In this document: piece after piece, positions 1 to 36,767 of the stretch | How the letters are laid out: each line of letters starts with the position of its first letter | Numbering within the stretch: the stretch's first letter is position 1 | Source: a virus | Virus record (IMG/VR): IMGVR_UViG_3300046313_000104 | Span: 1 to 36,767 of that record | Direction: 5' to 3' (one strand) | Length of the DNA: 36,767 nt | Notes under the pieces: generated by a model | Told to the model about the DNA's origin: nothing | The model's input: the letters and a program-made list of their open reading frames with translations, nothing else | Databases searched by the model: none | Position numbers and translations under genes: made by a program

Positions 1-1079
1 CCACCATTACCACTGTAACCACCGGCACCGCCTCCACCCCCGCCGCCAATTGTAGTTACAAAACTAGCTCCGTAACCACCATTGCCGCCGCCAATTGTAC
101 CTCCAAAAGCTCCAGTACCAAAACTACTGCCAGTGCCACCACTATTCATATCACCACCACCAGCATATACTAATGTGTTTGAATTTCTACGTAAAATGGA
201 GTCACCTAAGCTAGCTGTAGCTAATGCTGAAACTGAGCCAAGTATTACTGTAAGGGTTTCGCCGGGGGTAGTTGGTAGCGAGTTTATGTAACGTAAACCA
301 CCGCCGCCTCCGCCATAACGAGCATCCCCACTAACTCCACCATAGTGCCCGGCACCAACTAAAACCGCACTTACGCTAGTTACTCCGGCAGGTACTACCC
401 AGCTATATGTTCCAGAAGAAGTATAAGCAATTTGACCTGCGGGTATAGTTAAATTTACTGGTAAAGTAAAAGTTCTAGGGGAGTCCTGATTTTCTGAATC
501 AATAGCGGTTATTGAAAAGTTATAGGTTGTACTAGAACTTAGCCCAGTTACTGTACCGGATAATAATCCTGTAGAACTTAGCGTAACTCCAGAAGGTAGT
601 GTGCTACCTGAAGTTACACTGTACGTACTGGCTAGCGAAGCTTGTAACTGAATATTGAAGGGTACATCAGCAAAAGCATCTAATAAAGTACTAGCAGTGG
701 TCCATGTTGGCAGATCGCTGTAAGTTACACCGGTTACACTAATTGCTACTCCACCATCGGAGTTAATCAAGTAGACAACATAACTACCGGCTGTTTTAGC
801 TGGTAGCTGTGCATGTACTGTGGTTGAGTTTACTAACGCCACACTAGTGGCAGGCGTACTACTAACTAGTACTTGTACACCTTGAGTAAACCCTGTGCCA
901 GTAATCTTAACATATCCGCCTGTTAGTGCAACAGCAGTATCGTCTAGTACCGTGTAAGTTGCGTCACATACTTCGATTGCTGTAATTTTGGGTCCGCCTA
1001 GTGCAACACTAGAGCTAATTTTTGCTGAAGTTATGGCCGAATCAGCAATACCTTCGGAAGTGACTTGTGTTAATGCCAT
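1..1079 (-). CDS. Tail fibre/adhesin with IPT/TIG, Ig-like and glycine-rich domains (partial, C-terminus off window)
   Basis: The frame starts at ATG 1079, eight bases after AAGGA, and stays open for 359 codons to the window edge, so the C-terminus is missing. From the translation, residues 1-25 are a short leader beginning MALTQVTSEGIADSAI. Residues about 30-120 resemble an IPT/TIG fold (GGYVKITGTGFTQG). Residues about 121-208 look like a putative Ig domain (LPSGVTLSSTGLLSG). From about 211 a glycine-rich fibre domain begins (TYSWVVPAGVTSVS, then GGGGGG tracts). The last module resembles the start of the protein at 6328-7137. It is probably an exposed, receptor-binding part of the virion. 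The leader resembles that of the neighbour at 1134-2117 and the start-site DNA is repeated there. The domain calls are by eye; the receptor is unknown. Confidence 0.8.
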   Translation of the reverse strand, partial: MALTQVTSEGIADSAITSAKISSSVALGGPKITAIEVCDATYTVLDDTAVALTGGYVKITGTGFTQGVQVLVSSTPATSVALVNSTTVHAQLPAKTAGSYVVYLINSDGGVAISVTGVTYSDLPTWTTASTLLDAFADVPFNIQLQASLASTYSVTSGSTLPSGVTLSSTGLLSGTVTGLSSSTTYNFSITAIDSENQDSPRTFTLPVNLTIPAGQIAYTSSGTYSWVVPAGVTSVSAVLVGAGHYGGVSGDARYGGGGGGLRYINSLPTTPGETLTVILGSVSALATASLGDSILRRNSNTLVYAGGGDMNSGGTGSSFGTGAFGGTIGGGNGGYGASFVTTIGGGGGGGAGGYSGNG

Positions 1080-1091
1080 TGTTTATCCTTG
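1068..1091. repeat. 24-bp exact direct repeat, copy 1 (gene-start repeat)
   Basis: These 24 bases recur exactly at 2106-2129. Each copy covers the ribosome binding site, the ATG and the first codons (M-A-L-T) of an adhesin gene. The identity includes non-coding bases, so it points to duplication or recombination between fibre genes and not only to protein constraint. Confidence 0.85.
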
Positions 1092-1133
1092 TAGTTGGTT
1101 AGGTGTATACTGTTAAGTTTAATAACCAACATA

Positions 1134-2117
1134 TCAAGCACCAGTAAAGCGAACATCATCTAAAGACAGCCCCCAAGCACCCGACTTAGATAAGTTCAGT
1201 CTAACGTACTTGTGGGTTGTGGTACCTAGTGCAAATGTTTGACTATATCCATAAGGTTGTGCAGAAGTTACGTTCATGGATGTATTAGGTACATCAGTCC
1301 AAGTAGTTCCATTTGTAGATACTTGTATACTAGTAATGCTAGTAAATGTATCGTCACGGGCTCTTGGGTAAATAGTAACTGCATTTAAGTAGGATATTGG
1401 TGAATTACTAAAGTTGAACGTTAGTGTTCCGGTGGCTGCACCGGAAGTTAGCCAGTAACTACCAAGTGCTGCTGTTGTAGTACCGTTGAATAACCAATCC
1501 ATTTTATAGTTGGCGTTATCGTACGAAGCATCTGAAGATGTTACCACGGTACCGTTTGGAGCAGTGTAAACTGTAGAAGTAGACGAGCCACCCGACAAAC
1601 TTATAGGATTAGCAACAACAAAGTTTAGTGTCTGATACCTTGAAACAAGATGCAGTCCATCAGTAGCAGTGGCTCTAAAAACTGCGCTACCCATAGTTTG
1701 TGGAGTTGCAGTTAGCTGCAGAGAGTATACTCCGTTAGTGTTTGTTACGGACTGTATATTAACCGAGTTAGCTGGGCTAATTGCGTAACCATAAGTAACA
1801 GGAAATCCCTCTGGATCTGTAGCGGCTAAAGTTATGGAGTGCTGTTTTACTGAGGCATCTGTAAAATCTATTAGAGCGCTTGTAGGTGGTTCTGAGGTTA
1901 CCTCAAGGGGGGAGTCCGCACCTGTGTATACTCGTTTCCAAGTACTGTTACTTTGCACATACAATGAATTATTCTGAGAAACATATGCAAGAGTACCGTC
2001 ACTAATACCAGTAGAAGGTAGTGCGGCAGTTGTACTATAAGTCTGAGTACCTGCACCAAGTACTCCACTTAGTGCCGCTGTGTTAATTCCAGACGGAGGT
2101 ATTTTTGTTAATGCCAT
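1134..2117 (-). CDS. Tail fibre/adhesin with cadherin-like and discoidin-like domains
   Basis: This is a complete gene of 327 codons from ATG 2117, with AAGGA upstream. The N-terminus (MALTKIPPSGINTAALSG) resembles the leader of the adhesin at 1-1079. Residues about 60-170 look like a cadherin-type Ig domain (LAATDPEGFPVTYGY, FRATATDGLH), a module common in tail proteins of aquatic T4-like phages. The C-terminal part, about 175-327, resembles an F5/8 type C (discoidin, galactose-binding) jelly roll: YDNANYKMDWLFNG, AVTIYPRARDD, SIQVSTNGTTW. Such domains often bind carbohydrate, so a host-surface glycan receptor is likely but not shown. It starts 3 bases after the stop of the gene at 2121-2489. 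Confidence 0.8.
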   Translation of the reverse strand: MALTKIPPSGINTAALSGVLGAGTQTYSTTAALPSTGISDGTLAYVSQNNSLYVQSNSTWKRVYTGADSPLEVTSEPPTSALIDFTDASVKQHSITLAATDPEGFPVTYGYAISPANSVNIQSVTNTNGVYSLQLTATPQTMGSAVFRATATDGLHLVSRYQTLNFVVANPISLSGGSSTSTVYTAPNGTVVTSSDASYDNANYKMDWLFNGTTTAALGSYWLTSGAATGTLTFNFSNSPISYLNAVTIYPRARDDTFTSITSIQVSTNGTTWTDVPNTSMNVTSAQPYGYSQTFALGTTTHKYVRLNLSKSGAWGLSLDDVRFTGA

Positions 2118-2129
2118 TGTTTATCCTTG
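2106..2129. repeat. 24-bp exact direct repeat, copy 2 (gene-start repeat)
   Basis: This is identical to 1068-1091. In this copy the left-hand gene's ribosome binding site also encodes the last residues (QG, stop) of the gene at 2121-2489, while in copy 1 the same bases are intergenic. That suggests copy 1 derives from an arrangement like this one. Confidence 0.85.
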
Positions 2130-2489
2130 AAGCGGGACTAGTGTCCATGATTGTGTAGGCTCATCCCAAGCGTACACGTTGTTGGTATCAGGTACTGGTA
2201 CTGGAGCTGCCCACTGTAAGGTGTTTTCGTCTAGTGTCCAGCTTGCATAAGGTTTGGGAGCAATAAAAGCATCTTTAACCGAATCATACACAAAACCTGG
2301 GCCAGCATAATTTTTACGAAACTGACCGCTGTAGCTTGTTTGTATCCAAGTTCCGCCTAGTAACTTACGACAAAACTCTTGTCCAAGCGACTCTTGTTCA
2401 ATGCCGTTTTCATCTAGTAGTTCATTGTTATTAACTACTATAACTTGTTGGACTACGTTATTTAGTCCTATTTCTGCAAAATGTGCCAT
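2121..2489 (-). CDS. Conserved tail-fibre-associated protein (122 aa)
   Basis: The start is ATG 2489, with AAGG about eight bases upstream. The sequence pattern (MAHFAEIGLNNVVQQVIVV near the N-terminus, then TWIQTSYSGQFRKNYAG, GFVYDSVKDAFIAPKPY, SWTLDENTLQW) is one I recognise from small conserved proteins beside tail-fibre genes of T4-like cyanophages and related aquatic phages. Its exact role is not known to me. The W-x-L and W-x-P repeats near the C-terminus suggest a small beta-rich structural or fibre-attachment protein. It lies 9 bases after the glycine-rich gene and 3 bases before the discoidin-like gene, so it belongs to the fibre operon. There is no signal peptide or membrane segment. 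Confidence 0.8.
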   Translation of the reverse strand: MAHFAEIGLNNVVQQVIVVNNNELLDENGIEQESLGQEFCRKLLGGTWIQTSYSGQFRKNYAGPGFVYDSVKDAFIAPKPYASWTLDENTLQWAAPVPVPDTNNVYAWDEPTQSWTLVPLQG

Positions 2490-2498
2490 TATACAACC

Positions 2499-3383
2499 TT
2501 AAAACGTAATAGAGCCGGAACCGGTAAACATATATATGTTGTATACACCATCTTGGTATACTCCAGGAGACCCTGTTGTTGCACTTGCCAAAGCCATAGT
2601 ACTAAGTACTAAAACTCCGGAACCTCCAGCACCGCCTGTTCCAAAAGGAACACCTCCCCAGAAACCACCACCACCTCCACCACCGCCGGTATTAACTGTG
2701 CCAGGGAATCCATGGGATGGGCTTGGTTGCGGACTGCCGTTTCCTCCGCCACCATTACCACCGCTGCCACCATTATACGCGCCATTCCAAGCACCTCCCC
2801 CGCCCCCGCCAGCATAGTAATTAGGGTATCCTAAAATACTAGAAGCCAGCCCAACGCCGCCTTCACCGAGAGCTCCACCGGCACCACCGGCTCCACCGCC
2901 GCCACCTACTCGGCTACCTGCTGGAGTACCCCCAGCGTAACCTTGACCTGCAGTACCTAAACCGCCGGGTTGAGCTTGTGAGGACCCACCTCCAGAGCCG
3001 CCTGTGCCGCCCACATAGTAAGGGTCATAAGATCCACCAACACCACCACCTAGTGCAGTTAATCCATTAAACAAAGAGTCGCCTCCATTTGTTCCGGTCA
3101 AGTAGTAGTTAGGAGAACCAGAACCTCCGGCCCCAATTGTAACTGTGTAGCTGTTACTTGGAGTTACTTCTAGTACTCCTTGTAGTACGCCTCCACCGCC
3201 TCCACCACCGCCTAGCGAACCACCGCCACCGCCACCGCCTACTATCAAATAAAGTACTGGAGTACTCATAGTAGGCCACAAGGCTTTATTTAAGTGCTGT
3301 TCACTAAGTGACCATATACCAGAAGTAGTTGTAGGAGATATTGAGGACAGCGTCCCTTTGCGACCACCATTTGTTCTACTCAT
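2499..3383 (-). CDS. Glycine-rich tail fibre adhesin (294 aa)
   Basis: I chose ATG 3383 because it follows GAGGAG at 8 bases and overlaps the upstream stop as TAATG. An upstream TTG in the same frame has no such site. The N-terminus (residues about 1-50, including SGIWSLSEQHLNKALWP) is a short attachment-like segment common to phage glycine-rich tail proteins. From about residue 50 to 265 the protein is dominated by Gly-Gly runs with short Ser/Tyr/Asn interruptions, as in glycine-rich phage adhesins that pack as polyglycine-II helices. The C-terminus (VYNIYMFTGSGSITF) looks like a closing beta strand motif. Probable role: exposed host-recognition tip. The receptor is unknown. Confidence 0.8.
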   Translation of the reverse strand: MSRTNGGRKGTLSSISPTTTSGIWSLSEQHLNKALWPTMSTPVLYLIVGGGGGGGSLGGGGGGGGVLQGVLEVTPSNSYTVTIGAGGSGSPNYYLTGTNGGDSLFNGLTALGGGVGGSYDPYYVGGTGGSGGGSSQAQPGGLGTAGQGYAGGTPAGSRVGGGGGAGGAGGALGEGGVGLASSILGYPNYYAGGGGGGAWNGAYNGGSGGNGGGGNGSPQPSPSHGFPGTVNTGGGGGGGGFWGGVPFGTGGAGGSGVLVLSTMALASATTGSPGVYQDGVYNIYMFTGSGSITF

Positions 3384-3736
3384 TAACTGATCTCCTCGTA
3401 AGAGCAAACTGCTTGTAATTTAGAATCACTACCTGCAGTTAAGCGAAGTGCATCATCTTCTTGTAAGTAGATAGCCTTGCTGATAACATCCAGAGTAGCC
3501 CCTGTGGGCACCACTACTGTCTTAGTAATGTGATACGCAGTACCTGCCCTGAAAATGTCAACAGTTATTTCCTCGTTGGAAGTCGCATCAATGTTGCTGA
3601 TGTATAGCGCATTGACTTTGATTACTTTGTTACTATTTGCAGCATTAGTCACAATTGCGGTTGCGGTAGTTGTAACTGATTGTACGGCAGTTTTACCATA
3701 AATCTCGGATACATTTACTATATTTGGGTTTGCCAT
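3383..3736 (-). CDS. Small conserved structural protein of the fibre cassette (117 aa)
   Basis: The start at ATG 3736 follows GGAGGA at about 4-5 bases. A further upstream TTG is rejected because it lies inside the preceding gene. The N-terminus MANPNIVNVSEIYGKTA and the pattern of alternating hydrophobic residues (VIKVNALYISNID, EITVDIFRAG, AIYLQEDDALRLTAG) suggest a small beta-sandwich. Proteins of this type sit next to fibre genes in aquatic T4-like phages; I know no proven function for them. It starts one base after the collagen-like gene stops and its stop overlaps the next start by one base, so the genes are translationally linked. Confidence 0.75.
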   Translation of the reverse strand: MANPNIVNVSEIYGKTAVQSVTTTATAIVTNAANSNKVIKVNALYISNIDATSNEEITVDIFRAGTAYHITKTVVVPTGATLDVISKAIYLQEDDALRLTAGSDSKLQAVCSYEEIS

Positions 3737-3737
3737 A

Positions 3738-6311
3738 TTATCCTCCAAAGACAATAGACATTGCTATTGCTTTTCCTGTTGTTGTTCCACCTGCTGCTAC
3801 AAATCCTGATAGTTCACGAACTTGAATAGCTACACTTAAAGCGGGCGCTGTTGCAAATGTTAGTACAGTACCACTTACTGTGTAATCTACTGCGGGTACT
3901 TGTAGTATACCGTTTTCTAGTACCAATAAACTTGTTTCGTTACTGCCTGAGCTAACTTCAAAGTCAGTTTGAGTTCCTGTGCCCACATAACTGCGGACTA
4001 CAAAACTGCCGGTGCTAGGGCTACCGCCACCACTGCTAGCAACACTACCTGGCTTCCATTTACTGGTAGCTGTGTCGTATACCAGTGCTTGTCCGGTTGT
4101 AGGTGCAACGGTTAAGTCAACGTCAGTTAGGTCACTTACGGCGCTGGCGCCGCTGCCTGCGGGTCCTGTAAGACCAGTTAAGCCTTGAGGTCCTTGAGGG
4201 CCTTCAACACCTTGTACACCCTGAATGCCCTGTAAGCCTTGTGGGCCTGTGGCACCAGTGTCACCTGTATCGCCTTTTAAACCCTGTGAGCCTGTTGGAC
4301 CTGTTGGGCCCTGAATACCTTGTGGACCTTGTGCACCTGTTAAGCCAGTATCGCCAGTTAAACCCTGAGGTCCTGTGGCACCTTGTGGGCCTGTTAAACC
4401 TTGTGGACCCGTTAAACCTGTTGGACCTTGAGCACCGGTGGCACCTTGTGGCCCTGTTAAGCCTTGTGGACCGGTTGGGCCTGTGTCGCCAGGTAAGCCT
4501 TGCAGACCTTGAACTCCCTGAGCACCTTGTGGCCCTGTTAAGCCTGTATCGCCTGTGAGTCCTTGAATACCCTGTGGACCTTGTGGGCCTGTATCGCCTG
4601 TGATACCCTGCAGACCTTGCGGACCTTGAACTCCCACAACCTCAGATAGGGCTATAGTTGTTACTTCTATTTTTGAACCAACGGCTGGAGGTGCTGAAAA
4701 TGTAACGACGCCATTATTAACAAGGTAAGCTTCACGTAGTTGACTGATACCACCGATGTTTACAAAAGTCTGCGCTTCGCTGGTTGGAACAGTGGACAGT
4801 GTAAAATTAACTGTGGAACCGTTACCAACAAATGTGTCTATGGTAATACCTGCTGCAGCACCTTCACCAGCGGCTACATTACCGGGCTTCCATGTACTGG
4901 TTGATGTATCGTATACCAGTGCTTGTCCGGTTGTAGGCGTTACACTTAAATCAACATCTGTTAAGTCCGTTAGTGTGCTAACACCTACACCGGACTCACC
5001 TTGAATACCTTGCAAGCCTTGTGGACCAGTGGCTCCTTGAGAACCTGTATCGCCTGTTAAGCCTTGAGGGCCTGTATCTCCGGTATCGCCTTTGAGACCT
5101 TGCGCGCCTGCGATACCTTGAATACCCTGAGGGCCTTGGGCACCAGTTAAACCGGTTAATCCTTGTGGGCCTGTATCGCCTTGAGGGCCTGTTAAGCCTT
5201 GAATACCTTGTAAACCCTGTGTGCCTTGAGCACCTTGTGGGCCAGTGTCACCTTGAGGGCCTGTTAGTCCCTGTGGTCCGGTTAAGCCTGTGTCACCTTG
5301 AGGTCCAGTAGCTCCCTGAGGGCCTTCTGGACCAGTTAAACCTGTTGAGCCTGTGGCACCTGTTGGCCCTTGTGGACCTTCTACACCTTGAGTGCCTTGA
5401 ATACCTTGAATACCTTGTGGACCTGTAAGTCCTGTGTCGCCAGTTAAACCCTGTGGGCCAGTTAGGCCTTGAGCGCCTGTGTCACCTTGTGGTCCTGCGA
5501 GTCCTTGAAGTCCTTGAGGGCCCTGTGGCCCAGTATCGCCTGTTAGTCCCTGCACACCTTGTAAGCCCTGCGGACCTTGAGCACCGGTGGTGCCTGTGGC
5601 ACCTTGAGGACCTGTTACACCCTGAGCACCACTTAAATCACTGGTATAAGTGTATGCTGTGCCGTTCCATAAGTACAGCTTACTGTTATCAGGATCATCT
5701 ACGCTGGTTGTATTAATAACGGCAAACTCGCCCATTAAAATATTTGCGGGCGCAGTGTCAGCTAGTAAATCTGCTACGCTAGCATAAGTTTTGGCAATCT
5801 TGAAGCCGGAACCTGTTAGACCCTGCGGACCTTGCGCACCCTGCGCACCCGTGGCTCCAGTAGCTCCAGCAACACCTTGAACGCCTTGTGGACCTTGAGC
5901 CCCTGTTGCGCCTTGAGCACCTGTGAGACCTTGAGGGCCTTGAGGGCCCTCAACGCCTTGCACACCTTGTGTGCCTTGTGCACCAGTAGCACCAGTGGCA
6001 CCTTGTGGTCCTGTTAAACCTTGTGGACCTGTTGGCCCTTGAGGGCCTTGTGGTCCGGCTGGTCCAGTTAGACCTGTTTCACCTTGTAGTAGTGTAGGCT
6101 TATTTGTTAAATCTGTGTAACTACCGCTAAAAGGTGTAATCCAGCTTAATCCACCTAATGCATTTTTTACTACGTTTTGACCAGGAGTACCATCAGAGAA
6201 AACTAAGTTACTTATAGAGCCTAGCTGACTTAAACCTGTAACTGTAATACTACCAAAAGTATATTCTGCCGTTTGGTCTAAACTGTACGGCTTTAATTTT
6301 AATATGTTCAT
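3738..6311 (-). CDS. Collagen-like tail fibre protein (857 aa)
   Basis: The start is ATG 6311, with AAAGG upstream. Residues about 1-75 form a non-collagen N-terminus ending in the fibre motif [14 protein letters not shown]. Three Gly-X-Y arrays follow, about residues 76-167, 227-443 and 559-721. They are rich in GPQG, GLTG, GDTG and GVQG, which would form collagen-type triple helices. Between arrays lie small domains: [20 protein letters not shown] occurs near 450 and a near copy near 735, each followed by a related beta domain ([16 protein letters not shown] and [13 protein letters not shown]) also seen in the protein at 7150-8424. The product should be a long trimeric shaft with hinges. 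The coding DNA is highly repetitive and prone to length change. Confidence 0.88.
4150..4636 (-). repeat. Collagen-like coding repeats, array 3
   Basis: Nine-base periodicity from Gly-X-Y codons, coding for repeated G-P-Q, G-L-T and G-D-T triplets. It is the most C-terminal of the three arrays in the fibre gene. Confidence 0.85.
4985..5632 (-). repeat. Collagen-like coding repeats, array 2 (longest)
   Basis: About 215 residues of uninterrupted Gly-X-Y coding, the longest array. Many sub-blocks (GPQGLTG, GLQGIQG, GDTG) recur nearly verbatim in the DNA, which would favour slippage or recombination. Confidence 0.85.
5810..6085 (-). repeat. Collagen-like coding repeats, array 1
   Basis: About 90 residues of Gly-X-Y triplets with more Ala than the other arrays (GATGAQG and similar). 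It begins right after the DLTNKPTLL motif and ends at the [15 protein letters not shown] segment. Confidence 0.85.
6097..6131. repeat. 35-bp near-identical repeat, copy 1
   Basis: This matches 7592-7626 at 33 of 35 positions. Both copies encode the fibre motif [11 protein letters not shown], in two different genes. It could serve as a homology block for exchange of fibre modules. Confidence 0.8.
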
Positions 6312-6327
6312 TTATTTACCTTTAGTA

Positions 6328-7137
6328 TTACGAAACATTGGTAGACGGAAAAGCTCTACCAGTACCCCATATTATTCGTACAGCACCGCCGGTAGGGCTA
6401 GAACTGCCATTAGCTCCACGACCGAAACTACCAATGTATCCCACGGAACCATCACCACCTGCTTGACCTGTGGATGTTGTGCCACCAAGACCACTAGTAC
6501 CTTCTCCTTGGATACCTACGCCACCACCCGGCTGTGCTGCAATCCTGCCACCAGTACCACCGCCAGCTGCACCGCCGGTTCCATTTACACCAGAAGCACT
6601 ACTAGTACCCCCAACTCCTGAGTATCCCCAGCCACCTGCACCACCTGCACCACCACCAGTTTTAGCAGTACCTGTAGAAGTACCTCCTAGACTACCCAAT
6701 CGCTTGCTAGAGTCATATGTACTGCTTAAAACGACTTGACCACCTCTGCCTCCAGCACCCGAATATCCGCCAGCACCACCACCTCCACCTGCTATACCTT
6801 CAGTTTGAACTGAAGATGCTTGGCCTCCGCCAGCAGATAAAAATGCAGGATAGTTGAAGTAAGACTCACCGCCACCAGCACCTAATGTAGCACCTGCGGT
6901 ACCTACCTGTACTGTGTAGTATTGTCCAGGCACAACAGTTATGTTATTGCCGTAAGCCAAGCCACCGCCACCGCCACCGGAAGCATTAGCACCTCTAGCA
7001 CCCCCACCAACACAGACTACAGATACCTTTGTTACACCTGCAGGTGCTTGCCACTGATAGGTACCTGGAAAACTTTGGTAATACTGGCCTGCAGGTATTA
7101 CTGTAGCTATCTTATGAGTTGTATTTGCACTAAACAT
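6328..7137 (-). CDS. Glycine-rich tail fibre adhesin (269 aa)
   Basis: The start at ATG 7137 follows GGAG at 7 bases; a TTG two codons upstream is not needed. Residues about 10-60 hold the beta module YQWQAPAGVTKVSVVCVGGG, closely matching the last module of the adhesin at 1-1079. Residues about 50-250 are glycine-rich with GGGGGG and GGAGG tracts. The C-terminus GGAVRIIWGTGRAFPSTNVS is a motif I recognise from glycine-rich structural proteins of T4-like cyanophages. It is likely a host-binding tip or part of a fibre. It lies between the KRS-type fibre and the collagen-like fibre in one operon, with a 12-base gap on its left-hand gene's upstream side. Confidence 0.82.
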   Translation of the reverse strand: MFSANTTHKIATVIPAGQYYQSFPGTYQWQAPAGVTKVSVVCVGGGARGANASGGGGGGLAYGNNITVVPGQYYTVQVGTAGATLGAGGGESYFNYPAFLSAGGGQASSVQTEGIAGGGGGAGGYSGAGGRGGQVVLSSTYDSSKRLGSLGGTSTGTAKTGGGAGGAGGWGYSGVGGTSSASGVNGTGGAAGGGTGGRIAAQPGGGVGIQGEGTSGLGGTTSTGQAGGDGSVGYIGSFGRGANGSSSPTGGAVRIIWGTGRAFPSTNVS

Positions 7138-7149
7138 TAACAAACTCCG

Positions 7150-8424
7150 TTAAACATAATTTTGACCAGCAACACTACCCATCCAAACAGTACCGTCAGC
7201 ACTAAATACAAGTTTATCTCGTTTATTAGCGGTTGCGGTAATAGTTGGTGTAGTACCATCTGGCCAAATAGTGGTAGCAGGGAATTGTACTGTTCTGCTA
7301 CCAGTAGCATCTTGTTTTAGTACTAGTACAAAACTTTTGCCTGCTGTTGGGGTAGGGAACGTAAATACACAATTACCTGTTAAGGTAAGGAACTGTAGTG
7401 TACCATTAGCTAGATCAACTGTATATGCAGTACCGGTATTAGCTACTGTGCTTTCTTCGGTATAACCATTAATTATGGTTGGATTGTCTAAGGTTTTATT
7501 TGTTAAGGTTTGCGTTTCAGTAGTGCCTACTACAACTGAGGGTAGTGTTGGAGTATTAGTTAAATCTAAGTAACTACCACTAAAAAGAACTGGCTTATTT
7601 GTTAAGTCTGTGTAACTTCCGCTAAAGCTAGAGGCACTGATAACACCGTTGGTAATAGTAATGCCGCTACCAATTTTAACTCCGCCCAGTACTGTTGCTG
7701 ATGCTGTTGGTAGTGTATAAGAGCCTGCTACTACACTAATAACTCCATTAGTAATAGTAATACCGCTACCAATTTTAACTCCGCCCAGTACTGTTGCGGA
7801 TGCTGTAGGTAGGCTATAAGCAGCAGGAATAGCTGGAGTATCTGTTAAGTCTAAATAGCTGCCACTAAATGTATCGGCGCTAATAACCCCGTTTACATCT
7901 ATTGCTACCCCTGTACCTGCTTTAACCCCGCCCAAAACACTAGAGCTAGCAACTGGTAGTGTGTATTCACTGGGAATTACTGGCTTGTTTGTTAAGTCGT
8001 TATAACTTATAGGATCGTTAGGTTGTGCAGAAAATAAGGTAATCTCTACAATAGCTCCATTTTCTGGAGCATTTTCAAATATTAAGCTAGACCCGCTTAT
8101 AGCATAACTGCTACGAGGTTGGAACACACCCTGGATGTTTACTAAGCTATAGTTAGTACTTAATCCAGGGTTAGTTAATGTAAATGTGGTTTGTGTTCCG
8201 TTGCCTGTAAAAGTGTCAACAGTTAGTCCTGTATAGGAATATACTACAACACTTTCACCGCCTTGTCCAGCACCCGCTGAAAAATAGTCTACCGTATTTG
8301 CTGACGTTTTATAGTAAATTCTACCGTCAGCGTAGTTGAGAGCCAACTCTCCGTATGCTAAATCTAATGTGGTAGGCACTTTATTGCCGACACTAGATCT
8401 TTTTAAAATAACTTTATTAGACAT
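7150..8424 (-). CDS. Tail fibre protein, KRS-type N-terminus (424 aa)
   Basis: The start is ATG 8424, after AGGA. The N-terminus (VILKRSSVGNKVPTTLDL, then YGELALNYADGRIYYK) is the K-R-S ... GELA pattern typical of fibre proteins in many phages, probably the attachment end. Residues about 68-133 form the beta domain TVDTFTGNGTQTTFTL, shared with the collagen-like fibre. Residues about 150-290 hold repeated modules with TLPTASATVLGGVKIGSG and SYLDLTNTP motifs. The tail (TQTLTNKTLDNPTI, then a beta-rich domain ending VWMGSVAGQNYV) resembles common phage fibre C-terminal domains. Role: fibre shaft or distal receptor-binding part. Confidence 0.85.
   Translation of the reverse strand: MSNKVILKRSSVGNKVPTTLDLAYGELALNYADGRIYYKTSANTVDYFSAGAGQGGESVVVYSYTGLTVDTFTGNGTQTTFTLTNPGLSTNYSLVNIQGVFQPRSSYAISGSSLIFENAPENGAIVEITLFSAQPNDPISYNDLTNKPVIPSEYTLPVASSSVLGGVKAGTGVAIDVNGVISADTFSGSYLDLTDTPAIPAAYSLPTASATVLGGVKIGSGITITNGVISVVAGSYTLPTASATVLGGVKIGSGITITNGVISASSFSGSYTDLTNKPVLFSGSYLDLTNTPTLPSVVVGTTETQTLTNKTLDNPTIINGYTEESTVANTGTAYTVDLANGTLQFLTLTGNCVFTFPTPTAGKSFVLVLKQDATGSRTVQFPATTIWPDGTTPTITATANKRDKLVFSADGTVWMGSVAGQNYV
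7592..7626. repeat. 35-bp near-identical repeat, copy 2
   Basis: Partner of 6097-6131, with two mismatches. A looser third version lies near 7982-8008 in the same gene. Confidence 0.8.
7640..7818 (-). repeat. Tandem 99-bp coding repeat (two units)
   Basis: The block with the core caattttaac at 7671 recurs exactly 99 bases away at 7770, and flanking bases match with a few differences. It encodes two copies of a 33-residue unit containing TASATVLGGVKIGSGITITN. The high DNA identity suggests a recent tandem duplication. Confidence 0.85.
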
Positions 8425-8461
8425 ATTTTCCTAAGAAGGTTTTAGAATTAGTAATAACTAA

Positions 8462-10450
8462 TTAATAAGTTCCACCGTCAATATCGGCATATACAAGAGT
8501 AGTACCGTTAGACTGTAACATTTTTCCGTTAGCTTCAATAGCTAGTTTTGTGAAGGTATTATTTGCACCAGCTACAAGTAAGTCACCTACTGCAAAAGAA
8601 CTAAGTCCAGTACCGCCGTATGTGGCACCGATTACGTTTGCGTTCCAAGTACCAGTAGTTACAGTACCCAGAGTTGTAATAGAAGCTTGACCAACATAAG
8701 TTGCCGCAATATCAACACCAGAACCAGATACCACAATTCGATTAGCCGTACCAACTGTAGATAACACGCCTGCAGAATAAGCTAAACCGTCACCAGCTAA
8801 AGAACTCTTTAGTTGCAAGCTGTCCGACGTTAATTCGATACCACCATTTGCAGCTACGTTTACGCTAAATGTAGTACCCAGTAAAGCCAGTCCGTTACCA
8901 GCACTGTATGCACCAGAACCGCTGAACTGTACCCAGTCTTGTGAAGCAAAGCTGTTTAAGAACTGATTTGATTGTACCCAACCAGTGTTAGCGTACTCAG
9001 TACCTTCAGTTACCAATACGCTTGTACCAACTAATTCTTGGTAAGTGTTGGTGTCTTCCGAGCGCGTTAGTGTGTAGCTTGTGCCGTTGTCAGTGTATAA
9101 GTAAATACCGTTTTGTGTAGCATCAGTTTGAGCTATTAACAATACTCTGTGTAGTCCACTAGAGCCAGCATTTAGTGCGATTCCATCTAAAACCAGGGAG
9201 CCTGTGCTGCCGGTTAGTACGATGTTGGAGTTAGCTAAGTAACTTACTGAATCTTTCCAACTTAAGCCTGTAACTGCATTATCAACATAAGCTTTGTTAG
9301 CTGCATCAGTATCATTAACTGGACTTGCTACGCCTGTTACGCGGGCGTTATTAACTGTAACGTTACCAGTACCATTAGCGCGTAAGCTTAGGTCAGCATT
9401 TAGTAAATCTACAGAAAGTTCGTTGTTTGTAAGAGTTAAGCTATCAACCGAAACTTGCTCTAGTCCGTTTAGGATAGTAACTGTTTGACCTAAGTCAATA
9501 CTTGTAGTACCTAAGGTAATGGTACTGTTGTCTAACATTGTGTTAGAAATACTATTAGCTGCGATATCAATCGTAACGGTAGCAGTATTAGGGCCGGTTA
9601 CAGTTGTAGTACCTGTTACATCACCATCTACAGTAATATCTAAGTTTGCTACTTCAAAGTCTAGTTTCTTGGTAGCAGTATTGTAAACTACTGAAACGCC
9701 GGACTCTGTGTTGCCGGTAACTAAGGTACCAACAATATCCTTGATGGCAACATCTTTGATGGCAACTAAGCCACTTGTTACATCAAAGTGGTCAACGGAG
9801 AATTCTGCAATACCTTTGACACTTGGTGCCGTAACATTGGCTGAAATGGTTAGCTTATTTAAAGCTGCGTCAAAACTAGTTGTTACTCCAGAAGTACCTG
9901 CGATAGTTAAAGTATCGTTAACCAAGTCTAAAGTATCTGAGCCACTGTCTGTTAAAACGGCTAAATTAGCAGCAGCTGCAGTCCAGCTTACTACACCACT
10001 ACCATTTGTACTTAGTACGTTTCCTGCGCTACCGTCTGTGGTAGGAAAGGAGTAGATATCTGCTACTTGTAGTTTACTAACGTTAACTAGTCCTGTACCG
10101 TTTCCGGATAAGTTTAAGTTGCCGTTTACATCCGTTGCTTTTAAAGTATTGCCGTCTAGGTCTAGATTGTCAATTTTTAAGTTATTTAACTTACTATTTT
10201 CGTCTACGACTAGAGCTGAGCTGGCGGTAAGTGTACCGGGGCTGTGGTCTAGCATGTCCGTGAAATACTTACCACCTATTACAATGTGGTTAACGGCATT
10301 GCCGTCTGTTTCTTGACCAATACCTACGTATAGTCGACCTCCACCTTGTACGGCGGAGTAATCTGCTGCAGAGTAGGCTAGTTCACCAGCACCTAATACG
10401 GCCGGGTTACCAGCAACTTCTGATCTTTTTATCTTAATTGTTGATGACAT
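8462..10450 (-). CDS. Long tail fibre protein (662 aa)
   Basis: The start is ATG 10450, with AAAAGGA upstream. The N-terminus STIKIKRSEVAGNPAVLG ... GELAYSAADY carries the K-R-S/GELAY pattern also found in the gene at 7150-8424, so both may attach at the same kind of site. The middle is beta-rich and repetitive, with TVDGDVTGTTTVTG, a DTDAANKAYVDNAV motif typical of phage fibre shafts, and SYLANSNIVLTGSTG. The C-terminal region has GTVTTGTWNANVIGATYGGT, another familiar fibre motif, and ends GTTLVYADIDGGTY. Probable trimeric side or tip fibre. There is no recognisable enzymatic depolymerase motif. Confidence 0.85.
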   Translation of the reverse strand: MSSTIKIKRSEVAGNPAVLGAGELAYSAADYSAVQGGGRLYVGIGQETDGNAVNHIVIGGKYFTDMLDHSPGTLTASSALVVDENSKLNNLKIDNLDLDGNTLKATDVNGNLNLSGNGTGLVNVSKLQVADIYSFPTTDGSAGNVLSTNGSGVVSWTAAAANLAVLTDSGSDTLDLVNDTLTIAGTSGVTTSFDAALNKLTISANVTAPSVKGIAEFSVDHFDVTSGLVAIKDVAIKDIVGTLVTGNTESGVSVVYNTATKKLDFEVANLDITVDGDVTGTTTVTGPNTATVTIDIAANSISNTMLDNSTITLGTTSIDLGQTVTILNGLEQVSVDSLTLTNNELSVDLLNADLSLRANGTGNVTVNNARVTGVASPVNDTDAANKAYVDNAVTGLSWKDSVSYLANSNIVLTGSTGSLVLDGIALNAGSSGLHRVLLIAQTDATQNGIYLYTDNGTSYTLTRSEDTNTYQELVGTSVLVTEGTEYANTGWVQSNQFLNSFASQDWVQFSGSGAYSAGNGLALLGTTFSVNVAANGGIELTSDSLQLKSSLAGDGLAYSAGVLSTVGTANRIVVSGSGVDIAATYVGQASITTLGTVTTGTWNANVIGATYGGTGLSSFAVGDLLVAGANNTFTKLAIEANGKMLQSNGTTLVYADIDGGTY

Positions 10451-10462
10451 TATAAATTCCTT

Positions 10463-10705
10463 TTAGAATTGTCCGCACTCTATAGTTTGCTGTTGTAGCA
10501 AATTAGTTGCTTTCCATCTTGCGTTAATAGCATTGTAAACTAACACAGAACCTTCTAATAATTCTGTAATATCAACATCGCCGGCATAAGTTATTGAGTT
10601 AGCGCCACCAGCGCTACTACTCAGGTAAGTACCACTTGTGATGGTACTTGCGGTATCTACTTCTAAGACTACCGTTTCTGTTGAGGATACTACTATCTTT
10701 TCCAT
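10463..10705 (-). CDS. Small hypothetical fibre-cassette protein (80 aa)
   Basis: The start at ATG 10705 overlaps the upstream stop by one base (TAATG), with GAGGAG about 11 bases upstream. I do not recognise a family. The sequence contains VDITELLEGSVLVYNAINAR and WKATN, reminiscent of the [14 protein letters not shown] segments in the collagen-like fibre, so it may be a free-standing version of that small domain. It is flanked on both sides by fibre-related genes. No membrane segment or signal peptide. Confidence 0.65.
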   Translation of the reverse strand: MEKIVVSSTETVVLEVDTASTITSGTYLSSSAGGANSITYAGDVDITELLEGSVLVYNAINARWKATNLLQQQTIECGQF

Positions 10706-11292
10706 TACGCAGACACTCCTCTCTCTACATAAATAAGTCCAGCAGCAAATGGTATCACGTCACCGGCACTAACCAGGGATAGTTCAAAAACTGCTTTTAG
10801 AAAATTAAATGTGCTAGTAACACTAGCAGGTATATTTAATATAATTTGGTTTGTGGCGGCATTGATAATAATACCACCATTCTGGGAAGTAGCCTCATAT
10901 AAGAGGTTAGTGGATCCTATGTTCTCAGCTATTTTGAGTACACCGGTTACAGCAGCCAAAGCTACAGGCGCATTGTACTCAACAACCCCGCCAGATACAT
11001 AAGGAGTATAAGATAGGCTATTGATAGCGTTAAGCTGTATGATATTAGCATCTTCTACAGTGGCTTGGTAATACAAGTCTCCCGTGTTTATTTCTTTCAT
11101 GCCACTTACGTTGGAAACTCGTACCCTCCAACCTTCTGGTATGTTGTGTCCGGGGGCAGTTATTCGTATGGGGGCACTTTTTGAAACGTCAATAATAGGG
11201 ACGTATACTTTTGTAGCAGACTCCCATCTTAGTATTTGTTTAAAAGTACTACCTTGATAAACCTGGAAATTTAGCTTAATTGGTGCAGTCAT
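10705..11292 (-). CDS. Tail-associated protein with E1-FCCH-like domain (195 aa)
   Basis: The start at ATG 11292 overlaps the preceding stop (TAATG). The N-terminus (KLNFQVYQGSTFKQILRWES) is typical of small proteins encoded beside phage tail-fibre genes. Residues about 40-108 show ITAPGHNIPEGWRVRVSNVSG followed by ATVEDANIIQLNAINSLSY and YVSGGVVEYN, the pattern annotated in other phages as a ubiquitin-activating E1 FCCH-like domain. This is a structural resemblance and does not imply ubiquitin chemistry. The rest is beta-rich (NGGIIINAATNQIILNIPAS). It probably belongs to the fibre or tail-tip structure. Exact role unknown. Confidence 0.75.
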   Translation of the reverse strand: MTAPIKLNFQVYQGSTFKQILRWESATKVYVPIIDVSKSAPIRITAPGHNIPEGWRVRVSNVSGMKEINTGDLYYQATVEDANIIQLNAINSLSYTPYVSGGVVEYNAPVALAAVTGVLKIAENIGSTNLLYEATSQNGGIIINAATNQIILNIPASVTSTFNFLKAVFELSLVSAGDVIPFAAGLIYVERGVSA

Positions 11293-11630
11293 TATATACC
11301 TCCGCTACTTAATCTTTTTTGTAGCATATTTACTTCCAAGGTCAGAGTGACGATTTCTTCTTGAAGTCTTCGATTCTCTAAATTAAGGTTTCGTAATTCT
11401 TTGTTCAGGTTAAGAACCTCTAGTTGAAGTTTATTTAGCTCTACAGCTAACACACCATTTTGAGTAGACATACGTTCTAATTCTTGGTGCATTAAAGTAA
11501 TAACTGAAGTTTCTGCTCCAGTTTCCTTCCAAGACTTAAACATTTTTTGCATACCTAATATTACGGTCAGTAATGCGATGAAAGCTCCGCCAATTATCTG
11601 GGTAAGAGACTCTGAGTTAATTTCTAACAT
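11292..11630 (-). CDS. Membrane-anchored coiled-coil protein, possible lysis/spanin-like or tail accessory protein (112 aa)
   Basis: The start is ATG 11630, after AAAGGA. Residues about 8-30 (LTQIIGGAFIALLTVILG) form one hydrophobic segment. Residues about 45-108 are a strongly charged heptad-like coiled coil rich in Leu, Glu, Asn and Lys (ELNKLQLEVLNLNKELRNLN). This one-membrane-segment plus coiled-coil layout is that of inner-membrane spanins and of some phage membrane anchors, but no endolysin or outer-membrane partner is visible in the window, so lysis is only a guess. It is the first gene after the promoter at 11720-11748 and so leads the fibre cassette. Confidence 0.7.
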   Translation of the reverse strand: MLEINSESLTQIIGGAFIALLTVILGMQKMFKSWKETGAETSVITLMHQELERMSTQNGVLAVELNKLQLEVLNLNKELRNLNLENRRLQEEIVTLTLEVNMLQKRLSSGGI

Positions 11631-11719
11631 AGTATCCTTTTGTTAATATAGGGAGTCTTGGTTTTGATCTTTAAGCTAATTTAAAAACTTAAAAAGCTAT
11701 GCACCTATAATTTTGTTCT

Positions 11720-11748
11720 ATTATACCATATAGGCATACTGCTTGCAA
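11720..11748 (-). promoter_or_regulatory. Sigma70-type promoter for the fibre cassette
   Basis: On the minus strand TTGCAA (11748-11743) is followed by exactly 17 bases and TATAAT (11725-11720). It lies just downstream of a terminator and about 90 bases before the gene starting at 11630, so it should drive the fibre cassette. Confidence 0.78.
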
Positions 11749-11751
11749 CAC

Positions 11752-11785
11752 AAAAAAATACCTTGCTTTTTAGGCAAGGTATTTT
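11752..11785 (-). terminator. Intrinsic terminator after the 278-aa gene
   Basis: A perfect 12-bp stem (11755-11766 with 11774-11785), a 7-base loop and a run of seven T on the minus strand. The plus-strand side is also T-rich, so it may work in both directions. Confidence 0.88.
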
Positions 11786-11802
11786 ATTTTTTATAATGTG
11801 AA

Positions 11803-12639
11803 CTACATTTCCTCTACAGTTACCTGTGTGGCATATACTGTAAACATTGGATGGGATAATCCCGGAACCGTATTTAGTTTTCCGTATATTTGGTAAAGAT
11901 TTTCTTTTTCTGGATCAGCATCTTCTGGAAAGATAGAAATAAATAAAGGTCTTCGTGTACCATTTGTTTTTAACATGGTTACAAAATTAGTCCGGTCTGT
12001 TGGGGTTAACCACTCCAGGTCGAATGTAATACCTTTGTATAAGGCTTTGTTATCTGTTAGTAAGTTACCAGACTCCGTACGACTATGTGTACTAGTGTCA
12101 GTGTAATTTACCTGCAAGCCAAACTTTGTATTATATGTTGGAGACCAATATTTACCGATTACTAGTCTAGATAGTTCAATATAAGGATCGGTATTTAGTG
12201 AGTCGGCAATACTTATGACTACTTTTTTGCAAGATACTGGTTCAGAGTGCCAATATCTAGCACTTGTACCACCACCATAGCTATACCGACTAGTGCTGCT
12301 CACAGAACCTTCCCAGTTCCAGGGTACTGCACTAGAATACGGCGAAGTTGCTTTGAGCCCTGAGTCTACCACTGGAGTAGTGTCTGCGATTTCAGTATAA
12401 AATCGGACACGAATAGTAGCGTTTGGACTAAAATTGCAAAAAGGGATTAACACAGAATCAATTAGCTGAGCCGTGCTCCAATTTAGGGTCAGTGTAGTTG
12501 ATTTGCCAGAGCTTCTATACACAATACCTTTTGAGTCGCTTTTTAGGTTTGTAACAGGAAACCCTGCTACAACTCCTGAAGCTGTTAGTAATGTGCTAGT
12601 GTCAGTAGAATTATTATAAACTATTCTTAGATTTGCCAT
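11803..12639 (-). CDS. Tail-associated protein, possible binding protein (278 aa)
   Basis: I place the start at ATG 12639 because AAGGAG lies 6 bases upstream and it begins 8 bases after the previous stop. Longer versions would overlap that gene deeply. The protein begins MANLRIVYNNSTDTST. It contains LTLNWSTAQLIDSVLIPFCN and ARYWHSEPVSCKKVVISIAD, a pattern of beta strands like discoidin or galactose-binding jelly rolls. The second half (YNTKFGLQVNYTDTSTHSR, FDLEWLTPTDRTNFVTML, RRPLFISIFPEDAD) looks like a second beta domain. Proteins of this kind occur beside tail-tip genes of siphophages of Proteobacteria; I know no proven function. A tail-tip or carbohydrate-binding role is inferred. Confidence 0.72.
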   Translation of the reverse strand: MANLRIVYNNSTDTSTLLTASGVVAGFPVTNLKSDSKGIVYRSSGKSTTLTLNWSTAQLIDSVLIPFCNFSPNATIRVRFYTEIADTTPVVDSGLKATSPYSSAVPWNWEGSVSSTSRYSYGGGTSARYWHSEPVSCKKVVISIADSLNTDPYIELSRLVIGKYWSPTYNTKFGLQVNYTDTSTHSRTESGNLLTDNKALYKGITFDLEWLTPTDRTNFVTMLKTNGTRRPLFISIFPEDADPEKENLYQIYGKLNTVPGLSHPMFTVYATQVTVEEM

Positions 12640-12647
12640 AGTGCTCC

Positions 12648-13067
12648 TTAAGCTAATGTAGGCCACGCTACTTGCATAGGGTACCCAGGCTGTGTATCTA
12701 TTTCTCTCAAAGCCTGTCGATAGCTTTGCATACTTGCGGACAAGGGCTGCCCCGTGTCCATATATCTTATCACTAACCAATCAGTATCTTTTAGTAAAGT
12801 ACGTACTTGCTCGTCAACCGATAATTTTGCAGAAACTAAGTCTGGAACCCACGATTTAGAGTAGTAATCAAACAAGTAATTTGCCCCAGGCTTTTCTGGT
12901 ATCTCAACTACTTGTTTAGCATTAACATCCACATAATGGGTATTTCCGTCTACAATACCTTCTACATAGTATTCAGTATTTTCAGGAGTATTTTCTATAG
13001 GCTCTGCTAGAGATAGAGTTTTGTCTATACTACCTGTTTGCATATTATATATGGAATAATTATACAT
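12648..13067 (-). CDS. Tail fibre assembly chaperone-like protein (139 aa)
   Basis: The start is ATG 13067, one base after the stop of the large fibre gene, with AGAGA upstream. The C-terminal half carries the characteristic pattern of phage tail-assembly/fibre-assembly proteins of the XkdW/Tfa-like kind: VRTLLKDTDWLVIRYMDTG, then SYRQALREIDTQPGYPMQ and AWP at the end. The N-terminal half (YNYSIYNMQTGSI, YYVEGIVDGNTHYVDVN) matches the usual beta-rich region of these proteins. Being directly downstream of the fibre gene fits a chaperone that folds or trimerises that fibre. The family is recognised by motif only. Confidence 0.82.
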   Translation of the reverse strand: MYNYSIYNMQTGSIDKTLSLAEPIENTPENTEYYVEGIVDGNTHYVDVNAKQVVEIPEKPGANYLFDYYSKSWVPDLVSAKLSVDEQVRTLLKDTDWLVIRYMDTGQPLSASMQSYRQALREIDTQPGYPMQVAWPTLA

Positions 13068-13068
13068 A

Positions 13069-16000
13069 TTATCTCTTTGTTTGTGTTACGTGTAAATACC
13101 TAAAACCCCAGGTTCCTGAATAAGATATTAAAGTACTACCTGCGGGTATGGCTTCCTCTGTTACTACTATACCAAAGTAAACATACCCACTTACACCGCC
13201 GCCAATAAATGCTGACCGTGTAAAACTACCAGTATTTTGAGTGTATATATCTTCCCAAATAGAAGAAGTTGCATAGCGATACATTACTCTATAGGTACTA
13301 CCTCTACCTGAGGTATATGCTGTATTTGGTGCTTTGTAACTACTAAGTTGACGTTGTTCTAAGTCTGCAAATATAGATACTGCACTACCATCACAGTAAA
13401 CAGCAAACTGTAGTACTGGATAAACGCTTGTAGAAGCACTTGTTGACCAAGCATAATTAGTCATAGATGAGCTAGTATTTATATAAGTAACCGCGCCTTG
13501 TTGAATATTAGCCGAAGTAACAATATCCCCGTTAAGTGTTAAACGTTGCCCATCAAAACTTAAGTTAGTAGAATTATTACCCATGGCAAAAGTACCATTA
13601 GTATTAATCTGCAGACCTACACCACTCATACTACTACCACTAACTGCTGGAGCAGTACCAATTCTTAGAGTAGTGCCAGTAATCGATCCAGCGGTAATAG
13701 TACCAAGATCAGCACTAATTGCTGATAGTGCACCAACTTTAAGGTTAGATAAATAAGGCACGTCCCAAATAGTTTGGTTTGTTACTGCGTTGTATATGCC
13801 GTTAGATTGGTAGAGAGATTGACCCGCTACTAACACAGGTGGAGTAGCACCCCATACTGTTCCAGTACCCCAACTATCGTTTGGAGGGTACGTAGCATTA
13901 CCTGCAGTACTAATTGTTAGAGGCGTAGGAGCTAGATTAGTTAAGTTGGTTTTAGTGTACGCTATTCTTACAGAATTACCTGTTACGGATACTCCATTAA
14001 TACCATTTTTTGATTTAGTAATAGAGTATCTAGCAGAGTACTCTATGCCACTATATGTGGCCGTTAAATCAAAAAATTCTTGGTCTGAAGTCCAGGTAGT
14101 TCCAGTAGCGTTACTTAATGTAATTAATCCAGTACTATTGTTAACAGCTATTTTAAGGCCATTACGATTATCTACAGAACCTCCGTAAACTACCCCACTA
14201 GCTAGTCTAGTAGCGCCCTTATATAACCGTATTAAGTTATTTGTAGGAAAGGCATATCCGGTACCGTCTGAATTAGCTGAAACTACGTCGGCTTCAGACA
14301 GCAGATCAATTAATACTGTAGAACTACCTTGCTTAGCTTTGGTTATAATGTATGTTGCAGTATAGCTTTTACCGGCATAAGTTGCTGTAAAATCAAAGGA
14401 CTCTTGGTTAGTAGTCCACTGAGCTCCGGATAGTACTATAGTTCCATAACTATCTATATTGGCAGTTAAACCACCTTTAGTAACATCACCAGTGTAGGTT
14501 ACTCCAGCTACCTGCTGCAAGTTCCCTATGTAGAGCCTTAAGGCATTGCCGCTTGGATAAGTATAAGAACCACCATCGCTATCTGCAAATACCACATCCG
14601 CTTCTGCTTTAAGGTCAACTATTACTGAAGGCTCTCCAGTGGCCCCTGCTTTAGCTTTAGCAATTATGTACGTTCTAGAGTATGGTACACTATTATACGT
14701 AGCAATGATAGTGAAACTTTCTTGGTTACTTACCCAAGAAGTACCACTTAAAGTAATAAACCCTGTAACTTTATTTATTGATAAAGTCAATCCGCTTTGC
14801 GATTTATCAACAGTAGACGTGTTTACGGTACCGCCAGAAATGTTATAGGATATTCCTGTAGATAGTATACTACCGCCTTTGTATAAAAGCGCTTGATTGC
14901 CTGTTGGATACACATAGCCAGTACCGTCTGCATTTGCAGAAACCAAGCCAGATTCAGATGCAAGATCTAATAGTACAACATCGGAGCCCGCTACAGATTT
15001 GGTTATACTGTATATTTTTGTATAAGATAAACTATTGTAGGTGGCTGTTACTGTAAAAGATTCCTGAGTAGTTGTCCATGCAGTACCGCTTAAAGTAATA
15101 TTTCCTGCACTGCTAATACTAAGGGTTAGCCCATTTTTTGTGGCTCCACCCGCGTATGTTACACCGGAAGTAACCCAGTCGGCGCCAACAAATAGTCTTA
15201 AGGAGTTGCCTGAAGGTAGAAGGTAGCCAGAACCACTACTGTCTGCGCTTACTACATCCGCTTCAGAAGCTAGCAGAATAGATACGCTAGAGTCTGCAGA
15301 CTTTACTTTGGTAATAGTAACGCTTTTCTTGTAACTTACTCCGTTGTAAGAAGCGTATAGTTTGAAAGTCTCTGAGTTATTGTTCCATATAGATACGCCG
15401 GCAGTAGTTTGTACTACAAAAAAGTATTCCCCGGTGGTCTTGTTTAAGAACAATATTAGACCGTTTTGGGCTCGGTACCAGTAACCAGCATATTGACCAG
15501 ATTCTGTAGAGGTTAATTCAAACAAATAGTTTGCACCTGTAGTTACTTGTACATCGCCTTTGAATAGTTGAAAAGTACTGGCTGGTGGTAGAGTTACTAC
15601 AGTTCCAGTAGAGTTTGAGGGAACTATAACATTCTCTCCGCCTACTAAATTCGTTACTATATTTGCGGAACCTGCTTTTAGTTTAGATATAGTATAGTTT
15701 AATACGTATGAAATGCCTGCATGTGTAGCAGTTATCGTAAATGTAACCGTATCGGAGACCCACTTAGTAGACTCTTCGTTGAATGTTATAAGCCCTGTGG
15801 CCTTATCGAGAACTAATCTTAGTCCTGATTCTATCTTTGCATATTGTAAAGCATAGTCAGTACCTGCTACCGAACCAACCTTTACTGAATAGGTTATTCC
15901 AGAAAGTAGTTTTGTTGTACCTGAGTATAGGGATACATATATGTTGCTAGGTAGAGCGCCTGTTAATACACCGTCACTGGTAGCAGCTACAAGCCCTGTT

Positions 16001-17487
16001 TCAGAACTTAAATCCGCCAGTATGTTCGATACTCCAGGCGTACCTGCTTGTCCGGTTGCCCCAGCCCTGGCTTTGCTGATAGAGTACGTAGAAGAGTACT
16101 CAAACGAGTCGTATAAAGCTGTAAAGGTAAACGCTTCGGAGTTAGTAGTCCAATTTGCTCCGGATAGCGTTATGGCTCCTGTGGTAGCATTGATTGTGGC
16201 AGTTAACCCGTTTTTAGTAACAGTGCCAGCGTATGTTACACCAGTAGACACAACAGTAGCACCCTTATAAAGCTTTAGGCTGTTACCTGTAGGTAGGGTG
16301 TACCCTGTACCATCAGAGTTAGCGTACACTACATCCGTACCAGACACTAGATCTGGTATGGTAGTAGTGCTGCCTGCAATTGCTTTTGATATAGTATAGG
16401 CAGTTTCGTATACTATGCCTGCGTAAGTGGCTGTTACTATGAAGCTTTCTTGCTTAGTGCCCCATAGATTTCCCGATAAACTAATTGCGCCGGTGGCTGC
16501 ATTAACTGTTAAAGTTAAACCGCCTTTGGTGGCTGTACCTGCAAAGGTTACGTTGGTTTGTTGTAAGGTATTTCCAACGTATAGTTTTAACGCGTTACCT
16601 GTGGGCAGTAAGTATTCCATGCCTTTATCGTTAGCAGGAATTACATCTGCATCAGATATTAATGATAGAACTGCAGCACTTTGAAAGCTGATAGCCGGAG
16701 TAGTCCAACTTAGGGTAGTATCTTGTCCTGTAACTCCATAAATAGACGCAACAGCTCTGCTTATATACACAGGGTCATTACCACTAGGTACAGTATTACT
16801 CCAATTTGTGGGAGGAGTTAGCGTTTTGGTAGTAAAATTATAGCTACCACCTGTAGGGGCATCCAAAGCTTCTGCGGATCTTCTAAATATGGACACTTCT
16901 GCAACAGTGCCGCCTTCTAGTGCAACTGGTTGTTGCCATACATACAGAGTTTGACCGGCTGCTTTTGTACCTACACTAGACCATATAGGCATAGTAGTGT
17001 CTACAGGTATAGAATCTGTAGTTGAATACCAGTCTGAAGGCGTAACGGCACTGCTAGCTGGGGTAGGTGGAGTTTCTGAATAACGCTTAAATATAATATC
17101 TACGCTATCGCCACTGGTACCTATAGTGCCGTTTTCTAGTTTAGCAACATTTAAGTCTGCCGTATAAGTATTATTTAATCTCTCTAACGTAGCTCTGATA
17201 GTAACACTATCAGAAGACATATTAGAGTACAGTAAAGTAGCTGTGTTACCTTCAGTAACTAATGTTGCAGCACCGGCACCTTCTACTATACTAAATGTAC
17301 AGGTACCACTTAAATTACCAACTAAACTAGCTGTAAATACTATCTGCGATGGAGTAGCTACCCCGTCATTACCTACTTTAAAATATTGTGCTGATGAAGA
17401 TAAGTTAACATACTCATTGCCGGTAGGTATAATTCTAACGGGTGATTCTGTTATATTCTTATCTCTTTCATTAATAATACTTGCCAT
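13069..17487 (-). CDS. Tail-tip fibre (J-like C-terminal region) with eight Ig-like repeats (1472 aa)
   Basis: The start at ATG 17487 overlaps the hub gene stop (TAATG). Residues 1-270 are a head domain with the tail-tip pattern IIFKRYSETPPTP ... PSDWYS ... PIWSS. Residues about 271-1162 are eight repeats of about 100-125 residues. Each starts like LSEADVVSANSDGTGY, contains NGLT ... TGAITLSG ... WTTNQESF and ends like YSITKAKAGS. Repeats 3, 4 and 6 carry insertions. The C-terminal 310 residues contain LSAISADLGTITAGSITG, the motif of lambda gpJ-type central fibres, and a terminal beta domain that may bind the receptor. It likely projects from the tail tip. The Ig repeats probably give length and weak adhesion. 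Confidence 0.87.
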   Translation of the reverse strand: MASIINERDKNITESPVRIIPTGNEYVNLSSSAQYFKVGNDGVATPSQIVFTASLVGNLSGTCTFSIVEGAGAATLVTEGNTATLLYSNMSSDSVTIRATLERLNNTYTADLNVAKLENGTIGTSGDSVDIIFKRYSETPPTPASSAVTPSDWYSTTDSIPVDTTMPIWSSVGTKAAGQTLYVWQQPVALEGGTVAEVSIFRRSAEALDAPTGGSYNFTTKTLTPPTNWSNTVPSGNDPVYISRAVASIYGVTGQDTTLSWTTPAISFQSAAVLSLISDADVIPANDKGMEYLLPTGNALKLYVGNTLQQTNVTFAGTATKGGLTLTVNAATGAISLSGNLWGTKQESFIVTATYAGIVYETAYTISKAIAGSTTTIPDLVSGTDVVYANSDGTGYTLPTGNSLKLYKGATVVSTGVTYAGTVTKNGLTATINATTGAITLSGANWTTNSEAFTFTALYDSFEYSSTYSISKARAGATGQAGTPGVSNILADLSSETGLVAATSDGVLTGALPSNIYVSLYSGTTKLLSGITYSVKVGSVAGTDYALQYAKIESGLRLVLDKATGLITFNEESTKWVSDTVTFTITATHAGISYVLNYTISKLKAGSANIVTNLVGGENVIVPSNSTGTVVTLPPASTFQLFKGDVQVTTGANYLFELTSTESGQYAGYWYRAQNGLILFLNKTTGEYFFVVQTTAGVSIWNNNSETFKLYASYNGVSYKKSVTITKVKSADSSVSILLASEADVVSADSSGSGYLLPSGNSLRLFVGADWVTSGVTYAGGATKNGLTLSISSAGNITLSGTAWTTTQESFTVTATYNSLSYTKIYSITKSVAGSDVVLLDLASESGLVSANADGTGYVYPTGNQALLYKGGSILSTGISYNISGGTVNTSTVDKSQSGLTLSINKVTGFITLSGTSWVSNQESFTIIATYNSVPYSRTYIIAKAKAGATGEPSVIVDLKAEADVVFADSDGGSYTYPSGNALRLYIGNLQQVAGVTYTGDVTKGGLTANIDSYGTIVLSGAQWTTNQESFDFTATYAGKSYTATYIITKAKQGSSTVLIDLLSEADVVSANSDGTGYAFPTNNLIRLYKGATRLASGVVYGGSVDNRNGLKIAVNNSTGLITLSNATGTTWTSDQEFFDLTATYSGIEYSARYSITKSKNGINGVSVTGNSVRIAYTKTNLTNLAPTPLTISTAGNATYPPNDSWGTGTVWGATPPVLVAGQSLYQSNGIYNAVTNQTIWDVPYLSNLKVGALSAISADLGTITAGSITGTTLRIGTAPAVSGSSMSGVGLQINTNGTFAMGNNSTNLSFDGQRLTLNGDIVTSANIQQGAVTYINTSSSMTNYAWSTSASTSVYPVLQFAVYCDGSAVSIFADLEQRQLSSYKAPNTAYTSGRGSTYRVMYRYATSSIWEDIYTQNTGSFTRSAFIGGGVSGYVYFGIVVTEEAIPAGSTLISYSGTWGFRYLHVTQTKR

Positions 17488-19016
17488 TATACTAGTACCT
17501 CTAATTTTATGTATCCAGTATCCCAGTTTACATTAACTGAGATTACTTGACCTGGTTTACCTTCTGCTAAACCAAATCTTCTGTGTTTTAACAGTACCAT
17601 ATCTCCAAGTTTTATAGTAGACATTTTAGTAATACATTCCATACTATAAATATATCTTTGTGTTTTACGTAGATTAAGTCTTCTTGTTGCCTCTAGGGTA
17701 ACGTGGTTATCTATATCAGATAACATATAAGTATTTTGCTGGACTGTTTCTGAACTTAGCTTGTAAAGAGCCTGTACATCAGCATCGTTAACACTTTTTA
17801 TTAACCACTCCTTAGCATAAAGACTTTTGTGTTCTTCAGGTATGCCTGTTAATATTCCTGTTTGTACGGTATAATTAAAGCAGTAGCCTAGTTTTACTGC
17901 AGAAATAACTTCTGGTTTAGAAGCTATTTGAAAACTATCTTGTAGTATGTAATCTTCACTTATAATAGTGCTGGTATCTGCAACAACAGGCACATCTACC
18001 TTTAACAATTTTAGTTTACCTTCTCTGGTAGACACTAATTGCGCTCCTATCGAGTCACATAAACTTTGGCATATGCCTAATAAGTTATCTCTGCTTGAGA
18101 TATACACACCAACTTTTTGAGGGTGAAGCACATCAAAACTATTAAAATTATCTAAGTCTAGCTCATCTAGTTGCGCGGCATCAGAAGGCTTACCATATCC
18201 TGTTACTATTCTTTGTATGATTTTTGCAACTGTATTAGGCCATACAGGTACCAACTGACCGGAGCTGTCTAAGGAGTTCTTGTCTCCTTGTACGGAACAA
18301 GTTATAGTACCTAAGGGGTTAGAGAATAGCTTAAAAGTACCTCTAGTTAGGTCTGGAGTAAAAGATACTGGCACTGCGTTATCTCGTACTTCTATTATTG
18401 ATTCGATAGGGCCGTCATGCACCATGAACTCTAATTCTGCCTCATCGATCAGCATTGGAGTTATATTCGATACTTCTCCAAATACTAGTGGACGAACTTC
18501 GTCTTTGTTGGCATTATTAATACCACGCAGACCATACTCACCTAGTACGACTTCGTATACACTAGTATTAAGTCTTTGTAGTTTATCTCTTAACTGTATA
18601 TTTATTGAGCTAAGGTTGCTGGATAATACTCCGGACACTACGCCGCTAAATACTTTAGTAAATGTAGATCTGCTGTGTCTAACATCTCCCAAGTAAATGT
18701 TTATAGGTCTATCTGCCCATACGTAGTTTAGTAGGTAGTCGTATTCTCCTTCTACGTTGGAAATACTAAGATCTCCGTAAGATAGGGAACCTTGTCCTTC
18801 CATGGGCAGTGTTTCTGTAAAGTCTATACTTGTACTTAGTAAAGGTAAATATACTTGATTACTGGGAGTATCTGTAGACTGTGTGGCATAGTTTCTATTG
18901 CTGATATACAATACAGTGTCTTCTAGACCCGTATTAACTTCTACTTCAACTAGCATGCATCTAATGGCTGAAGAATCTTCTAACCAGGCTTGAAAGTCTT
19001 GTTCTGACAATGACAT
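17487..19016 (-). CDS. Tail hub / tail-tip protein (509 aa)
   Basis: The start is ATG 19016, with GAAGGAA upstream. The first part (CMLVEVEVNTG, VYLPLLSTSIDFTETLPMEG, ISNVEGEYDYLLN, RPINIYLGD) and the central RPLVFGEVSNITPMLIDEAE, ESIIEVRDNAVPVSFTPDL are patterns I recognise from tail proteins of siphophages encoded between tape measure and central fibre. The C-terminal part contains IKLGDMVLLKHRRFGLAEGK, a beta domain like those ending baseplate hub proteins. It probably closes the tail tube and anchors the fibre protein at 13069-17487, whose start overlaps its stop. Confidence 0.8.
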   Translation of the reverse strand: MSLSEQDFQAWLEDSSAIRCMLVEVEVNTGLEDTVLYISNRNYATQSTDTPSNQVYLPLLSTSIDFTETLPMEGQGSLSYGDLSISNVEGEYDYLLNYVWADRPINIYLGDVRHSRSTFTKVFSGVVSGVLSSNLSSINIQLRDKLQRLNTSVYEVVLGEYGLRGINNANKDEVRPLVFGEVSNITPMLIDEAELEFMVHDGPIESIIEVRDNAVPVSFTPDLTRGTFKLFSNPLGTITCSVQGDKNSLDSSGQLVPVWPNTVAKIIQRIVTGYGKPSDAAQLDELDLDNFNSFDVLHPQKVGVYISSRDNLLGICQSLCDSIGAQLVSTREGKLKLLKVDVPVVADTSTIISEDYILQDSFQIASKPEVISAVKLGYCFNYTVQTGILTGIPEEHKSLYAKEWLIKSVNDADVQALYKLSSETVQQNTYMLSDIDNHVTLEATRRLNLRKTQRYIYSMECITKMSTIKLGDMVLLKHRRFGLAEGKPGQVISVNVNWDTGYIKLEVLV

Positions 19017-19028
19017 AAATTTCCTTCG

Positions 19029-19068
19029 CTATTTTTAAAGTATACTGTGCAGTGTACTTTAAAAATAG
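19029..19068 (-). other. Long AT-rich inverted repeat before the hub gene
   Basis: Two 18-base arms (19029-19046 and 19051-19068) pair with one mismatch around a 4-base loop. It sits between the tape-measure terminator and the hub ribosome binding site. Its right arm can pair alternatively with the outer arm of the neighbouring hairpin at 19063-19096. Confidence 0.8.
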
Positions 19069-19096
19069 ATGCCCCCTGTTACGGGGGCTTCTATTT
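19063..19096 (-). terminator. Terminator-like hairpin at the tape-measure stop codon
   Basis: A GC core (GCCCCC 19071-19076, GGGGGC 19083-19088) is extended by a 7-bp AT stem after one T-T mismatch. The outer arm includes part of the tape measure stop codon. On the minus strand it is followed by a U-rich tract that is also the arm of the next hairpin. Confidence 0.75.
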
Positions 19097-22000
19097 AAGT
19101 TAGCTTTACGCTTTCTTTTACTTTTGCTGTCCAAACCTGCTTGTTAGCAGAGTCTACAACTGCTTTAGCAACTTCTTCTGCATTACGACTTTGAGCATCG
19201 TATGTTGCAGTTATTAAGTGCCCTGTCTCTGTTTGCTGTTGTGTTCTTAACTGCGTTACTTCTAATCTTAGCTGTCTTAGTTCTTGAACTACTTCGACTA
19301 ACTTGCTGCCACCTGTGAACATACCTTCAGTTTGTTCATTAGTGTAAACACGACCAGGGGTACTAAAGTCAACCAGCTCTCGCCCAGCTTCTCCAACCAT
19401 AGATATTCCGCTAGCTAAACCACCAGAGGCAAAACCTCTGACACGTTTAAAGTCTTCTGGACTAAACGCAGAAGACATTGCTGCCGGGTCTATCTTGAAC
19501 TTAGTGTAGCTTTCGGCCATTAAGTCTGAGTAAGACATATTACTATTTTGAGATAGTAATTCTTTGGCTTTTGCGGCCATGTCTTCACTAGTACCTGGAG
19601 TAAACGCCTTAGCTTTAGCAATAGCTTCATTAGCTTGAGCAGCATTTAAGTTAGTAATTGCATCAGTAATGCTTAATACACTAGTATTAATAGTAGTCAG
19701 AACAGATATCTGCTCCTCGTTTAGAGCATAAGTTCTTTCTTCTATAGATAGTTGTGTATCAATAGAGCTAGTAGTATCAGTTAAAGCATTTTGTACTTTT
19801 GTAAAGTCCTGCGTATACTTCTCTGAGCTAGCATTATAGGTTTTAGAAGCATCTAAGAAAGATCTTGAGGCTGACTCAAGCTGTCCCAGAGCTGCCTGTT
19901 TGGCTTTTTCTTCTGCGGGGGTAGCTGCTGTGCCTGTAGCTGTTGAAAGGATTGCATCAAACTGAGACTTAGCTTCTGCATATTTCTGTGCAGGAGTTAG
20001 CGGAGATAACGAATCTAACAGTAAGGATTCTTTGAATTTCTTAAGTGAAGTAGAGTACTGAGATAGTGCCGTAATAGAACTCTTCAAAGTATTCTGCTGC
20101 TCTCTTAAGGCGTTAGCTTCTGCAGTCTGCGCTTCTTTTAACTTATCTGTAGCAGTTTTTACATCTTCTAAGGCGTAGACATATTGCTGCATAGATAACA
20201 ATGCAGGGTCTGTCTGTGAAAGAGTATCTGCTCTACCAATACCTTTTAACTCTGACTCAGACTTAGTTAGTGCTAAGATTTGGTCAGATAAGCTCTTAGT
20301 AGATTCTTTCAACTTAGCCGCTAGAGCTGTAGAAGCTTGCTCTAGATTCTCTAGTGGAGGTAATATACTGTCTAGTGCAGGGGCTAAGTTAAGTAGCGCC
20401 GCATAAGCCTCTGTATCACCCGCTTTTTGCAGTTCTGAAACAATCTCTACGAAACCTTCTCGAGTTTTAGGTAGCTCAATACCATAATCCCCAAAAGCTT
20501 TAGTTAGTTGTTCAGTGGTTTTTGTTGCTTTATAAGCGTCGGTAAAAAACTTATCGTAAAAGAATCCAGTAGACTGTATAAATGCATCTAAACTCCCGAA
20601 AGCATCCACAAAGTCTTGGGCAGCCAAAGCACCGTTTAAACTGGTCTCAGAGACTGTTTGACCTAGTTGATCAAAAACTATGTTAGTAGCTTTTAAGTTA
20701 GTAGATAGTCGTTGCAAAGTATCTAAACTAGTTTCGCCGTCTCTATTGTAAGCCGTAGTACCCAAGGCTAGTTGTGCCATAGATTCCTGCATAACTGCAA
20801 GCTCATCACTAAATCTTTTAGCTATCTGGTCTTCACTTAGTCCTTTTAAGTCTATGCGAATATTTTTAGTAAAACTAGTAATAGAATCCGTACCTATACC
20901 TAAACTTTTAGCTAGTTCTGCAGTTTTATCTCGCATACCGATAAATGCTTCACCTAAACCAGCTCTAGCACCTTCGTCCATAGCTGAGTAGCTTGTACTA
21001 TATCTAGCTCTACGGAATAGACGTTTAGTACGAGTTTCTGAGAAGTTTTGACCTTCAAAGCCTCTTTCACCTCCAAAAGTACCTACCACACCTTGACCTA
21101 CGTTAGTAACTTTTTTACCAAATACTCGGTTAACCAAACCACCAATTGCTCCGCCTAGTATAGTACCAAGACCTGGTATCAAGGAACCGACTACAGCACC
21201 TATGTTAACAGCTCTATTACCAGTAGTACCGCCAGCAGAATAACCACCCGATACTGCTTTTCCTATAGCTCTAGCACCCATGAAACTACCTACTAGTCCC
21301 ATACCACTTTTAGCTAGTCCACCTAAAGTAGCTCCAGAGGATCCTGCCATACCAGCTTCTTGCGCAGCCAACATTGATGTTTGCTGTGAACCTGCTGTAG
21401 TACCCAAAGATTTTGCTAAGGTAGCATTACCTGAAATAAGTTCTTTTGCTGAACTAAATACATTACCTAATTCACTAGTAGCGCTTCCGAAAGTATCGAA
21501 GACATTCTTACCAGCGTCAAAGATTTTCATAATAGAATCTACTGGGTTTGACATTGCCCCTTTCAAAGCATCTGCCAAGAATGGTAGTATGTTTTGAAAC
21601 CCTGTAGTAATACCGCTAGCTAAATCAGCAGTAAAGCTACTTAAGAAATTATCGAATAATCTTGATAAACCCGCAACTACTGGCTCTATTAATGCTTTGA
21701 TAATTATATTGAAAGGTTTTCTAAGTTCCTTTGCTATAGTATCGCGCATAACTTTACCACCAGCAGCTCCACCTTCAGTAAGGTTTACGTATACAGCATC
21801 AGCTAGGCCGTTGTACAGTGAAGTATTCTTTAGCTCGTAAGCAGCAACTTTGTTGATGCCATCAAGTTTAGCAGAAGTTATATTATTAACGCCGTCAATT
21901 TGCGTTTGTAAAATCTGAGCCTGTGCCCGAATTTCTGCAGTTATTAATGCCTTCTTATCAGTATCGTTTTCTTTCTGGTACTTATCAGTTAGTTCTTGGA

Positions 22001-25000
22001 ACTTTTTTACACCAGACTGTTGTAGCTCGTATATTTTCTTTTCGCTATCTAGCTTTAGACTAGATAATTCTAAGCTTTGCTTCTCTAAAATATACTGAGA
22101 TTCTGAAACATTCTCTATTTGTTTAGCTGTTTCTAGTCTTTGTTGAGATACCTCTAAGTCGGAGCTTCGTTTTGTGAAAGCATCGTTAGCTAGGATATTA
22201 GCTATTTCAGCGTACCCATCAGCTATATCGCGTACACGTTTTGCGCGCTTTTCTTCTAGTACAGCATTATTTTTATTTATTTCTGCTTGAGTTTTAGCCG
22301 AAATATTTATTCTGTCTTGTGCATTTAGTCTGTCTATATCTGCCTGTATGCTGAGCTTAGTAGCAGCACTTTGTGTATTAGCCATAGCTAAACGCTTTAT
22401 AGCTATTTCTGTATCTAAATCTTTTAACTGCTTTTTAGATTCTAAATCTAAGTTTGAGTTTATTAAGGTTACCTTACTAGCTTCCTGTTCGATTGATAAT
22501 TTTTCACCAATTTGCTCTAAGGTACTTAATTCAGATAGTTTTGCATCATTTAGTGCTTTTGAATTATCTAAACTTTCTTTCTCTATTTTTGCGGTTGCTT
22601 TGATAACACCCGCTTGTTCGGTAATAGCTATAGCTACGCGCTGTCCGGCCAGTATAGCTACTTGTGCTAAAGTACTCTCAACTCTCTGTACGAAAGCTAA
22701 GGCTTCTTTTGCACCGGCTACGCCATCAGCTAATTCTGCAGCTAATTTTGCTGAAGAGCCTTTGGTAACGCCACCAGATAGGTATGAACTACGTAATTCT
22801 AACCCTTTTTCACGCTCTGCTAGACCGCCCAAGCGTATATCTCGAGGGTCCATGTTTGCTTTTTCAGCGGCAATTCTACTTAACTCTAGTTGTATACCTA
22901 ATTTTTCCTGCGAAGTAATTAAATCCAGCTGAACTTTTATAGAAGCGGCTTGCGCATCTATTAGTTCTCGATCATTTTGAGCTTTTAACCTGACACCAGC
23001 TAAAGAATCTCCGAGTAATCCTGCTACTGCTGAATTGACTGCTGATGTTGCTTTTTGCCATTCTGCGGCAATTCGGCTTCCAACTAACTCAGCGCCGGCT
23101 TTCATTTGGTTAAATACGGCTTCTTTGAACACCGTTTTTAAAGCATCAGTTTCTGTAGTTATTTGTGCAACTACGGAAGTTTTAATCCGGCTAACAGAAT
23201 TGATGTTTTTAATTTTTTCTTCTATCTCTGAGAGCTCTGCTGACATTTTTGCAATATTATTGCCATCGCGAGGCCCTGTTAAACCTTGTTGAAGACCTGC
23301 TAAAAATCCGCTGCCTCCTAGGGCATCTTTTAACTCGGATGCTCTGGCGGTTAGGCTTGATATATCGTTCTCATTGTCTTTTATAACTCGTTTTGCTGCA
23401 GACATAGCATTTGCCATATCTTGTATTTTATCAGTTAAACTTACTAACTCACCAGCAGTTGCTGGGGGGAATAGACTTAGGTTAGATATATCCTTGGTTA
23501 CTTCACGCATGGCATTTAAAGTCTGCGTTGGGTCTTGCAATGCCAGGTCTAATTTTAAAGCACTCTCTACCATAGCAGTACCTAACTTGGATACGTTATC
23601 CGTAGGTAGGTAAGTATTTGCTAAATCTTTAAATACTTTGCTGGCATCCCCAAAGGCTTGCTTTAGTTCTGTGCCTTTGGCTGCTGTAATAGAAGCTTGT
23701 TTAGATACTTCTAACAAAGCTTTTGTTATCAGAGGTATCTTTTGCTTAGCTACATCAGAGGACATTTCGCTGAAAGCTTTATTGATTGAGCTTACGTCTA
23801 ATGAATCAATGTTTAGCGTATCTTTTACTAGTTTCTTAAAGGAGTCTAGTGCCCCTGTATCTTCGGCTACTTTAACAGCTTCTACGATACCAGAGCTAAG
23901 TCCGTTTACCATAGAGGTCTGTACATCTTTACCAAATATACCTTTTACTTTGTTGATGAACCTGTCTAATTCGTTCATCTTGTCAAGCTCTTTGAAGCTA
24001 TTTACCACCACACTTTGAACAGTATCTGCTAGCTCTTTTAACGCGGTAGCTCTAGCATCTATAGCCTGTACAGTGAAATAAGCAAAAGGATCTTTAGCAG
24101 ATATAGCATTCATAGTTCTGCTTACATTGCCCAGAGAACCTTCTAAGGACTGTAAAGACTCAGATGTTTTCTTTGCTTCTTTGGCCGTGTTACTGAAATG
24201 ATCTACTAAAAAGCTTATAGCAGTTACAGCTAAGCCTATTAACATCATCCAAGGGCCTAAGGCATTCATGAAGGTACCCACTGCAGTAGTAGCTATACCA
24301 ATACCGCCAGCTAGTCTAGTCCATCCGGCACGCATAGCACCTAGTTCTCCAGTAGCTTTGCTTGCTTTAATCTGTTCATTTAGTTTTGCCCAACCAGCGC
24401 CAACACCCTCTACTGCGGTGGTCTGACTAGCTAAATTGATTGCTTCGCGTGAGGCTGCTTGTGCATTTGCGCGAGCAGCGGAAGCCTGTAGTTGTCCAAT
24501 AGTAGTAAATAAGCTATGACGTTTAGCCAGGCTTTCATTACCTGTCTTAACTACCGCATCGTGTTCGGCTTCTGCGTCTTTAGATTTTTTTATTGCAGTG
24601 GCAATTTCGGTATATGCTTGACCAACTTTGCCACCACTTTGAGCTAGTTTATTGATTTTTGCAATATCTTCATCAGTAATAGCCTGAATAGATTCTTTAT
24701 TTAGTACTTTAAATACTTCTTTTGCAGATTTTTTAACTTCTTCGTTTGATCTAGCAATAATAGCTTTTAATTTGGTTTCGGCTTCGTCAACAGCAGCTAC
24801 TCTAGCATCTGCTGCGTTAGCTGCAGCAATTTTATTTGCAGCAACTTCTTTGGCTAAACCTTTTTGAGCTTCTGCTACCTTTATGTTAGCGATTTCACGT
24901 GCTTGCGTGGCTTGATCAGCCATTCGCTTTTTCATAGCACCTAACTCAGGGATAGCTTGCTTTAGCAGTATAGCGCTAACTGCGGCCAGTGCGGTAGCTA

Positions 25001-25934
25001 GACCAGTAGGGCTTTCTGCCAGTATCTTAATAAGTGGACCAAGTACCTTATTGACAACTTCTAACCCAGTTTGCGCAACATTTTTAAGGCTGGCTAATAA
25101 TTGGTCGTATGGGTTTGCTTGTAGGTTAATAGCCCCAAACTTTTCTTCTAACTGAGTTAGTACTTCGGCAGCAAATGCTCCGCGTTTTTCAAAGTCAGTT
25201 AAGTTTGCAGTAGTCTTACCAATAGAGCGAGCATATTTTTGTGCCGCGTCATCTACACGTACAAAAATACCTAATTCGTCCAATAGTTCTGGTTCTAACT
25301 TAGTAATACCACGACTTAAACGAGATAAGGCATCTGGCATAGCTACGCCAAGTGCTTGAGATACGTTTCGTGCTCCTGCAGCTAATCTTTTTAGATTCTC
25401 TGAAGTCATGCCTGCTGCAGTAGTTTGTGCAGTAGCTGTCATAGCCTCGCGTAAACTAACTGCACCATCTGTTGCTTTTACCAAGTCTTGTGCCAGAGTA
25501 CCCAAGCTTCTTCCGCTTTGAGCACCTAATTGGTCCAGACCTTTAACCATGTTTGTAGTGTCAGCAGCATTTTTCAGTGCACCAAATGCAGCGGATACTG
25601 CAAATAAGTTAGCTGCAAATGTGGCATAAATTCTTACTAAACCACCAAGGCCTTGGGCTTGGTTAGCAAAATCTCTGGCACCTGCTCCAGTACTTCCAGC
25701 ACTACCACGAGCACGTCCATAGTCTTGACCACTCATCACGCTTTCGCTACCGGTAGGAGCAGATTTAGCGTATACAGCTTTTGATCCTGGTGTACCACCT
25801 AACCCAGTTTTTGCGGCGGTTTTTTGAGTAGCTTTTAATTCTGAGTGTAGTTCTTGTACATTTTTTAAAGTTCTATTAGCGGTACCATTATCACTAATGT
25901 TTACGCCAATATTTACGTTATTTTGTGCGGCCAT
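19095..25934 (-). CDS. Tape measure protein (2279 aa)
   Basis: I chose ATG 25934 (MAAQNNVNIGVNISDNG), which follows AGGAG at 6 bases; a TTG 15 codons upstream lacks a good site. Size, position after the G/GT chaperones and composition identify it. There are long helical, Ala/Lys/Glu-rich coiled-coil stretches (about 340-500 and 960-1350), hydrophobic segments near 95-121, 545-577 and 1573-1601 (SLIPGLGTILGGAIGGL), and the tape-measure C-terminal motif FASGGLASGISMVGEAGREL near 2161-2196. It sets tail length and is ejected at infection, where its hydrophobic segments may enter the membrane. At about 0.15 nm per residue it predicts a tail near 340 nm. No lysozyme or peptidase motif was noticed. 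Confidence 0.93.
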   Translation of the reverse strand: MAAQNNVNIGVNISDNGTANRTLKNVQELHSELKATQKTAAKTGLGGTPGSKAVYAKSAPTGSESVMSGQDYGRARGSAGSTGAGARDFANQAQGLGGLVRIYATFAANLFAVSAAFGALKNAADTTNMVKGLDQLGAQSGRSLGTLAQDLVKATDGAVSLREAMTATAQTTAAGMTSENLKRLAAGARNVSQALGVAMPDALSRLSRGITKLEPELLDELGIFVRVDDAAQKYARSIGKTTANLTDFEKRGAFAAEVLTQLEEKFGAINLQANPYDQLLASLKNVAQTGLEVVNKVLGPLIKILAESPTGLATALAAVSAILLKQAIPELGAMKKRMADQATQAREIANIKVAEAQKGLAKEVAANKIAAANAADARVAAVDEAETKLKAIIARSNEEVKKSAKEVFKVLNKESIQAITDEDIAKINKLAQSGGKVGQAYTEIATAIKKSKDAEAEHDAVVKTGNESLAKRHSLFTTIGQLQASAARANAQAASREAINLASQTTAVEGVGAGWAKLNEQIKASKATGELGAMRAGWTRLAGGIGIATTAVGTFMNALGPWMMLIGLAVTAISFLVDHFSNTAKEAKKTSESLQSLEGSLGNVSRTMNAISAKDPFAYFTVQAIDARATALKELADTVQSVVVNSFKELDKMNELDRFINKVKGIFGKDVQTSMVNGLSSGIVEAVKVAEDTGALDSFKKLVKDTLNIDSLDVSSINKAFSEMSSDVAKQKIPLITKALLEVSKQASITAAKGTELKQAFGDASKVFKDLANTYLPTDNVSKLGTAMVESALKLDLALQDPTQTLNAMREVTKDISNLSLFPPATAGELVSLTDKIQDMANAMSAAKRVIKDNENDISSLTARASELKDALGGSGFLAGLQQGLTGPRDGNNIAKMSAELSEIEEKIKNINSVSRIKTSVVAQITTETDALKTVFKEAVFNQMKAGAELVGSRIAAEWQKATSAVNSAVAGLLGDSLAGVRLKAQNDRELIDAQAASIKVQLDLITSQEKLGIQLELSRIAAEKANMDPRDIRLGGLAEREKGLELRSSYLSGGVTKGSSAKLAAELADGVAGAKEALAFVQRVESTLAQVAILAGQRVAIAITEQAGVIKATAKIEKESLDNSKALNDAKLSELSTLEQIGEKLSIEQEASKVTLINSNLDLESKKQLKDLDTEIAIKRLAMANTQSAATKLSIQADIDRLNAQDRINISAKTQAEINKNNAVLEEKRAKRVRDIADGYAEIANILANDAFTKRSSDLEVSQQRLETAKQIENVSESQYILEKQSLELSSLKLDSEKKIYELQQSGVKKFQELTDKYQKENDTDKKALITAEIRAQAQILQTQIDGVNNITSAKLDGINKVAAYELKNTSLYNGLADAVYVNLTEGGAAGGKVMRDTIAKELRKPFNIIIKALIEPVVAGLSRLFDNFLSSFTADLASGITTGFQNILPFLADALKGAMSNPVDSIMKIFDAGKNVFDTFGSATSELGNVFSSAKELISGNATLAKSLGTTAGSQQTSMLAAQEAGMAGSSGATLGGLAKSGMGLVGSFMGARAIGKAVSGGYSAGGTTGNRAVNIGAVVGSLIPGLGTILGGAIGGLVNRVFGKKVTNVGQGVVGTFGGERGFEGQNFSETRTKRLFRRARYSTSYSAMDEGARAGLGEAFIGMRDKTAELAKSLGIGTDSITSFTKNIRIDLKGLSEDQIAKRFSDELAVMQESMAQLALGTTAYNRDGETSLDTLQRLSTNLKATNIVFDQLGQTVSETSLNGALAAQDFVDAFGSLDAFIQSTGFFYDKFFTDAYKATKTTEQLTKAFGDYGIELPKTREGFVEIVSELQKAGDTEAYAALLNLAPALDSILPPLENLEQASTALAAKLKESTKSLSDQILALTKSESELKGIGRADTLSQTDPALLSMQQYVYALEDVKTATDKLKEAQTAEANALREQQNTLKSSITALSQYSTSLKKFKESLLLDSLSPLTPAQKYAEAKSQFDAILSTATGTAATPAEEKAKQAALGQLESASRSFLDASKTYNASSEKYTQDFTKVQNALTDTTSSIDTQLSIEERTYALNEEQISVLTTINTSVLSITDAITNLNAAQANEAIAKAKAFTPGTSEDMAAKAKELLSQNSNMSYSDLMAESYTKFKIDPAAMSSAFSPEDFKRVRGFASGGLASGISMVGEAGRELVDFSTPGRVYTNEQTEGMFTGGSKLVEVVQELRQLRLEVTQLRTQQQTETGHLITATYDAQSRNAEEVAKAVVDSANKQVWTAKVKESVKLT

Positions 25935-26001
25935 CTGTTCTCCTAATAGCGTTACATTGTCCCATACCTGAAAATCCAAGATGGAATTATAGTTTTACAC
26001 G

Positions 26002-26030
26002 ATTATATCATGTAGGGTGGGTTTTGTCAA
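26002..26030 (-). promoter_or_regulatory. Perfect-consensus sigma70 promoter for the tape measure gene
   Basis: On the minus strand TTGACA (26030-26025), 17 bases, TATAAT (26007-26002). It lies between the chaperone terminator and the tape measure ATG, predicting a leader of about 60 bases. Confidence 0.88.
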
Positions 26031-26050
26031 ACCGAAATTTTTTGGGTATA

Positions 26051-26087
26051 AAAAAAGCCCCTAGCTTTTTACTGCTAGGAGCTTTTT
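26051..26087 (-). terminator. Intrinsic terminator after the tail chaperone gene
   Basis: A 14-bp stem (26052-26065 with 26074-26087) with one G-U type mismatch, an 8-base loop and a run of T on the minus strand. The stop codon TAG (26077-26075) lies inside the stem. Confidence 0.85.
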
Positions 26088-26847
26088 GATTTTACTTTTT
26101 CTGACACTATCTTTGAGCGTATCGAATCCATTTGTTGTAGGAAAGTTAATGCTAGTGTTGCTTCGATGTCTTCAATACCGTGTATCTTAAACAACTCAAA
26201 CAATATAACATAATTCTTGCCCAAGTAACCACCACCCATAGTATCCCATCTGTCTTCCAATATACTGTATATACTAAAGCATTGCTGTACTAGTATAGGT
26301 AGATCATTTATATCTACAGGTATTTCTTCTTCTATGGGTTCTTCTCCTAACATTGCACACATTTCAAAGTAAGTATCCTTTGTCATGTGTACATCTGTAT
26401 TTTGGAAGTATCTACGGAGCTGGTCTTGAATTTCGATTATTTGCTCGTTGAAAAGTTTCCCAGGTCTGTGACCTGTTCGCTAATAAAGCTGTCAAAATTT
26501 GTGGAATTCTTCATTAAGTACAACGCGTTTTCTTCGTTGTATTCTAATTCTGTATCAGGATCTTGACCTGACAAGTCTACTGGAGCTAGCTGCTCTAAGT
26601 AACTTAATTTTAGACCGCTCCAGCCTTTTACGCTAGCTTTTACATATAGGTCTAAGAATAGATCGTCATTCAGTTCTTCTACTGGTTGGCGATTCTTGAA
26701 ACTAGTTTTAGTTGCTTTCTTACGGATAGTCTGTAAGGTTTCACGCGACAGGAATGCAACCTGTACTTTGAAGTCAGGCATACCAGGGTACTCTACTTCC
26801 AGTGATTTTGAAGGAACTAACAGTGTTTTCAACGACAGAGATGACAT
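26075..26847 (-). CDS. Tail assembly chaperone G-T fusion made by -1 frameshift (257 aa)
   Basis: This is the predicted long chaperone. Translation starts at ATG 26847 and reads 131 codons to the slippery heptamer GGGAAAC (26461-26455), then shifts back one base and continues 126 codons to TAG at 26075. After the shift the frame reads LFNEQIIEIQDQLRRYFQNT without a stop and joins the frame of MTKDTYFEMCAMLGEEP. The T-like part is acidic and helical. In lambda, gpG and gpGT recruit tape measure and tail tube protein; the same is likely here. The ATG at 26386 has no ribosome binding site, which argues against a free T protein. The slip itself is inferred. Confidence 0.85.
26437..26847 (-). CDS. 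Tail assembly chaperone, short form (G-like, 136 aa)
   Basis: The start is ATG 26847, with AAAGG upstream. This is the unshifted product, ending KSTS-type residues (FSTSK) at TAA 26439-26437. The protein begins SSLSLKTLLVPSKSLEVEYPG and has FKVQVAFLSRETLQTIRKKA and WSGLKLSYLEQLAPVDL, a pattern typical of siphophage tail assembly chaperones acting on the tape measure during tail building. It is made in excess of the fusion if the slip is partial. It sits between major tail protein and tape measure, the canonical place. Confidence 0.88.
   Translation of the reverse strand: MSSLSLKTLLVPSKSLEVEYPGMPDFKVQVAFLSRETLQTIRKKATKTSFKNRQPVEELNDDLFLDLYVKASVKGWSGLKLSYLEQLAPVDLSGQDPDTELEYNEENALYLMKNSTNFDSFISEQVTDLGNFSTSK
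26455..26461 (-). other. Programmed -1 ribosomal frameshift site GGGAAAC
   Basis: The heptamer is phased as G_GGA_AAC in the G frame, the canonical X_XXY_YYZ arrangement. Six bases downstream ACGAGC (26449-26444) can pair with GCTCCGT (26420-26414) with one bulge, a candidate stimulator. A 6-bp hairpin (26461-26475) abuts it upstream. Confidence 0.85.
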
Positions 26848-26882
26848 AATTACCTTTAGTAATATTTATTTTATAAGGAAAG

Positions 26883-26914
26883 AAAAAAGCGGAGTAGGAG
26901 ATCAACCCTACTCC
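26883..26914 (-). terminator. Intrinsic terminator after the major tail protein gene
   Basis: An 8-bp perfect stem (26891-26898 with 26907-26914), an 8-base loop, then GC and six T on the minus strand. Partial termination here would raise major tail protein over the chaperones. Confidence 0.85.
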
Positions 26915-26933
26915 TTAAAATACTAACTAGCGA

Positions 26934-28070
26934 TTAAGCAGCGTTAGTTGTGTAGTAACGAACTTCGATTTCGTTAGCTGCGCCAATATCGAATTCAGCA
27001 CTTGCAGAACCCTGGGCTGTAAAGTTAATCGTTGTAGAAACAACTTGCTCAGTAGCTACGGTTGGGATTGTCAACACAGTAGCAGGCATTTCGAATTCAA
27101 CGCGTGTAGCATTAGAAGCTCCACCCATCTCTAGCTGTACATAGAAAGCTGGATCCACGTCTGTGGTTGAACCTGCCAACATATCCGCTAATAGACCGGC
27201 AGTGTTAGTGCTACCTGCGCGTAGGTACGCATTGATAGAACCACTTACAGCACGAGTACCAGTAAAGTATGTGAATGGACGGTTAACAACACCTAGGTTA
27301 GCTGGAGTCAGGTAAGTAAGGTTGTTAGCGATAGTTAAAGAACCACCTGTAATAGCAACAGTGTATACAGTTCCTGTACCGTCAATTTCTTTCTTAACTG
27401 TTAGAGTACTTAGCTTGTTAGCAATGTACGCAGCAGAAGTATTCTTACCTTTGGCAGTACCTGTCAGACCGTTAGCAAATGTAACTGTTGCACCAGTAGA
27501 CGCTGTTAATCCGCTGATTTGGCGAAGAATAGCACCCTTACCAGCCCAAGCAATCATAGAAATTGCGTCAAGACCGAAGTCGATTGTAGCAGTATCTAAG
27601 GCACAGTTATCAATAACGTATGAAACGCCGTCAATAACAATAACCATTCCGAACTTTTGCAGCTGGTGAGACTGAGAATTTGTAGCTACAACAGTTGCTG
27701 ACGTAGTACCTTCTGTCCAAGCTGCTCCGCTATCTCCAACGTTTGCTGAACCTAGTAGAGCGTTCCATAGAACACCTTCTTCGGCAGTGATATTTACACC
27801 ACCATCAGCTGGACGAATATAAGTAGAGAAGCTGAAATCAACTGGCTCTAGTGCAGTGTTGAAACTACGCTGTCCGCGAACAGGTGCAGCACCGGCTTCG
27901 CTTAAGGTAACTGTTTCAGCAGTTGTATTTTGCGAGAAGCTAAATCCGTCTAGAACCTGGATTTCGCGAGTGTTAGTCGTGGTGAATCCGCTAGTGGCTA
28001 CTAAACCTGTTTCAGCATTAACGTTAGTCGTGAAGAAAACACGACTGTTACGAATCAAATTAAATGACAT
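26934..28070 (-). CDS. Major tail (tube) protein (378 aa)
   Basis: The start is ATG 28070, with AAAAGGA upstream. The protein begins SFNLIRNSRVFFTTNVNAET and contains REIQVLDGFSFSQNTTAETV, FSTYIRPADGGVNITAEEG, SGSINAYLRAGSTN and a C-terminal TINFTAQGSASAEFDIGAA, the layout of siphophage tube proteins that have an extra Ig-like or insertion domain. Its place between tail terminator and chaperones supports the call, and no other gene in the window fits. It should polymerise around the tape measure. The gene has its own downstream terminator and an upstream gap with small palindromes, consistent with separate high expression. Confidence 0.85.
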   Translation of the reverse strand: MSFNLIRNSRVFFTTNVNAETGLVATSGFTTTNTREIQVLDGFSFSQNTTAETVTLSEAGAAPVRGQRSFNTALEPVDFSFSTYIRPADGGVNITAEEGVLWNALLGSANVGDSGAAWTEGTTSATVVATNSQSHQLQKFGMVIVIDGVSYVIDNCALDTATIDFGLDAISMIAWAGKGAILRQISGLTASTGATVTFANGLTGTAKGKNTSAAYIANKLSTLTVKKEIDGTGTVYTVAITGGSLTIANNLTYLTPANLGVVNRPFTYFTGTRAVSGSINAYLRAGSTNTAGLLADMLAGSTTDVDPAFYVQLEMGGASNATRVEFEMPATVLTIPTVATEQVVSTTINFTAQGSASAEFDIGAANEIEVRYYTTNAA

Positions 28071-28111
28071 ATTTCATTCCTTTTAGTTTTGTGCACGTTA
28101 GTGTATTAACT

Positions 28112-28134
28112 AGATATTTATCTGTGTTTAACAC
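28112..28134. other. Two adjacent small palindromes upstream of the major tail gene
   Basis: AGATATTTATCT (28112-28123) and GTGTTTAACAC (28124-28134) abut each other in the 78-base gap before the major tail gene. They could be an operator or RNA processing element. No convincing promoter was seen here. Confidence 0.4.
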
Positions 28135-28148
28135 TGTGATGCGGTTGC

Positions 28149-28586
28149 TTACATTATGGCATAGCGCACTTGTAAGTTAATTTCGCCGACAGCGTATGGG
28201 GCTAGTAGCCCCTCGTCTGTCGTTATTGACTGAATTAAGATCTCAGTCGTTTCGTAGTTGGTTAAACTATCGTACACTAAAACTCTGTTAGTATCAATGG
28301 CATGTTCTAGATCTTCTAGTAGCTGTTCTAACTGTTCTTGTGCATCTTCTCCTCGGCAGTAAACCTTTACGCTTACTCCTAAGAAACCCCACGTAAAATC
28401 CCCTGGCAAGTATTCTCGTTGCTCAGAGCCTGGTGTTACGTACACACTAGGAAAGTCTTCTACTTCATCCCAGAACTTTAATTTGGGATAGGCGTTCTCA
28501 CTTAGATTTGCCCTATAAGGTAGTTCACCATTAATTAATTTAAACTTATCGGATAATGCTTTTACAATAGATGTTCTACGACTCAT
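28149..28586 (-). CDS. Tail terminator protein (gpU-like, 145 aa)
   Basis: The start at ATG 28586 overlaps the upstream stop as ATGA. The pattern KALSDKFKLINGE near the N-terminus, DFPSVYVTPGSEQREYLPGD, WGFLGVSVKVYCRGEDAQEQ and LEQLLEDLEHAID is that of siphophage tail terminator (minor tail U-type) proteins, which cap the tail tube and set the joint with the head. Length and position just before the major tail protein agree with this. No membrane segment. Confidence 0.82.
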   Translation of the reverse strand: MSRRTSIVKALSDKFKLINGELPYRANLSENAYPKLKFWDEVEDFPSVYVTPGSEQREYLPGDFTWGFLGVSVKVYCRGEDAQEQLEQLLEDLEHAIDTNRVLVYDSLTNYETTEILIQSITTDEGLLAPYAVGEINLQVRYAIM

Positions 28587-30244
28587 ATAACTACTGCTCT
28601 CAATCTATTAATTGCTTGTTGTGCAGCTATTTCTCGAATTGACTTGCTTATCAACAATTTAGGGTCGCGGGATACAGGACTAGACTGTCGGCCACCTTGA
28701 GAGAATGTTGCGTACGGGTTTTTCATAAAAGAGTAAAACGCCGTTATCATACCAGATCTAGACTCGCTTAACTTCTCTACTTTTGCACTACCTGCTAATC
28801 GGCCAGTACGATAATTAAGTATATTCTTATTTTTACCGTCACCCATATTAGCACTTATGGCATCTTGCAAATGCGTATTAATATAGTTCTGTAAGCTTAT
28901 CAGGTCCAAGGATACAGCCGAGGCTGGTTGGGTCTTTGCTGTCTTTTTTGCAGATAGTTCTTTTTTGACTTTTTGCAGTTTAGACACCATATTAGATAAA
29001 GGTGCTTTTACTTTATCCAGTGGAGAAGATACTTTAGAAACTATTTTCTCCGACTTTACAGCTACTATATTAGGAGTTGCTTTGTTGACGGTTTTTCTAG
29101 AACCTTTGGATTCTAGTGTTTCTTTGTATAATGCAGTTAAAAACTCTGGTACATTATCAGAAGTTCTTAGGTTAATCAAGTAGTTCGGGTCTGTGGTTCT
29201 GGCTAGAACTCTGGAGACGTCTTCTTGATACTTGGACAGCTTAGTGTCTAGTTCAGTTAAGGCTTTTTCGAACTCTTTTAAGGAAACAGCAGCAGGCTGA
29301 GATAGTAATCGCTTACCGTCTGAGCTAAGGTTTGTGTTCTTTATTAGGCTTTGTAAAAAGCCTACTATTCGTATTTTGGAGCTTAAGTCTCCAGTATCTC
29401 GGTTACCTAGACCAGTATCCACATCACGTATAACCTGCAACTGAATATTCATTGCAATATGATTACCCGTAAAGTCTTTGTGCGCTCTGGCAAGTAGTGT
29501 ATTGTACTTGCCATTAAACTGACTTAAGCTGCTGGAGCCTTCGTCAAGTAGCTTGTACAAGCCAATGATCTTACCCAGCAAGTCTTCTTGTGCATCTAAC
29601 TCTTTGCCTGAGATAATAGCTCGGCCATATGTTTGTGCGTAAACGTGCCCTCGATCATAGTGACCGGATAGGGTGTCTTCAATGTCTTTGCGAGACTTAC
29701 CTGGTAGGGCGTCAATTGTATATAAAAAATGAGCTACGTGTACCAGGGTGTTACGGTGACTAAAGTTTAGTCCCCGTACTGCAATAATATCTTCTATTTG
29801 TTCTTCGCTAAAAGAGTTAACAACATCCGATATTTTACGACGTTGCTTTTCTACTATAGTACCATCTTTGAAGTATATCTCGTAATGACTAGATAGTTTG
29901 CTTCCAAAGTTTTCAGCTAAAAACTTTAAGTATAGGGCTATGGGTTTTGCTTTAGAAGAAATGTTCAATGTTTTAAACATTTCTTGTAGGTCATCTTCTG
30001 TTAGTATGAGCCGGGTTCTGCCCTGAGGCTCACCAGCGTATCGAAACTCTTGTGATAGATTCACAGTTTTACCTGCTACTATTGCCTTACCTTCAGAAAG
30101 CACAGACGCCTTCTTAGATAAACTACCTGCTTTAAAAGAACTTTCAGCACCTCGAACTAGTCTATCCAACATATCTTTTGAGCTGGATTGAACAGCAGTG
30201 TTAGACTTGTCACGTAAGGCGGCTGTAAATTCTTGTATGCTCAT
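28583..30244 (-). CDS. Neck/tail-completion-like protein with large unknown N-terminal region (553 aa)
   Basis: The start at ATG 30244 overlaps the connector stop as ATGA. The last about 110 residues (SLQNYINTHLQDAISANMGD, NYRTGRLAGSAKVEKLSES, MKNPYATFSQGGRQ, SRDPKLLISKSIREIAAQQA) match the pattern of phage head-tail joining / tail completion proteins. The first about 430 residues are not recognised. They are helical, with GHYDRGHVYAQTYGRAIISG near 190-215, and a Lys-rich segment with little predicted order around 380-440. Tail-completion proteins are usually 100-200 residues, so this is either a fusion or a minor head/neck protein carrying that domain. It lies between connector and tail terminator, where a joining protein belongs. 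Confidence 0.75.
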   Translation of the reverse strand: MSIQEFTAALRDKSNTAVQSSSKDMLDRLVRGAESSFKAGSLSKKASVLSEGKAIVAGKTVNLSQEFRYAGEPQGRTRLILTEDDLQEMFKTLNISSKAKPIALYLKFLAENFGSKLSSHYEIYFKDGTIVEKQRRKISDVVNSFSEEQIEDIIAVRGLNFSHRNTLVHVAHFLYTIDALPGKSRKDIEDTLSGHYDRGHVYAQTYGRAIISGKELDAQEDLLGKIIGLYKLLDEGSSSLSQFNGKYNTLLARAHKDFTGNHIAMNIQLQVIRDVDTGLGNRDTGDLSSKIRIVGFLQSLIKNTNLSSDGKRLLSQPAAVSLKEFEKALTELDTKLSKYQEDVSRVLARTTDPNYLINLRTSDNVPEFLTALYKETLESKGSRKTVNKATPNIVAVKSEKIVSKVSSPLDKVKAPLSNMVSKLQKVKKELSAKKTAKTQPASAVSLDLISLQNYINTHLQDAISANMGDGKNKNILNYRTGRLAGSAKVEKLSESRSGMITAFYSFMKNPYATFSQGGRQSSPVSRDPKLLISKSIREIAAQQAINRLRAVVI

Positions 30245-30816
30245 GAGTAGTCCGCCACGTATAAGTCAAGTACTCGTTTGATGTGTGCAGGAAAGTTGGT
30301 GTTCATGATGTATTCTAGTTGAACACTACCACCGCCACCAGGGGACTTTTGATTGTGTACTGAACCGTCGTTTTTGCGGTAGTAAGTAACTAAGTCCATA
30401 ACTGCCAATTTCAAGTCATCAGGCACGCTTTCGAAACCTGCACTATAATTTACAACGTAACCATTAACTGCATAAGGGAATCCTGTAGCAGAAGGGCTAT
30501 CAATAGAACCATCTACGTAATTTGGAATAAAGTCCACAAAGTCTGTTAAAATTGTGTAGTTCTGACCGTAGTCTTTGCTGTACTCTACTGAGTACACGTT
30601 TAACATAGGATATTCTTTTAAGTATAACTTAGTGGAGCCACCATTAAATGTCTCTGCCTTAGGGTCTGTGGTATAATCCACAAAGCCGCGTCTGCAGTAG
30701 CTTTTTACCAGGGCTGATACCTTTGGAATAAGCAGGTCAATTTCTACGTCTTGATTAGTACTAGATATACCTACGTAGCTTTTGTACTCTGCTTTAGTAA
30801 TTAAGTTAGTTGCCAT
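30241..30816 (-). CDS. Head-tail connector (gp6-like adaptor, 191 aa)
   Basis: The start is ATG 30816, after AAAAAGGA. The pattern LITKAEYKSYVGISSTNQDV, LLIPKVSALVKSYCRRGFVD, ETFNGGSTKLYLKEYPMLNV, PYAVNGYVVNYSAGFESVPD and LKLAVMDLVTYYRKND is that of HK97 gp6-type connectors, which form a ring under the portal. It follows the capsid gene after a terminator-like region, and its stop overlaps the next start, linking the two neck genes. Confidence 0.9.
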   Translation of the reverse strand: MATNLITKAEYKSYVGISSTNQDVEIDLLIPKVSALVKSYCRRGFVDYTTDPKAETFNGGSTKLYLKEYPMLNVYSVEYSKDYGQNYTILTDFVDFIPNYVDGSIDSPSATGFPYAVNGYVVNYSAGFESVPDDLKLAVMDLVTYYRKNDGSVHNQKSPGGGGSVQLEYIMNTNFPAHIKRVLDLYVADYS

Positions 30817-30847
30817 TATGTTCCTTTTTTCTCCATAACGGATTTAT

Positions 30848-30885
30848 GTCTTTTAATGTAACTTGTTTAAATTACATTAAAAGAC
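30848..30885 (-). other. Long AT-rich inverted repeat after the capsid gene
   Basis: Perfect 14-bp arms (30848-30861 and 30872-30885) around a 10-base loop. It follows the capsid terminator in transcription order and shares three bases with it. Confidence 0.85.
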
Positions 30886-30903
30886 AGGGCGTAAAGCCCT
30901 GTC
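30883..30903 (-). terminator. Terminator-like hairpin after the capsid gene
   Basis: A perfect 8-bp stem (30883-30890 with 30896-30903), a 5-base loop and then only four T on the minus strand. Leaky termination is likely, since no promoter is visible before the connector. Confidence 0.75.
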
Positions 30904-30909
30904 CATTGA

Positions 30910-32241
30910 TTAAGCTACGTAACGTAGAGCGGAAACTGCGCCGCCTAGGTTTGTTGTAACTTGAGTCATACCGGTACGTAGGCTAGCTACCATAACACGG
31001 CGTTGAGTCTCAACTAGGTCTTGTGTATCAACACGTAGACCGCGCTGGTTACCAACAATGAAGTTACCTGGGTTGAAGCAGATAGCACCAACTGCGTCAG
31101 CAGCTTTGTCGGCGAATTCAGCACTTACGATAACTGGAGTGTTACCAACTGAACCGATTTGGCCAGTTAGAACGGTTGCGTTAGTACCAACTTTGTCCAT
31201 AGTTTGGAAGATTGGATCTTCTAACAGGTCGTAGTAGTTTTCTGTGCTTACGATGTAAACCAGCTCGCTTGGGTCTAGGCCCCAGGCTCCTAGGTCACGG
31301 CGCATAGCTTGTAGGCGTGCAACAGTCATTTTGTCAACTGCAGAAATGTCCATGGTCACAGAGCTAACTGCGTCGTATGTGGCCAGACCTTTAACTGGGT
31401 CAGAACCTGTACCTGCACCACGTAGCATAGCGCGGTCAACAGCGCGAGCAACACGGCGAACCATGGCGTCACGGATAACAGGCATAATAGCCAGTAAGCT
31501 GTCTTCTTCTTCTTCGTATGCAACGTATTCGTTAGTAGCTACTTTGTACGCGTTCAGAGTAATCTCTTTTAATGCGTGTGTATCAGTGTTACCAGCGGAA
31601 GCTGTTGTACCGAAGGCTGTGTTAGCCATCCATGTAGCAACACCAGCTTCTGGGTTCACAGGAATAGTCATAACGTTAGTCTGCATAGTAATGCCACGCA
31701 GGTTAGGCGCAACAACTAAACGACGACGTACTTCGTTTTCCATGTTGGTAGAAACTTCTAGTTCCCAGGTTGCGCTTGGCAGGTGAGCGCCGTACTTTTC
31801 AACCATTTGAGCACCAAACTTAGTGGCACCTAGAGCTTTACCAGCCATTTTAGCTAGGATAACTGCTTTTTCTTTGTCTGCATAAGACATTTCACCGGCT
31901 TTGCCATCTGTGAATTGCATACGTGACTTCTGGATTGCTTCTAGTTCAGCAGCTTTCTCTTTTAGGGAAGCTTCTAGACCTGCAACAACAGATTTAGTTT
32001 CATCGGCTTGAGCAGCGAAACGCTTCTCGACTTCAGCCATAAGGGCTTCAGCACCAGTTGTGGATGGTGTTACTAGAGCAACAGCAGCCTTGATTTTTGC
32101 GTCTAGGTCAGCCTGAGCAGCAGTAGCAGCAGCTTTTTCAGCAGCAGCTTTTTCTTGTGCAGCTAGCAGGGACTTAGTGGCTTCTTGAGCAGCAGCAGTA
32201 GCAGCGTCGGCCAACATTTTTTGTAATTGTTCTGGAGTCAT
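30910..32241 (-). CDS. Predicted nested major capsid precursor from internal start (443 aa)
   Basis: ATG 32241 (Met200 of the fusion, MTPEQLQKMLADAA) lies in the capsid frame right after the protease domain and is preceded by AAAGGA (32254-32249) at 7 bases, as good a site as those of the independent genes here. The product would hold the scaffold-like coiled coil plus the capsid domain, close in layout to an HK97 gp5 precursor. It would solve the problem of needing hundreds of capsid subunits but few protease copies. The start is inferred from sequence only. Confidence 0.6.
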   Translation of the reverse strand: MTPEQLQKMLADAATAAAQEATKSLLAAQEKAAAEKAAATAAQADLDAKIKAAVALVTPSTTGAEALMAEVEKRFAAQADETKSVVAGLEASLKEKAAELEAIQKSRMQFTDGKAGEMSYADKEKAVILAKMAGKALGATKFGAQMVEKYGAHLPSATWELEVSTNMENEVRRRLVVAPNLRGITMQTNVMTIPVNPEAGVATWMANTAFGTTASAGNTDTHALKEITLNAYKVATNEYVAYEEEEDSLLAIMPVIRDAMVRRVARAVDRAMLRGAGTGSDPVKGLATYDAVSSVTMDISAVDKMTVARLQAMRRDLGAWGLDPSELVYIVSTENYYDLLEDPIFQTMDKVGTNATVLTGQIGSVGNTPVIVSAEFADKAADAVGAICFNPGNFIVGNQRGLRVDTQDLVETQRRVMVASLRTGMTQVTTNLGGAVSALRYVA

Positions 32242-32838
32242 TTCCAATTCCTTTGTGATATCGCTCTTTGCTTCGCCGGAGGCTTCTAGCCCTTTAGCTG
32301 AGTCGCTTGGGTTAGCAAATTGCATTTTGAAACTCTTAAATTCTTCGGCCGTATCAAACGCCTTAGAAAGACTAAATAGTGTATTTTGATTAGCTGGTAC
32401 AGACACAACTGATATTTCGTGTAGTTCCAGTTCTTTTACAACAAACAGCTCTAAGGCTGAATTATATTCCGCATCAACGATACGGAAACCAATGCTAAAG
32501 GCGGTTAGCACACCGTCTTTTACAAGATTGAAGACGTCTTCAGCAGCAGCGGAAATTCTTGCTTTTACAAACAGTCCTTTTTCGTCAACTTTGTGGTCAG
32601 TCATTCTACCTACAGGCTCATCATGCTGGTGGTAAGCAAGGATTACTGGATTTTTCAAGTAATTCTTGATACCGGCTTCCCACACACTTGCAGGAACAAT
32701 GTCGCCGTGTCTGTCAACATCATTAGTTGAAGCATACCCTTCGATGGTAATGCTATCAATTTTTCCGTCAGCAGTAGGTAGAGGTTCACTCTTAGTAAAA
32801 GAACTGTTTAAAAACAGGACTTTATTTTTATCTACCAT
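30910..32838 (-). CDS. Fused prohead protease and HK97-fold major capsid protein (642 aa)
   Basis: The start is ATG 32838, after AAAGG. Residues about 25-160 are an S78-type HK97 prohead protease: GYASTNDVDRHGDIVP, PVILAYHQHDEPVGRM (His70 or His72) and GVLTAFSIGFRI (Ser115), then LELHEISVVSVPANQNT. Residues about 200-310 are an Ala/Lys/Glu-rich coiled coil like the HK97 delta/scaffold domain. From about 335 to the end is an HK97 capsid protein: RRRLVVAPNLRGITMQTNVM, PVNPEAGVATWMANT, VDRAMLRGAGTGSDPVKGLA, ENYYDLLEDPIFQTMDK. In many phages protease and capsid are separate genes. An internal start at residue 200 probably gives a separate capsid precursor. Confidence 0.93.
   Translation of the reverse strand: MVDKNKVLFLNSSFTKSEPLPTADGKIDSITIEGYASTNDVDRHGDIVPASVWEAGIKNYLKNPVILAYHQHDEPVGRMTDHKVDEKGLFVKARISAAAEDVFNLVKDGVLTAFSIGFRIVDAEYNSALELFVVKELELHEISVVSVPANQNTLFSLSKAFDTAEEFKSFKMQFANPSDSAKGLEASGEAKSDITKELEMTPEQLQKMLADAATAAAQEATKSLLAAQEKAAAEKAAATAAQADLDAKIKAAVALVTPSTTGAEALMAEVEKRFAAQADETKSVVAGLEASLKEKAAELEAIQKSRMQFTDGKAGEMSYADKEKAVILAKMAGKALGATKFGAQMVEKYGAHLPSATWELEVSTNMENEVRRRLVVAPNLRGITMQTNVMTIPVNPEAGVATWMANTAFGTTASAGNTDTHALKEITLNAYKVATNEYVAYEEEEDSLLAIMPVIRDAMVRRVARAVDRAMLRGAGTGSDPVKGLATYDAVSSVTMDISAVDKMTVARLQAMRRDLGAWGLDPSELVYIVSTENYYDLLEDPIFQTMDKVGTNATVLTGQIGSVGNTPVIVSAEFADKAADAVGAICFNPGNFIVGNQRGLRVDTQDLVETQRRVMVASLRTGMTQVTTNLGGAVSALRYVA
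32249..32254 (-). promoter_or_regulatory. Internal ribosome binding site in the protease-capsid gene
   Basis: AAAGGA on the minus strand, 7 bases before ATG 32241. It falls at the junction between protease and scaffold domains. Confidence 0.65.
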
Positions 32839-32852
32839 AATACCCCTTTGTG

Positions 32853-34037
32853 TTATTCCTTAGCGGAGGCGGGTCGTCCTCCAGTACTAGGATTTGCGGC
32901 TGAACCTGCAATGTTTGCAGGAATTCGTAAATCGTCATTGCCAGCCTTAGCTTCATAACGTAGCTCTAGTCGAGCTTCGTTTGCGCTAATAATACCGGCA
33001 TTTACTAACGTACTGTGGTACGCAGCAATATCTTTTAACTCAGGTTGTAGTGCACTAACGGAGCTAGTAATAGCTTCTACGTCGTAACCAAAATAACGCT
33101 CTACAGCACTAATAAACTTACGGTTAATTGGAAGAACTGTCTCCAAATAGAATAGTCGTAAGTTAGGACTAATGTTGGCGTTGTTACCACCTTGTAGCAA
33201 GATTGGAGGAACTCCAATAGCCTGCATGATTTTTTCTGCATGAGTCTTGATCGACTGATCAAAATCCATGTCTTTGAAGTTGGTTTCAGCAAGCTGATGT
33301 GGCTTTAGGCCTGAATCCAAAATAACTGGACGCTTTCCACCGTTTTTAACGTTGTACTTTTGCAACCAGTAAGCAATTGTTTTTTCTTTTGCAATTTGTG
33401 ACAGGGTATTTTCAGTGGTCAGCACTAAGCCAAACACGGCACCATTGTCAAAGAAGTTCTCTTGGAACTGCTGCATTGAGTATAGTAGCTTGACGCTACG
33501 ATCTGCACTTTGTAATCTGCTCGATCCGCGATAAATACTGTCGCTGGCTAGATCACGAAAGTAAAATACTTCAGACTCTTTGAAAGCTACAGAACCGTTA
33601 TATCGAAAACCTTTGATAAAAGTCTTTTCGTCGGTTAGGATTTCTACCTTGTCTGCGGGTAGGTGATACATGAACACGCCATCAAAGTGTACGAAAGCAT
33701 TGCCTTCTAAGACGAAATCAGTGAACAGTGCTGTTCTGAAATCTTGCGCACTTTGGTATGGGTTAGGGCGGAAGTTAAGTAAGGTATTCAATGTCTTTTG
33801 ACGAATACCGGTTACTACGCCGTCATGTACTTTATCTTTGATATCATAGTCTAGCGAGCTAGCTGCTGATACAAGCATGCTTACGCTGCGGTTAACTGTT
33901 TCAAGTTTCTGAAAACTCTGAAAGTAAGTTATCTTTGCGTCTGTGCCAATTTGTGTGCCGGAATCTTGTGCGATTCGAGTCTGTGCCGGATTAAGCTTCT
34001 CACGAAACCAATCTGCGCTTTTTGTTAGTATATTCAT
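32853..34037 (-). CDS. Portal protein, HK97 family (394 aa)
   Basis: The start is ATG 34037, with AGGGAA upstream. The protein has the HK97-type portal pattern: VNRSVSMLVSAASSLDYDIK near the N-terminus, LLNFRPNPYQSAQDFRTALF, FVLEGNAFVHFDG, YHLPADKVEIL, EVFYFRDLASDSIYRGSSRL, then MQAIGVPPILLQGGNNANIS and NAGIISANEARLEL near the C-terminus. It forms the dodecameric ring through which DNA enters and leaves the head and where terminase and connector dock. It lies between the HNH gene and the protease-capsid gene. The length is normal for the family. Confidence 0.94.
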   Translation of the reverse strand: MNILTKSADWFREKLNPAQTRIAQDSGTQIGTDAKITYFQSFQKLETVNRSVSMLVSAASSLDYDIKDKVHDGVVTGIRQKTLNTLLNFRPNPYQSAQDFRTALFTDFVLEGNAFVHFDGVFMYHLPADKVEILTDEKTFIKGFRYNGSVAFKESEVFYFRDLASDSIYRGSSRLQSADRSVKLLYSMQQFQENFFDNGAVFGLVLTTENTLSQIAKEKTIAYWLQKYNVKNGGKRPVILDSGLKPHQLAETNFKDMDFDQSIKTHAEKIMQAIGVPPILLQGGNNANISPNLRLFYLETVLPINRKFISAVERYFGYDVEAITSSVSALQPELKDIAAYHSTLVNAGIISANEARLELRYEAKAGNDDLRIPANIAGSAANPSTGGRPASAKE

Positions 34038-34045
34038 CTAATTCC

Positions 34046-34477
34046 CTATATAAATCTTGAGAATGGCGATGCGTAGCTAGAGTTTGGTACGGATACTTCA
34101 CCTGAAACGTGCTTCTGACGCTGTAATTCAATCCAACGCTGCTGTTTAGGTTCGGAGCCTGCTGCAGGGGCTTTACCATATATGGCGTGAAGCGCTACAT
34201 GATGCGGATTACATAGGGTGTAAACCTTTTCATATAACTCTATTTTGTGCTCTGCAATAAATTCGTCACGAACAGCCAAAATGCCTTCGTCAGTTGATAT
34301 ATCGTAACCTTTTCTATCGGCCCACGATTCTAAGAGTATTGTAACTGAATGTAAGTGGTGTAGTTCTAAGTCTTTTGTACTGTCACAGACAAAACATTCG
34401 GACTTTTTATCGTATGCTGCTTTCGCTCGATCGCGAACCCACTTTACAGGAATACGTTTATTTGTGTTCTTGGCCAT
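34046..34477 (-). CDS. HNH endonuclease (143 aa)
   Basis: The start is ATG 34477, first gene after the promoter at 34508-34536, with AAAAGG about 12 bases upstream. A zinc-binding HNH fold is visible: Cys28-x2-Cys31, the LELHHLHSVT histidines (40, 41, 43), Cys89-Asn-Pro-His-His and His97. Phage HNH proteins next to the terminase can be needed for packaging-end cleavage in HK97-like phages, while others are homing endonucleases. The position between terminase and portal favours a packaging role, but the pattern (RDRAKAAYDKKSECFVCDS) also resembles small HNH proteins of T4-like phages, so the role is open. Confidence 0.85.
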   Translation of the reverse strand: MAKNTNKRIPVKWVRDRAKAAYDKKSECFVCDSTKDLELHHLHSVTILLESWADRKGYDISTDEGILAVRDEFIAEHKIELYEKVYTLCNPHHVALHAIYGKAPAAGSEPKQQRWIELQRQKHVSGEVSVPNSSYASPFSRFI

Positions 34478-34507
34478 TTTTTAATTGGACCTTTTATGAT
34501 TACTAGT

Positions 34508-34536
34508 ATTATACATGGTATGCACAAAAATGTCAA
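34508..34536 (-). promoter_or_regulatory. Perfect-consensus sigma70 promoter for HNH-portal-capsid genes
   Basis: On the minus strand TTGACA (34536-34531), 17 bases, TATAAT (34513-34508). It is about 30 bases before the HNH ATG and should start the head-gene transcript. Confidence 0.88.
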
Positions 34537-34571
34537 TACCAGAATTTTGGTTGCAGGTCGTATATTTTAAC

Positions 34572-34600
34572 TTGAGCTTATAATCCCAAACGAGTATAAT
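34572..34600 (+). promoter_or_regulatory. Sigma70-type promoter for the GIY-YIG gene
   Basis: TTGAGC (34572-34577), 17 bases, TATAAT (34595-34600) on the plus strand, diverging from the head-gene promoter. The leader would be only about 12 bases but includes AAGGA. Confidence 0.72.
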
Positions 34601-34619
34601 ATAATTTTATAAGGAAAAT

Positions 34620-35180
34620 ATGGCTGCCGGAATCTATCGCCTGACCTTTTCAAGTGGCAAGTTTTACATTGGTAAATCGCTGGACTTGGAAACCCGCTGG
34701 AAGCAGCACTTTAATAAATTTGCAACTGGCAAAGCTGCCCGACCAATGCAGGTTGAGTACGATCGCTGCGGACTGCCCCAAACCGAAGTTATTTTCAACT
34801 GCCATCAAGACCATATTGATATCATGGAAGAATGGCTAATTGACCAGTTTAAGTCTGTGGATATGCTAAATACCACATATCCAAAATTGGAGCGCTCAGA
34901 CGAAATTGCCCAGCTTATTAATTCAAGCCGAGACTTGCTAGAGCAGTGTACTTGGGACCACCTTGCCTTAATTAAATCAGCTGAAACCAAGATTGAGGAG
35001 GCGAAGTTCTACCAACAAGAAGCCGAGGAAAGTCTAGAGGAGTTACGCTCACAGGGTTATATTATGAACTCAGACTACACAGAAATGGTAGACTTGGCCA
35101 GTGATTTCAAAGTTGAGCTAGAACGATTGCAAAAGCTCAGCTGGTGGGACAGACTATTTAATTACAAGGTGTACGTGTAA
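34620..35180 (+). CDS. GIY-YIG endonuclease with C-terminal coiled coil (186 aa)
   Basis: This is the only convincing plus-strand gene. The start ATG 34620 follows AAGGA. Residues 1-90 are a GIY-YIG nuclease domain: GIY at 4-6, YIG at 16-18, Arg26 in LETRW, the catalytic-type Glu70/71 and the closing LN near 83-84. Residues about 90-175 form a charged helix or coiled coil (KIEEAKFYQQEAEESLEELR) and the protein ends SWWDRLFNYKVYV. No DNA-binding zinc finger or NUMOD motif is seen. It is probably a free-standing homing-type endonuclease, as in T4 seg genes, but could have a phage-encoded DNA-processing role. The last 19 bases overlap the end of the terminase gene on the other strand. Confidence 0.88.
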   Translation: MAAGIYRLTFSSGKFYIGKSLDLETRWKQHFNKFATGKAARPMQVEYDRCGLPQTEVIFNCHQDHIDIMEEWLIDQFKSVDMLNTTYPKLERSDEIAQLINSSRDLLEQCTWDHLALIKSAETKIEEAKFYQQEAEESLEELRSQGYIMNSDYTEMVDLASDFKVELERLQKLSWWDRLFNYKVYV

Positions 35181-36448
35181 AGTGCGTAACGGATTGCATC
35201 AGCCATGTGACTGTAGTCGTCATGCTTTGGACGTTCCTTTTGCAAACCTTCTTTGGTGTCCCAACGATACTGGTCAAACACAGCCAGCGAGTGGGTGCAG
35301 TGTGGTGATACTTTCAAGCGGTTTTGAGCTACCAAGGTTTGTACATAAGCAATACCGGGTAAGACGTCCTTTTTAGCCTTGGTTGAAGCAAGGTCGTAGA
35401 TGTAAGCAAGGTCACTGGCAAACTGTGCTGCGGCCGAGTCAATAAAAATGGTTTCAACACCGTGCTTGCCGCATAGTTCCTTAAAGGACTCAGCATGCTG
35501 TGCAGTGGTAGCTTCATTTTTCAAGTATTCATCAACAATCCAAAAGCAGTCGCCAACTTGATCGTAAATGATTACGCAAAACGCGGTAAAGTCGCGATAG
35601 CCAGGATCGCAACCAGCAATAGCCTCACCAATCAAGTCTGGTGGTGGCTCCATGATATCGGTTTCGGCCAAGCTATAAATTTGACCCTCAAACACTGTAA
35701 ACGATGCTAAATATTCTTGTTCAAATTCAGCACGCGACATTGCACGACGAGCTTCAGCCACATCCGACTCAGCCATACGAGTGTTCTCGGTATAGTCAGC
35801 TTGTAGTGAAACCCACTCAGGAAAGTTAGGGTCAAATCCACGATTCCAAAACTGACTGAACCAGTTGTTGCGACCACGAGGCGTGGATATAAAAATAGCC
35901 TTGGCATTGGGCTTGTCTAGAGTAGGTCGTAGCGCAACGTTAAACGCAGCTTCACCATCTTCGCCTAGTGCGGCTTCGTCAAATATAATCAAGTCATACG
36001 ACCTACCAACGCACGAATCCACGGTCGAAAGCGAACCCATACGAATAGTCGAACCATTATCCAGTTCAATGATCTTGTCTTTTAGGTTATCACGCGATAC
36101 TTCTAGGTCAAAATGCTTGATCAATTTACGTTGCAGCTCAAACGAGATACCCGATAAGTTATAGTTAGGTGACATGATTAAAACATTGCAGCCAGGTACT
36201 AAACTAACAAGTTGACCAACAACGTTGGCAATATAAGTTTTGCCCAATCGGCGTGCTAGTGCGGCACAAATAAAACGATACTTGGGGTCGTTAACAGCAT
36301 TGATTAGTGCGATTTGGGGTCGGTTAATGGAGTCGTAGATGCCCAATAATTTCAAGTAGTTGGTAATCGGCAGCTTGATAAATCGTTTGTCTGCAGGAAA
36401 TTCTTGGATTGCATCGCAGTTAACATCTGCGCGTGAAATAGTTAGCAT
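35162..36448 (-). CDS. terL: Terminase large subunit (428 aa)
   Basis: The start at ATG 36448 overlaps the upstream stop (TAATG). The ATPase domain has a Walker A-type ALARRLGKT (residues 64-71), Walker B LIIFDEAAL (153-161) and coupling motif FISTPRGR (186-193). The nuclease domain has acidic residues in AGCDPGYRDF (Asp281), FIDSAAAQ (Asp337) and DDYSHMADAIRYAL (Asp417), the RNase H-like metal site. It drives DNA into the prohead through the portal and cuts the concatemer. At 428 residues it is typical of compact terminases. The C-terminal 19 bases are shared on the other strand with the GIY-YIG gene. Confidence 0.95.
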   Translation of the reverse strand: MLTISRADVNCDAIQEFPADKRFIKLPITNYLKLLGIYDSINRPQIALINAVNDPKYRFICAALARRLGKTYIANVVGQLVSLVPGCNVLIMSPNYNLSGISFELQRKLIKHFDLEVSRDNLKDKIIELDNGSTIRMGSLSTVDSCVGRSYDLIIFDEAALGEDGEAAFNVALRPTLDKPNAKAIFISTPRGRNNWFSQFWNRGFDPNFPEWVSLQADYTENTRMAESDVAEARRAMSRAEFEQEYLASFTVFEGQIYSLAETDIMEPPPDLIGEAIAGCDPGYRDFTAFCVIIYDQVGDCFWIVDEYLKNEATTAQHAESFKELCGKHGVETIFIDSAAAQFASDLAYIYDLASTKAKKDVLPGIAYVQTLVAQNRLKVSPHCTHSLAVFDQYRWDTKEGLQKERPKHDDYSHMADAIRYALYTYTL

Positions 36449-36767
36449 TAAACGCCATCTCCACTAATAAGCTTTGAAATAAGATTGGAGTATTTGCTTC
36501 CATCCAAGCCTTCATTGATTTGCACATTCACCTGCTTTTGCGGACCACCAGGTCCAGCACGCAGTTTTTCCAGCTGAATTTCACGGTCTAGCAAGTCCAT
36601 GCTCATCTTATGTGATAGTGCTAAGAGTTCCGATATATCTTTGGTGGAGCCAGTTCCGGCTTCGTGCAGTTCGGTGAACTTTTGCTTGAGCAGTGCGTCC
36701 ATGGCAGCACGCATTTGAAATTTGTTGTTGAATCCTGTGTCCATGAACACCGCATCAATATAGCCCT
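36448..36767 (-). CDS. Small-terminase-like protein (N-terminus probably off window)
   Basis: The frame is open to the right edge (reading GYIDAVFMDTGFNNKFQM), so the true start may lie outside. The first ATG inside is at 36744 and has no good ribosome binding site, which favours a partial gene. What is seen is a helical, charged protein: MRAAMDALLKQKFTELHEAG, DISELLALSHKMSMDLLDRE, and a Gly-Pro-rich C-terminus with VNVQINEGLD. The pattern of a helical body with a QVNVQIN-type tail occurs in small terminase subunits, which bind the packaging site. Its stop overlaps the large terminase start, which supports the call. No clear helix-turn-helix is visible in this part. Confidence 0.75.
   Translation of the reverse strand, partial: GYIDAVFMDTGFNNKFQMRAAMDALLKQKFTELHEAGTGSTKDISELLALSHKMSMDLLDREIQLEKLRAGPGGPQKQVNVQINEGLDGSKYSNLISKLISGDGV

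Follow-up and report, generated by a model that had tools for sequence, protein, structure and literature searches.

A predicted −1 ribosomal frameshift between the tail assembly chaperones of an uncultured T5-like siphophage lineage and its variation among relatives

Tail chaperone genes of the contig

The stretch of DNA analyzed here, called the window below, is the viral record IMGVR_UViG_3300046313_000104 at positions 1-36,767 (36,767 bases). Two overlapping reading frames on its minus strand are flanked by the genes for the major tail protein and the tape measure protein. Both are assigned as tail assembly chaperones by HMM profile only: the G-like frame (26437..26847, 136 aa, zero frame, stop codon TAA at 26439-26437) matches PHROG_313 (E 1.5e-20), and the T-like extension (26075..26455, −1 frame, 126 residues beyond the shift, stop codon TAG at 26077-26075) matches PHROG_3914 and is 36% identical to T of phage pVp-1. 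The very long tape measure protein (19095-25979, minus strand, 2294 aa) matches PHROG_3779 over part of its length. A slippery heptamer, G_GGA_AAC (26455..26461, minus strand), lies in phase as a candidate −1 shift site, and the −1 frame is open from the heptamer to 26075, yielding a 257-residue fusion with the junction DLGN-LFNEQ. An earlier note on this DNA had read the heptamer GGGAAAC, its phase and its position 15 nt ahead of the TAA of G from the letters, and all three are exact; the 257-residue fusion and the junction NLFNEQ that it gave are likewise reproduced exactly in translation.

Judged by its protein sequences, the contig is from an uncultured T5-like siphophage lineage. The terminase shares 49% identity with those of T5-type Vibrio phages, and T5-type phages are also closest for the major tail protein (35%) and for G (at most 40%). 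Searches found no DNA-level match of the contig to isolated phages, no relatives of G in bacterial and archaeal genomes and no tRNA genes in the contig, which were sought as a clue to the host. A 642-aa protein (30910-32838, minus strand) matches head maturation proteases at its beginning and, over its whole length, families of major head proteins, so that protease and capsid appear to be fused. An 857-aa protein (3738-6311, minus strand) contains collagen triple-helix repeats (Pfam PF01391, E 4e-74).

Conservation and exchange of the slip site

Viral contigs were scanned for relatives, and removal of duplicates left 149 distinct loci with T in the −1 frame; counts over these related loci do not represent independent observations. 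The in-phase G_GGA_AAC is kept in 140 of the 149, which answers in the affirmative the question, raised in the earlier note, of whether the heptamer is conserved in related phages. In the 36.8-kb window, GGGAAAC occurs once, compared with 2.95 copies expected by chance. The window's genes contain in-phase heptamers of the form XXXYYYZ (Y = A or T) at a density of 0.0027 per codon, so that about 0.036 are expected in the 13-codon shift window. The codons GGA and AAC are invariant (140/140) at gene-wide frequencies of 0.24 and 0.43, respectively. The preceding Leu codon ends in G throughout the heptamer-keeping relatives (gene-wide frequency 0.22), and at least 32 swaps between CTG and TTG on the tree never led to the loss of this G. 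Across relatives, the distance from AAC to the zero-frame stop is 3 to 36 nt, and the opening of the −1 frame precedes the Leu codon by 1 to 28 nt, so that the shift is confined to a short stretch.

A change of frame through stuttering of RNA polymerase, instead of the ribosome, would likewise yield the fusion, a reading that has no specific support and that we hold to be next to negligible. Runs of identical bases are only three to five long, and what is conserved in the relatives is a heptamer phased to the codons of two tRNAs rather than a homopolymer.

All nine loci that lack G_GGA_AAC have Ala or Ser in place of Gly and AAT in place of AAC. In eight of them the Ala/Ser codon ends in A, which creates A_AAT_TTT or A_AAT_TTC (A_AAT_TTY) one codon later; the ninth, L066, reads TCG AAT TTT TCG, i.e., G_AAT_TTT. 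The earlier note had named related phages with a disrupted heptamer and two separate genes as the pattern that would speak against frameshifting. This pattern is absent, as the −1 frame is kept open in 9/9 of these loci and another in-phase heptamer is present in 8/9. On a tree built without the slip site, a minimum of five exchanges between site types is needed to explain the supported branches, T staying in the −1 frame throughout, and a single common origin of the alternative site types was rejected (AU p 0.003). Recombination at the junction could have contributed to these exchanges.

It could also be proposed that T is translated separately, from the ATG at 26386 or a weaker internal start, and that the heptamer is incidental. 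This ATG is the first in-frame one of T in the window, a Met at its place is kept in 116 of the 149 relatives, and several isolated T5-type records annotate T in that way. However, the first in-frame ATG changes position among relatives, and a Shine-Dalgarno (SD)-like motif is missing before the ATG at 26386 and, even when loosely defined, precedes the Met of T in just 4/116 relatives vs 71/140 for the start of G. Separate translation is further contradicted by the invariance of the heptamer codons and by a T frame that, ahead of the Met, is open back to the slip site at every locus. We therefore regard an internal start as very improbable. The earlier statement that the T-like frame has no ribosome binding site of its own holds for the window and for all but four of the 116 relatives with this Met, and, judged from sequence, T is not expressed independently. 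A long hairpin over the ATG of T (26397-26358, minus strand, −17.5 kcal/mol) was considered as a general element and dismissed, as its pairs are lost beyond close relatives.

Structures beside the slip site

The perfect 6-bp hairpin that the earlier note had described as ending on the first G of the heptamer is present (CAGGTC-ACA-GACCTG, 26461..26475, minus strand, −6.7 kcal/mol), and only 0.05% of sampled synonymous versions of these 15 nt fold equally well. Among relatives with G_GGA_AAC, folding attributable to synonymous choice is in excess by −1.19 kcal/mol at the hairpin, which ranks first of 121 gene windows (mean −0.05 and sd 0.15 over the 121 windows, next best −0.68 kcal/mol); this comparison with other windows of the same genes is the only way in which the codon-choice tests allow for relatedness. 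CAG accounts for 85% at the Gln column of the hairpin vs 6-32% at other Gln columns, and GAC for 80% at its column vs 30-60% elsewhere. The sixth pair gives mixed evidence, with GTC enriched and GTT depleted. GAC and GAT were swapped at least 22 times on the tree, so that the preference for GAC is a standing bias and not one inherited state. GAC is found in 113 of 136 G_GGA_AAC types but in none of the five alternative-site types.

Selection on the upstream stem is supported in one respect and not in another: synonymous codon choice in the relatives favors it, but covariation between the two variable positions of the hairpin, sought in the relatives, is absent. The latter is what a hairpin formed by chance would show, with amino-acid sequence and relatedness mimicking conservation, and some relatives indeed have four pairs or fewer. 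Yet a chance hairpin would not be expected to rank first in synonymous-choice folding, to keep GAC dominant through so many changes on the tree or to lose its codon bias precisely in the alternative-site types, and we consider this explanation unlikely.

Selection might instead act on an internal SD-like AGGT located 9 nt ahead of the heptamer, as in dnaX, the hairpin being a by-product. The sequence CAG-GT supplies AGGT at a distance inside the 8-11 nt from which an SD is reported to stimulate −1 shifts (PMC6321510), and the excess of CAG at its column agrees with such a role. The GAC bias of the 3' arm is left unexplained by an SD, however, and the next codon is never GTG, the choice that would make the SD longer, so that this alternative appears doubtful to us and a hairpin is judged more likely than an SD. 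Taken from codon usage, a selected 5' element adjoining the heptamer is likely. As upstream hairpins that adjoin a slip site attenuate −1 and stimulate +1 shifts in a 70S system (PMC6321510), the likeliest role of the hairpin would be to tune the −1 shift downward, and it is probably a selected modulator. The window resembles the 5' modulators of that study (hairpin or internal SD) in having a short duplex adjoining the 5' side of the slip site. Unlike those duplexes, which were placed in constructs, it is natural, marked by codon choice and overlaps the site by one base.

Downstream of the heptamer, the bulged stem proposed in the earlier note (26414..26448, minus strand; core GAGC at 26446-26443 with GCTC at 26420-26417) does exist and lies in register with a stem of the relatives, but it is weak in the window (−4.4 kcal/mol, z about −1.2) and pairs poorly across relatives. 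A conserved downstream structure was also sought by fixed alignment and rejected, the consensus fold of 132 sequences being empty. The stem of the relatives is visible only by synonymous resampling and register. The first 42 nt past the heptamer show a folding excess when the T frame is resampled (ranks 1-4 among 80 windows), with a null that is imperfect where this region overlaps G. Of 120 distinct sequences, 31 have a stem that begins 8 nt past the heptamer and forms at least 7 of its 8 pairs, for example with GAGCAACT pairing with AGTTGCTC. The window keeps only the core GAGC/GCTC of this 8-bp stem, and its bulged stem is a reduced version of a stimulator-like element. Strengths of the upstream and downstream stems show no trade-off (Spearman 0.10, p 0.28). 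One covariation count used sequences partly picked for pairing and is given little weight.

Predicted direction of the shift in T5-type phages and outer relatives

In 14/14 isolated T5-type phages examined (L105-L111, L270-L275, L292), T lies in the +1 frame and UUU_CGN is present. This motif sits at the homologous Phe codon, a position without variation in an alignment of eight representatives, and none of the seven phages scanned for a −1 heptamer has one. In the window, whose T lies in the −1 frame, UCA follows the Phe codon, so that no UUU_CGN motif is formed. A second uncultured group (L277-L290 and L293, the contig of the latter ending inside T) has A_AAT_TTT at the codons GAA AAT TTT, with T in the −1 frame.

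From this arrangement we infer a +1 shift in the T5-type phages. The record of Salmonella phage Shivani joins the two frames by an 832-nt span, which is the arithmetic of a +1 shift. Most isolated T5-type records leave the candidate UUU_CGN frameshift unannotated. T5 and Sugarland were stated to lack a predicted frameshift signal (PMC6256483), and our comparison suggests that a +1 site was overlooked in these phages; an earlier description of the T5 site may exist, as this was judged mainly against the open-access literature.

In the G protein tree, a single branch with a support of 97 separates the +1 phages from the −1 phages, although long branches make the details unsafe and the ancestral direction is not given by the tree. 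It is tempting to propose that, within one homologous T5-type chaperone family, recoding moved and reversed around one conserved Phe codon, with +1 shifting at UUU_CGN in the isolates, −1 shifting at A_AAT_UUY in other uncultured lineages and, in the lineage of the window, −1 shifting one codon upstream at G_GGA_AAC with a selected, abutting hairpin that tunes it, a scenario for and against which we find the balance even.

Relation to known systems and proposed mechanism

Low-level −1 frameshifting between G and T is conserved widely in long-tailed phages (PMC5009743). We are highly confident that the tail chaperones of the window, from an uncultured T5-like lineage, are joined by a G/GT-type −1 programmed ribosomal frameshift, because the phase is exact, the −1 frame is open and both halves match tail chaperone families between major tail protein and tape measure; because most relatives keep the site and nearly all that lost it acquired a new −1 heptamer; because T has no conserved start or SD and stays in the −1 frame through the exchanges; because synonymous choice favors structures on both sides of the site; and because the g-t genes of the haloarchaeal virus HCTV-1 have the identical reported heptamer (PMC5009743). 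HCTV-1 differs in its archaeal host and apparently unrelated sequence. In HSTV-2, a +1 shift is likely (PMC5009743).

As in the lambda-type G/GT system, a −1 heptamer near the end of G would lead to a GT fusion (PMC5009743), and the overlapping chaperone frames of lambda (gpG/gpGT, G_GGA_AAG) and its counterparts likewise lie between major tail protein and tape measure. Unlike lambda, the heptamer of the window ends in C, a hairpin abuts it upstream, the downstream stem is variable, and G and T belong to T5-type PHROG families. The homologues T5.143/T5.142 of T5-type phages (Demerecviridae) share gene order with the window (identity 33-40% for G and up to 36% for T), whereas their T is in the +1 frame with a conserved UUU_CGN and, in those scanned, without any −1 heptamer.

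In the proposed mechanism, most ribosomes would read G and terminate at the TAA, while a smaller share, whose P and A sites hold GGA and AAC, respectively, would slip back by one base onto GGG AAA and continue through T to produce small amounts of a GT fusion. If lambda is a guide, G would coat the tape measure protein, the T part of GT would recruit the tail tube protein, and the ratio of the two products would matter. The heptamer would be the essential part. The stem located about 8 nt downstream is a probable stimulator of the shift in many relatives and would be vestigial in the window, and the abutting hairpin most likely tunes the shift down. The phase, conservation, codon constraint and homology are read directly from the sequences, and slippage, its efficiency, the effects of the hairpins and the chaperone role are inferred here. 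In Escherichia coli, A_AAA_AAC promotes far less slippage than A_AAA_AAG (PMC5009743), and together with the weak downstream stem this implies that efficiency may be low; E. coli may, however, not be the host.

The G/GT −1 event is ordinary and textbook in kind. What varies are the abutting upstream hairpin, apparently under codon selection, the slip sites, which were exchanged repeatedly, and the direction, which seems to have reversed within homologous genes. The same junction in homologous genes thus forms a natural series with at least three slip sites, apparently two directions and repeated exchange, which lets one probe how a programmed shift changes site and direction while the fusion protein survives, and whether 5' hairpins set the G:GT ratio.

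Transcription signals around the chaperone genes

A terminator-like stem with a T run (26914-26891, minus strand) lies between the major tail protein gene and G. A second one (26084-26051) lies at the end of T and includes the T stop codon inside its stem, which suggests that the chaperones are transcribed separately from the tape measure gene. The gap that follows T, ahead of the tape measure gene, contains a perfect sigma-70 promoter (26030-26002, minus strand; TTGACA, 17 nt, TATAAT, with TG before the second hexamer). At this place, 117 of 136 distinct relatives show a promoter-like match, 112 of them with an exact TATAAT, compared with 2% of shuffled controls. Just one further perfect match to the sigma-70 consensus occurs in the window (34536-34508, minus strand; 0.03 expected by chance for the pattern), upstream of the gene at 34046-34477, beside the portal gene.
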